Source: Lachnospira sp.
GTDB lineage: Bacteria > Bacillota > Clostridia > Lachnospirales > Lachnospiraceae
Length of the DNA stretch: 48,779 nt
Assembly: GCA_017621205.1 (NCBI GenBank)
Contig: JAGATQ010000026.1
Span: forward strand, 1 to 48,779
Reading direction: 5' to 3'
The translations under genes were made by a program, and so were the position numbers. The stretch's first letter is position 1, and every line of letters begins with the position of its first letter. The notes under the pieces are model-generated. The model searched no databases, had not been told where the DNA came from, and worked only from the letters and a program-made list of their open reading frames with translations. Positions 1 through 48,779 of this stretch are shown here, one piece after another.

Positions 1-394
1 CAAAAAATGCAGCTCCTTAAAGAAGGTTACCTTTAAGACGAACAAGCTCACCACCATAGAAGCCTCTCTTTTTGAAGGCTGTAAAAAGCTGACCGCTATC
101 ACCCTTCCCGACAGCATCAGCAAAATAAAAAAGCAGGCATTCAAGGGAGATGGATTAACCGCCATCACGATTCCCGGACAGGTCACTGCTATCGAAGAAG
201 AAGCCTTTGCCAACTGTAAAGAGTTAAAGGAAATCACCTTTACCGGCAACCAGCTCGTAAGTATCGGAACCAATGCATTTCTTAATGTACCAGCAGACTG
301 TGTATTCAGGGTTCCTTTAGGACAGGCAGAGATTGTAAAGACACAGCTTATTGCAAGCGGATTGGCTGACAGCATTACGGTAACAGAGTACTAG
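1..394 (+). CDS. BspA-like leucine-rich-repeat surface protein, C-terminal part
   Basis: The reading frame is open from base 2 and stops with TAG at 392-394; the start lies outside the window. The visible ~130 residues hold two to three LRR_5 (BspA/Treponema type) units with the pattern LTAITLPDSISKIKKQAFKG and LTAITIPGQVTAIEEEAF, followed by a short capping tail ending in VTEY. Proteins of this type are normally exported or surface-attached and bind host or polymer ligands. No sorting signal or membrane helix follows the repeats, so any anchor must be N-terminal. A complete protein with related repeats occurs at 43650. The family is clear, the specific role is not. Confidence 0.85.
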   Translation, partial: KKCSSLKKVTFKTNKLTTIEASLFEGCKKLTAITLPDSISKIKKQAFKGDGLTAITIPGQVTAIEEEAFANCKELKEITFTGNQLVSIGTNAFLNVPADCVFRVPLGQAEIVKTQLIASGLADSITVTEY

Positions 395-535
395 GATAGC
401 GATTGTAATTAATCGGACTTTATTCTTGTTTGAATCTTTGTCTGCATTGTTGCATTTTCTAGCCATAGTCACCGCTACGCAATATATTTTAGGTAAAATA
501 ATACAGGTTATAAATCTTTTTCAAAATATTAAGAT

Positions 536-564
536 TTGACAACTGTACATATACCGTATATAAT
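536..564 (+). promoter_or_regulatory. Sigma-A promoter of the ABC transporter operon
   Basis: TTGACA at 536-541 and TATAAT at 559-564 are both perfect consensus hexamers with an ideal 17-bp spacer. The spacer and downstream bases carry short dyads (ATACCG at 551-556, CGGTAT at 579-584) that could be an operator for the GntR regulator encoded in the operon. The operator role is inference. Confidence 0.85.
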
Positions 565-580
565 TGCATGCACAGTCGCG

Positions 581-633
581 GTATTAGTATAAATGCAAAA
601 TAAGAGAAGTTATACCTGTCAAAATACTAATAC
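581..633 (+). repeat. 10-bp perfect inverted repeat in the ABC operon leader
   Basis: GTATTAGTAT (581-590) and ATACTAATAC (624-633) are exact reverse complements separated by 33 bases. They lie just downstream of the predicted transcription start, so they could be a bipartite operator or an RNA hairpin. Confidence 0.7.
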
Positions 634-641
634 AGTGATTT

Positions 642-786
642 GTAATTGCGAAACTCGTAGTTGTTAGACAAGATAGTCATACTATTATATAAATTTACGC
701 CTTTGTACTTTGCGAAGCAAAGACAACGAAGTAAATTTATATAATAGTATGACTATCGTATCAGCAATTTACCATTTCACAATTAC
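642..786 (+). repeat. Palindromic leader element, copy 1
   Basis: The 145-bp element has imperfect terminal inverted repeats (GTAATTGCG at 642, CACAATTAC at the end). An inner perfect 27-bp stem begins GATAGTCATAC and closes GTATGACTATC. At its tip is a smaller hairpin, CTTTGC-GAA-GCAAAG. A second copy lies at 29899-30042. Three base pairs of the main stem differ between copies and all three are compensated. It is either a small non-autonomous mobile element (MITE-like) or a structured leader RNA. Confidence 0.85.
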
Positions 787-817
787 CTAAATATATTGTA
801 GTGGAAAGGAGTAATCT

Positions 818-1921
818 ATGAAACCATTGATTTCTTGTACCAATGTATGTAAACGTATCCGTCAATTTTATCTGGATGGCATTGAGTTTTCATTAGAGCC
901 AGGCTATATTTTAGGCGTAATTGGAAGAAATGGTGCTGGTAAGTCTACACTGATGCAATTGATTCTGGGAGGGTATTATATGGATGCGGTTCGTTCCAGA
1001 CAGTTGATAGATGAGGATATGAGAGGAAGCTATAAGCAGGGACGGTTAGAGCTTAGGTCACCGCTTAGTGATAAGAGGATTACTCCGGTGGAGGGAGATA
1101 TTGTAATAGATGGTTTTAGCATGCGGTATCATCCGAGTGAAGCTAAGCAGCGAATGGCATATGTACTAAGTGATTGTCCCTTTTCCATGGTGATGTCCGG
1201 TTTAGACAATGCAAGGCTGTATGGGACATGCTATGACCGATGGCAGCAGGAGCAATTTTTAAATAAGTGTGGGGAGTTTGGTCTGGATGTAAACCTGCCT
1301 CTTAAAAAGTATAACAAGGGTCAGCGTATTTTGTACCAGCTAGCCTTTGCAATTGCTTGTAATGCCAAGCTTTATATTATGGATGAACCTGTATCTAATC
1401 TGGATGTGTCATACCGTCAGCTTATTCTTGATACGATGCAGGAGTTAGTGGAGGGAGGAGATAAGAGTGTGATTTATGTAACACATTTGCTGGAGGATTT
1501 GGAGCAGGTGGGTGATTATATATTGTGGCTAGAGGAGGGACAGCAGGTTCTTTTTGGAGAGAAGGAGGAGCTTTTGAACAGTTATCGTATTTTAACTGGA
1601 ACCTCTAAGCAATTCCGTTATGTGGAACAAGCTAAACCCGATGCGTTTCTTTCTGTGGAGTATCAGCCCCATGCATCACAGGGTCTGGTAAAGGGAACAG
1701 GGGAGGACCTTCCGTTGATATTAGATAGCAGAAGACCTACGTTAGAGGAGCTGTTGGTTTTTTATCATGCCTATTATAAAAATCAGAAGGCAAAGCTGGT
1801 TTGGGAGGAGGAGAATGAAAAGCCTCATAAAACGGGAAAGCGCTATCAGTTGGATGGAAATGAAAAAGATAAAGGCAGCTATCAGGAAAAAAGGGTGCAT
1901 TTTGAAAGTCCCTTTGACTAA
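818..1921 (+). CDS. ABC transporter ATP-binding protein (YtrB-like)
   Basis: This 367-residue protein is the ATPase of an ABC exporter-type system. Walker A GRNGAGKST is at residues 36-44, a degenerate signature (NKGQR) near 168, Walker B IMDEP near 190 and the switch histidine in THLLEDL. About 70 residues are inserted between Walker A and the signature region compared with compact ATPases, and a C-terminal extension of about 110 residues follows the nucleotide-binding domain. It opens an operon with a membrane protein 17 bp downstream and a GntR-family gene after that, the arrangement of the ytr operons of Firmicutes, which respond to cell-wall-active compounds. Substrate is unknown. AAAGGAG precedes ATG 818. 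Confidence 0.85.
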   Translation: MKPLISCTNVCKRIRQFYLDGIEFSLEPGYILGVIGRNGAGKSTLMQLILGGYYMDAVRSRQLIDEDMRGSYKQGRLELRSPLSDKRITPVEGDIVIDGFSMRYHPSEAKQRMAYVLSDCPFSMVMSGLDNARLYGTCYDRWQQEQFLNKCGEFGLDVNLPLKKYNKGQRILYQLAFAIACNAKLYIMDEPVSNLDVSYRQLILDTMQELVEGGDKSVIYVTHLLEDLEQVGDYILWLEEGQQVLFGEKEELLNSYRILTGTSKQFRYVEQAKPDAFLSVEYQPHASQGLVKGTGEDLPLILDSRRPTLEELLVFYHAYYKNQKAKLVWEEENEKPHKTGKRYQLDGNEKDKGSYQEKRVHFESPFD

Positions 1922-1938
1922 AGAAAAGGAGGAAGCGC

Positions 1939-2652
1939 ATGTTAAGACATGTATGGTGGGAATTTTTATGTAGTGTCAAAAAGTCAAGATTTGTTATTGC
2001 TGTGCTGTTTATGTTGTATTTTAGCTGCGTCAGTATGGTACAGGAAGAGGGGGTGTGGCGGCTTCAAAATGTGGTACAGATGTTTTGTATTTGGATAATC
2101 TTTGGAGACTCCTTTCAGTATCATATGGAACGGACGATACCAAAAGTATTTTTCTATGTGCCAAGAAAGAGTAAGGGCGGAGAAAATGGACTGCAATCTT
2201 ATATTTGCCTTCGCTGTATGGTAGAGATAATCACCTTTCTATTGCTATCCTTGGGAGTAGATGGTGTGGCATATTTATATAATCAGATGGTACGGCACAG
2301 GCATATATATTTGGGAGTTCCTAAGGTGCAGTTGCTGCAATTGCTGTTATTTGTGCTTTGTCTGATTTATTTCCGGGTAGGAGCCTTTCATAGGTTACTC
2401 CTTCAACGGTGGATGTTTGTGGGAAGAGCAAAACTGCTGCATTTTATTATGGTGGCGGCTACAATACTGTCCTTTTGTTTTATGGAGACAGTCATTGATT
2501 CAGCGATTGGCGGACTTATGCCATCAAGGGGAGAGATAATAGTGCTTGGTGTGATAGTTCTGCTTTGCCTTTTGCATACTATATATTTTTCTTATCGTTG
2601 TATCAGGGAAATGAGTATAGCAGAGGTTTGTACAACAAGGATAGAGAGGTGA
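1939..2652 (+). CDS. ABC transporter membrane subunit, hypothetical
   Basis: A 237-residue hydrophobic protein with about five or six membrane segments: near residues 18-36, 44-56, 96-114, 132-146, 166-184 and 200-220. It has no signal peptidase site and no recognisable catalytic motif. Its position between an ATPase gene and a GntR-family gene, 17 bp from the first and 3 bp from the second, makes it the likely permease partner of the ATPase at 818. AAAGGAGGAAG stands before ATG 1939. I do not recognise a named family beyond ABC-2-like permeases. Confidence 0.7.
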   Translation: MLRHVWWEFLCSVKKSRFVIAVLFMLYFSCVSMVQEEGVWRLQNVVQMFCIWIIFGDSFQYHMERTIPKVFFYVPRKSKGGENGLQSYICLRCMVEIITFLLLSLGVDGVAYLYNQMVRHRHIYLGVPKVQLLQLLLFVLCLIYFRVGAFHRLLLQRWMFVGRAKLLHFIMVAATILSFCFMETVIDSAIGGLMPSRGEIIVLGVIVLLCLLHTIYFSYRCIREMSIAEVCTTRIER

Positions 2653-2655
2653 TAT

Positions 2656-3030
2656 ATGAAGTTAGCAATTAATTCGCAGAGCAAGCTTGCAATTTATGAA
2701 CAGATTGTGGAGCAGATAAAGAATGAGATTATTTTACATAATATTGCACAGGGGGATATGTTGCCTTCCATCCGTTCATTGGCACGGGAGCTTCGTATTA
2801 GCGTGATTACTACAAAGCATGCTTATGAGGAGCTGTTAAAGGAGGGATTGATTTATTCCAAGGCAGGCAAGGGTTTTTATGTAGCAGAACAAAATAGGGA
2901 TTTGCTTCGGGAGAAAAAGATGCAGCAAATTGAAGCCGCAATGAGTGAAGTAATTGTTGCTGCTAAGGGTACAGGTCTTAGCAAGGAAGAAACGAAGGAT
3001 ATGTTGTTATTATTATGGGAGGAAGAGTAA
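2656..3030 (+). CDS. GntR-family transcriptional regulator (YtrA subfamily)
   Basis: This 124-residue protein has a winged helix-turn-helix at residues 10-75, with the GntR signature GDMLPSIRSLARELRIS and the wing AGKGFYV. The short C-terminal tail (about 45 residues) lacks the FadR or HutC effector domains, which is diagnostic of the YtrA subfamily. Such regulators usually repress their own ABC operon and are relieved by cell-envelope stress. It sits third in the operon it probably controls. The dyads at 551-633 are candidate binding sites. Stop TAA at 3028-3030 is followed by the next start after only two bases. Confidence 0.9.
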   Translation: MKLAINSQSKLAIYEQIVEQIKNEIILHNIAQGDMLPSIRSLARELRISVITTKHAYEELLKEGLIYSKAGKGFYVAEQNRDLLREKKMQQIEAAMSEVIVAAKGTGLSKEETKDMLLLLWEEE

Positions 3031-3032
3031 TT

Positions 3033-4481
3033 ATGAGTAATGTTTTAGATGTTTGTAATGTAACAATAGAGTGTGGATTTTTTTATATGAGGGATGTATC
3101 TTTTTCTATAAAAAAAGGTTATATTACAGGATTAGTAGGAAGAGAGGGAAGCGGTAAGACAATTCTTCTCAGGGCAATTTGTAATGCGGTAGAGTTAGAA
3201 GCCGGAACAATTAAGATGTTTGGAAGGGACAGCGTAGAGGAGAATGTTGCTAATAAACAAGAACTTGGAATTGTAATGGAGGATCTCAATTATTTTGAGA
3301 ATAGTTTTTCTATCTGGGAAAATGTGGATATGCTGGCTCCACTATATCGTGATTGGGATGATGAAATATTAAATTATTATTTGAAGAAGTATGGAATTAT
3401 AACGGGAACAGAAACAGAGTCGGAAAAGTATGGAGATGCAAAACGGACATTAGATACTTATTCAAGGGGGGAAAAAGCAAGAATACGTTTGGCCTTTGCA
3501 TTGGCACATAAGCCAAGGCTGTTGCTTCTGGATGAACCATCATCATTTTTAGACCCCATATTCAGGCGGGAGTTTCTGGAGGATTTGCAGGAGCTGATTG
3601 ATTGCCCGTACTGGCTGAGGGATGCAGATGAAGATGAGCGAAAAGAGAAGGCAGTAGCAGTGATTTTATGCACGCATACGACCTCGGAGATTGACCGTGT
3701 GGCGGATTATGTTCTTCTGCTGGAAAAAGGAGCTTTAGTTGCAGCTGGGGAACGGGATGAGTTGTTTAAAAAGTATGGGGTTAGTAATACGAAGGAACTG
3801 GTGTTAAAAATTACCGGCAGACCAGATGGCCTTATTTTTCAAGAGCAGGAGTTACATAGGAATAAGAGGATGATGAGGAAGCCGCAGCGAGGTAAAGACC
3901 GGTTCCGGCTTGATAGGAAGGCAGTGCCATCTAATGTTGAAGGACTAAAGGCTTGTGAAAGGATTATTTATAAACATGCCAAGGCAGGCAAAATGATTAT
4001 TGGAGTGAGTTTTGTAGTATATCTGCTTTTAATAGGTATGAGTGTATTTTTACATGATGTATTAAATAATAATTATTGGAACGTTGTATGGTGTGTGGCA
4101 TGTATATTAATTGGTGTAATAAATGTACAATATTTATCAACTTATACAAAAATTGGAAAGGATGAATTAAAGGAACTTATGCCATATCTGCCTTTTAATA
4201 TTGCAGATATGAAGGTTTGTCTTAACGCACAGAGAAAACGATTGCTGAGATTCTGGCTTGCGGTACAGAGTGTGTTTGCTGTGGTGATAGGTATTATTAA
4301 TGTAATAAAGGGAGGACAGCTTCTCGTGGGATGGATGCTTGGGATGCTGCTTGGCGGTGTTATTATTACCTTGTATTCGGGCCATTGTGAGATGCTGCAG
4401 TTAAAAAACTGGTGGGGGTCCTTGTCAAGGGAGCTGTTTGTACTATTTGTGCTTTTGCTGCTTGTGGTAGCATTCTTGTAA
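3033..4481 (+). CDS. ABC transporter ATPase fused to C-terminal membrane domain
   Basis: Residues 1-240 form an ABC ATPase: Walker A GREGSGKT (36-43), signature SRGEK (144-148), Walker B LLLLDEP (around 163-169) and a CTHTT switch histidine. Residues about 320-482 hold four to five membrane helices, so ATPase and permease domains are on one chain. The start was set at ATG 3033, not at the in-frame ATG 3015, because GGGAGG at 3017-3022 is then a well-placed ribosome binding site. The ATPase-then-membrane order is opposite to that of most fused half-transporters (membrane first). Length is 482 residues. The helices resemble those of a small ABC-2 permease; the substrate is unknown. Confidence 0.8.
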   Translation: MSNVLDVCNVTIECGFFYMRDVSFSIKKGYITGLVGREGSGKTILLRAICNAVELEAGTIKMFGRDSVEENVANKQELGIVMEDLNYFENSFSIWENVDMLAPLYRDWDDEILNYYLKKYGIITGTETESEKYGDAKRTLDTYSRGEKARIRLAFALAHKPRLLLLDEPSSFLDPIFRREFLEDLQELIDCPYWLRDADEDERKEKAVAVILCTHTTSEIDRVADYVLLLEKGALVAAGERDELFKKYGVSNTKELVLKITGRPDGLIFQEQELHRNKRMMRKPQRGKDRFRLDRKAVPSNVEGLKACERIIYKHAKAGKMIIGVSFVVYLLLIGMSVFLHDVLNNNYWNVVWCVACILIGVINVQYLSTYTKIGKDELKELMPYLPFNIADMKVCLNAQRKRLLRFWLAVQSVFAVVIGIINVIKGGQLLVGWMLGMLLGGVIITLYSGHCEMLQLKNWWGSLSRELFVLFVLLLLVVAFL

Positions 4482-4593
4482 GAATATGCTGCTCTATATA
4501 ACGAATATGATGGTGTGCCAGATGCTTGTTTTAACAAATGATTAATAGTATAATAAGGAGCAACACTATACGTTCTGGTAGGAGGACAAGGGT

Positions 4594-5493
4594 ATGAGGG
4601 AGAAACTGGAGGAGCTGTTATGTTGTAGTGTAAGCCGGTATTTATATGTGGGCGTGGCTGTTATCATAACTGGATTTGCCTTCCTGATTAGTGGAATAAA
4701 AGGCGGCCCGTTATTTCCATTATTTGCAGTAATTGCAATCATTGTTATATCGATTGGAGCGGGTGTGATTGTGTTTTTGTTTCTGCCGGTTTATAGGAGT
4801 GAGCAGAAACAACGGGTGAATGGTGTTCATCAGTATATAGGCGCCGTGATTTATGATGCTTCCGACCCGGATGCTACCCCAAAGACAAGTATAGATAATG
4901 TTTTGCCGGAGCTTTCATTAAGTATCGGGACGCTTGATAAGGATGGGCAGCTGATGAAGACGCTATCACCACAGGAAAGCGTTGCATTAGAAACTCTTTT
5001 TAGCACCACAGCTTCTAGTCCTTATGGAAGTATATTGCATCCTGAGAATCCTAAGCCGGTCAATTATGGAAGGACGATGGACAGGGAGCGTGAGGAGCCC
5101 GTAGAATCAGAGGATATGGTATCTGAAGCTTCTGTCTTAGATGCGACCCTCATGCAATCTTTGTCCGTTAAGGAACAGGCAGCGTTGGGAGAGCTATTAA
5201 GTGTAAAGGAAACAAATACCTATGAGAGTATATTACATCCTAAGAACCCGAAGCCGGTGAATTATGGAAGAAGGATGGAGAAGGAAGACGATGCATCTAC
5301 GGAACCGATTGATAATCCCCTTGTTCATAGCGGTATAGATGAGACACTTATGCAATCTATGTCTCTTAAGGAACAGGCAGCACTGGGAGCTCTTTTAAAT
5401 GCGAAGGATACTGCTTCCTATGAGAGTGTGCTGCATCCTAAGAACCCGAAACCAGTCAATTATGGAAGAATGATGGATGGGGAGGGGGAATAG
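4594..5493 (+). CDS. Membrane protein with three NPKPVNYGR repeats, unknown function
   Basis: Two membrane helices (about residues 18-35 and 42-66) are followed by a ~230-residue hydrophilic tail. The tail contains three copies of a ~40-residue unit of the form LS-x-x-E-x-x-AL-x-x-L followed by YxSxLHPxNPKPVNYGR, at about residues 122-162, 187-228 and 258-297. The unit centres are spaced about 65-70 residues apart with acidic linkers. I do not recognise the repeat. The gene lies 112 bp after the fused ABC gene and 1 bp before the next gene. The tail is probably cytoplasmic because a basic stretch follows helix 2, but the topology is not certain. GTAGGAGGACA precedes ATG 4594. Confidence 0.7.
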   Translation: MREKLEELLCCSVSRYLYVGVAVIITGFAFLISGIKGGPLFPLFAVIAIIVISIGAGVIVFLFLPVYRSEQKQRVNGVHQYIGAVIYDASDPDATPKTSIDNVLPELSLSIGTLDKDGQLMKTLSPQESVALETLFSTTASSPYGSILHPENPKPVNYGRTMDREREEPVESEDMVSEASVLDATLMQSLSVKEQAALGELLSVKETNTYESILHPKNPKPVNYGRRMEKEDDASTEPIDNPLVHSGIDETLMQSMSLKEQAALGALLNAKDTASYESVLHPKNPKPVNYGRMMDGEGE

Positions 5494-5494
5494 T

Positions 5495-6067
5495 GTGAAC
5501 GGGCAGGATATTTATCATGTTTATAGTAAAAAAAGGAAGGAAGCAGTTGTATTTATTGGTATTATAACAGTAATGATGTCATTGATGGCTGCTCCCTTAT
5601 TAATGGGAGACCCTTTGTCAGAGGTATCTCTGGCGGATGGGGTACGTTTTTTCCTTGATATTATGATGACAATTATATTATGGTGTGCATTATTAGTGCA
5701 GCTTTATTACTATATATCCCGTTGGGATAAGCGCCGTATTCAGGAGCAGCTTACTAGGAAGGGGATTTCGATAGAACGGTTTGAGAATGTAATGAATAAA
5801 GGACAGTTTTTCCCTTTTAGAGGAGGTATAAAACATTCAATATATGTGTCCCAGGAGTATTGTATTATTGGAGAGCGTGGTCAATATTATGTTGTACATT
5901 CGAGGGATATTTTAAAGCTTGGCTTGGAACTGGTCTCTGTAGGTAATCAGAAGGCATACCGTTTTCATGTTCTAATGCGTAATGGGGATAAATATACTTT
6001 GTTTATGGGAAAGCTGCAGGCAATAGAGATAGCTGAATATTTAAAGAATGCGTTATCTCCCTCTTGA
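5495..6067 (+). CDS. Two-helix membrane protein, possibly YcxB-like
   Basis: A 190-residue protein with two membrane segments (about residues 15-37 and 48-75) and a C-terminal cytoplasmic domain that looks beta-rich, containing SIYVSQEYCIIGERGQYY and ending near the stop. The shape resembles YcxB-like/PH-like domain proteins, but similarity is weak. GTG 5495 was chosen as start because GGGAGGGGG lies just upstream; an in-frame ATG at 5477 would lie within the preceding gene and lack a ribosome site. It ends the ABC operon and is followed by a terminator. Confidence 0.6.
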   Translation: MNGQDIYHVYSKKRKEAVVFIGIITVMMSLMAAPLLMGDPLSEVSLADGVRFFLDIMMTIILWCALLVQLYYYISRWDKRRIQEQLTRKGISIERFENVMNKGQFFPFRGGIKHSIYVSQEYCIIGERGQYYVVHSRDILKLGLELVSVGNQKAYRFHVLMRNGDKYTLFMGKLQAIEIAEYLKNALSPS

Positions 6068-6093
6068 CAAGTGTAGTATAATAAAAATAACGT

Positions 6094-6127
6094 AAAAAAC
6101 AGGTGACGAAGGTTTCCTGTTTTTTTT
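6094..6127 (+). terminator. Intrinsic terminator of the ABC operon
   Basis: AAAAAACAGG pairs with CCTGTTTTTT across a 12-base loop, ending in a run of eight T. It lies 27 bp after the last stop codon of the operon. Confidence 0.85.
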
Positions 6128-6272
6128 ACCAGTATGTAAGCCGTACTATCAGGAACTTAATTTACATGCATTGGGACTTTTATATGTACTAGGACTTGAC
6201 TGATGAGGGAAGGCTTACAGTAAGGTAAAATGATAGTTAGATATATGGACAGTTAGAAAGGAAGCGTGTGAT

Positions 6273-7424
6273 ATGACAAAGGTAGATATTGTTTCAGGAT
6301 TTTTAGGAGCAGGGAAAACCACCTTGATTAAAAAGCTGATTCAGGATGGCTGGAACGGTGAAAAACTAGTTTTAATTGAGAATGAATTTGGAGAGATTGG
6401 TATTGACGGGGGATTTTTAAAGGAAGCAGGAATTCAGGTGACAGAGATGAATTCTGGTTGTATCTGCTGTTCTTTAGTCGGAGACTTTGGAACGGCATTA
6501 AAAGAAGTGGTTACTACCTATGCACCTGACCGTATTATTATCGAGCCTTCCGGAGTTGGTAAGCTTTCTGATGTGATTAAGGCGATACAGGGTGTGGCAG
6601 AGGAAGCAGATATTGTGGTAAACAATTTTGTTGCAGTTGTGGATGCCGGTAAATGTAAGATGTATATGAAGAATTTTGGAGAATTTTTCAATAACCAGAT
6701 TGAGTATGCGAAGACGATTATTTTGAGCCGGACGCAAAACACGAAGCAGGACAAGCTGGAAATGGTTGTCGGTCTGCTTCGGGAGCATAATGATAAGGCA
6801 GCGATTGTAACGACACCATGGGATGAGATTAGTGGAAGCCAGATTCTTTCTGCAATGGAGGAGAAGAGTAAATTTGAAGAGGATTTGTTAAAACAGGCGG
6901 AGGTGTGCCCGGAATGCGGGCATCACCATCATGATGGAGAATGTTGCCATCATGACCATGAGCACGGACATGAGCATCATCACGAGCACGACCACGAGGA
7001 GCATGGACACGAGCATCACCACGAGCACGGCCACGAGGAGCATGGGCATGAGCATCATCACGAGCACGGCCATGAGGAGCATGGACATCGCCATGACGGG
7101 GAGTGCTGCTGTGGACATCATCATGACCACGAAGGACACCACCATGCAGATGAGGTATTTACAAGCTGGGGTAAGGAGACTCCGCATAAATATTCAGAGG
7201 AAGATATGAGGGCAATTTTAGAACAGCTTGCTAATGAAGAAGGCTACGGTGTAGTGCTTCGGGCGAAGGGGATTGTTCCTGCAGTGGAAGGGGAATGGAT
7301 TCACTTTGATTTAACGCCTGGTGAGTATGAGGTTCGTCGTGGTGCAGCGGATACGATTGGACGTATCTGTGTCATTGGGGCAGAGCTTAAGGAGGATAAG
7401 CTTGCTACATTGTTTCAATTGTAA
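6273..7424 (+). CDS. COG0523/CobW-family GTPase with histidine-rich metal-binding tract
   Basis: This 383-residue G3E GTPase has the P-loop GFLGAGKTT (residues 9-17), the CXCC metal motif in SGCICCSL, and a later NxE/SRTQ-type guanine-recognition region. Residues about 212-292 are a histidine/glutamate/glycine tract with CPECG at its start and CCCG near its end. It is built from three nearly identical 13-residue units (39 bp of DNA). A conserved C-terminal CobW domain follows. Family members insert or store Zn, Ni or Co. The tract suggests zinc or nickel buffering. No Zur-like box was recognised upstream. AAAGGAAG precedes ATG 6273. Confidence 0.9.
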   Translation: MTKVDIVSGFLGAGKTTLIKKLIQDGWNGEKLVLIENEFGEIGIDGGFLKEAGIQVTEMNSGCICCSLVGDFGTALKEVVTTYAPDRIIIEPSGVGKLSDVIKAIQGVAEEADIVVNNFVAVVDAGKCKMYMKNFGEFFNNQIEYAKTIILSRTQNTKQDKLEMVVGLLREHNDKAAIVTTPWDEISGSQILSAMEEKSKFEEDLLKQAEVCPECGHHHHDGECCHHDHEHGHEHHHEHDHEEHGHEHHHEHGHEEHGHEHHHEHGHEEHGHRHDGECCCGHHHDHEGHHHADEVFTSWGKETPHKYSEEDMRAILEQLANEEGYGVVLRAKGIVPAVEGEWIHFDLTPGEYEVRRGAADTIGRICVIGAELKEDKLATLFQL

Positions 7425-7483
7425 CAGTGGATGATTATTTCGCAATTACCGAAAGGTTATTTTTATAGAAAGAAGGGAAAATA

Positions 7484-8437
7484 ATGGCACAGCCCAGGGA
7501 GATACCGGTTTATTTATTCCGAGGATTTTTGGAGAGCGGAAAGACGACATTTATTATGAATACATTGCAGGACCCTTATTTTTATAATGGGGAACGCACC
7601 TTACTCATTGCCTGCGAGGAAGGCGAGGAGGAGTATGACCCTGCCATTTTAGCAAGGCATAATACGGTGCTTGTAAATGTAGAGGAGCAGGAGGAGTTAA
7701 CTGCTGCATTTTTAGAGGAGTGCAATCGTAAATATAAACCAGACCGGGTGATGATTGAATACAATGGAACATGGGTGCTTGGAGATACCTTGATGATTGT
7801 GTCGCCGGATGACTGGATATATGTACAGACGATTTGTACGGTGGATGCCAGTACCTATAAGAGCTATATGAGTAACATGGGTTCCATGATGGTGGAGCAG
7901 TACCGGGATGCGGATATGGTGTTATTTAACCGCTGCGATGAGAATTCCAAAAAGAGCTTTATGCGGAGTAATGTCAAGGCGGTCAACCGTCCTGCACAGA
8001 TTCTTTACGAGGCAGCCGAGGGGCATGAATTTGATGATTCAGAGGATGATTTGCCATTTGATGTCAATGCCAATGTCATTGATATTGCGGATGATGATTA
8101 TGGCTTATGGTATATGGATGCACTTGACAATCCCGACAAATATAAGGGGAAAACGGTACATTTTAAGGCGATGGTTTACAAGGGACCGCATTTTGCTAAG
8201 AATGTCATTGTACCGGGACGCCATGCAATGACCTGCTGTGCCGATGATATTGCATTTGTTGGTTTTATGTGTAAGGGAGATGTGTGTAAAGAATTCGCCA
8301 AGAGGGATTGGGTATATGTGACAGCACAGGTAAAGGTAGAATTTATTCCGGCATATAAGGAAAAGGGACCGATGCTTTATGCCCAAAAGATTGAGAAGGC
8401 ACAGCCTCCGGAAGAGCAGCTGGTTTATTTTACATGA
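7484..8437 (+). CDS. COG0523-type GTPase fused to a YcgQ/DUF1980-like domain
   Basis: Residues 1-180 are a second G3E GTPase with P-loop GFLESGKTTF (14-23), but the CXCC motif of classic members is absent and an acidic CEEGEEEYD segment is present. Residues about 190-310 resemble the C-terminal domain of YcgQ (TIGR03943/DUF1980), including MTCCADD at 249-255 and the following VGF. In other Firmicutes YcgQ works with the YcgR permease in metal homeostasis. Here the domain is fused to a GTPase and no permease is adjacent. It follows the histidine-rich GTPase by 59 bp, so the two probably act on the same metal. Fusion identity is by motif memory, not alignment. Confidence 0.75.
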   Translation: MAQPREIPVYLFRGFLESGKTTFIMNTLQDPYFYNGERTLLIACEEGEEEYDPAILARHNTVLVNVEEQEELTAAFLEECNRKYKPDRVMIEYNGTWVLGDTLMIVSPDDWIYVQTICTVDASTYKSYMSNMGSMMVEQYRDADMVLFNRCDENSKKSFMRSNVKAVNRPAQILYEAAEGHEFDDSEDDLPFDVNANVIDIADDDYGLWYMDALDNPDKYKGKTVHFKAMVYKGPHFAKNVIVPGRHAMTCCADDIAFVGFMCKGDVCKEFAKRDWVYVTAQVKVEFIPAYKEKGPMLYAQKIEKAQPPEEQLVYFT

Positions 8438-8456
8438 GAGAGAAGGAGTTTAAAGC

Positions 8457-9149
8457 ATGAACAAAGAAACATATTGTTTATTGGAAGATTTTATGCTTTC
8501 CTGTATGGAAGATGCTGCTCATGATAAGGAACATATATATCGTGTGTTATATAATGCATTAGAGATTGCGAAGACAAGAAATGATGTGGATTATGATGTA
8601 TTGATTGCCGCCTGTTTGTTACATGATATCGGGAGAAAAGAACAGTTTGATAACCCTGCTTTATGCCATGCAATGGTAGGGGGCGAAAGGGCGTATCAAT
8701 TTCTCTTGCTTCAGGGCTTTGAAATGTGTTATGCCGAGCATGTGAAACAGTGCATTCAGACACATCGATATAGAAAAAACAATTTACCCCAGAGTTTAGA
8801 AGCAAAAATATTATTTGATGCAGATAAATTAGATGCGGCTGGGGCAATAGGAATTGCAAGAACATTACTTTACAAGGGTATGGTTTCGGAACCATTATAT
8901 TCCGTTTTGCCAAGTGGATTGGTTTCTACTGGGGAGAATGATACGATACCATCATTTTTCCAAGAGTATAAGTTCAAATTAGAAAAAATATATTCCAATT
9001 TTTATACTGAGGAAGCAACAAAAATTGCAGAAGAAAGGCAGCGTATTGCAATTGATTTTTATAACTGTCTTTATCAAGAGGTAAATTCGTCGTATGAAAA
9101 TGGAAGAAGCGAGCTGAATAAAATAATTGATTTTAACGAAAATCCTTGA
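8457..9149 (+). CDS. HD-domain phosphohydrolase, YpgQ-like
   Basis: A 230-residue protein of the HD superfamily. The predicted metal ligands are His26, His56-Asp57 (CLLHDIGR) and Asp121 in the DADKLDAAGAIGIAR motif, a pattern typical of the YpgQ/YedJ group of small HD hydrolases; some act as nucleotide pyrophosphohydrolases. An HxxxH at residues 22-26 supports the first site. It starts 19 bp after the GTPase-DUF1980 gene with AAGGAG before ATG 8457, so it may belong to the same operon. The substrate is unknown. Confidence 0.85.
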   Translation: MNKETYCLLEDFMLSCMEDAAHDKEHIYRVLYNALEIAKTRNDVDYDVLIAACLLHDIGRKEQFDNPALCHAMVGGERAYQFLLLQGFEMCYAEHVKQCIQTHRYRKNNLPQSLEAKILFDADKLDAAGAIGIARTLLYKGMVSEPLYSVLPSGLVSTGENDTIPSFFQEYKFKLEKIYSNFYTEEATKIAEERQRIAIDFYNCLYQEVNSSYENGRSELNKIIDFNENP

Positions 9150-9168
9150 TATTCAGATTGGAGTTGCC

Positions 9169-9831
9169 GTGAAAGATTTTTTTAATAAGATTAGAACCCC
9201 TGACACCGATATTAACCGGAAACAAAAAATAATGCTTCCTTTTTTCATGCTGCTATTGGGAATTGCACTGGGTATTTTTTCCAAGTGGCTCGATAATCTG
9301 TCGATTGATGACACGATATGGTGGCAGCATCTGTTAGGGGTATTAGATTTAGGAAATGTATTTTCTGGTTTTGGTATATGGATTTGTTTAGCAGTTGCCA
9401 TTTCCGTATTTAGTAAGACACCACTGCGGGCGGGCTTGCATGTATTTTTATTTTTTCTGGGAATGTGTGTCAGTTATCATTTATATACAATTTTGTTCTG
9501 TGGTTTTAATCCAATGGCTTATATGATGATATGGTATGGAATCACCCTGCTGTCACCAATACTTGCCTTTATTTGCTGGTATGGCAAGGGAAAAGGGGCG
9601 GTTTCCCTTGTTATTGATATTGGGATACTTACTGTTATGCTACTGGTGTCCTTTGCAATCGGAATATGGTATTTTGATGTTCGGAGTGTGATAGATACAT
9701 TACTATTTATTTGTACAGTGGTGATTTTATATACGAATCCAAGACAGAGTGTTTATAGTCTGATTGGTGCGGTCTGTTTCGCATATATGATAAGGTTAAT
9801 ATGTGTAAGCCCCAGTACCATAACATTTTGA
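9169..9831 (+). CDS. Polytopic membrane protein, hypothetical
   Basis: About 220 residues with six or seven predicted membrane segments and a cytoplasmic N-terminus rich in charged residues (KDFFNKIRTPDTDINRKQK). No functional motif was recognised. GTG 9169 was preferred as start, with TTGGAG five bases upstream; an in-frame ATG at 9127 lies inside the HD gene with no ribosome site. It follows the HD gene by 19 bp. Its last 36 bases overlap the end of the convergent gene at 9796-10308. Confidence 0.65.
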   Translation: MKDFFNKIRTPDTDINRKQKIMLPFFMLLLGIALGIFSKWLDNLSIDDTIWWQHLLGVLDLGNVFSGFGIWICLAVAISVFSKTPLRAGLHVFLFFLGMCVSYHLYTILFCGFNPMAYMMIWYGITLLSPILAFICWYGKGKGAVSLVIDIGILTVMLLVSFAIGIWYFDVRSVIDTLLFICTVVILYTNPRQSVYSLIGAVCFAYMIRLICVSPSTITF

Positions 9832-10308
9832 AATTGCTGTTAATGTTCCCTGCTTTTTGTTCGTCGATTTAGAGTAAGCACTAATAACAGTTTTAAGACT
9901 TGCAGGATTTCCTAATTTGACCAGAGTATTAGTCATATTTGCTGTGTCAGGGTAATAAGCAGAGCTTGAGTTTGTATTTGAAACATAGGACTTATAAGTA
10001 GTAATTTGTGCTTTATCGCCATTTCCTGTATTAATGCCATATGTAAAATTAATATCATGGCGTAAAGTGTAACAATAAACATTATCAATGGTTATTTTAA
10101 AACCATGACTAATTTGTTTCGTAGATGCCATTACTCCGATAGATGGTTTAGATACTATCATAGTATGTTCAACCTCTATATTACCATCTACAATTGTTTC
10201 AAATACAACTTTGCCATCCTCAATGGCATTTGCCTTGGTAATAGAAAATGAAAACACTAATGCCAGTACTACCACTAAAAATTTACATATTTTTTTCCTT
10301 CCGAACAT
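9796..10308 (-). CDS. Small secreted protein, unknown function
   Basis: A 170-residue protein with a typical signal peptide (KKICKFLVVVLALVFSFSIT, likely cleaved after KANA). The mature part of about 145 residues is rich in Thr, Ser, Tyr and Asn and probably all beta. It has two Cys residues in the mature part (VYCYTL and SKCYGT), which could form a disulfide. I recognise no family. The start was placed at 10308 because AAAGGAG stands seven bases upstream; the longer frame to 10410 has no ribosome site. Its 3' end overlaps the convergent membrane-protein gene. Confidence 0.65.
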   Translation of the reverse strand: MFGRKKICKFLVVVLALVFSFSITKANAIEDGKVVFETIVDGNIEVEHTMIVSKPSIGVMASTKQISHGFKITIDNVYCYTLRHDINFTYGINTGNGDKAQITTYKSYVSNTNSSSAYYPDTANMTNTLVKLGNPASLKTVISAYSKSTNKKQGTLTAISKCYGTGAYTY

Positions 10309-10430
10309 AAAACGCTCCTTTCTATCATCTTGTAATTTACTTACAAAGATAAGTTGTGACTTAGTGATTGTGTTGTAATAATAGCATATATTGATAGAAA
10401 TATCAAGCACGTCTGAATATTACTCAACAC

Positions 10431-10459
10431 TTGACAAAAATACGGAATTCATTTATACT
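10431..10459 (+). promoter_or_regulatory. Sigma-A promoter of the small exported-protein gene
   Basis: TTGACA at 10431-10436 and TATACT at 10454-10459 with a 17-bp spacer, giving a leader of about 85 nt to the next start codon. Confidence 0.75.
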
Positions 10460-10554
10460 AAGTCTATACTGAAAACAATTGCTTCAATAGTATTACAAAT
10501 AAATACCAATTCATTTATAAGTGATATTGGGATTTCAAAGAAAGGATGATGATT

Positions 10555-10839
10555 TTGAAAAACAGAAATAAAAAGAAGTCTATGTTGTTATCTGGGTCGT
10601 TGGCTATGGTTGCTGTTCTTGCTTTTGTTATAGTTTTCCGTCTTATAACAGTTTCTCATGCAAATCCTAATATAGAGGAGTATCCCCAAACAAACGAGGA
10701 GTCTTCTTACAGGGTTGAAACATCCAATGATAACCGTTCTGATTCCACGGAAAGTATAGAAGAAACTGAAGAAACCCATTATGAGCTGGAAGAAGAGTTC
10801 TCTAATCAGAATGTAACTATTAGCGGTGTTGAATATTAA
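10555..10839 (+). CDS. Small membrane-anchored or secreted acidic protein
   Basis: About 94-97 residues: a basic N-terminus, one hydrophobic segment (MLLSGSLAMVAVLAFVIVF) and a very acidic, Ser/Glu-rich external tail. No family was recognised. GAAAGG directly abuts ATG 10546, which is too close, so TTG 10555 (spacing nine) or ATG 10549 is the more likely start. The promoter at 10431 and the hairpin at 10853 frame it as a single-gene unit. Confidence 0.5.
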   Translation: MKNRNKKKSMLLSGSLAMVAVLAFVIVFRLITVSHANPNIEEYPQTNEESSYRVETSNDNRSDSTESIEETEETHYELEEEFSNQNVTISGVEY

Positions 10840-10852
10840 ATGAAATTTAAGA

Positions 10853-10881
10853 AGAGCAGTGTACATTTCACTGCTCTTTCT
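10853..10881 (+). terminator. Hairpin between convergent genes
   Basis: AGAGCAGTG (10853-10861) pairs with CACTGCTCT (10869-10877), followed by TTCTTTC. It lies between the small exported-protein gene and prs and may serve both, although the U tract is weak on each strand. Confidence 0.6.
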
Positions 10882-10886
10882 TTCGC

Positions 10887-12068
10887 CTATTTCGAAAAAT
10901 GAAGCTTATTATATTCCTCAATCCGTGTCTGAATTCGTTCCGTCGGACTCAACAGGTTGCTGATAGAGGCATCGTGGTTCAGATGGTCGATAATCAAAGC
11001 AATATACTTACTTAAGTCTGAGTTCACATACCATTTCCGCTCCAATAGCTCCGGCATCTGATAGGTCAGATTGGTCGTAATCACCTTCTCTATAATTCCA
11101 TCCTCGTGTGCCTTGTCAAAGACATCCAATCCATTTGTAAATAATCCAAATGTACAAACCGCATAAACACGTTTCGCCTTTCTTCTTTTTAATTCGCTTG
11201 CCACATCCAGCATGCTTTCTCCAGAGGAAATCATATCATCAATAATGATAACATCCTTCCCCTCTACGGAATCGCCCAGAAATTCGTGGGCAACAATCGG
11301 GTTGCGGCCCTTTACAACCCGTGTGTAATCTCTTCTTTTGTAGAACATGCCGACATCTACTCCAAGAACATTGGCAAAATAGATGGCACGGTTCATTGCT
11401 CCTTCATCCGGACTGATGACCATCATATGGTCTTTGTCAATGGATAAATCAGGGGTAGATTTTAGTAATGCCTTTACAAACTGGTAGGTAGGCATAATAT
11501 TTTCAAACCCGTCCCTCGGAATGGCATTTTGTACCCGTGGGTCATGGGCATCAAAGGTAATAATGTTGTCAACCCCAATTGCGGTTAGCTCCTGAAGCAT
11601 GATGGCACAATCCAGCGATTCTCTGGTAGTACGCTTATGCTGGCGGCTTTCGTATAAAAATGGCATAATTACCGTAATCTTACGGGGTTTTCCGGCAGCG
11701 GCAGCAATAATACGCTTAACATCTGCAAAATGGTCATCCGGTGACATGCGGGCTTCATGTCCGCAAAGCGAGTATTTGATGTTGTAGTTGCCAACATCTA
11801 CAAGGATATATAAATCGCTTCCCCGGACAGATTCCTTAATGATACCCTTCGCCTCGCCGGAACCAAACCTTGGACAGGATGCTTTAAGCAGGTAGGTGTC
11901 ACGTTCGTAGCCGTGGAAGGCAACGGTAGATTTATTCTCGTTCTGGCGTTCCTTTCTCCATCTGACCAGATAGTCATCTACCTTGTGTCCGAGCTCCTTA
12001 CAGCTTTCCATTGCAACAATTTGCAGCTTCCCCACAGGAATGGTTTGTAGTTCTTTGTCTTGTGGCAT
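10887..12068 (-). CDS. prs: Ribose-phosphate pyrophosphokinase (PRPP synthetase), long form
   Basis: Makes PRPP from ribose 5-phosphate and ATP for purine, pyrimidine, His, Trp and NAD synthesis. Evidence: YESRQHKRT substrate loop, TFDAHDP metal-binding motif, SPDEGAMNRA, and the PRPP-binding loop VIIIDDMISSGESM. At 393 residues it is about 75 longer than standard bacterial enzymes; the N-terminus and C-terminus are both extended, matching the divergent long type found in many Clostridia. It is the third gene of the dnaD-dnaC-prs unit, 15 bp after dnaC, with TGGAGGA before the start. Confidence 0.93.
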   Translation of the reverse strand: MPQDKELQTIPVGKLQIVAMESCKELGHKVDDYLVRWRKERQNENKSTVAFHGYERDTYLLKASCPRFGSGEAKGIIKESVRGSDLYILVDVGNYNIKYSLCGHEARMSPDDHFADVKRIIAAAAGKPRKITVIMPFLYESRQHKRTTRESLDCAIMLQELTAIGVDNIITFDAHDPRVQNAIPRDGFENIMPTYQFVKALLKSTPDLSIDKDHMMVISPDEGAMNRAIYFANVLGVDVGMFYKRRDYTRVVKGRNPIVAHEFLGDSVEGKDVIIIDDMISSGESMLDVASELKRRKAKRVYAVCTFGLFTNGLDVFDKAHEDGIIEKVITTNLTYQMPELLERKWYVNSDLSKYIALIIDHLNHDASISNLLSPTERIQTRIEEYNKLHFSK

Positions 12069-12083
12069 GTTTATTGTCCTCCA

Positions 12084-13052
12084 TTACTTTCTTTTTTGTA
12101 AACGAATATCCGGTCCGAAAAGCGGAAAAATATGGTAGTGCTCCATCAGACGGGAGGAGATTCGTTTAGAGTATTTATGTTCAAGCTGCCTCATCTCCAG
12201 ATTGGTGGAAATGATGGTGCTTAATTCACGCATGTATCGTTTGTTGAGGCAGTCAAAAAGGGCGGTTTCAACAAACGTATTATTCATTTCTGTACCTAAG
12301 TCATCAATGATTAACAGTTCTGCATCTTCTATGTATTGATAGCGTTCTTGTGCCTGGCTGGTCTGTTCCCGGTGAAACTCATGGTCTGCCAAGACCTCAA
12401 AGAATTGTGCCGCTGTTAAATACGCAACAGAGTGGCGGGCATGTAACAGTTCGGCAGCAATGCAGTTGGTTAAAAAGGTCTTGCCAACCCCCGTAGGACC
12501 GTAAAACAAAAGATTAGCCCCCGAAGGAAAGTACCTGATGAAGTCCTCTAGGCTTTGCCGGATTTTCCTCATGTTTTCCTTTGGAGAGCAGCTATAACCC
12601 TCTGGTATTGTATCACTGAAAAGGGATAATTGGAAAGTAGAAAAATTTTCTTTTTCCATCTGCCGCCGAATAGGGGACTGATAAAACAGCAAATCCGCTT
12701 TAAGCTGCTTGTAGCAGCGACAGGCTTCCCCATCAACCGTTCCAAGGTCTTCGCAGTAGGGGCAGGTATAAACCGGCTGGTTATAATCAGCCGGAATGTG
12801 GTAGGAGGAGAGAAGAAATTGCTTTCTCTCCTTTAATTCCGCCAATTTTTCAGATGTGCCTGCCGTATCTGTATTCTCTTGTTTGAGAATGTTGCTTCGG
12901 CTTTTCGCCAGAGTTAACTGCTTTATCTGTCTGTCTGTCTGCCTAAGCTCCGGACAGAGCTGATACGCCTTTTCAATATGCTCCTGCCTTAGCAGGTTAT
13001 TGTCGTATCTTCTCTGCTCGTAAATTTCTTTTAGGGAATAGGAAGAAGCCAT
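12084..13052 (-). CDS. dnaC: DnaC/DnaI-type helicase loader ATPase
   Basis: A 322-residue AAA+ ATPase that loads the replicative helicase. Walker A GPTGVGKT is at 185-192 and Walker B LLIIDDLGTE near 250. The N-terminal half has a zinc-binding set of cysteines (97, 100, 111, 113; CPYC...CRC), as in Clostridial and Bacillus loaders. The start codon is two bases after the dnaD stop, with AAGGAG inside the end of dnaD, so the two are translationally coupled. Functionally it is the loader, called DnaI in Bacillus; the symbol dnaC follows the COG1484 naming. Confidence 0.9.
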   Translation of the reverse strand: MASSYSLKEIYEQRRYDNNLLRQEHIEKAYQLCPELRQTDRQIKQLTLAKSRSNILKQENTDTAGTSEKLAELKERKQFLLSSYHIPADYNQPVYTCPYCEDLGTVDGEACRCYKQLKADLLFYQSPIRRQMEKENFSTFQLSLFSDTIPEGYSCSPKENMRKIRQSLEDFIRYFPSGANLLFYGPTGVGKTFLTNCIAAELLHARHSVAYLTAAQFFEVLADHEFHREQTSQAQERYQYIEDAELLIIDDLGTEMNNTFVETALFDCLNKRYMRELSTIISTNLEMRQLEHKYSKRISSRLMEHYHIFPLFGPDIRLQKRK

Positions 13053-13054
13053 GT

Positions 13055-14161
13055 CTAGTTCTCCTTTTTAAATGAAACAAATTGTGCTTCCTTTGGCAGC
13101 AGAGCATCGTAATCAATCTCTTCTCCCTGCACAAAATCGTGGAAGGCGTTGGCGGGTTTTTTAGCGTTCTGTCCGGAGCCGGCCTCCTTCCTCCTTGTTT
13201 CCTGCTGGTAGCTTGCACGGTAGCGTTCGTCCTCCTTGGTAAGCTGCTCCAGATTAACAATGTTTTTCTGATGCCAGTTTTTTAAAATGGCATCCGCATA
13301 ATTTAATGCACCATCGCCACCTGTGCGTTTGTAAGCACGGTTGCAGGCTTCCTCAATCAATTCCTGCTCGAAATGATATTGCTCGCTCCAGATTGAGGTG
13401 AGACGCCTGGCTTCTTCACCAAGTGTACTAAGTCCGAGACAGCGTTTTACAGTAGCCATTAAGTCAGAATGGCTTTCACAATACTGCTTTGCCTGTCCGG
13501 TGGTAGTGATGCGGTTTTCATGCCAGTTCAAGGCAACCTTTTCCATGTAGCGGAAGCTCTTCTTTCCTTTATCCACACAGTACTCAATTAAATAGGAAAT
13601 CAGGTCCGGGGAAAAGCCGAGCTGGTCATGTATGTAAAATAACGTTGCAAGGTCGCTTTGTACAATAGGTTTACCGAGCAAGACCTCTGCTTCGTAGGGT
13701 AAATGCTCTAAGTCCGTTGTCTCAAACACCTGACTAAGCATGCTCATGCTATAGTTTGGTTTTGCCGGGGGCATGGGAACAACATCTGCAGGAAGTTTTT
13801 CCTCCTCTTCCTTACAGGTTACCACGCTAAGGGTGGAGGATGCACTAGCGGAGCTGCCGGCTTCCGTCTCAATCGGAAGCAGCTCGATAAATTCCGGTTC
13901 GTTAAAGCTGTTGCAATGTAACACCAGAAGGTGTTGTTTCTGCCAATATTTCAATGCTCTTAAAATGTCCGATTCTGTGTTTGTAAGAGCATCTGCCATA
14001 TCGGCAATGGTCGGTGCTTGTCCACAAGCTGCCATACGAATCAGGTAAAGATATACTTTTACAAATTCACCATTAGCTGGGGGCATATAGTGGTCAATAA
14101 AAGCATTACTTACCGTCGTAGAGGTAGTGGAAAGCTGGTTTGAAATCTTGATAGATGTCAT
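13055..14161 (-). CDS. DnaD-domain primosome protein
   Basis: About 368 residues with two DnaD/DnaB-like domains: an N-terminal winged-helix region (about 1-110) and one or two DnaB_2-type domains, the latter ending in a helix of the type YADAILKNWHQK typical of the family (about 300-320). It starts replisome assembly with the DnaC-type loader encoded immediately downstream. The start was placed at 14161 (MTSIKIS); the frame extends to 14293 but those residues look non-coding. A basic, poorly conserved tail ends the protein. Confidence 0.88.
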   Translation of the reverse strand: MTSIKISNQLSTTSTTVSNAFIDHYMPPANGEFVKVYLYLIRMAACGQAPTIADMADALTNTESDILRALKYWQKQHLLVLHCNSFNEPEFIELLPIETEAGSSASASSTLSVVTCKEEEEKLPADVVPMPPAKPNYSMSMLSQVFETTDLEHLPYEAEVLLGKPIVQSDLATLFYIHDQLGFSPDLISYLIEYCVDKGKKSFRYMEKVALNWHENRITTTGQAKQYCESHSDLMATVKRCLGLSTLGEEARRLTSIWSEQYHFEQELIEEACNRAYKRTGGDGALNYADAILKNWHQKNIVNLEQLTKEDERYRASYQQETRRKEAGSGQNAKKPANAFHDFVQGEEIDYDALLPKEAQFVSFKKEN

Positions 14162-14426
14162 GTTAGCATACCTCATAAAATCAATAATATTCTCATAAAA
14201 ACTGTCGCTTTGGGACGAGCGACTGCTTTTGTGATAGTAGTATAGCATAGGATTTTTAAAATGAAAACAGAATGCGTGTTTGGTGTTTCCCAAGGCGGAA
14301 ATTGTCTGAAATGTTTATAATGTGTAAAGTCATTTTTATAAATTCCTATTTCCGAAAACTGACAAAAGAAACACTTGAAATGCAAGATTTGTTAAAAATT
14401 CTACAAAGAAATGTTATGAACAAAAA
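14162..14426 (-). promoter_or_regulatory. Upstream region of the dnaD-dnaC-prs operon
   Basis: On the minus strand a TGCTATACT extended -10-like sequence lies around 14234-14242, about 75 bases before the dnaD start. No convincing -35 box pairs with it. Nothing else was recognised in this stretch. Confidence 0.4.
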
Positions 14427-14472
14427 TTGTCCACATAGCTTCCCCTAACTCGGTCGATAACTATGTGGACAA
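14422..14472 (-). terminator. Intrinsic terminator of murC
   Basis: On the minus strand TTGTCCACATAG and CTATGTGGACAA form a perfect 12-bp stem with a 22-base loop, followed by TTTTTG. It begins nine bases after the murC stop codon. The arms also match DnaA boxes (see findings). Confidence 0.75.
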
Positions 14473-14481
14473 TGTGCATAA

Positions 14482-15861
14482 CTAATCATTAATCAGGCTT
14501 TCACCAATTAAAATAACATTTCCGGCTCCCATTGTTATTAACAAATCATTTTTTTTGCATTTTTTTAATAAAAAGTTTTCAATCTCTTTAAAGGTTGGAA
14601 AATAATAAGCATCCACCTGTGCTTTTTGTAACAGTGTTAAAATATCCTTAGAAGAGACCTCTCCTGTATCTACTTCCCTTGCCGCATAGATGTCGGCTAA
14701 TACGACATGGTCTGCAAGACTTAAAGCATCGGCAAATTCCTGCAGGAATGCCTTGGTTCGGGAGAAGGTGTGCGGCTGGAACACGACCCATGTGTCATTG
14801 TGCGGATAGCGGGTGGCAGTGTCTAAGGTTGCCCTGATTTCTGTCGGATGGTGGGCATAGTCATCAATCACAGTGACTTCTCCCATCTTGCCTTTGTATT
14901 CAAAACGGCGTTTGGTTCCGGTAAAGGATAACAGGCCGCTTAATATGGCATCATCGGAAATACCAAGCTCTCTTGCGATAATGACGGCAGCAATAGAGTT
15001 GTATATGTTGTGCTCTCCGCCTACACTCAAATCAATATGAAGGATACAGTCGTCCTTGTGATACAAATCATAGCTGCAATAGCCAAGTTCATTATACTCG
15101 ATATTGGCAGCAGTGTAGTCATTCCTGTCACCGGCTCCAAAGGTGATGATACGGCAGGAGCTTCCCTTTGTAATAGAAGAAACCTTATCAATATCTCCGT
15201 TTATGACAAGTAACCCATTGTCCGGGAGAAGCTTGGCAAAAGCTTGAAAACTACTACGAATATCGTCAATGTCCTTAAAGAAATCCATGTGGTCTTCCTC
15301 AACATTCAATATGGCTGAGATGGTTGGGAAAAAAGATAAAAAGCTGTTCGTATATTCGCATGCCTCTGTTAGAAAAACTTCTGGTCCTCCTACACGGATA
15401 TTGCCCCCGATAGCATCAAGCATACCTCCGACACTGATGGTAGGATCGAGCTCTGTTTTCAAAAGGATGTGGCTTAACATGGAGGTGGTTGTAGTCTTTC
15501 CATGTGTTCCGGCAATGCAGATAGCCCGCTCATAATTGTGCATCATCTGTCCTAATAGCTGTGCCCGCGACAGCATAGGAATCCCTTTTTGGACGACTGC
15601 CTGATATTCCTCGTTATCTTCATGGATGGCAGCCGTATAACAGCATACATCAATATCGTCTGTAATATTAGCGGCTTTTTGTTGGGTAGTAATGATTGCA
15701 CCATTGTTTCTTAAGCTTGTGACAATGTCTGACTCCTGATTGTCGGAGCCACTGACAACAAAACCTTCTTCTAATAGAATTTCGGCAAGCCCGCTCATGC
15801 TGATGCCGCCGATTCCAATAAAATGAATATGACAAGGTTGATTAAAATCCATTTTGTACAT
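14482..15861 (-). CDS. murC: UDP-N-acetylmuramate--L-alanine ligase
   Basis: Adds L-Ala to UDP-MurNAc, the first peptide step of cytoplasmic peptidoglycan precursor synthesis. The N-terminal Rossmann motif HFIGIGGISMSGLA, ATP loop GTHGKTTTT (118-126), central EEDHMDFF, and C-terminal DDYAHHPTEI and FQPHTFSRT are all MurC signatures. Length 459 is normal. GAGAGGAC stands before ATG 15861. It is a single-gene unit divergent from glgC. Confidence 0.97.
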   Translation of the reverse strand: MYKMDFNQPCHIHFIGIGGISMSGLAEILLEEGFVVSGSDNQESDIVTSLRNNGAIITTQQKAANITDDIDVCCYTAAIHEDNEEYQAVVQKGIPMLSRAQLLGQMMHNYERAICIAGTHGKTTTTSMLSHILLKTELDPTISVGGMLDAIGGNIRVGGPEVFLTEACEYTNSFLSFFPTISAILNVEEDHMDFFKDIDDIRSSFQAFAKLLPDNGLLVINGDIDKVSSITKGSSCRIITFGAGDRNDYTAANIEYNELGYCSYDLYHKDDCILHIDLSVGGEHNIYNSIAAVIIARELGISDDAILSGLLSFTGTKRRFEYKGKMGEVTVIDDYAHHPTEIRATLDTATRYPHNDTWVVFQPHTFSRTKAFLQEFADALSLADHVVLADIYAAREVDTGEVSSKDILTLLQKAQVDAYYFPTFKEIENFLLKKCKKNDLLITMGAGNVILIGESLIND

Positions 15862-16045
15862 AATATTGTCCTCTCATTCCCTATATACTATGTAGAGTAT
15901 TGCTTTCTAGTATTATAGTATAAACGTAAAAACGGGATTGTTCAATGGTTTTTCCTATATTTACTACATAATAAATCGACTATTGGTCGGATGTTGGTGT
16001 GGATAGCTGAAAATTTGAGAAAAAGTTTTAAGATTTTGTTCACAT

Positions 16046-16078
16046 TTGACAAAAAAAATGCTATACTTGTCTTATAAT
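16046..16078 (+). promoter_or_regulatory. Putative promoter of glgCD
   Basis: TTGACA (16046-16051) and TATAAT (16073-16078) are perfect hexamers but 21 bp apart, longer than optimal. An alternative -10, TATACT (16062-16067), is too close. Activity is likely, exact boxes are not sure. Confidence 0.5.
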
Positions 16079-16098
16079 GTGTGTAAAGGGGTGACGAC

Positions 16099-17373
16099 AT
16101 GATTAAGAAAGAAATGATAGCAATGCTATTGGCGGGCGGACAAGGCAGCAGATTAGGCGTTTTGACTTCAAAGGTCGCAAAGCCGGCTGTGTCATTTGGT
16201 GGCAAGTATAAGATCATCGACTTTCCATTGAGTAACTGTATTAACTCAGGTATTGATACAGTGGGTGTCCTTACACAATATCGTCCATTACGGTTGAACC
16301 AGCATATTGGTATTGGTATTCCTTGGGATTTGGATAGGAATATTGGTGGTGTTACAGTACTTCCTCCCTATGAGAAAAGTACCAATAGTGAATGGTATAC
16401 AGGTACAGCCAATGCTATTTTCCAGAATTTAGAGTACATGGAATATTATAATCCGGATTATGTGCTAATTTTATCTGGTGACCATATTTATAAGATGGAT
16501 TATGAAGTGATGTTAGATTTTCACAAGACGAGAAATGCGGATGTGACACTGGCAACCATTAATGTAACGGAGGAGGAGGCTTCCCGTTTTGGTGTTGTAC
16601 TGACAAATGAGGAGGGTACCATTACCGAGTTTGAAGAGAAACCGGTTCATCCGAGAAGCACCAAAGCATCTATGGGTATCTACATATTTAGCTGGCCGGT
16701 GCTAAAGGACGCTTTGCAGCAGCTTTCTGAACAGCCTGCTTGTGATTTTGGTAAGCATATTATTCCTTATTGCTATAACAACGGCAAGAAGATATGTGCT
16801 TATGAGTATAAGGGATATTGGAAGGATGTTGGGACATTACATTCTTATTGGGAGGCGAATATGGAGCTCATTGATATCATTCCGGAATTTAACCTGTATG
16901 AGGAATTCTGGAAGATATACACGAAGAGTGATGTGATACCACCCCAGTATATTGCGGATAGCACTAAGGTTGAGGGAAGTATTATTGGTGAAGGGTCAGA
17001 GATTTATGGCTCTGTCTATAATTCGGTAATTGGTGCAGGTGTTACGATAGAAGAGGGAGCCATCGTGAGGGATTCCATTATTATGAATGGAACCGTGATT
17101 GGTAAAAACACGGAAGTGAATAAGTCGATTATTTCAGAGTATGTCAAGGTTGGGGATAATGTGGTGCTCGGTGCCTTTGATGAAGTGGAGAATAAGGTTG
17201 CCCCAAGTATTTATGCAGGTGGTCTGACTACTATTGGTGAGTATTCCATCATTCCGGATGGCGTTAAGATTGGTAAGAATACGGCTGTATTTGGTGAGAC
17301 GAAAGAAAGTGATTACCAGAATAGGATACTGGCAAGTGGAGAGACATTAATAAAGGTAGGTGAATTGTCATGA
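16099..17373 (+). CDS. glgC: Glucose-1-phosphate adenylyltransferase, catalytic subunit
   Basis: Makes ADP-glucose from glucose 1-phosphate and ATP, the committed step of glycogen synthesis. N-terminal [11 protein letters not shown] nucleotide loop, [19 protein letters not shown] and the GTANA motif define the family. A C-terminal left-handed beta-helix (about 290-395) contains hexapeptide repeats. Length 424. The stop overlaps the glgD start by four bases (ATGA), so the subunits are made coupled, as in Firmicute glgCD operons. Confidence 0.96.
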
Positions 17374-18494
17374 GAGCATTAGGTATTATTTTAGCTGGTG
17401 GTAACAGCAACCGGATGAGGGAGCTGTCCAACAAGAGAGCAGTAGCAGCTATGCCGGTGGCAGGAAGCTATCGAAGCATTGATTTTGCTCTTTCCAATAT
17501 GACGAATTCCCATATTCAGAGGGTAGCAGTATTTACCCAATATAATTCCCGTTCCCTAAACGAGCATTTAAGCTCCAGTAAGTGGTGGGATTTTGGACGT
17601 AAGCAGGGAGGCTTGTTTGTTTTCACGCCGACGATTACGAATACCAATAGCTATTGGTATAAGGGAACGGCAGATGCTTTATATCAGAATATCGGTTTTT
17701 TAAAGGAGAGCCATGAACCATATGTTGTTATTGCAAGTGGTGATGGCATCTATAAGATTGACTATAACAGGGTGCTTGAATATCACATTGAGAAGGGTGC
17801 TGATATTACAGTAGTTTGCAAGGATTTAGCTGGTGATCCGGCTCAGCTTGAGCGGTTTGGTGTCATTAAGACCAATGAGGATGGTCAGATTAAGGAATTT
17901 GAGGAGAAACCGTTGGTAGCAGATTCTACGGTGGCATCAATTGGTGTTTATGTGGTACGCCGTCGTCAATTGATAGAGCTATTGGAGGAGTGTGCAAGAG
18001 AAGAACGCACTGATTTTGTTAAGGATATTTTGATTCGTCATAAGAATGTGAAGAAGATATATGCCTATAAGATGGATACCTACTGGAGTAATATTAGTGA
18101 TGTAGATGCCTATTTTAAGACAAACATGGACTTCTTGAATAAGGAGATAAGAGATTATTTTTTCAAGCAGTATCCAGATGTTTATTCTAAAGTAGATGAC
18201 CTTCCACCAGCCAAATATAACCGTGGTTCAGAGGTGAATAACAGCCTCATATCTTCCGGTTGTATTATCAATGGAACGGTTGAGAATTCAGTATTATTTA
18301 AGGAGGTATTTGTCGGTAATAATTGTGTAATTAAAAATTCTATCATATTGAATGATGTATACATTGGAGATAATGTCTACATTGAGAATTGTATTGTGGA
18401 GAGTAGGGATACGATAAGGGCGAACTCCTCGCATGTAGGGGAGAATGGCAAGATTAAGATTGTAGTGGAGAAGAATTCCCGCTATATCTTATAA
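17370..18494 (+). CDS. glgD: GlgD regulatory subunit of ADP-glucose pyrophosphorylase
   Basis: A GlgC paralogue of 374 residues that forms a hetero-oligomer with GlgC and raises its activity. The nucleotide loop is changed ([11 protein letters not shown] in place of GGQGSRL) and the catalytic Lys/Asp pattern is degraded, which separates GlgD from Glg[12 protein letters not shown] and the C-terminal beta-helix (about 270-360) are kept. No other glycogen gene lies in the window, so branching enzyme and synthase must be elsewhere. Confidence 0.95.
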
Positions 18495-18563
18495 AAGAGT
18501 AAACGAATAATTGACAATATCATAACGAGGCAGCTTTGGGAAGACATATAGGAGGTGTTTAAA

Positions 18564-18839
18564 ATGCAGATTACAGATGTGCGCATTCGCAAAGTTGCGA
18601 AAGAAGGAAAAATGAAGGCGGTAGTTTCTATTACCTTAGATGATGAGTTTGTAGTACACGATATTAAGGTGATTGAAGGTGAAAAGGGATTGTTTATAGC
18701 AATGCCGAGCCGCAAGTCTAGTGATGGTGAATATCGGGATATTGCCCATCCGATTAATTCGGGGACAAGGGACACCATCCAGCAATTGATACTTGCCAAA
18801 TACGAAGAAATGGTAAATGCTGATATAGAAGAATCATAG
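18564..18839 (+). CDS. spoVG: SpoVG family RNA-binding regulator
   Basis: A 91-residue protein starting [11 protein letters not shown], with the core [11 protein letters not shown] and the motif [11 protein letters not shown] typical of SpoVG. In Firmicutes it binds RNA (and DNA) and affects sporulation, septation, capsule and virulence genes. The start was placed at ATG 18564 because GGAGG (18551-18555) is eight bases upstream. The next gene group is separated by a terminator. Confidence 0.96.
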
Positions 18840-18864
18840 CACATAGATAATTAGTATTGTTATA

Positions 18865-18892
18865 AGCAGAAGTGAAAGCTTCTGCTTTTTTT
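18865..18892 (+). terminator. Intrinsic terminator of spoVG
   Basis: AGCAGAAG and CTTCTGCT form an 8-bp stem with a 6-base loop, followed by six T. Confidence 0.9.
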
Positions 18893-18962
18893 AGTTGGTA
18901 TACCGAAAATAAGCTGTAACATGCTTATGGTTTGTTCGAATAGAATAAGATAAAAAAAGCTC

Positions 18963-18991
18963 TTGACAACTAGATTTATTCCTGTTATATT
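18963..18991 (+). promoter_or_regulatory. Promoter of the PadR-HAAS-DUF4097 operon
   Basis: TTGACA (18963-18968) and TATATT (18986-18991) have a 17-bp spacer. A dyad begins three bases after the -10 box. Confidence 0.85.
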
Positions 18992-18993
18992 AA

Positions 18994-19012
18994 TACTACG
19001 TTAGTCGTAGTA
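18994..19012 (+). promoter_or_regulatory. Probable PadR operator
   Basis: TACTACG-TTAGT-CGTAGTA is a perfect 7-bp dyad covering the expected transcription start. An overlapping near-palindrome, GTCGTAGTACGAC, follows. Its place right before a padR gene suggests autorepression; this is inference. Confidence 0.65.
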
Positions 19013-19063
19013 CGACAGACATAGCAACGTCTGGCGTAGGTAAATGAATTGGAGGGAGGCAAT

Positions 19064-19399
19064 ATGATTACAATTAGCAGTGACGTCATCCGTGGATACA
19101 ATGATACAATTATTCTTTGCCTGCTTTTAGATGGTCCGTCCTACGGTTACGAGATATCCAAGAAGATTAAGAGTCTGTCCGGGGAGAAGTATATCATTAA
19201 GGAGACAACGCTTTATTCTGCTTTTAACCGAATGGAGAAGAATGGTTATGTTGCATCTTTTCAGAACGAGGATATTCTTGGGGGGAAACGCCGTACATAC
19301 TACCGTATTACGGATAAGGGCAGGCAGTATTATCGGGAGAAGTGCGAGGAGTGGATGCTTACGAAGGAAGTCGTGGAGAGATTTATTAAGAGAGACTAG
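19064..19399 (+). CDS. PadR-family transcriptional regulator
   Basis: A 111-residue PadR-like winged helix protein: ILCLLLDGPSYGYEISKKI and TLYSAFNRMEKNGYV recognition helix, followed by GGKRRTYYRITDKGRQY wing. The C-terminal helix is short, as in subfamily 2 (small PadR). It represses envelope-stress or drug-efflux modules in many Clostridia. ATG 19064 was chosen for the GGAGGGAGG site upstream. It is followed by the palindromic repeat at 19430 and the HAAS gene. Confidence 0.93.
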   Translation: MITISSDVIRGYNDTIILCLLLDGPSYGYEISKKIKSLSGEKYIIKETTLYSAFNRMEKNGYVASFQNEDILGGKRRTYYRITDKGRQYYREKCEEWMLTKEVVERFIKRD

Positions 19400-19429
19400 T
19401 GCTTTGGATACTAAGTTGTTTTAATCATT

Positions 19430-19477
19430 CAAACTTCGCACATAGTAATAATATAAACTTCATGCGCAAAGTTTGAG
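19430..19477. repeat. Palindromic repeat CAAACTTCGCACAT family, site A
   Basis: CAAACTTCGCACATAG (19430-19445) and CATGCGCAAAGTTTGAG (19461-19477) are imperfect inverted repeats with a ~15-base AT-rich spacer. Related sites are at 31635-31704 and 29854-29875. Confidence 0.7.
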
Positions 19478-19503
19478 CTAATCAATTATATGGGAGGTCT
19501 AGT

Positions 19504-20502
19504 ATGGAGACATTAAAGAATTATCTGGAGAATATGTTTTTAAGTCTGCCGAATACGCCTGAGGTACGAAAGGCTAAGAGTGAGCTTGGGCAGATGATGG
19601 AAGATAAGTACACGGAGCTTAAGAATGAAGGAAAGGCGGAGAATGAGGCAATTGGTATTGTGATTTCTGAGTTCGGCAATTTGGATGAGGTAGCAGAGGA
19701 ACTGGGGATTAAAACTTATGTAGAAGAGGATACTTCATCGGGTGAGTTGCTTTGTTTGGAGGACGCAAAGGCATATTTAAAGGATACCATAAAGTGTAGT
19801 CAGCTTATTGCACTTGGTGTAATGCTGTGCATAATTTCACCGACTCCCTTTATCTTTATGGGTGCTTATAGTGATACTGCTAATTCAGACTTTGCCGTTG
19901 TTAGGACGGGGGCTTTTGCAATTTTTGTTATGTTTTTCTTTATTGGTCTTGCAGTTGCATTTTTTATTTGTGCGGGTGTGACTAAGGGCAAATGGCAGCA
20001 GATTAAAAGAAAGACGGTGGGGATTGATTTTCATGTTACAGATTACACAAAGACACAATATGAAAGCCTTCGCAGCAGTCACGCTCTTTGCCTGAGTATT
20101 GGATGCATGTTCTGTATTTTAAGCTTTATTCCGGTTGTATTGATTTCCGCTATAATTCCGGCTGGTTTTTGGGTTGAATGCTCGGCTGCCTTTTTATTTA
20201 TTCTGGTAGCGATTGGCGTTTATTTAATTGTATTTACCGCAAACCGTAATGCGGGCTATCAGTCCCTGCTTTCCTTAAATGCTAAGGGTACAATTGGGAA
20301 TATTCATGTACCGGAGAGTGCAAAGGAAGTAGAGTATACGAGCAAAGGAGTTGCCACTGTTATGAGCGTTTACTGGCAGACGGTTACCTGTATCTATCTG
20401 TGTGTCAGCTTCATCAGCTTTGACTGGCATATTACATGGATTATCTGGCCGGTTGCTGCCGTCCTTCGTTCCATTTTAAATACATGCTTTCAGAAAATTT
20501 AG
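19504..20502 (+). CDS. HAAS-domain membrane protein, PadR-associated
   Basis: A 332-residue protein with an N-terminal helical HAAS/DUF1700-like domain (about residues 1-72; METLKNYLENMF, then a heptad-like GNLDEVAEELGI) and then about six membrane helices (100-160, 195-255, 290-325). HAAS proteins are usually encoded next to PadR regulators and are thought to link membrane state to PadR control. No enzymatic motif was seen. It precedes a DUF4097 gene by 21 bp. Confidence 0.8.
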   Translation: METLKNYLENMFLSLPNTPEVRKAKSELGQMMEDKYTELKNEGKAENEAIGIVISEFGNLDEVAEELGIKTYVEEDTSSGELLCLEDAKAYLKDTIKCSQLIALGVMLCIISPTPFIFMGAYSDTANSDFAVVRTGAFAIFVMFFFIGLAVAFFICAGVTKGKWQQIKRKTVGIDFHVTDYTKTQYESLRSSHALCLSIGCMFCILSFIPVVLISAIIPAGFWVECSAAFLFILVAIGVYLIVFTANRNAGYQSLLSLNAKGTIGNIHVPESAKEVEYTSKGVATVMSVYWQTVTCIYLCVSFISFDWHITWIIWPVAAVLRSILNTCFQKI

Positions 20503-20523
20503 CAGATAGGGAGGGAGATTGTT

Positions 20524-21285
20524 ATGAAGAAGAATATATATCTTGTTATTATCTGGGTGATTACGATTATGGCAATTATATTGGGAACATTATTTCATAT
20601 GACAGACTGGGGTGTGGAAGTGGCAGATAATGTTGGAATTAAGAGGTATGAAACACAAAAGTTGGATGATACGTTGCAAGCCTTTGATAAGATTTCCTTT
20701 GAGATAGATTTAGCAGAAATCAGAATTGAGACTGGCGAGAAATATCATATTTTCTGTGAAAGTACAAGAAATGTCATACCGGAATATGAGCTTGATGGCA
20801 CGACGCTTCACATTACGCAGACCTCCAAGAACCGCTTTTTTCCCAAAAGAAATGGTCATGACAATTGTATCATTGTGATTACAGTTCCATCAGATGCGAC
20901 GATTTCAGATATTACAGGCGATTGTGCCATGGGAGATTTTCGGATGGATGGATTTGCCGCGGATACGATATCCGTTACCTGTAATATGGGAGAGGCAATC
21001 CTTACCAATGTAACCGCTAAGGATATTACATGTGAATGCAATATGGGAAGCTGTGAGATTAAGGATTGCAGCTTTGATAACCTCATGGTTGATAATGATA
21101 TGGGAAATGTGGAGGTTACCAGTTCACAGTCGCTTTCTGATTATACTATGGAGCTATCCGTGTCCATGGGAAGCATTGAAGTCGATGGTAAGGATTACAC
21201 CTCTCACTATGAGCAGGACGGAGAGAAGGATAAGACCATTACCATTACGAATAATATGGGAAGTGTTGAGGTAGAAGGAGAGTAG
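20524..21285 (+). CDS. DUF4097-family cell-envelope beta-helix protein
   Basis: A 253-residue protein with one N-terminal membrane anchor (about 4-24) and an external right-handed beta-helix-like domain of DUF4097 type. The repeated motif NMGxxxxxxV(x) appears as CNMGEA, CNMGSC, NDMGNV, VSMGSI and NNMGSV, spaced 20-25 residues. DUF4097/LiaG-like proteins accompany PadR or LiaRS stress systems. Its partner is the HAAS protein upstream, and a strong terminator ends the operon. Confidence 0.85.
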   Translation: MKKNIYLVIIWVITIMAIILGTLFHMTDWGVEVADNVGIKRYETQKLDDTLQAFDKISFEIDLAEIRIETGEKYHIFCESTRNVIPEYELDGTTLHITQTSKNRFFPKRNGHDNCIIVITVPSDATISDITGDCAMGDFRMDGFAADTISVTCNMGEAILTNVTAKDITCECNMGSCEIKDCSFDNLMVDNDMGNVEVTSSQSLSDYTMELSVSMGSIEVDGKDYTSHYEQDGEKDKTITITNNMGSVEVEGE

Positions 21286-21313
21286 TATATAGCAGATTAA
21301 CAGGTATTGTGTG

Positions 21314-21346
21314 ACAGCACCGCCAGATAGGCGGTGCTGTTTTTTG
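21314..21346 (+). terminator. Intrinsic terminator of the PadR operon
   Basis: ACAGCACCGCC (21314-21324) and GGCGGTGCTGT (21330-21340) make an 11-bp stem followed by T6. Confidence 0.92.
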
Positions 21347-21353
21347 TATTACT

Positions 21354-22208
21354 TTATTCCTGCAAGCTTGCTTTATCTGCTTCTTCCACCGGCAGCACAA
21401 ACTGTGTGCAGTACCGATGTGGCTCAATCTCCTTTCCCACATAAGGAGCGACCAGAGCGATTAGCCGGATATATCCGGCAGGAGTCAGTCTGCGTTTACG
21501 CAATTGTTCGCCCAGATACAGATAAGCCTCATTGAGATTGCTATAGTTGCCATAACACAGTAGGGAAAAGACAGTGCAGGCGGAAAAATGAAGTGCATCC
21601 TTCGGAGCCTGTTCCGGTAAAACGGGTATGCAGATATAAGAGTCAAAGGGGGTGGAAGAAAGTTTTCCATCCAGATAGTCCGTACGCTCGTCAATGATGA
21701 AAAACGGTTCTGGTGCAAGAGCGATTCCTTTTTCCACACACTCATGGAAAAAATCATACGAGGCATGGTATTTATCCTGAATCAGAGGGCCTTGAAACTT
21801 GCGGACACAGCATACGGTTTCAGGAATCTTTATGATGGACAGGGACATATCCGGCACATCATGGGAACGCAGACGCATTTCTGTAACCTGCTGCTGTAAT
21901 ACAGACAGCTTCTGTTCCAAAGTGGCGAGAAGTTCGTCTGCTTTTCCGCCGCCCTCATAGTAGGAGATGATTTCTTCCGGGCTGAAGCCCATCCGCTGGA
22001 ATTTTTGAATCTGCAGGATGCGGCTGATGTTGTTGTTGTCATAGTAACGGTATCCGCTCTTTGCATCAGTGCAGGCTGGTGTGAGCAGCCCTTTGTCCTC
22101 CAGACGGATTAGGCTGGAACGGGAAAGGTTACAGGCGCGTGCCGCCTGACGGATAGAAAATAAGCTGTAGTCGCTTTCGTTTGTAGTGCTGTCCATAGGG
22201 ATATCCAT
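21354..22208 (-). CDS. MerR-family regulator with GyrI/BmrR-like effector domain
   Basis: A 284-residue activator-type regulator. Residues about 15-80 are the MerR winged helix (SIRQAARACNLSRSSLIRL; YRYYDNNNISRILQIQ), residues 95-115 a dimer coiled coil, and residues about 125-280 a ligand-binding domain of the BmrR/GyrI type that senses hydrophobic or other small molecules. Start at 22208 has GGAG upstream. The likely target promoter is its own or that of the large surface protein downstream, but no spacer dyad was found. Confidence 0.85.
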   Translation of the reverse strand: MDIPMDSTTNESDYSLFSIRQAARACNLSRSSLIRLEDKGLLTPACTDAKSGYRYYDNNNISRILQIQKFQRMGFSPEEIISYYEGGGKADELLATLEQKLSVLQQQVTEMRLRSHDVPDMSLSIIKIPETVCCVRKFQGPLIQDKYHASYDFFHECVEKGIALAPEPFFIIDERTDYLDGKLSSTPFDSYICIPVLPEQAPKDALHFSACTVFSLLCYGNYSNLNEAYLYLGEQLRKRRLTPAGYIRLIALVAPYVGKEIEPHRYCTQFVLPVEEADKASLQE

Positions 22209-22417
22209 CGTATCATCTCCTTATCATCTTATCCTAAAAATCAAAAAGTCGCAAAAGGCTCTTGAGTTGTTCATGGGTGGTTATGTTAGTATATTAACAA
22301 TAATATAAACGCTGCAAATGAAAACGTCAAGCTATACCAAAATCCATAAATTGATTTTTAAGTATAGTATTAATGAAAAACTTATCTAAAAAATTTTACA
22401 GAGGGAGTTGACAAGGC
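22209..22417. promoter_or_regulatory. Divergent intergenic region of merR-type gene and surface-protein gene
   Basis: TTGAGT (22262-22267) and TAGTAT (22287-22292) have a 19-bp spacer, the length used by MerR activators, but no clear dyad lies in the spacer. AT-rich sequence follows up to GAGGGAG before ATG 22418. Confidence 0.35.
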
Positions 22418-25400
22418 ATGAAAGAGCAGGAGAAAATTTTTAGCAGGCAACATATAAGAAAAATAGAACCGGGGAGAAAGAAATCTTTAAGGATGTTATC
22501 GGTGATACTCTGCATTTGTCTGATGATTACAGGATGCCCATATATTCCGGCAGATGTCGTGGTTCAGGCGGCTGCGGGTCATAGCCATTCTGGATGGACT
22601 GCATGGAATAATGGGGGAGCTATGCCGGGCACAGCAGGAAATTATTATTTGACATCGAATGTCAGTCTTTCCGGCAGCGAGTGGAGAGTTCCGAGCGGGA
22701 CGACCAATCTCTGTTTAAATGGTCATACAATAACGCAAAATAATGGAGCACGTGTACTTACTGTGCCAAGTGGTGCCACATTCAATCTATATGATGAAGA
22801 TAATAAAGGCAAAATTACAGGCGGCAGTGCTGGTATGGGCGGTGGCATCAGTGTCGAGGGCACGTTCACAATGAATGGCGGACAAGTGACGGGAAATACG
22901 GCTACCGCTAACACAATGGGTACTGGTGGTGCCGGAATGGCTGTTCATGGCGGAAAGTTCACAATGAATGGCGGCAGTATTTGCAATAATCATGGTGGCG
23001 GTTTCCATGGTGGCGGCATTACAGTGAATAGCCGGGGAACTGTTACCATGACAGGAGGTACCATTACCGGCAATAGTGCGGGTACTGATAGCGGTGGTAA
23101 GAAAAGGAGTGGAGGCGGTGTATATATTGAGAGTGGCTCGTCCTTTACGATGTCGGGTGGTGAAATATCCGGCAATACGGCTGATGACAGTGGTGGTGGT
23201 GTAAATGTGGATGGAACCTTTACGATGAGTGGTGGAAAAATTACCGGAAATACTGCTAAAACGACAAGTGAAGGCGGTGGCGGTGGAGGTATTGGAGACT
23301 TCGGCAAAGTTATTCTGACTGGCGGGACGATAAGTGGGAATACCTCAAGCTACGGCGGGGGTGTGCTGTATAGCTACTGGAGTACTGCGAGTCAGGGGTT
23401 GACACTTTCAGGAAGTCCTGTAATAAAGGAAAACAAGAATCCCACCGGTGCTGCAGATAACCTTTATGTGGACACTCACAAATCCAAATACATAACCATC
23501 GGTAGTGGAGGACTGAAAGAAGGTGCACAAATAGGTGTTAAAACGAAGAAGGAAATAACCTCATGTGATATCCATGACGATTTTACATATACCTGTGATA
23601 ATTACAGTAAGTATTTTGTAAGTGACGTTGCTGCATATGAAATAGGATATAATTTAGGAAAAATTTGCCTGATGAAGTCGCATACTTATGCCTACACCTC
23701 AAACGGTGCTACTATTACACGTGGGTGTAAAAAATGCAGTGCTTCTGAAACAGCCACGCTATCTATACCGAGCGGTGCAAGCCGGACCTATACCGGAAGT
23801 GCACTCACGCCGGTTACAGTTACCTACAGTGATAACTGGGCGGGAGCCAAACCGGAAGTCACTTATAAAAATAATATCAATGTGGGAGAAGCTACGGCAA
23901 GCCTTACGGTTGGCGGTGTGACAGCAAGCCTTGCTTTTGACATTACTCCTGCAGTATTGAGCGGTGTTTCTGCTAGCGGGTACGAAGGAACTTATGATGG
24001 TCAAAGTCACAGCATCACAGTCAATGCCCCCGCAGGTGCGACTGTGAAATATGGAACTTCATCAGGAAGCTGTACGCTGACCTCCAGCCCGACACGCAAG
24101 GATGTCGGCACTACAACTGCGTATTATCAGGTTACAAAGACCAATTACAGTACAGTGAGCGGTTCAGCCAAGATAACAATTACAGCAAAATCATTGTCTG
24201 ATAGTATGGTAACGATTGCCAGCGGACCGCATTATTACACCGGAAGTGCAGTGACGCCCGCTGTGACAGTAAAAGACGGAAGTAAAACATTGGTAAAAGG
24301 AACGGATTATAGTGTCAGCTATAAAGATAACGTGGGGAAGGGAACCGCAGCTAACGTAACGGTTACCGGAACAGGCAATTATAGCGGAACGGTCAACAAG
24401 ACCTTTGAGATTAAGCCCAAATCATTGTCTGATAGTATGGTAACGATTGCCAGCGGACCGTATTATTACACCGGAAGTGCAGTGACGCCCGCTGTGACAG
24501 TAAAAGACGGAAGTAAGACATTGGTAAAAGGAACGGATTATAGCGTCAGCTATAAAGATAACGTGGGGAAGGGAACCACTGCTAGCGTAACGGTTACCGG
24601 AACAGGCAATTATAGCGGAACGGTTAACAAGACCTTTGAGATTAAGCCCAAATCATTGTCTGATAGTATGGTAACGATTGCCAGCGGACCGCATTATTAC
24701 ACTGGAAGCGCAGTCACGCCCAGCGTGACAGTAAAAGACGGAAGTAAGACATTGGCAGAAGGTACTGATTATACTATCAGCTATAAAGATAACGTGGGGA
24801 AGGGAGAGGCTAACGTAACAGTTACCGGAAAGGGTAATTATACCGGAAGCATTAGAAGGACTTTCACGATAGAATATAGAACGCTTCCAGAAGGAAGGAG
24901 ACTTTCGGATTATGTCACCATCAGCCCGGAAACCACAGATGGCTGGTACAATGCTGACATCACCCTTACTCCGAATAGCGGGTGTGGTGTCAGCGTGGGA
25001 GAACCTCCTACGGGCATAGGGAGCATGGAGGCTGCCATTTCACAGGAAACCGGAGTGGGCGGAAGTACAGAAAACATCTATGTGAAGGACAGCGATGGGA
25101 ACATTTACCAGACGGAATTTTTCTACAAGCTGGATAAAACAGCACCTGAGATAGACCTTCAAGACATGATGGTGAAAAGTGGCACAAAAAATCTGTGGGA
25201 CTGGATTATTGGCAAAACGAGCATGATAATCCAAATACCTGTTTCAAGCATTACCGATAATCTTTCCGGCATTGCGGAAGTGTCCTATACTGCGGACGCT
25301 GGACATGGAACAGTGCAGAACCAAATACTTCAGGCACAGGGTGATTATTATGAAATTGCCTTAAATGCAGAATTTAGTGGAACGATTCAGTTGACGGCAA

Positions 25401-28117
25401 AGGACAATGCGGGCAATACGAAACAGACCAGTCTTACGTCAGATAATGGAAAAGTCATTGCGGAGGATTATGCTCCTGTGGTTACCTTTGCATTGCCGGA
25501 GGACCTGACACCAGGCGAAGACGGATGGTATAATACTGCTGTTACTGTCACAGTGAATGTGACGGATGACAAGGATGGCAGTAATGCCAGCATCTTTTCC
25601 GGTGGCATTGCAGGAATCAGATGGAAGGAAGGGGAAAATGGTGAAGAGCAGACTGTAACAGGAATTCCCGGAGACGTCCCTGTATATGAAAAGGAATTTA
25701 CCATATCTGTTCATACTGATGGAACACATACGTATTTTATCAATGCGGCTGATAATGCCGGAAATGAAAGCGGATGGCAGATGGTTACCGTCAAAGTGGA
25801 TACCGAACTCCCGCTTTTCGTTGAAGCACCTGCTGCTACGAACCAAACAAAGGAGGGGGCAGACGTTATCTTTACTCCGTCTGAGGGTGGAAAGGTGTAC
25901 TGGCACATATCGGATGCAGGAACACCGCCAACGGCGCAGCAAGTGAAGGGACAGGGTGAAGTAAAAGACGTTACAGGCGGTACAAAGAGTACCTTCACCA
26001 TAACCGGGCTTACTCCGGGAGAGAAGCATACGGTCTATGTGGTGCTGGAGGATGCGGCAGGGAACCTGTCCGAAGCCAAGGGGGAAAGCTTCTTTACCTG
26101 TCAGGAAGCACCGGATATTATGTCAGAGCAGCTTGCCATTGACTATACTAAGGAAACCTTAAAGCTTCCAGACAATATTGGGGGAGTGGAGGTTTATACC
26201 GATCCTGATAACCCGTCAGAAAGTAAGGTAACACCGAATGACGACGGCTCTCTGCCTGTCACACCGGGTATGGAGGTTTATGTACGCTATCCGGAAAGGA
26301 CGGAGGGCAGCCTGGCGGTTCCTGCCAGTGATAAGGTCACGATACAGGTTCCGGACAGACCCATACCAACCGATAAGCAGATGATGGTAACCGACAATGC
26401 GATTACATTGATGAATCCGGACAGTAAGGAAGAATATGTTCTTGTGAAGAAAGGGGAGAACCCTGAATGGGGAAACGCTGGTACCACAGGAACGTTTTCC
26501 GGTCTTGATCCAGATACGGAATACGACCTTTATGTGAGGATAAAAGCCACAGAGAACAACTTTGTTTCCGTACCGATAAAACAGGAAGTACGGACGAATG
26601 ACCATACTCTGCAAAAAGTGAAAGCCGAGGAACCGACTTGTAAGGAAGCAGGAAACAGGGAATACTGGATCTGTTTAGACTGCCATAGGCTCTTTGAAGA
26701 TGAGCAGGGGGCAACTGAAACGGACAGCAGTAAAGTGACAATCCCGGCAGCCGGACATACAATCCCAGAGCAGTGGATAGTGGAAAAAGAAGCCACAAAA
26801 GATGAACCCGGCAGGCAGTATAAAATCTGTGAAAAATGTAATATAAAAATATATCAGACGATAGAGCCGTTAGGAACCCCTGCTGACTTATATGCCGGGA
26901 AAATAGAGAAGGAAGTGGAGATTCTGTCCGGTGCACCGGACACTGTGCTGAACAATTCCAAAGAGGAACTTATACAGAGCGTACTGACAGAGGAGGAAAT
27001 TGCGGAGGTTGAAAGTGGTGCCGATGCTAAGATATGGCTGGAAGTAGCGTCCGATGTGGCTGTAGCAGAAGAAGATAAAGCCCAGGTACAAAAGGCGGCA
27101 GAGGACTCCGTAGGAGTTGGAGCAGAAGTGATGTATTTTGACGCATCCTTTTACAAACAGGTAGGGAAAGAAGGAAAAATACCAATTCACTATACTGACA
27201 GAATGGTATCCGTTACCATTGTGATACCAGAGAGCATTCGGAATAAAGACGTACTGATGATAAGGAATTACCAAATTATACGGCTGCATGACGGAAAAAC
27301 AGACATCTTGGAAGGCACATACAAAGAGGAAAGTGCTGAGTTCACTTTTAGGACAGATCGATTCTCCACCTACGCACTTGTGTACCGGGATACTGTGAAA
27401 GACGATAAGACCACGGCGACTGACGTAGAAAGTGTGACAAAAGAACAAGCAGAAGCCACAAAATTGCCAGGGGAGACGAAACTGCCAGGGGGTAGTATGA
27501 TTACATTGCAGCAGCAGGAGAAGAATAATATTACCATGATGGCAGGAATGAAAGTGTCCCAGACGGGCAAAAAGATTTCCATCCGCTGGGGAAAGGTTAA
27601 AGGAGCAGACGGCTATCAGGCGTATGTCGCATACTGCGGAAAAGATTTTACCAGTAAGCCGGCAAAGACGGTGAAATCCGCTTCCGTTACCAAAGTCAGT
27701 GTGGAGAAGATAAATGGTAAAAAGCTGAATCTGAAAAGGAACTATAAAGTGTACATTGCTGCTTATAAGATAGTGAACGGTAAAAAAGTAGTAATAGGAA
27801 AAACCCCGATTGGTCATATCGTAGGTAAGAACAACTACGCATATACCAACGTAAAGCAGATTAGGCTGGCAAAAAGCGAATTTACTCTTAAAGAAGGTGA
27901 TACTGCTAAGATTACGGCAACGACAGTGCTTGTGGATAAGAAAAAGAAACAGCTTTCCGATGCACATGCAGAACAGTTCCGCTATGCGACGGGTAATAAA
28001 AAGGTGGCAACGGTATCTGGGGAAGGAGAGATTATGGCAGCAGGTAAGGGAGATTGTACCATTTATGTCTATGCAAGGAATGGATATGCAAAGAAGATTA
28101 AGGTGAAAGTCAAGTAA
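22418..28117 (+). CDS. Very large secreted surface protein (1899 aa)
   Basis: N-terminal signal (about 24-52) contains a possible lipobox ITGC as well as an ordinary cleavage site after QAAA. Residues about 130-320 are POMP-like, Gly/Thr-rich repeats (GGxxTGNTA). At 590-820 three 77-residue repeats, nearly identical in DNA (231 bp), carry YTGSAVTPAVTVKDGSKTL. Ig-like domains follow, including two with DNAGN motifs. Three CxxC knuckles (GCKKCS, ICLDCH, ICEKCN) suggest zinc ribbons. The C-terminus has an FN3-like unit and a Big_2-type domain. There is no LPXTG or TM anchor. It is probably an adhesin or polymer-binding surface protein; the target is unknown. Confidence 0.8.
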   Translation: MKEQEKIFSRQHIRKIEPGRKKSLRMLSVILCICLMITGCPYIPADVVVQAAAGHSHSGWTAWNNGGAMPGTAGNYYLTSNVSLSGSEWRVPSGTTNLCLNGHTITQNNGARVLTVPSGATFNLYDEDNKGKITGGSAGMGGGISVEGTFTMNGGQVTGNTATANTMGTGGAGMAVHGGKFTMNGGSICNNHGGGFHGGGITVNSRGTVTMTGGTITGNSAGTDSGGKKRSGGGVYIESGSSFTMSGGEISGNTADDSGGGVNVDGTFTMSGGKITGNTAKTTSEGGGGGGIGDFGKVILTGGTISGNTSSYGGGVLYSYWSTASQGLTLSGSPVIKENKNPTGAADNLYVDTHKSKYITIGSGGLKEGAQIGVKTKKEITSCDIHDDFTYTCDNYSKYFVSDVAAYEIGYNLGKICLMKSHTYAYTSNGATITRGCKKCSASETATLSIPSGASRTYTGSALTPVTVTYSDNWAGAKPEVTYKNNINVGEATASLTVGGVTASLAFDITPAVLSGVSASGYEGTYDGQSHSITVNAPAGATVKYGTSSGSCTLTSSPTRKDVGTTTAYYQVTKTNYSTVSGSAKITITAKSLSDSMVTIASGPHYYTGSAVTPAVTVKDGSKTLVKGTDYSVSYKDNVGKGTAANVTVTGTGNYSGTVNKTFEIKPKSLSDSMVTIASGPYYYTGSAVTPAVTVKDGSKTLVKGTDYSVSYKDNVGKGTTASVTVTGTGNYSGTVNKTFEIKPKSLSDSMVTIASGPHYYTGSAVTPSVTVKDGSKTLAEGTDYTISYKDNVGKGEANVTVTGKGNYTGSIRRTFTIEYRTLPEGRRLSDYVTISPETTDGWYNADITLTPNSGCGVSVGEPPTGIGSMEAAISQETGVGGSTENIYVKDSDGNIYQTEFFYKLDKTAPEIDLQDMMVKSGTKNLWDWIIGKTSMIIQIPVSSITDNLSGIAEVSYTADAGHGTVQNQILQAQGDYYEIALNAEFSGTIQLTAKDNAGNTKQTSLTSDNGKVIAEDYAPVVTFALPEDLTPGEDGWYNTAVTVTVNVTDDKDGSNASIFSGGIAGIRWKEGENGEEQTVTGIPGDVPVYEKEFTISVHTDGTHTYFINAADNAGNESGWQMVTVKVDTELPLFVEAPAATNQTKEGADVIFTPSEGGKVYWHISDAGTPPTAQQVKGQGEVKDVTGGTKSTFTITGLTPGEKHTVYVVLEDAAGNLSEAKGESFFTCQEAPDIMSEQLAIDYTKETLKLPDNIGGVEVYTDPDNPSESKVTPNDDGSLPVTPGMEVYVRYPERTEGSLAVPASDKVTIQVPDRPIPTDKQMMVTDNAITLMNPDSKEEYVLVKKGENPEWGNAGTTGTFSGLDPDTEYDLYVRIKATENNFVSVPIKQEVRTNDHTLQKVKAEEPTCKEAGNREYWICLDCHRLFEDEQGATETDSSKVTIPAAGHTIPEQWIVEKEATKDEPGRQYKICEKCNIKIYQTIEPLGTPADLYAGKIEKEVEILSGAPDTVLNNSKEELIQSVLTEEEIAEVESGADAKIWLEVASDVAVAEEDKAQVQKAAEDSVGVGAEVMYFDASFYKQVGKEGKIPIHYTDRMVSVTIVIPESIRNKDVLMIRNYQIIRLHDGKTDILEGTYKEESAEFTFRTDRFSTYALVYRDTVKDDKTTATDVESVTKEQAEATKLPGETKLPGGSMITLQQQEKNNITMMAGMKVSQTGKKISIRWGKVKGADGYQAYVAYCGKDFTSKPAKTVKSASVTKVSVEKINGKKLNLKRNYKVYIAAYKIVNGKKVVIGKTPIGHIVGKNNYAYTNVKQIRLAKSEFTLKEGDTAKITATTVLVDKKKKQLSDAHAEQFRYATGNKKVATVSGEGEIMAAGKGDCTIYVYARNGYAKKIKVKVK
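24188..24880 (+). repeat. Three 231-bp tandem repeats inside the surface-protein gene
   Basis: Units begin at 24188, 24419 and 24650, each with AATCATTGTCTGATAGTATG. The first two are almost identical; the third diverges in its second half. They can recombine and change repeat number. Confidence 0.9.
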
Positions 28118-28239
28118 ATGTAAATAGATTATGGCAAGAGGATGTCCCTTATGAATCTTCTGACGCTGCATGAACAACATAATCCTTATAATTCACTAAT
28201 AATATGGCAGTGGTTTAGAAGGCATAAGTGACCATAAAA

Positions 28240-28277
28240 AGCACCAGTGTTTCACAATAATGTGGAATGCTGGTGTT
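28240..28277 (+). terminator. Strong hairpin, probable terminator of the surface-protein gene
   Basis: A 17-bp stem with loop ATAA between AGCACCAGTG and TGCTGGTG arms. Four pairs are G-U in the plus-strand RNA and would be C-A mismatches on the other strand, so the RNA of the plus strand is the structured one. Only TTTGCTGT follows, so the U tract is weak. Confidence 0.6.
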
Positions 28278-28310
28278 TGCTGTCAGTAGCCTGCTTAAAA
28301 ACGAATAATT

Positions 28311-29411
28311 TTATTTTTTTAAATCAGTCATCTTTCCGTCCTTTATCTGGTATGCCAAAATGCACTTGTCAATATTTGCACTTTCTTTTTCTTCCTTTGC
28401 CCATTGTTTTAACTGTTCTACCGTTGGGTTATAGTCAGGCTGGCTGGCACCCGAGTATCCTGTTGAGTAGTGGGTGTACCAATATACATCATCAAAGTGT
28501 TTCATTTTTTTATCGGAATAGGATATTTCGGATTGTATCCAATAAAGAGGCATTGTGTTATCACTGGTCATATTCAAATCAATTACCCTGCCTGTTAGCT
28601 GAGTATCTCCCGGCAAAAAGTCCCGGACACAGACCACGGTATTTTTATCTTCTTTATAGGTTTCTTTAATTATCTCCTCTATTCTGGATAGTATCTGTTC
28701 TTTCTCTCCTTCTGCAAAGTGGTTCGTTACTTCATAATTCTCGGCTTCTTCCTTGGAGCAGGTAAGGCTGGTCTCCCCAAAGAATGTGTATTGCTTCTGA
28801 AACCATTCTTCCTTCTCCAGCATTTGAGAGGAAATATCTTCAACATCTTCATCAAACCATCCACCATATTCATAGTCATACCTTGATGATAATCCTTTTG
28901 ACATATAGAAAAAAGAAAAATAACTCATCTGTTTTTCCCCGGGAAACGTCACAACCACATTATAGAAATTTCTGATGCCATCATCCATGTCTGATATATC
29001 ACATTCATAGTAATATAGATGCAGCTTTAATTTCTTATTCAGACAATCCTTATCTTCCAATATTGTCAAAACAGACATAAGACCATTTACATCCTTTTCA
29101 ATCTCTGTGGCATATTCCCAATAGATAAAATCCTTTAGCTCCTTCCCAAAGGTTTCTGCCTTTGGAAGTGCCAGATTATATTTTTTATTTTCTGCCGCAT
29201 AGGGGGATGATGGTTCTGCTTCTTCGCTAGTGGCAGTGACAGGTGGAGTTTGTGTTTCCTCGCTAGTAGCAGAAGCAGGCGAAGGTTCTGCTTCTTCGCT
29301 GGTCACAGAGACAGATGCAGTTTCTTTTTCTAGTTTTTGCTGACAGCCTGTTGGAATAAAAAATAATGCCCCGCATAATAAAAATAATATCGTTATTTTT
29401 TTCATCTTCAT
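28311..29411 (-). CDS. Putative lipoprotein with repeated TSEEAEPS linker
   Basis: About 366 residues. N-terminal signal (MKMKKITILFLLCGALFF) ends in IPTGC, a lipobox-like site with Pro at -3. Residues about 30-75 are a linker with three VTSEEAEPS-like units. The rest (about 75-366) is a hydrophilic domain with no recognised motif. It sits alone between a terminator hairpin and the repeat nest. The start was placed at 29411 with AAGGA upstream; M22 (29405) is an alternative. Confidence 0.7.
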   Translation of the reverse strand: MKMKKITILFLLCGALFFIPTGCQQKLEKETASVSVTSEEAEPSPASATSEETQTPPVTATSEEAEPSSPYAAENKKYNLALPKAETFGKELKDFIYWEYATEIEKDVNGLMSVLTILEDKDCLNKKLKLHLYYYECDISDMDDGIRNFYNVVVTFPGEKQMSYFSFFYMSKGLSSRYDYEYGGWFDEDVEDISSQMLEKEEWFQKQYTFFGETSLTCSKEEAENYEVTNHFAEGEKEQILSRIEEIIKETYKEDKNTVVCVRDFLPGDTQLTGRVIDLNMTSDNTMPLYWIQSEISYSDKKMKHFDDVYWYTHYSTGYSGASQPDYNPTVEQLKQWAKEEKESANIDKCILAYQIKDGKMTDLKK

Positions 29412-29468
29412 CCTCATTTCCTTCGTTTGGTTTAGGGTATTAGTCCTATGGTGAGTTTTAATAGACAT

Positions 29469-29686
29469 TTTATAATTTTAATAATAATGATGTGCTGCGT
29501 ATTTGTCAATGCAAATAAACCACAGGAAATAGAAAAGGAGTTAGGTAGTTGAGCAGTTTTTGTATATAAGAAAATAGCAATATGATAGCAACTGTTTTAA
29601 TTAGGGATGATTTTAATGTTAACCACGCTATTAAAATAAGTTGACATTTATTTTCCTTCTGTATATACTTATAATAACTTATGTAG
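29469..29686. other. AT-rich intergenic stretch, no gene seen
   Basis: No coding sequence or clear promoter was seen. The interval leads into the repeat nest starting at 29687. Confidence 0.5.
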
Positions 29687-29851
29687 CTAGTGTACTGTCT
29701 CATTCATATTTGGCAAAACAGCTTGCGTGAATTCCCATCTGCTGCGTTAGCTTCAATCGACGATGCCACCGCATCGCCTCATTCAGCCGCCTTGTAGAGT
29801 GTAAATTCATTCTGCGTCGTTTAGCTGAAAATGAACGAGACAGTACACTAG
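29687..29851. mobile_element. MITE-like element with 17-bp terminal inverted repeats
   Basis: TGTACTGTCTCATTCAT (29691) and the reverse complement of ATGAACGAGACAGTACA (29831-29847) match at 16 of 17 positions. CTAG flanks both ends (29687-29690, 29848-29851) as a possible 4-bp target duplication; because CTAG is itself palindromic this is not certain. The ends start TGTACTG, as in IS3-family elements. The 157-bp body has no transposase and is more GC-rich than its flanks. Confidence 0.75.
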
Positions 29852-29853
29852 TT

Positions 29854-29875
29854 CAAACTTCGTGTGAGAAGTTTG
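29854..29875. repeat. Collapsed copy of the CAAACTTCG palindromic family, site C
   Basis: CAAACTTC (29854-29861) and GAAGTTTG (29868-29875) form an 8-bp dyad with a 6-base spacer. It matches the arms of sites A and B but lacks their long spacer. Confidence 0.55.
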
Positions 29876-29898
29876 CGTTTCATAATTAGTTCAATAGA

Positions 29899-30042
29899 CA
29901 ATTGCGAAACTCCTGGTTGTTAGACAAGATAGCCATAATACTATATAAATTTACGCCTTTGTACTTTGCGTAGCAAAGACAACGAAGTAAATTTATATAG
30001 TATTATGGCTATCGTATCAGCAATTAATAGTTTCACAATTAC
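29899..30042 (+). repeat. Palindromic leader element, copy 2
   Basis: Second copy of the element at 642, in the same orientation relative to its downstream gene. Its 27-bp stem begins GATAGCCATAATAC and closes GTATTATGGCTATC; three pairs differ from copy 1 and each change is compensated. The apical hairpin is CTTTGC-GTA-GCAAAG, with the loop base changed. It ends 32 nt before the bioB start codon. Confidence 0.85.
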
Positions 30043-30074
30043 CTATTAATTCAAAAGCAGAAGGAGACCAAATT

Positions 30075-31049
30075 ATGAACCAGAGAATAAAAGAGAAAAA
30101 AGAAAAAGTATTAAACGAAGAATTGCTTACCAAGGAGGAAGCAATGGAGCTTATAGAGACTCCTCTGGAGGAGCTTTGCAATGCTGCCGATGAGATTCGC
30201 AAACATTTTTGTGGAAATGCTTTTGATATCTGTACAATTATAAACGGAAAGAGCGGGCGTTGTTCGGAAGATTGTAAGTATTGTGCGCAATCCTCCTGTT
30301 ACCACGCAGCAATAGAGACCTACCCCCTCAAGGATACCAAAGAGATTGTCAGTCAGGCACGTTACAATAAGGAGCGGGGTGTGCTTCGCTATTCGATTGT
30401 AACATCGGGGAGAGCCTTGTCGGATGCGGAGGTTGATAAGGTGTGTGACAGTATACGGGCGGTAAAAAAAGAAACAGATATTGATGTTTGTGTATCCTTT
30501 GGATTGCTCAATGAAGAGCAGTACCGTAGGGTGAAAGCGGCGGGGGCGAGCCGGGTACATAATAATCTGGAATCCTCCCGCAGGTTTTTTGAATCAGTTT
30601 GTACGACCCACACCTACGATGAAAAAATAGCAGCGTTAAAAGCGGCGAAGGCAGCGGGCTTAAGTGTTTGCAGCGGTGGTATCATGGGGCTGGGGGAGAC
30701 AATGGAGGACAGGATTGATTTGGCGATAACGGTTCGGGAGCTTTCTGTGCGTTCCATTCCTGTTAACATGTTAAACCCGATTCCGGGAACGCCCTATGAG
30801 AATAATCCGGTTCTTACAATAGAGGAAATGTGTCGTATCATTGCTATTTTCCGTTTTCTGGTGCCGGATGCCTCGATACGGTTAGCCGGGGGAAGAGGGC
30901 TGATGGAGGATAAGGGGGAAGCCTGTTTTTGTTCCGGAGCGAACGCAGCCATATCCGGGGATATGCTTACCACTGCGGGTTATACCATAGAAAGTGATAT
31001 GGCAATGTTAAGGCGTTTGGGCTATGAGCCCAGGCTTTGGGAGCGGTGA
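30075..31049 (+). CDS. bioB: Biotin synthase
   Basis: A 324-residue radical-SAM enzyme that inserts sulfur into dethiobiotin. The [4Fe-4S]/SAM cysteines are Cys63, Cys67 and Cys70 (CSEDCKYC), followed by AQSS; CSGGIMGLGET and NMLNPIPGTP are further BioB motifs, and RLAGGRG near the C-terminus is conserved. AGGAG precedes ATG 30075. No other biotin genes are adjacent, so this organism may import dethiobiotin or carry the others elsewhere. The palindromic leader element lies just upstream. Confidence 0.96.
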   Translation: MNQRIKEKKEKVLNEELLTKEEAMELIETPLEELCNAADEIRKHFCGNAFDICTIINGKSGRCSEDCKYCAQSSCYHAAIETYPLKDTKEIVSQARYNKERGVLRYSIVTSGRALSDAEVDKVCDSIRAVKKETDIDVCVSFGLLNEEQYRRVKAAGASRVHNNLESSRRFFESVCTTHTYDEKIAALKAAKAAGLSVCSGGIMGLGETMEDRIDLAITVRELSVRSIPVNMLNPIPGTPYENNPVLTIEEMCRIIAIFRFLVPDASIRLAGGRGLMEDKGEACFCSGANAAISGDMLTTAGYTIESDMAMLRRLGYEPRLWER

Positions 31050-31307
31050 GTGATATTTTACGGCTACAAATCGTTGTACTAGCATAAGGAAATGATAATA
31101 TAACAAATTGCATATAAACGATGCTTTAGTCAAAAGCTATGCTGGCTATGGCATTATATAAAAACCAAGTTAAGGTATTCCAAACAAAAATAACTACTGT
31201 TACTAGATGGATTGAGGAAAATAGCATTTTTATATCTATTAGCAATAGTTTGTCTAAGAACAAGATTGGGTATAATAATAAAGAGTTTTGGGATGGGAGG
31301 AATACCG

Positions 31308-31619
31308 TTGGTTGACAAGGATTTTATTAAAAATCGAATTACCCAGTTAAGACTTGCACAGAACATATCAGAATACCAATTAAGCTATAATATTGGTAAA
31401 AGTCATGGTTACATACAATCGATTACCTCTGGAGAATCGAAGATGTCACTAGATGCTCTTTATGATTTGTGTGAGTATTATGATATGTCCTTGGATGAAT
31501 TTTTCAATCCCGATGTGGAGAATTCCAATGTATTACGAGATGTGAAAGCGGAACTAAATAACCTGTCAGAAGAGCAATTGCAGGTAATATTAGATGTGAT
31601 TGCACAGATGAAGAAGTAG
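31308..31619 (+). CDS. XRE-family helix-turn-helix regulator
   Basis: About 103 residues with an XRE-type helix-turn-helix at residues 8-60 (ITQLRLAQNISEYQLSYNIG, then SHGYIQSITSGESKMSLDAL and DMSLDEFF). A C-terminal helical tail (LNNLSEEQLQVILDVIAQM) may dimerise. TTG 31308 was chosen as start because GGGAGG (31295-31300) is seven bases upstream; an in-frame ATG at 31293 overlaps this site. It has no obvious target gene. Confidence 0.82.
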   Translation: MVDKDFIKNRITQLRLAQNISEYQLSYNIGKSHGYIQSITSGESKMSLDALYDLCEYYDMSLDEFFNPDVENSNVLRDVKAELNNLSEEQLQVILDVIAQMKK

Positions 31620-31634
31620 CTTGTGGATGATAGC

Positions 31635-31704
31635 TCAAACTTCGCATATAGAATTTTTTGGTTAAGCTAGGAATTATAATATAACTTTATGTGTGAAGTT
31701 TAAG
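31635..31704. repeat. Palindromic repeat CAAACTTCGCATAT family, site B
   Basis: CAAACTTCGCATATAG on the left and TATGTGTGAAGTTTAAG on the right form an imperfect dyad with an AT-rich spacer longer than in site A. It lies in the 3' flank of the XRE gene. Confidence 0.65.
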
Positions 31705-31708
31705 TTAG

Positions 31709-31730
31709 GGAGCTGTCATTAGACAGCTCC
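31709..31730. terminator. Perfect 9-bp hairpin between convergent genes
   Basis: GGAGCTGTC and GACAGCTCC with loop ATTA. It overlaps the stop codon of the minus-strand glycosidase gene. Neither side has a strong U tract. Confidence 0.5.
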
Positions 31731-33287
31731 TAAGTCATTCATCCCATCTTCCTTTCCGGTTGTTATCGGTAATACTGGTTCGTATTCTACCCGAAGCTTT
31801 GGCAGGGAAGGCAAGGTCTTATAGTAATTTAACATCCAGTCGGAATGACCGTCATCCACATTTTCACCATTTTCCGGTGGTGCGAAGAACGTGAGAGTCA
31901 GGTTCCGTTGGTCATTGCCTAACGTGTTGCCACTATTCTTATAATCAAAGTAGAGTGGCATCAGGTCGACAAAGCTGACACCGGGTGCCTTGTAGAACCA
32001 ACGCTCATTACATTGTATCATCAGATTATCCTTTGCCCCCTCCTCATCAAAATAAAGCTCCAAAAAGACGGGTGTCTTAGCGAGGGTAAGCGTAACCTGT
32101 GTTCCGGTGGCGTCTTCAAAGCTTCCCCAGCGAAGACAGAGGGGAGAAACCGCCTTATCGGCCTCCGATACAGCAGCTTCGCTGATTTCGGGTAGGCAAA
32201 GTGGACTGTTTAACAGTTTTTTATATTCTTTTAGAATAGGCTGTTCGATTCCTACAGATGGATTGTTTGGGTCTTCTATTTCTAGTCCGAGACGTCCACG
32301 GTCACGGAACTGGTAAAAGGTAATTGCGGTAAGCCAATCCTCTGTATCCTGCTCACGCAAAGCAAAGAATTCCTTCATCATATCTATCTGGTCGTAAGGT
32401 CCTACCACATCACCATCGGCATTAAATTCACTCATTACCATTGGTTTTGCTATTCCGTCATTTAATAGTTTAAAGCGTTTATAGCTTAGATAGGTCAGTT
32501 CATAGTTTCGTGAAACATTACAACGCTTATACTGATTCGTTGTTTTATCTGCGACATCACAGGGCCAGCCCCAATGAAGTGCCATATATTTGTCGACGGA
32601 CCAGATATCTGCACTGTGCAGGGTTTCCTTAAATATCTCTTCCATTACCATCGGTGACTCACTAGTACAAAGTGGAAATCCTCTCAGTGGCTCAGGGTCT
32701 TCTATTCCGCCAATACAAATAATTATATCAATCTGTGGAGCAATCTCCTTAATGATATTGCAGGCATGACAGAAGAAATCTGCAATTTTTTGTGTTTCTG
32801 CACGTTTTGTAAAGCTAAACCAGTTTCCGGTTGCTTCGTGGTTAATGCGAAGCTGCATACGTCCAAATGGTTTTAAATCTTCCCCGATGGCACGAAGCTG
32901 TTCATCCGAAATATTCGGGTCTATCGTCATGGTTAATATAACTTCCTGTCCATGCTTTCTTATATCCCGCATCATTTGAAATGGTTCTCCTGTCCGGTCG
33001 CCTTCAAGTCCTCCGGTATATGGAAAATAGTCGTCGTAGGGATAATCCCATTGAAATTCAATGACTTGCTCAGAAAAGGCATTTCTCGCACGTTTCGGCC
33101 ATGACTTATCCAGTGGATAATAGCAAAACATCAAATTGATACCACGGTGTGGGCGCCCAAGCTTATTTAATATATAATCCTGATTGACATACTCTCCCCG
33201 TTCACTGCCATCGCTTAAGTCTAAGGTGAAACGCGCCTTTCCTAAGTGTACTTTTTTAATTGGTTGTTCCTGTAATGAAAGATACAT
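31719..33287 (-). CDS. GH26-like glycoside hydrolase, cytoplasmic
   Basis: A 522-residue protein with a TIM-barrel-type glycosidase core. The acid/base Glu151 lies in RINHEATGNWF, which matches the RxxHExxGxWF pattern of GH26 mannanases; the likely nucleophile is Glu287 in MVMSEFNADG. A C-terminal domain of about 120 residues is probably beta. No signal peptide was seen, so the enzyme probably acts on imported oligosaccharides. GGAGGAG precedes ATG 33287. The exact family and substrate are not certain. Confidence 0.65.
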   Translation of the reverse strand: MYLSLQEQPIKKVHLGKARFTLDLSDGSERGEYVNQDYILNKLGRPHRGINLMFCYYPLDKSWPKRARNAFSEQVIEFQWDYPYDDYFPYTGGLEGDRTGEPFQMMRDIRKHGQEVILTMTIDPNISDEQLRAIGEDLKPFGRMQLRINHEATGNWFSFTKRAETQKIADFFCHACNIIKEIAPQIDIIICIGGIEDPEPLRGFPLCTSESPMVMEEIFKETLHSADIWSVDKYMALHWGWPCDVADKTTNQYKRCNVSRNYELTYLSYKRFKLLNDGIAKPMVMSEFNADGDVVGPYDQIDMMKEFFALREQDTEDWLTAITFYQFRDRGRLGLEIEDPNNPSVGIEQPILKEYKKLLNSPLCLPEISEAAVSEADKAVSPLCLRWGSFEDATGTQVTLTLAKTPVFLELYFDEEGAKDNLMIQCNERWFYKAPGVSFVDLMPLYFDYKNSGNTLGNDQRNLTLTFFAPPENGENVDDGHSDWMLNYYKTLPSLPKLRVEYEPVLPITTGKEDGMNDLGAV

Positions 33288-33504
33288 AGTCTCCTCCTTG
33301 CTTTTTACTATTTTGACCCTGACATCATTTTATATTAGGCATAGCAAATCTGCAAGAAAAAGTTATGAAAAAAACAGGGAGAGGTATACTAATGTTATGT
33401 CGGTGTTACGATTATTTAATAACAATTTTTTTGACCTTGAAGATGATTTATGCTAAGATTAGACGAATAAATTTGGAATATTATATTATAGAGGAGATGA
33501 ATAT

Positions 33505-34560
33505 ATGAAGTTTATCAAAGAAAATGGCAAGGGGCTTCTGCTATGTCTTGTGATAGCCCTTCCGTCATGTTTATTAGGACTGCGGTTTCCAATTGTCGGT
33601 GGTGCGGTTATTGCGATTATCGCAGGAATGATTATTAATTTATTTATTAAGGATTGGACAGGTTTAGAGAGTGGGATTAAATTTACCTCTAAGAAAATAT
33701 TGCAGTGGGCAGTTGTATTGCTGGGCTTTGGTCTGAACTTGAATGTCATTGCCAAAACGGGTTTGCAATCGCTTCCCATTATTATCTGCACAATTGCAGT
33801 TTCCCTAATTATTGCATTTCTGCTTCATAAATGGATGCGTATTCCAGAGAAAATCTCCATATTGGTTGGTGTTGGTTCTTCCATATGTGGAGGTTCTGCT
33901 GTTGCGGCGACTGCTCCGGTCATTGACGCAGATGATGAAGAGGTGGCACAGGCAATTTCGGTTATCTTCTTTTTTAATGTGTTAGCAGCTATTATCTTTC
34001 CAGCCTTTGGTAACTTGATTGGATTTGATACGACGTCAGGAGAAGCCTTTGGTATATTTGCAGGGACGGCAGTGAATGATACTTCCTCTGTCACGGCGGC
34101 AGCCAGTACATGGGACAGTATGTTTGATTTAGGCTCTGCCACTCTCGATAAGGCTGTGACAGTGAAGCTGACGAGAACGCTTGCCATCATCCCGATTACC
34201 TTGGTGCTTGCCGTTATGCGTACACGCAAGGAAAAGCATAAGGAGGGAAGTAATGTAAGCATAAAGAGTATCTTTCCATTTTTTATACTATATTTTATTG
34301 GTGCATCGGTAATCACGACAATTACCTATACTATTTTTCAGGATGGTTCTGCCGGATATCAGGTGGCAAGTACAATTTTTTCCACTTTAAAGGAAGTTAG
34401 TAAATTTTTTATTGTGTTAGCAATGGCAGCTATTGGACTGAATACGGATTTGGTTAAGTTAATTAAGACTGGTGGTAAACCGATTTTGATGGGACTTTGC
34501 TGCTGGGTTGGGATTACAGGAGTGAGTCTTGTTGTACAGCACTTAATGCACATCTGGTAG
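33505..34560 (+). CDS. YeiH/UPF0324-family membrane protein
   Basis: A 351-residue protein with about ten membrane helices. The sequence starts [20 protein letters not shown] and has [14 protein letters not shown] and a [15 protein letters not shown] motif typical of this family, which includes putative sulfate exporters. The substrate of this copy is unknown. GAGGAGATG precedes ATG 33505. Confidence 0.9.
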
Positions 34561-34709
34561 TTTCTCATAAGAATCTCACATCAATTTCATTTCTTTCGCA
34601 CATCTGTAACATAAAATGAAGAGCGAACATTTGAAACTGTTAAATAGCCTGAGCTATATATTGTATGATGTAGATTCTGGCTGAAACAAACTAGAAATGG
34701 AGTGATTAG
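34561..34709 (+). promoter_or_regulatory. Upstream region of the FN3 protein gene
   Basis: TTGAAA (34631-34636) and TATATA (34655-34660) with an 18-bp spacer are a possible promoter. GGAG stands before ATG 34710. Confidence 0.5.
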
Positions 34710-36452
34710 ATGAGAAGAAGAATAGGGAAATGGAGACGTGCAGTTGCATTTTTGCTAGTGACAGCATTAATGACAGCATATCTGCCTTACAAGGGGGGAC
34801 TGGCAGACAGCGTGTCTGCTTCAGCAGGCAATGGTGAGGCTTCCATTGCTACGAAAAGCGTTTCCGGTGATGGTGGTAATGGAAGTGGCGATGCCTCTGG
34901 TAATGCCAGTAGCAGCACATCGGATGCGACGACAACGACTGCGGTAAGTACTGTTCCGAAACCGGTCACCAAGTTAACGGTTAGCAATCAGACGATGACA
35001 AGTATTACAGTTGGCTGGGATGCCGTAGCAGGAGTAGATGGTTATGTGTTGCAATCCTATAATTACACGACCAGTACATGGGATGCCGTAGATACCATTG
35101 TCACAGATAAAAATGCAGTAAATTACACCTATGTGGTAAATGATTTAAATGCAGGGACGACACACCGGTTCCGTATCTATACTTATATTGGGACGACGGC
35201 AAATGCGTCGCCTGTGGTAAAATCCATAAAAACAGGTTGTAAGCCAGCAGTGCTTTCTGTTGCTGGTGTAAAGGGAGATAAATGTGCCCGGCTCACATGG
35301 AATCCGGTGAATGCAGAAGGCTATTATATATACCAGAAAATGGGGACGGGAGTTTATGAAAAAATTGCTACTATTACAGACCCCAAGCAGAGTAGTTATC
35401 TTGTTAGTGGATTGACCAATGGAAATAGCTACAGTTTTATAATGAAGGCATATGCTATCTTTGCTGCAACAGATGATGGAGTGAGCTATAGCAATACTTT
35501 GGAGGGAGATAATTCCTTGGAGGTGGTTCTTACCCCCAGTGCTGCTAAGAAGACAAGCAGCAGTGCCGCATTGTATTCTAAGGTGAGTACCTTTAAAACA
35601 AGTCCGGCATATAAAACTTATGCATTAGCAAAAAAGATAAATACAAGCAAATGCTTTATTACCCCCGGAGTGACAACGACAAATGTGAATGGAATTAATT
35701 CAGAGAATTTTGTTACAGCCGGAAGTGTATGTGCCAAGACATATTATTTCCTCTCTGCTTATGATACGACCGGAGTGGAAAATTCCGTAATATATGTAAT
35801 GAAACGTTCTACTCACAAATATATTATGACATTGGTACTGCCGAACAAAGAAAAGGTAACGGATATGACCTTTGATGGCAACAATATCTGGATGACTGCA
35901 GGAAGCCAGATTGCCTGTGTGCGATATAAGACGATTACTTCTAAGATATCGACTGGTCTTGATAGTACCAACCTTTCTTACATGAATACCTATACTACAG
36001 TGAGTAATCCTGCATATATGGCATATTATGATGGAGTGCTCTGGGTTGGAAGCTATAGTACTTCCAAGAATTATATGAGTGGTTACCGGATTAGCAGTAA
36101 GACAAGTACGAAGCCTGTATTGACTTATTATAAGAAAATGCAGATGCTTTCCAAGGTGCGTGCAATTGAGATAGATGACTCTGGTTATCTGTATACTATC
36201 CGTGCGGATAAAGTGAAGAAGGGACAGAGCGGTTATATTTCACAAATCAGAAGCTATCTTCCGACATGGAATACGACATCGGGAACGATTAAGAAGAATT
36301 CCAATAAAAAGCTTTGTAAGCTGCCTGCAATGTCATGTGGCGTAAGCTTTTATAACACCTATGCATATATCAATTTTGATTCTGTAAAGGAAGAGGAATG
36401 CAGATATCCGACAGATCGAAGCTGGGCGGTGAAGCTTACAAGCTTACGGTAA
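34710..36452 (+). CDS. Secreted FN3-domain protein, unknown function
   Basis: A 580-residue protein with a signal peptide (about 1-32, cleavage near SVSASA), a Ser/Gly/Thr-rich linker, two fibronectin type III domains (about 86-175 and 178-275) and a C-terminal half (280-580) with motifs such as MTFDGNNIWMTAGSQIA and YDGVLWVGSYS that suggest a beta-propeller. No anchor or catalytic motif was found. It resembles other Lachnospiraceae secreted proteins. A strong terminator follows. Confidence 0.75.
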   Translation: MRRRIGKWRRAVAFLLVTALMTAYLPYKGGLADSVSASAGNGEASIATKSVSGDGGNGSGDASGNASSSTSDATTTTAVSTVPKPVTKLTVSNQTMTSITVGWDAVAGVDGYVLQSYNYTTSTWDAVDTIVTDKNAVNYTYVVNDLNAGTTHRFRIYTYIGTTANASPVVKSIKTGCKPAVLSVAGVKGDKCARLTWNPVNAEGYYIYQKMGTGVYEKIATITDPKQSSYLVSGLTNGNSYSFIMKAYAIFAATDDGVSYSNTLEGDNSLEVVLTPSAAKKTSSSAALYSKVSTFKTSPAYKTYALAKKINTSKCFITPGVTTTNVNGINSENFVTAGSVCAKTYYFLSAYDTTGVENSVIYVMKRSTHKYIMTLVLPNKEKVTDMTFDGNNIWMTAGSQIACVRYKTITSKISTGLDSTNLSYMNTYTTVSNPAYMAYYDGVLWVGSYSTSKNYMSGYRISSKTSTKPVLTYYKKMQMLSKVRAIEIDDSGYLYTIRADKVKKGQSGYISQIRSYLPTWNTTSGTIKKNSNKKLCKLPAMSCGVSFYNTYAYINFDSVKEEECRYPTDRSWAVKLTSLR

Positions 36453-36481
36453 ATTAGCTCAATAAATAGGGGACATAATAG

Positions 36482-36520
36482 AAGCTGTGCACGAGGGATT
36501 CGTGTGCAGCTTTTTTTTAT
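36482..36520 (+). terminator. Intrinsic terminator of the FN3 gene
   Basis: AAGCTGTGCACGA pairs with TCGTGTGCAGCTT (two G-U pairs) around GGGAT, followed by T8. Confidence 0.92.
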
Positions 36521-36695
36521 GATAGCGTAATTTTATAGTTTATTCATGAGAAATTAAAGATAAGAAAACGAAATAAAAGGAATTTAATTTCTTGATGTTA
36601 TTATATTGTTAGCAACTCAATAAAAGTGTCGTAAAACTAAATATAAATTCAATAATAGAAGCTGGTATCATTACTGCTTTTCCGATATAGAATAA

Positions 36696-36935
36696 TCAGA
36701 TTGATAAGTCCTGCCTACACCAACCAACGACAAAATCCATTAAATCCATCAAGACATCCTTTGCCTTAAAGTCACATTGATTTTTTATTTTTTCTAAATT
36801 TTTTAACATACTATCTTTATCCATTCCATGATTTTTAAAGCATATCAAGAATTTTTGAAGAGCAAGTAAATCGTTTGGGTGTTTTTCTATTTCTATGGGT
36901 AATAACTGCAAAAATTTCATATCGGATTCATGCAT
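36696..36935 (-). CDS. Small acidic/basic cytoplasmic protein, hypothetical
   Basis: A 79-residue frame whose composition is protein-like (KHPNDLLALQKFLICFKNHG, then NLEKIKNQCDFKAKDVLMD). Upstream of the first ATG the frame stays open for about 16 more codons that also look coding (KWCVRIDWNS), but no start codon is in it and no good ribosome site is present. It may be a gene with a lost start, or a remnant. A role as immunity-type protein cannot be shown. Confidence 0.4.
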   Translation of the reverse strand: MHESDMKFLQLLPIEIEKHPNDLLALQKFLICFKNHGMDKDSMLKNLEKIKNQCDFKAKDVLMDLMDFVVGWCRQDLSI

Positions 36936-37190
36936 AAGACTATTCCAATCAATACGAACACACCATTTTACATTCCACCTTATTTAGGTGAAATGAGGAG
37001 CATTTCACTGTCCCACACTTCATTACGCCTATACTGTTAGTTTGAATTAAAATTGTTTAGAACCGTCAGTTGCAGATATTCTGTAACAGGCGTTTATCCA
37101 TACTGCGTCAAAATAGCCGTATACGATATACAGAAACAAAAAATTCAGTTGCACTGCTATCAATTGATTAGTATAATAAGGAGTAGAAAT
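36936..37190. other. Intergenic, two mutually exclusive hairpins
   Basis: CACCT-TATTT-AGGTG (36976-36990) and GTGAAATG-AGGAG-CATTTCAC (36988-37008) share bases, so only one can form at a time. No gene was seen. Confidence 0.45.
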
Positions 37191-37460
37191 ATGAGCAAAA
37201 CAACAGAACAAATATAATCTTCCTAAGCGAAGCAGATACTATCAGGGAATGATAGACTTAAACCTGCTAGAGCCGGGGGGATGATTATAATAAGCTCGCA
37301 AGACAGAGAGAAATATCGGGAAGGCTTAGAGCAGGCATACGTTATTCATTTAAACAGGCATTAATATGGTGCAAACATACAAACGGCTATGGAAGATATA
37401 ATGACGGATTATGATATGACAGAAGAACAGGTGAAAGCGATTCTGGATAAGGAGGAGTAG
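37191..37460 (+). pseudogene. Decayed Rpn-type PD-(D/E)XK nuclease/transposase remnant
   Basis: GGAG precedes ATG 37191 (MSKTTE), then the frame breaks. A +1 frame gives LPKRSRYYQGMIDLNLLEPG, which resembles the LPKRSRFYQSSID region of Rpn/PDDEXK_2 proteins. A further frameshift in a run of six G leads to DDYNKL, REKYREGLEQAY, a TAA, and then AMEDIMTDYDMTEEQVKAIL ending in EE-stop at 37460. So at least two frameshifts, one stop and a large internal deletion (~270 bases remain) are present. Confidence 0.7.
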
Positions 37461-37513
37461 TAAAGCGTCGGTAAATTAACGCAATAGATAAGAAAATATA
37501 GGAGGTATATTTA

Positions 37514-38332
37514 ATGAATGAGAATTTACAGTATATTGTTGATAATCTTGATATTATAAGACAGTTGTATGACAAGGAAGTAATAATTTCTGTTATGGAT
37601 AAGGACAAGGTCGTGCGGGGATTTTCGCTTCCGGATGGAATGCCGCCACAGTCAGAGGTTGGTTCTGTATTTGAAGATCCAAGTGGAATTCTTGACGAGG
37701 TTATTGCCAAGGGGATTACAAAACATAATTATCTGCCTAAAGAGGTCATGGGATTTCCAATTGAAGGTAATTTAGTTCCAATTAAAGATAATGGGCAGGT
37801 GGTAGGCTGTGTAATCTGTTCTTATTCTGTGGAGGATAAAGAAAAGGTCAAGGATATTGCAGCAAGATTTCAGGAATCCATTCAGGAGATTGACAATTCT
37901 ATTCAGGATGTAGTTGGTGGAATTGAGAATTTATTTAGTATGCTGACGAATATGAATAAGATGACTACCGATGTAGAACAGGATGTTAATGGAGCAGCAG
38001 GCGTTGTTAATAAAATCAGCAGCAATGCTTCTCATTCCAATATACTTGCGCTGAATGCTTCGATTGAGGCAGCACGAAGTGGAGAAGCGGGTAGGGGATT
38101 TGCGGTTGTTGCTACAGAAATGGGGAAGCTGGCAAAGGATAGTGGCAGTTCCGCAACAGAGATAAAGACAACCTTGTCTGTAATTGTAAGTCATCTGGAA
38201 GCCATTACAGATTCTATTAAAGAAGCGAATGATGTGGCAAAGAGTTATATGGATAGTATAAGCTCCATCAAAACGATACTGGAACAGACGATTTCAATTG
38301 CGTGTGAGCTGGAGAATGATATCAAATTATAA
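37514..38332 (+). CDS. Soluble methyl-accepting chemotaxis-type protein, short
   Basis: A 272-residue protein without membrane segments. Residues 1-110 are a PAS/sensor-like domain and residues 120-270 are a shortened MCP signalling coil with the tip motif [20 protein letters not shown] (178-197). The hairpin is shorter than in normal receptors. It probably senses a cytoplasmic cue and may act on a kinase elsewhere; no other chemotaxis genes are adjacent. AGGAGG precedes ATG 37514. Confidence 0.85.
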
Positions 38333-38365
38333 GCGTATAACCAATGACATGATGAAAATAAAAAA

Positions 38366-38410
38366 CGAACCTCCGAAGCAATTGTATTATTGAAACGGAG
38401 GTTTGTTTTT
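38366..38410. terminator. Bidirectional terminator
   Basis: AACCTCCG (38368-38375) and CGGAGGTT (38396-38403) with T-rich tracts on both strands (TTTGTTTTT on plus, CGTTTTTTATTTT on minus). It ends the MCP gene and the hemolysin III gene. Confidence 0.85.
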
Positions 38411-38450
38411 GTCTGTTATATTTGTGTAACCGGATAGATGGTTTTATTTC

Positions 38451-39122
38451 TTATGCAATCCCATACATTACCACAAAGTGACACACACTTCCTGCCATTA
38501 CAAACAGGTGAAATATCTCATGGGTTCCGAAATTCTGGTGCTTACTATTAAACAGTGGAAGCTTTAATGCATAAATTACACCACCAATGGTATAAATGAT
38601 TCCTCCGGCAAGCAGCCATCCAAGACCGCTTTTGGAAAGTCCGGCAACGAGAGGAGAAAATGCCAGAACACAGGTCCAGCCAAGCAGGATATATAACACA
38701 GAGGAAAGCCACATAGGGCAGGTAATCCAGCACATTTTGAATATAATTCCAAGAATGGCGATAGACCATACCAGCGATAATAGCAGAATTCCTGTTTTAC
38801 CTTTTAAAACGATCAGACAGATTGGTGTATAGGAGCCGGCAATCAAAATATAAATCATAGCATGGTCGAGCTTTCTAAGCACCTTATTCACCCGTTCGGA
38901 AATATCCAGAGAGTGGTATGTGGTGCTTGCGGCGTACAATAAAATCATGCTTACAATGAAAATGACTAAGGATGCGGTATGTACCCCGCTTCCTTCTCCA
39001 TGGTAAGACTTTAAAATTAGCGGCATAGCAGCAAACATCGCCATAAGCATACCGATAAAATGGGTAATCGCACTTCCCGGGTCTTTTAGTTTTCTTTTAT
39101 TCTGAGATGTGTTAAAATTCAT
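38451..39122 (-). CDS. trhA: Hemolysin III / AdipoR-like membrane protein
   Basis: A 223-residue protein with seven membrane segments. Conserved motifs: PGSAITHFIG, STTYHSLD, LDHAMIYILIAGSYTP and the C-terminal HEIFHLFVMAG with HxxxH, characteristic of the AdipoR/hemolysin III (YqfA, TrhA) family. These proteins alter membrane lipid homeostasis; older reports of haemolysis came from Bacillus cereus. AAGGAGG is nine bases before ATG 39122. Confidence 0.9.
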   Translation of the reverse strand: MNFNTSQNKRKLKDPGSAITHFIGMLMAMFAAMPLILKSYHGEGSGVHTASLVIFIVSMILLYAASTTYHSLDISERVNKVLRKLDHAMIYILIAGSYTPICLIVLKGKTGILLLSLVWSIAILGIIFKMCWITCPMWLSSVLYILLGWTCVLAFSPLVAGLSKSGLGWLLAGGIIYTIGGVIYALKLPLFNSKHQNFGTHEIFHLFVMAGSVCHFVVMYGIA

Positions 39123-39167
39123 AATGATAACCTCCTTATAAAATATGTAATAATTTAGGCTTGCAAA

Positions 39168-39204
39168 GTAAGTATTCGACGATTGAATCGTCTTGATTAC
39201 TTAC
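39168..39204 (-). promoter_or_regulatory. Hairpin in the leader of trhA
   Basis: GTAAGTA...TACTTAC and an inner GACGATT-G-AATCGTC form a nested dyad with a short mismatch. It lies 45-80 bases before the trhA start. It could be an operator or an RNA hairpin. Confidence 0.5.
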
Positions 39205-39289
39205 ACAATAATAGTATTTCCAGATAGTTTAGAAATATCTATTATATAATTATGTAAAACTTGTAAAATAGTTATTGTAATTATTACAT

Positions 39290-39306
39290 GTAGTTTTGAA
39301 AACTAC
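39290..39306. repeat. Perfect 8-bp palindrome
   Basis: GTAGTTTT-G-AAAACTAC, in the intergenic region between trhA and the glycosyltransferase gene. It may be an operator; no regulator is known. Confidence 0.45.
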
Positions 39307-39411
39307 GTTGTCTGTATTCAAATACTACCACATATTTTTGAGGATTGCAAGGGAAAATAATAATATTTTTTTAATTTAAATAAAAATAATTAGAGCAGGG
39401 AGTGTTGTAGA

Positions 39412-40593
39412 ATGAATCGGTGGAAGAACCAAAGAACACGTATAATAGAAAACCAAGGTATTGTCATGGCAGAAACAAAGTTGTCAAGGCAGAACAAATC
39501 AGGTGCTATGGCGAAGTGTTGTAAGGATCATATAGAGCAAGCTTCTGTCGTGATTTTACTATCGACCTATAATGCAGAAGAGTATTTGAGGGAACAGCTT
39601 GACAGTCTGCTGGCACAGACAGAGACAGACTGGAGACTTGTTGTGCGGGATGATGGTTCACAGGATAATACACTTGCTATATTAGAGGAATATGCAGGAC
39701 AATACCACCAAATTTCTTATTATAGTGGTGAGAATATGGGGGCAAAGGATAGTTTTTTTGACTTGATAAAAAAGATTCAAGGTGGACAGTTTGACTATGT
39801 TGCTTTTTGTGATCAGGATGATTACTGGCTGCCGGAAAAGCTTAGCCGGGCAATAGAGCTGTTAACTCAATTTTCAACGGGAGAAATGAAAGAAGAGATG
39901 CAGGAGGATTTAGAAAATGAATTACCATTGCTGTATTGTGGCAAACCACAGCTTGTGGATAAAGAACTTTCTTTTATACAAGAAAAAATAAAACGTGAGA
40001 TTCGGCCGGGCTTTGCCAATGCTTTGGTGGAAAATATTGTCACAGGCTGTACGACAGTGATAAACCGAAGTATGTATGAGATGCTGCTTAAGCTCCTTCC
40101 TGAATATTGTATTATGCATGACTGGTGGATGTATTTGGTCGCAAGCTGTTTTGGTAAGGTGCTTTATGATGAGAAGCCAACAATATATTACCGGCAGCAT
40201 GGCCATAATGTGATGGGAATTGATGAAAGCCGGACAGCGGAGCTAAAGCATCGTGTCCAGAAATACAAAAGCCGTAAAAGTAACATCCTAATGCAGGCTG
40301 AGGAATTTCTGCGGCTGGTAAAAAAACAGGGAAAAGGACAGAATGGATATGGGAATGTATCTTCTTCCCATTATAAAGAACAAGTTCATCTTACAGTGCA
40401 TGAAGTAGAAGATGCGGTAATCAGGGTAAGCAGAAAAGAAGCAGTAAATGCCAGTTTGAAACGGGCATATTTAGTAGCGAATTATAAGAAAGCGGGCAAT
40501 CGGTTACGCCTTGCATTTGGTAAAGTAATGTACCGACAGCGGAAAATGGATGATGTTATTTTCCGGATATTATTTTTGTTTGGATTGCGGTAG
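39412..40593 (+). CDS. Family 2 glycosyltransferase, rhamnosyltransferase-like
   Basis: A 393-residue GT-A fold enzyme. VVILLSTYNAEEYLREQLDS starts the nucleotide-sugar domain, RDDGSQDNT is the first conserved motif, FCDQDDYW is the DXD-like motif and HDWWMY sits in the acceptor loop. This matches the WbbL/rhamnosyltransferase type of GT2 proteins that build surface polysaccharides. No transport or polymerase genes are adjacent. The start at ATG 39412 follows AGGGAG; residues 1-45 before the domain are poorly conserved. Confidence 0.85.
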   Translation: MNRWKNQRTRIIENQGIVMAETKLSRQNKSGAMAKCCKDHIEQASVVILLSTYNAEEYLREQLDSLLAQTETDWRLVVRDDGSQDNTLAILEEYAGQYHQISYYSGENMGAKDSFFDLIKKIQGGQFDYVAFCDQDDYWLPEKLSRAIELLTQFSTGEMKEEMQEDLENELPLLYCGKPQLVDKELSFIQEKIKREIRPGFANALVENIVTGCTTVINRSMYEMLLKLLPEYCIMHDWWMYLVASCFGKVLYDEKPTIYYRQHGHNVMGIDESRTAELKHRVQKYKSRKSNILMQAEEFLRLVKKQGKGQNGYGNVSSSHYKEQVHLTVHEVEDAVIRVSRKEAVNASLKRAYLVANYKKAGNRLRLAFGKVMYRQRKMDDVIFRILFLFGLR

Positions 40594-40619
40594 AAGTCAA
40601 GGGATTTTTTTCTTGACTT
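40594..40619 (+). terminator. Hairpin after the glycosyltransferase gene
   Basis: AAGTCAAG and CTTGACTT form an 8-bp stem. The T run lies in the loop, not after the stem, and the 3' arm is shared with the -35 box of the next promoter. A terminator role is uncertain. Confidence 0.35.
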
Positions 40620-40641
40620 GGCAGGTCTAATGTGTTAGACT
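40613..40641 (+). promoter_or_regulatory. Promoter of the BlaI/BlaR1-type pair
   Basis: TTGACT (40613-40618) and TAGACT (40636-40641) with a 17-bp spacer. The first operator overlaps the spacer and the -10 box. Confidence 0.7.
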
Positions 40642-40667
40642 CCTTTTGTAGGACTAATGCATTAGAC
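40625..40667. promoter_or_regulatory. Twin operators for the BlaI-type repressor
   Basis: GTCTAATGTGTTAGAC (40625-40640) and GACTAATGCATTAGAC (40652-40667) are 16-bp palindromes with the same CTAATG-N2-like core, centres 27 bp apart. BlaI/MecI repressors usually bind such paired dyads, although the sequence differs from the well-known TACA/TGTA operators. Confidence 0.75.
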
Positions 40668-40805
40668 CTTTTTTGATAATCTCATATAATATTGCGGAGC
40701 AAGGACAAGCAAGTGAATTTTTATTGCACTACAATGAGAATGTTAATGATGGATATGGTTCACAATTACAAAAAGAGTTACCTGTTAGAAGGGAGGAAAC
40801 TACGC

Positions 40806-41165
40806 ATGGATACACCGAAGGTATTTGAAAGTGAATATCGTTTTTTGGAAATTTTATGGGAGAGAGAGCCGGTAAACAGCAGTGAGCTGGTAAGACTTTG
40901 CAATGAGCGGCTGGAATGGAAGAAGTCTACGACTTACACAGTGATTAAGAGATTGTCAGAGAGGGGAGTTGTGAAATCAGAGCAGGCGGTGGTGACTTCC
41001 TTATATAGCAGGGAACAGCTTATGATTGCCCAGAGCAGAGAGTTTGTAGAGAAGAATTTCGGGGGAAAGCTGCCACAGTTTGTAGCAGCCTTTGCCAAGG
41101 GAGGAAAGCTTGATAAGAAGGAGATTGAGGAGTTAAAGCAATTAATTAATGAGATGGAGGTGTAA
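40806..41165 (+). CDS. BlaI/MecI-family transcriptional repressor
   Basis: A 119-residue winged-helix repressor: SEYRFLEILWEREPVNSSEL and WKKSTTYTVIKRLSERGVV are the conserved helices. The C-terminal part (about 80-119) carries the dimer and cleavage region (FVEKNFGGKLPQFVAAF). Removal of the repressor follows signalling by the membrane peptidase encoded 3 bp downstream. ATG 40806 was chosen because GGGAGG lies upstream. Confidence 0.9.
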   Translation: MDTPKVFESEYRFLEILWEREPVNSSELVRLCNERLEWKKSTTYTVIKRLSERGVVKSEQAVVTSLYSREQLMIAQSREFVEKNFGGKLPQFVAAFAKGGKLDKKEIEELKQLINEMEV

Positions 41166-41167
41166 GT

Positions 41168-43405
41168 ATGGAGCTGTTAAGCACAATATGGGAGCGGCTG
41201 TTACTGTTGTCGGTGTTGGCAGTGCCGTTATTAATTATTATTATAATTTTCAGAACGCTGTTTTCCCAAATTTCCAAGCGGTATGTATTATTATTGTGGG
41301 CGGTACTCGCACTGCGGTTGGTTTGTCCTGTTGTCATACATAATCCATTTAGTGTGCTTCCTGCATTTTCTGGGAATACAATAGATAATGTTTTTTCTTT
41401 TGTAGGCAAGGAGCTGCCACTAATGGTATCTTTTTTAAAGCAAGATGTGTCTGTTTCTTCCATTAAAAAGAAAGATATTCAGGAAGCTTTTGCACCATCA
41501 GAAAACCAAGGGGCAGAGAACAGAATAGTTTCTAAGAAGCAAGCAATGTCAGAGAATGTGGCAGAGAATGAGAAGCAGGGAGTGTCACAGGGCATGACGC
41601 AGAATCGGGAACAGGCGTTATCAGATAGCATGGCATTGAATAAGGAACAGATGCCCTCAAGCAATATGTCAGAGGGTGAAGAAGCGGATGAAAGCAAGTT
41701 AGAAGGCACGGCTCTTATTCCTATTATATGGCTTTTGGTTTGCTGTCTTTTGTGGGGACATGGTTTGCTAAGGGGAATATTGTTACGCTATAAGCTTTTG
41801 GATGCCATTCCTCTTTTGAAGGGAGTATATAGCTCTGACCGGATAAAGGAGCCATTCGCATGTGGTATTGTAAGGCCGAGAATCTATCTTCCATCCGGGA
41901 TGGCACAGGAGCATAAGGGGGCAGTGCTTTCCCATGAATGGGAGCATATCCGGCATCAGGATACCCGCATTAATGTGTTAGCCTATGTTATAGTTTGTCT
42001 ATATTGGTTTTCTCCGTTGATGCTGGCAGCTTATTTTCTTTTTTTAGTGGATTTGGAAATGGCATGTGATGAGCGGGTGGTAGAGCATCTGAATGGCGGT
42101 GATAAACAAAGTTATGCGAATGCCTTGCTTGCCTGTGGAAGTGGGCATTTGTTTCCTGGATTTTATCCGGTTGCTTTTGGGGAATCTGGTATTTCTAAGA
42201 GAATCCAGAACATTATAAAGGGGCAGTCATTGTCCAAGGGAGCAGCAAAGGGGATGATTCTGTTAGTGTTGATGCTGGCACTTTGCTTTGGCAGTGGATG
42301 TGAACGGCTGGTTTTAGATAGCAGGGATGGCAATAGCCAGCCGAAGGAGACACAAGCCTTACCCTCACAGCAAATGAACCAGAGAACGATAGAGTGGAAG
42401 GAGGAGGTGACGGGAGATAATAAACAGGATATCATTACCGTGGATGTTAGTGCGGTGACAGATGAAAAGGGGGAAATACTTTCTGGCGAAGCTTACAAGG
42501 GAGATGGGAAGGAGAAGACGGTACGGGTTACCTCTGGTAAGACAGGGGAGGAGATTTATTCTGTCAATATGAATCCTGTCAAGCATAGAGGGGGACTATA
42601 TTTATATAAGAAAACGCTTTCTCACTGGATGAGTGTCGAGCCAGAAAAAACATTGTTTTTGTTGTGGGAGCCACCGGCATCGAAAGATGACGAGATGTAT
42701 CACTATGAAATCTTTTCACTGACAGAGCAGGGAGAGAAAAGGATAGAGGAACAGCACGATTTTACGAGGGATGAGAAGCTTGCGAACAGGGATATGACCT
42801 ATCTGGAACAGGTAAATGAATATTTATTTCATTCTGTTGTACTAATCGACACAGTAGGGGGCATTACACAGTACAGCAAGGAGCAGGAACAGATAACACT
42901 ATTATACGATGTCGGTGAAGATTGCCAGAAACCGAACATGTTAGGTGCGGCAAGAGATAGTAAGGAAGAAAGTAATTTTATAAGAATCAAAGAAAACGGT
43001 TGGAATCCGTTACAGTCTGCTTATCCCGGCATTCCGTTTTATGTCGCCTGTCAGGAGGAGTGGCAGTGTAGTGATCATCGTTTTCGGGTATATTTTCATT
43101 GTGAGGATAAGGGTACAGAGTTTTTTGGCTATCGTAATGAGGAGGAGATAGAAGCAAGAGAGGGGGAGGAGTTATATAAGGAGCAGTTTATCGGTGTTAA
43201 TTCATGGGAGCTTGAGCCAGGATGGGCTCCATATATTATCTGGAGCCCGCCAAGTGGAACAGATTATAAGGAGCACATCGGTGCCTATTATGTAACAGCG
43301 TATGTAGTAGATGAGCAGGAAACAAAGCTGCTTGCTAAGCAGACCATTGTCATTGAATGGCGTGAAGACGAAAATAAAATAATGAGCTGCTATGTGAAGG
43401 AATAA
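41168..43405 (+). CDS. BlaR1/MecR1-type M56 membrane peptidase with unusual external domain
   Basis: A 745-residue protein. The N-terminal half has four membrane helices and the M56 zinc site HEWEH (256-260) in LSHEWEHIRHQD; the cytoplasmic peptidase inactivates the repressor. Between helices 2 and 3 is a ~90-residue Gln/Glu/Ser/Met-rich stretch with loosely repeated units. After the fourth helix comes a GSGC site at about 375 and a ~370-residue external region that does not look like a penicillin-binding domain (no SxxK or KTG motif seen). So its ligand is probably not a beta-lactam. GGAGG of the preceding gene end serves as its ribosome site. Confidence 0.85.
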   Translation: MELLSTIWERLLLLSVLAVPLLIIIIIFRTLFSQISKRYVLLLWAVLALRLVCPVVIHNPFSVLPAFSGNTIDNVFSFVGKELPLMVSFLKQDVSVSSIKKKDIQEAFAPSENQGAENRIVSKKQAMSENVAENEKQGVSQGMTQNREQALSDSMALNKEQMPSSNMSEGEEADESKLEGTALIPIIWLLVCCLLWGHGLLRGILLRYKLLDAIPLLKGVYSSDRIKEPFACGIVRPRIYLPSGMAQEHKGAVLSHEWEHIRHQDTRINVLAYVIVCLYWFSPLMLAAYFLFLVDLEMACDERVVEHLNGGDKQSYANALLACGSGHLFPGFYPVAFGESGISKRIQNIIKGQSLSKGAAKGMILLVLMLALCFGSGCERLVLDSRDGNSQPKETQALPSQQMNQRTIEWKEEVTGDNKQDIITVDVSAVTDEKGEILSGEAYKGDGKEKTVRVTSGKTGEEIYSVNMNPVKHRGGLYLYKKTLSHWMSVEPEKTLFLLWEPPASKDDEMYHYEIFSLTEQGEKRIEEQHDFTRDEKLANRDMTYLEQVNEYLFHSVVLIDTVGGITQYSKEQEQITLLYDVGEDCQKPNMLGAARDSKEESNFIRIKENGWNPLQSAYPGIPFYVACQEEWQCSDHRFRVYFHCEDKGTEFFGYRNEEEIEAREGEELYKEQFIGVNSWELEPGWAPYIIWSPPSGTDYKEHIGAYYVTAYVVDEQETKLLAKQTIVIEWREDENKIMSCYVKE

Positions 43406-43442
43406 GTAAGAAATTAAGAGAGAAACGAATAGACGAACGGAG

Positions 43443-43518
43443 AACAAGCTGTTTTCTTAAAGAGTAGGGCTAAGGGTAGAATGGATAGCCTGCTTTGGGG
43501 GAACAGCTTGTTTTTTAG
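43443..43518 (+). terminator. Terminator after the BlaR1-type gene
   Basis: AACAAGCTGTT (43443-43453) and AACAGCTTGTT (43502-43512) are an 11-bp perfect inverted repeat with a 48-base loop, followed by TTTT. The large loop makes it unusual. Confidence 0.7.
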
Positions 43519-43649
43519 ACCTTTTATGCGGGGGTTTGTTTGTCTTTATGTTGCTGCACAGGCGTTTTGGTATAAGAAATGAATTTGTTCAAAAAATTGA
43601 CAAATTAAGTCTATATTGATAGAATTTGTTAAAAAGGAGCATAAAGCAA

Positions 43650-45152
43650 ATGAAGAAGAAACCGATTATTATATTACTGACAATACTTTTTACAATTATT
43701 ATTTTTCTAGCATACCCTGTGTTAGCCGATGAGGAGGATTTCGCAGAGGCTGGAGATGAGATAGTAGCAGACGGGCTTATCTACGAAATACAAGAAGATG
43801 GTACGGTCATCCTTACTGATTATCAGAGCGAAGTTCCTAAAAGCCTTGCTATTCCGGGGGTGATTACCTACAGTGGGCAGAGGTACACGGTAACTGCGAT
43901 AGAGGAGTATACTTTTTCGGGTTGTGATGCCTTATCAGAGGTAACCATAGCGGAAAATGTGAAAAGCATTGGTGATTATGCTTTTTCAGAATGTGAAGAT
44001 TTGCACAATGTCGTCTTTCCGGCAACCGTAACCACACTTGGCAGGGGTATTCTTAGTGGGAGTGATAATGTAACGATAGAGATTGCTTCTGGCAACGATG
44101 TTCTTCATTATGAGAATGGCATGCTGATACAAAATGATATGTTGCTTTATGTATCCCCCTCCGTGGAAGAGGTTACAATTCCGGATGCCATTCACACAAT
44201 TGCCTCCTATGCTTTTCAAAACTGTGATTACATAGAAGCCATTACAATTCCTCGTACCATAGAGACAATAGAGGAGCAGGCGTTTTGTTTATGTTATGGA
44301 TTGCATAGCATTACAATGGGAAATAATGAAAGCATTGTCTTGCAAAATAATGCATTGACAGATATAGAGGAGGCAGGCACAATCTATGTTCCGACAAAGC
44401 AGATGGAGCAGCATATCAAAAATTATCCGCAAAGCTATCCTTCCAGTATATCTATAAAGCAGGTTATACCCTATGAGATTATTTACAATGCAGGTGGCGG
44501 CACCTTCAAGGAGACTTGCATCACAAGAGCAGACAATACGAAAACGGTTTTGTTGCCCGACGTTGAAAGGCAAGGCTATGAGTTTCTTGGCTGGTGCAGT
44601 GATGAAGCATGCCAGCAGGAACCCATATATCAAATCGAGGAGGGGCAAAGCAGCAATGTCGTTCTTTATGCCAAATGGGAGGCAGTAGAGCAAGGGCAGG
44701 AAGAGCAGGAGCAAGCAAAAGAGCAGGAGAGGACTGCACCAAATAGGTATCAGCTTGCGAAGCAGCAGAGAGCGATAAAGGACCTTAAGGCAAAAAAGCA
44801 AAAGGAAACCATAACAGACAGTACGAAGAAAGAAAGGCTGGCAAAAATACAGTCACATGACCTTACGCAGAATCGGGGAAAGAAAAAGTTTCGGCGACAG
44901 AATCCAGCTAATAAGGAAGTGCAGTGGGAAAATGCACAGGTAACAGAGACGGAAGTAGAAATAAAAAAAGCAGAAGAAACAAAGAAGCCTGTAAAAGCCA
45001 CTTTGCAGGAGGCATCAGGAGGATTCTCACTAAATAACATTGTGTCGATGGCTATGATGGGGGCAGGAGTGCTGCTTGTACTCGTAGGAGGTGTGTATAC
45101 GAGTTTAAGATATAGAAACAAAAGAAGGGAGACAACCACCAATGAAAAATAA
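43650..45152 (+). CDS. LRR_5 and List-Bact repeat surface protein with C-terminal anchor
   Basis: About 500 residues. Signal peptide about 1-28 (cleaved near VLA). Residues about 60-140 and 170-240 hold BspA-type LRR_5 units (GDYAFSECEDLHNVVFPATV, ITIPRTIETIEEQAFCLC). Residues about 270-350 are a Listeria-Bacteroides repeat domain (YEIIYNAGGGTFKE, FLGWCSDEAC, LYAKWE). A charged Lys/Glu/Gln-rich region follows, then one membrane helix (about 468-485) and a basic tail. ATG 43650 was chosen for AAAGGAG. Its stop overlaps the next start by 11 bases. Confidence 0.85.
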   Translation: MKKKPIIILLTILFTIIIFLAYPVLADEEDFAEAGDEIVADGLIYEIQEDGTVILTDYQSEVPKSLAIPGVITYSGQRYTVTAIEEYTFSGCDALSEVTIAENVKSIGDYAFSECEDLHNVVFPATVTTLGRGILSGSDNVTIEIASGNDVLHYENGMLIQNDMLLYVSPSVEEVTIPDAIHTIASYAFQNCDYIEAITIPRTIETIEEQAFCLCYGLHSITMGNNESIVLQNNALTDIEEAGTIYVPTKQMEQHIKNYPQSYPSSISIKQVIPYEIIYNAGGGTFKETCITRADNTKTVLLPDVERQGYEFLGWCSDEACQQEPIYQIEEGQSSNVVLYAKWEAVEQGQEEQEQAKEQERTAPNRYQLAKQQRAIKDLKAKKQKETITDSTKKERLAKIQSHDLTQNRGKKKFRRQNPANKEVQWENAQVTETEVEIKKAEETKKPVKATLQEASGGFSLNNIVSMAMMGAGVLLVLVGGVYTSLRYRNKRRETTTNEK

Positions 45153-48018
45153 CTTTGTTTTTGTTCTCTTAACCCTAATCATTGTGCTTGCCTTGCCGGT
45201 TTTAAAACACCTTCCTTCTAATGCTGCTGGAACTCCCATACTTACACAAAAGCTTGTCATAAGGGACGCCCAGAAAGCCTATCGGGAAAATGTAACGGTC
45301 AATGAGGGGGAAACGCTAAGTACCTGTTATATTGAAATTACCCCTTCAAACACGACGAACCAAGCGGTTACATTAACCAGTAGCAGCCAGGACATTATGA
45401 CAGTTGCACAGCATAAAGGAACGGACGGAAAAACCTATGTAGATATTACAGGCATCAGCACCGGGGTAGCCATGTTAACTGCCACAGCCTTAGACACCGG
45501 TAAAACCTATAGCTTGAATGTCAGTGTCACCATCCCCCTGGAAGCAGCAGAGGCAGAGCTAACAAAAGCACTGTATCCGAAAAAAACAGCACAGGACAGT
45601 GCCGCAAGCTTTGCTACCCAGTGCAGTGCAGGACAGAGAGGAATCATATTGGGAGCGGTTGGCGACTACTATTTCTTTGACATACCACAAGGGGTATTAG
45701 AAAAAAATTACCACGCTGCCTATGTCAAAAAAAGCGATGTAAAGGTTTATGCCAACGCCGTCACGCTAACACCAGACACGGTAACCCTGAATAAAGGCCA
45801 GAAGCAGAAGCTTACCACCACGGTATGTCCAAGCTATGCCACGGAAAAAACAATCCAGTTTAGCAGCAGTAATGGGACGATAGCAAGCATTAGCAAAACA
45901 GGAACGGTGAAGGCGAAAAAGAAGGGTAGTGTAACCATTACCGCCACGGTAGCAAGCAAAAGCAGCGGAGCCGCCATAAACCGCACCGCCAGTACAACTG
46001 TAACGGTAAAGCTGCCGGTTAAAAGGATTGTCATAAAGCCGGGCAGGCTTACCTTAGAGCAGGGAAGCAGCAGGAAGCTAAAGGCAGCAGTAAGCCCCGC
46101 CAATGCGGACGATGCCGGACTAACCTACCAAAGCAGCAATGAAGCCATCGCCACCGTAAGTACTACAGGCATTATCACCGCACGAAAGGAAGGAACTGCT
46201 GTTATCACAGTAAAGAACGAAGCTAGCGGAAAGAAAAAGAGCTGTAAGCTAACGGTCACGGACACGAAAAGCTATGAATTAATCCTAGATGAGGAGCTTG
46301 AAGCAGGGAATACCTATCAGGTACAGATAGCTAGGAAGGATGGATTGAAAAAGAAAGGGAATTCCTCGCTAAGTATCGTGAATCCGGCTACAAGCAATGA
46401 AAAATATATCTTCCGCACCAGTAACAGAGGAATCGCCGCCATCGATAAAAACACGGGTAAGGTAACGACATATAAGGCAGGAACGGTAACCATTACAATG
46501 CGTCCCGCAGGAAGTAAGAATACCTATAAGCTTAGTGTCAAGGTAAAGAAAAAGGCGGAAAATCAGAAGAATATGACAATGATTCTAAAAAAGGGGAAAA
46601 AGAGAACAATTATGGATAACAGCCAGCTTAAGGAGCAAATAAGCTATGTAAGCTCTAATAAAAAAATAGCGGTCGTAAACTCCAAAGGGCAGATAACAGC
46701 GAAAAAGCAGGGAACCTGCACTATTCGCGTACTCTCGAAAGAAAAGGCGGATGAAAAGGAAATCAAGCTTTATGTCTATCAGGCATTGGATAAAGGAAAG
46801 GGAGTTCACTATGGTTTTCTTACCAAGGCGAAAAGCTGTATTGTCGAAAGTACAAATGACGGTTCCAGAACCATTTCGTTAACAGCCTATACCAAAGCAA
46901 ATCTGCTTGGAAAATGTGGAAAAGGACTGTATTATGCAACATTTTATGATAGTAGCGGAAAAAAGACTGGAAAGGGCATTATTCCCGAAGTGGATATGCT
47001 ATTATATAAAAGCAAGGCAAACCGAAATTATTTTCTTACTGCACATAAGGATAAATTAAGCAACCTATCCTATGCCAATACGGTAGAAAATCTGCCAGAC
47101 AATAATACACCATTGCAAATTGGCATAGTCGATGATACCGTGCATATATTTGTCAATTTTATATACAAGGGAACGGATGTAGATACCTGCTTTACATATA
47201 AGCAGGGAGAGAATACTGTCCAGTATGATGACACCTATAGAGAAGTATTTGAACAGGGGCTGAAGGAACACTGGGGTAATGAAGGCAAGATAGAATATAA
47301 GGGAAGCAATAAAGAATATTCGGTTAGGGTTTTTAACAGTATAAAGCACACCTATGAATCCCATCTTCATCAGGAAAAGGATTTTGAGGAAGGGGTGGTG
47401 CTTCGGTGTCAGGTACATATTAATGAACGCTGTGATATCACTTCTCACTATATTCCGGTTACCATTGGAGGAAAGAAGGGCAGTGATAAGAATTACTGGT
47501 TCTGGACTGTAGGTAGAGGAACAGATATTACCATAAAGAAAAAGGGCGAGGTCATACATTATCCCTTTTATGACCCATATGGTGCAAACAGGGAAATCGT
47601 CATACCAACCAATCCTGAGTTAGAGAGGAATTCTGATCTTTCAAAACATGGACAACGAAGAATGGATATTTATAAAAGAATTTGTGCCCATGAATTTGGA
47701 CATATGCTTGGACTTGATGATGCCTATAAGTTGGAGGTTGATAATGCCTATGAGAAGACGACAATATATCGAATAGAAGGTTCAATGCTTATGGGGTATT
47801 ATGAGTGGTATTGTATGATGGATAATGAAAAAGATTCACGGTCTAGATTTCGGGCAAATGATTTGGAGATGGTGATTTATGCCTACAATAACATGCAAAG
47901 TAATGACAAGCATAAGAATTCATGGCAGTCGTACAGAGCCTATCAATACAAAATTGGCACAAATAAGCTAAAGGCTTATAATCGCTCTAAGGCAATTACA
48001 TGGAGGAAATCAAAATGA
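45142..48018 (+). CDS. Secreted metzincin metalloprotease with Ig-like domains
   Basis: A 958-residue exported protein. Signal peptide about 1-28. Residues about 205-280, 295-365, 420-475 and 495-545 are Big_2 (bacterial Ig-like 2) domains with GTVTIT-type edges. The C-terminal catalytic part carries HEFGHMLGLDD (850-860), the HExxHxxGxxD zinc site of metzincins, and the Met-turn SMLM (881-884). Between the Ig domains and the catalytic site lie about 280 residues that are unassigned. It is followed by a short basic tail. Its start overlaps the end of the anchored LRR gene; its stop overlaps the next start (ATGA). Confidence 0.88.
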   Translation: MKNNFVFVLLTLIIVLALPVLKHLPSNAAGTPILTQKLVIRDAQKAYRENVTVNEGETLSTCYIEITPSNTTNQAVTLTSSSQDIMTVAQHKGTDGKTYVDITGISTGVAMLTATALDTGKTYSLNVSVTIPLEAAEAELTKALYPKKTAQDSAASFATQCSAGQRGIILGAVGDYYFFDIPQGVLEKNYHAAYVKKSDVKVYANAVTLTPDTVTLNKGQKQKLTTTVCPSYATEKTIQFSSSNGTIASISKTGTVKAKKKGSVTITATVASKSSGAAINRTASTTVTVKLPVKRIVIKPGRLTLEQGSSRKLKAAVSPANADDAGLTYQSSNEAIATVSTTGIITARKEGTAVITVKNEASGKKKSCKLTVTDTKSYELILDEELEAGNTYQVQIARKDGLKKKGNSSLSIVNPATSNEKYIFRTSNRGIAAIDKNTGKVTTYKAGTVTITMRPAGSKNTYKLSVKVKKKAENQKNMTMILKKGKKRTIMDNSQLKEQISYVSSNKKIAVVNSKGQITAKKQGTCTIRVLSKEKADEKEIKLYVYQALDKGKGVHYGFLTKAKSCIVESTNDGSRTISLTAYTKANLLGKCGKGLYYATFYDSSGKKTGKGIIPEVDMLLYKSKANRNYFLTAHKDKLSNLSYANTVENLPDNNTPLQIGIVDDTVHIFVNFIYKGTDVDTCFTYKQGENTVQYDDTYREVFEQGLKEHWGNEGKIEYKGSNKEYSVRVFNSIKHTYESHLHQEKDFEEGVVLRCQVHINERCDITSHYIPVTIGGKKGSDKNYWFWTVGRGTDITIKKKGEVIHYPFYDPYGANREIVIPTNPELERNSDLSKHGQRRMDIYKRICAHEFGHMLGLDDAYKLEVDNAYEKTTIYRIEGSMLMGYYEWYCMMDNEKDSRSRFRANDLEMVIYAYNNMQSNDKHKNSWQSYRAYQYKIGTNKLKAYNRSKAITWRKSK

Positions 48019-48722
48019 AAAAAGAGATAGATAAAGGGAAATGGATGATTGTATTAGGAGTTTTATTAATACTAATTGGAATAGGCTTTCATATGCAGAG
48101 TGGGGAAGATTGGCATAATAGAGAAGATGCCAAGCAGTATGGAAGTACAACACAACAGGAGGAGCAAGCTTCTGCACGGACAGAATCGTCTCAAGAGAAT
48201 ACAACAGAGCAGAAAATGGAGCAGTCCACCAAGCAGGATATCTCTAATCGGGATGAAAGTAAAGACAAAACAAAAGAAGTCCCCACGGATAAATGGCCCT
48301 ATGGCAATGAAGAGTATGTGGATTATGATGAACCAATGCGGGTAAGGGAATTTCACAATAATAAGGAGTATTATGATGCGGTAGTGGAACAGTTTGCTCC
48401 CTATGAGGGAAAGGATATTGCATTTTATACTACTAAGATGTTACCAATTGAATTGAATGACCCTAATACCGAGGACGGTACGGTTAAAGTGGTCTCATAT
48501 GATGCAGATACTTTTAAAGAGTTGATGAAATATACAAGAGTAGATGGTATTTATGCGGCAAGAGATAGGATTGACTTTCATTTTGAAACGACAGATGATG
48601 AGGCAATATATTATTTTTATGATGAGAATATCTCGGAGGAAAATAGTGAATATATCAATCATTACTTTATGGTAAATATTGCCCCGCATTGGTGGTGGGT
48701 AAGATTTGGGGCAGGAACCTGA
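48015..48722 (+). CDS. Membrane-tethered external protein, hypothetical
   Basis: About 235 residues. One N-terminal membrane helix (MIVLGVLLILIGIGFHM, about 10-27), a Gln/Ser/Thr/Glu-rich stalk (about 30-85) and an external domain of about 145 residues (VREFHNNKEYYDAVVEQF, then NHYFMVNIAPHWWWVRFG at the end). No family was recognised. ATG 48015 overlaps the metzincin stop (ATGA), with GGAGG at 48002; the frame's earlier ATG at 48000 is less likely. It probably acts with the protease. Confidence 0.7.
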   Translation: MKKEIDKGKWMIVLGVLLILIGIGFHMQSGEDWHNREDAKQYGSTTQQEEQASARTESSQENTTEQKMEQSTKQDISNRDESKDKTKEVPTDKWPYGNEEYVDYDEPMRVREFHNNKEYYDAVVEQFAPYEGKDIAFYTTKMLPIELNDPNTEDGTVKVVSYDADTFKELMKYTRVDGIYAARDRIDFHFETTDDEAIYYFYDENISEENSEYINHYFMVNIAPHWWWVRFGAGT

Positions 48723-48779
48723 TAGAGTGGTTTCCCTTATCGTTATAATATGGTAAGAATTAAACGCAATTCCTATAAC
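48723..48779. other. Right window edge, nothing recognised
   Basis: No hairpin or gene is seen in the last 57 bases. Confidence 0.5.

Follow-up and report, generated by a model that had tools for sequence, protein, structure and literature searches.

A palindromic miniature element of Lachnospira and its likely IS1182-like mobiliser lie predominantly just upstream of Shine-Dalgarno sequences

The window analysed here, a 48,779-nt stretch of DNA from Lachnospira sp., carries two copies of a palindromic element, each lying on the plus strand shortly ahead of a protein-coding gene. The initial annotation had placed them at 642-786 and 29899-30042 and read them as copies of one element. Both are present and are the same element, yet each extends somewhat further than proposed, spanning 151 bp at 639-789 (copy 1) and 29895-30045 (copy 2), with the ends TAGRYAATTGYGAAAC / GTTTCRCAATTRYCTA.

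Copy 1, which was aligned with 43 other copies, matches 14 and 15 of the 16 end positions, its left end bearing TTTGT in place of TAGRY, and has no convincing target duplication (direct-repeat score 3). Its left stem arm (672-698) pairs at 27 of 27 positions with the right arm (731-757); the apical module between them (699-730) consists of GCCTTTGTA, a hairpin and ACAACGAA. A Shine-Dalgarno (SD)-like AAAGGAG follows at 805-811, with the first G of its GGAG at 808, 19 nt past the element, and the open reading frame behind it encodes a 367-aa ABC-type ATPase (818-1921; PF00005, 64.9 bits). By eye, a promoter-like TTGACA-17-TATAAT arrangement can be discerned upstream of copy 1 (536-564), which would make its transcription likely. 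All of these features, and those of copy 2, are on the plus strand.

Copy 2 matches both ends at 16 of 16 positions and is flanked by an imperfect direct repeat only (11/13). Its arms (29928-29954 and 29987-30013) likewise form 27 of 27 pairs, enclosing an apical module (29955-29986). An SD-like GAAGGAG lies at 30060-30066, the first G of its GGAG at 30063 being 18 nt past the element, ahead of an open reading frame for a 324-aa biotin-synthase-like radical SAM protein (30075-31049; PF04055, PF06968), whose bioB relatives within the genus are 45-48% identical. Just upstream of copy 2 sits a second palindrome (29687-29851) with 33-nt inverted arms, 85% complementary, and ends CTAGTGTACTGTCTCATTCAT; a similar end recurs in the right flank of another copy of the element (C12:91129).

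Overall, 17 of the 151 positions distinguish the two copies. As the initial annotation had noted, the 27-bp stem is perfect in both, and its three differences are all compensated on the opposite arm: from copy 1 to copy 2, stem position 6 changes from T-A to C-G, position 11 from C-G to A-T and position 14 from T-A to C-G. Predicted single-strand folds are far more stable than those of shuffled sequences (z of -11.65, -13.20 and -13.01), and the long stem with its conserved apex is predicted to fold on the plus strand as a self-contained rod.

Plain nucleotide and covariance-model searches, which the initial annotation had proposed for related genomes, both returned many copies. In the window's own genome, the DNA search, scoring the best 40 of 107 candidates, gave at least 77 matches on both strands; a covariance model derived from 58 cores, scoring the best 150 of 2359, gave at least 148, again on both strands. 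Merged by hand, the latter 148 matches place the hairpin core at no fewer than 79 distinct positions in that genome. At 49 of these 79, both ends agree with TAGRYAATTGYGAAAC at 13 or more of 16 positions, and all placement counts given below for the element refer to these 49 two-ended copies.

Other genomes were searched as well. A family-wide covariance search matched at least three of 397 genomes, under strict filters and with the best 11 candidates per genome considered, so that misses are likely; one of the three (G014) is unconvincing by its folds. A further search found the core in a genome that the family-wide one had missed (G001, the assembly of Lachnospiraceae MAG SUG1358), and a covariance search of 20 genomes, mostly rich in the element's ends, matched two. 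The apex pattern occurred in 54 stretches across named genomes, 14 of them in Lachnospiraceae MAG SUG1358 and the remaining 40 judged from their folds to be chance, and it also matched nine viral contigs. Some cores depart from the standard architecture. In Lachnospiraceae MAG SUG1358, two (L043:1475-1561 and L082) are chimeric, an unrelated palindromic stretch starting GTGCGCTTTCTCACTAAATTC replacing the left half of the hairpin up to the apex. Two others (L158; G000:C5:17808 and 19543) lack recognisable ends and are both followed by CAACAAGGTTTGCAGCACAGATAG, and for this reason may sit within a larger repeat.

Stem pairing is clearly maintained, by selection, by correction of one arm from the other, or by both. 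An alignment of 58 cores, 57 of them distinct, has 2109 cells, of which 91.4% pair, compared with 82.2 +/- 0.4% in shuffles, and 27 of the 37 pairs show changes on both sides, as against 11-16 when the partner columns were slid. Pairs were then counted in the 76 of 79 cores that are 87 nt long: all 27 are Watson-Crick in 25 of them, and 53 contain two or fewer other pairs. Uncompensated stem changes, which the initial annotation had named as the observation that would speak against selection on pairing, are thus few. In 66 of the 76, both flanks of the apical hairpin (GCCTTTGTA and ACAACGAA) are exact, so that conservation is higher at the apex than in the stem sequence. Comparing stem covariation with loop conservation, as had also been suggested, shows a strongly covarying stem beneath an apex whose flanks are exact in most cores.

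These patterns could reflect a structured leader RNA, that is, a cis-acting fold regulating the gene behind it, with the SD-adjacent copies as the functional ones; the strong covariation and the exact apex flanks are what such an RNA would lead one to expect. Raw counts of strand-specific pairs also favour the plus strand. Tandem G.A/A.G pairs and C-G-closed GNA loops are stable on the plus strand and not on its complement, and tandem G.A/A.G replaces TT/AA in the stems of nine of the 76 cores, the same replacement also occurring in some of the apical hairpins and within the sister genome. With the two cores that exceed six mismatches set aside, G.U-type mismatches outnumbered A.C-type ones by 41 to 14 cells (p = 0.0004). 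Counted as distinct combinations of position and type, however, they stand at 17 against 12 (p = 0.46), and we accordingly rejected the raw excess as proof of selection on RNA. Furthermore, the G.U:A.C ratio is alike whether copies are sense (22:4) or antisense (10:3; p = 0.67, 54 copies), which argues against a leader RNA, as does the lack of any Rfam 15 match at gathering score in the window; four related loci matched only below their gathering scores.

Correction of one arm by the other, through hairpin or template-switch repair, would account for the stem alone and is compatible with the interpretation of the whole element that we put forward below. Compensated changes are more often of transversion than of transition type (37 against 22), near to free exchange of pairs, which fits templating or saturation; templating would need no G.U intermediate. 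Eight long hairpins in one genome of another genus (L225, L165, L228, L168, L229-L232) show a similar picture, in that their stems vary widely, whole stems differing between copies, yet are almost fully paired. On the other hand, correction should remove the tandem G.A/A.G pairs seen in the stems, the apical hairpins and the sister genome, and it leaves the higher conservation of the apex flanks unexplained. Between the alternatives named in the initial annotation, selection on pairing and arm correction, the evidence points both ways, the tandem pairs speaking against correction in its simple form; we regard arm correction as a serious possibility that falls a little short of an even chance.

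The eight hairpins of the other genus are of interest in a second respect. By reading, their ends differ from those of the Lachnospira element, and most of their apices start GCGCCTT and end ACGAAG, close to the GCGCCTTTGTA...ACAACGAAG of the latter. Finding a similar apex between other ends suggests that the apical module predates the ends with which it travels, or can be separated from them.

The initial annotation could not tell a miniature inverted-repeat transposable element (MITE) from a structured RNA. The element is a MITE. It is short (151 bp) and carries no transposase gene, neither window copy being overlapped by an open reading frame of 100 aa or more; it has terminal inverted repeats, as seen in the 49 of 79 copies just described; its copies include some with 11-14 bp target duplications; and an autonomous relative with the same ends, an IS1182-like element, exists in other genera of the family. 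The check for target duplications, likewise proposed at the outset, was positive for part of the set: perfect duplications of 11-14 bp (score of 11 or more), for example ATGTATAACATAC, CTAATAACAAGCAA and TAATAGATTTAT, flank seven of the 49 two-ended copies and none of the shuffled pairings, the signal being weaker or absent in the rest; 41 of the 49, copy 1 included, score below 10.

The ends are not confined to this MITE. With up to two mismatches allowed, the window's genome contains 142 + 137 instances of the end pattern, compared with 26 + 21 of a reversed control, an excess which implies that other short elements share these ends. Twelve such elements without the hairpin core, 41-273 bp long, were identified in this genome. 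Across the family, 16 of 397 genomes (the window's own included) hold 20 or more end matches at one mismatch or fewer, with a maximum of 84 + 82 and control values of 0-3. Another type of MITE, some 206-273 bp long, combines the same ends with a different, longer internal hairpin (L113:2513-2720, L118:1904-2114, L123:816-1088) and is also found in another genus (L200-L205). A candidate 1.4-kb autonomous element (L135) was discarded as two chance end matches flanking ordinary genes.

The autonomous relative is an insertion sequence (IS) of 1744-1745 bp that encodes a 485-aa transposase between ends of the MITE type and is present in six copies in one Lachnospiraceae genome. Its distal end starts TAGGTAATTGCGAAACTCG, like many left ends of the MITE, and its transposase-5' end reads TAGGCGTTTGCGAAACGCC or close to it. 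Transposase matches at E <=1e-60 occur in 32 of the 397 family genomes; among 72,556 plasmid records, two match at E <=1e-40, those of Roseburia sp. 831b and Butyrivibrio proteoclasticus B316. Seven full-length transposases align end to end, the other six being 68-89% identical to the first. In the window's own genome, which is 94% complete, the IS was not found, so the partner is deduced from other genera. No PF01609 transposase was detected there at E 0.001 either, which is a weak test because the true partner itself scores just under the cut-off of that model.

With respect to classification, the transposase matches PF05598 at 53.6 bits, above the cut-off of 23.1, and PF01609 at 22 bits, narrowly below the cut-off of 23, which leaves it outside the definition of IS4/IS231, elements whose duplications measure 10-13 bp. 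The nearest NCBI model is IS1182 (NF033551), matched at 81.8 bits and hence below its cut-off of 270; we therefore call the element IS1182-like rather than a member of the IS1182 family. The replacement of palindromes without target duplication that is reported for IS1272, and is a feature of some members of that family, is not what we observed, as direct repeats with a score of 10 or more flank 11 of the 19 IS copies with both flanks available, compared with none of 890 shuffled pairings. A search of solved structures returned one match, at E 0.095, to another kind of protein. Sharing its ends with the MITE, the IS1182-like insertion sequence is the likely mobiliser of the latter. In two places, IS copies are arranged as tandem pairs about one target-duplication length apart (L188:1391-3134 with the preceding IS copy; L265:1079-2844 and 2859-4624), as if a second insertion had reused the same site.

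Both window copies end 18-19 nt before an SD-like GGAG, and this placement proved widespread. We applied one SD score to all sets and compared them with 6401 intergenic window positions, a null drawn solely from the window's genome, whereas the IS copies come from other genomes. Under a strict rule (SD at 16-22 nt), 25 of 49 MITE copies and 15 of 21 IS copies qualify, as against 1.3% of the null positions; under a loose rule (11-24 nt), the numbers rise to 38 of 49 and 20 of 21, as against 6.9%, with 11 MITE copies failing. The other short elements with these ends behave similarly under the loose rule (10 of 12 in the window's genome; five of seven and four of six in two other genera, one nested pair being counted twice in the last set). 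A crude four-letter SD rule applied 10-24 nt to either side was satisfied by 43 of 49 MITE copies; the contrast is smaller here, as four more distant windows gave 11-24 of 49. In the genome with six IS copies, eight hairpins whose ends are of another kind gave no instance of an outward AAGGAG or AGGAGG within 160-nt flanks (0/8).

The IS set was assembled by examining the ends of 35 loci, 16 of which were left out of the placement counts: the second copy of a tandem pair (L208), six loci without an end pair (L242, L247, L253, L258, L260, L261) and nine with four or more mismatches over implausible ends (L212, L246, L250, L251, L252, L255, L256, L262, L263), at least eight of the nine having 5-6 tallied mismatches. 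Five divergent loci with 3-5 mismatches (L245, L249, L254, L257, L259) were kept since by eye, and thus as a matter of judgement, they have the same A/B end pair. The set of 21 includes the two plasmid copies, whose ends were set by hand.

Placement of the IS is both tight and polar. In 18 of 19 copies the distance to the SD G is 16-22 nt, and in 21 of 21 the better SD is the one at the transposase-5' end (18 of 19 when a wider window was scored). The exception (L257) has an SD at the far end, 31 nt away, in the wider window, its best SD in the narrower window lying 18 nt from the other end. Across 14 IS copies, the distance to the SD varies less than that to the start codon (s.d. 1.41 against 2.13); across 43 MITE copies, the two hardly differ (4.09 against 4.28). 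MITE copies are themselves oriented, with the SD to the right in 32, to the left in 11 and unclear in six of the 49 (p = 0.002). Gene starts called by a simple longest-ORF method, which brings errors into these distances, lie 23-43 nt from the right-hand end in 34 of 48 cases and 28-43 nt from the left-hand end in 12 of 39.

In terms of position, then, the term leader element used in the initial annotation is apt; a function as leader RNA does not follow from the placement. Such a function would be in line with the sense orientation of 32 of the 43 assignable MITE copies, yet the IS, too, points towards the SD, which accounts for the bias, and for that reason we rejected orientation as proof that the sense RNA is functional. 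Moreover, the same placement is seen for a protein-coding IS and for short elements that lack this apex. On this evidence, together with the mismatch counts and the Rfam result above, we regard a regulatory leader RNA as very unlikely.

Alternatively, insertion might occur anywhere, the SD-adjacent copies being merely those that were tolerated and kept. Insertions at AGGAG-like tracts inside genes would be harmful and lost, so that a target rule would be seen through selection, and a MITE 5' of the SD does leave the gene intact. Other intergenic positions should be just as tolerable, however, and only the small null fraction given above fits the loose rule obeyed by nearly all IS and most MITE copies. 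A 1.7-kb IS inserted 5' of an SD would presumably separate the gene from its promoter, and mere survival would hardly yield the narrow range of IS distances or their uniform polarity. We consider survivor bias unlikely as the source of the pattern.

The shared placement of a protein-coding IS, a hairpin MITE and short elements lacking the hairpin instead makes target choice, and not leader function, the most likely explanation. We thus hold it to be quite probable that the element is a MITE with IS1182-like ends and the IS1182-like element its likely mobiliser, both being situated about 20 nt 5' of the SD most likely through site choice by the transposase complex. Under this interpretation, the complex would read the AAAGGAGG tract, or something bound there, and join the element to an AT-rich segment, roughly 12 bp long, immediately 5' of that tract. 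An asymmetric target signal is likely given the uniform polarity of the IS, and the SD tract is the obvious candidate. With the SD and the start codon preserved, translation of the gene would still be possible; the element itself would become part of the leader RNA, lying in sense orientation roughly three times out of four. Retention of the rod fold might make the insertion near-silent in the mRNA, or the folded strand might be bound during mobility; this is the weakest step of the scheme. More generally, we lean towards the view that an IS1182-like clade and its MITEs are addressed to ribosome-binding sites, the SD tract being recognised, as DNA or via the transcription or translation complex, and insertion occurring in fixed polarity about 20 bp upstream with the gene left intact.

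Several known elements resemble those described here in part. IS1272, of the IS1182 family, likewise has terminal inverted repeats of about 16 bp and, according to the accessible text of PMC5678879, has been reported to replace inverted-repeat targets with no target duplication; the partner IS differs from it in its direct repeats of 10-14 bp and its SD-adjacent placement. The MITE-like bcr1-bcr3 of the Bacillus cereus group often reside in UTRs and operon spacers as well, but occur in other organisms, and a fixed pre-SD position is not mentioned in the accessible sections of PMC3446304. ERIC and Correia/NEMIS are also short, palindromic and MITE-like, and the available portion of PMC2229807 describes them as transcribed together with their neighbours, with presumed effects on mRNA stability or on cleavage by RNase III; their ends, given in its Table 1 as measuring 7 and 24 bp and carrying a TA motif, differ in sequence from the present ones, and that portion mentions no SD rule. 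REP sequences, too, are numerous short intergenic palindromes but measure 20-40 bp (PMC3733652, in its accessible part), compared with the 151 bp, inverted ends and target duplications of the present MITE. For Amoebophilus, IS elements close to start codons are discussed in the accessible text of PMC3196728, which contains no SD target rule. Our literature search, whose scope excluded most subscription papers and ISfinder, found no IS placed systematically beside SD sequences.

MITEs and IS elements are common; placement beside the SD is the most interesting result and was unexpected. If the proposal is true, these Lachnospiraceae elements would follow a target rule that spares genes and makes new 5' leaders out of insertions. 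It would then become directly testable by what means a DDE-type transposase locates a short translation signal, and the copies would provide many natural cases of the same hairpin standing before different genes.
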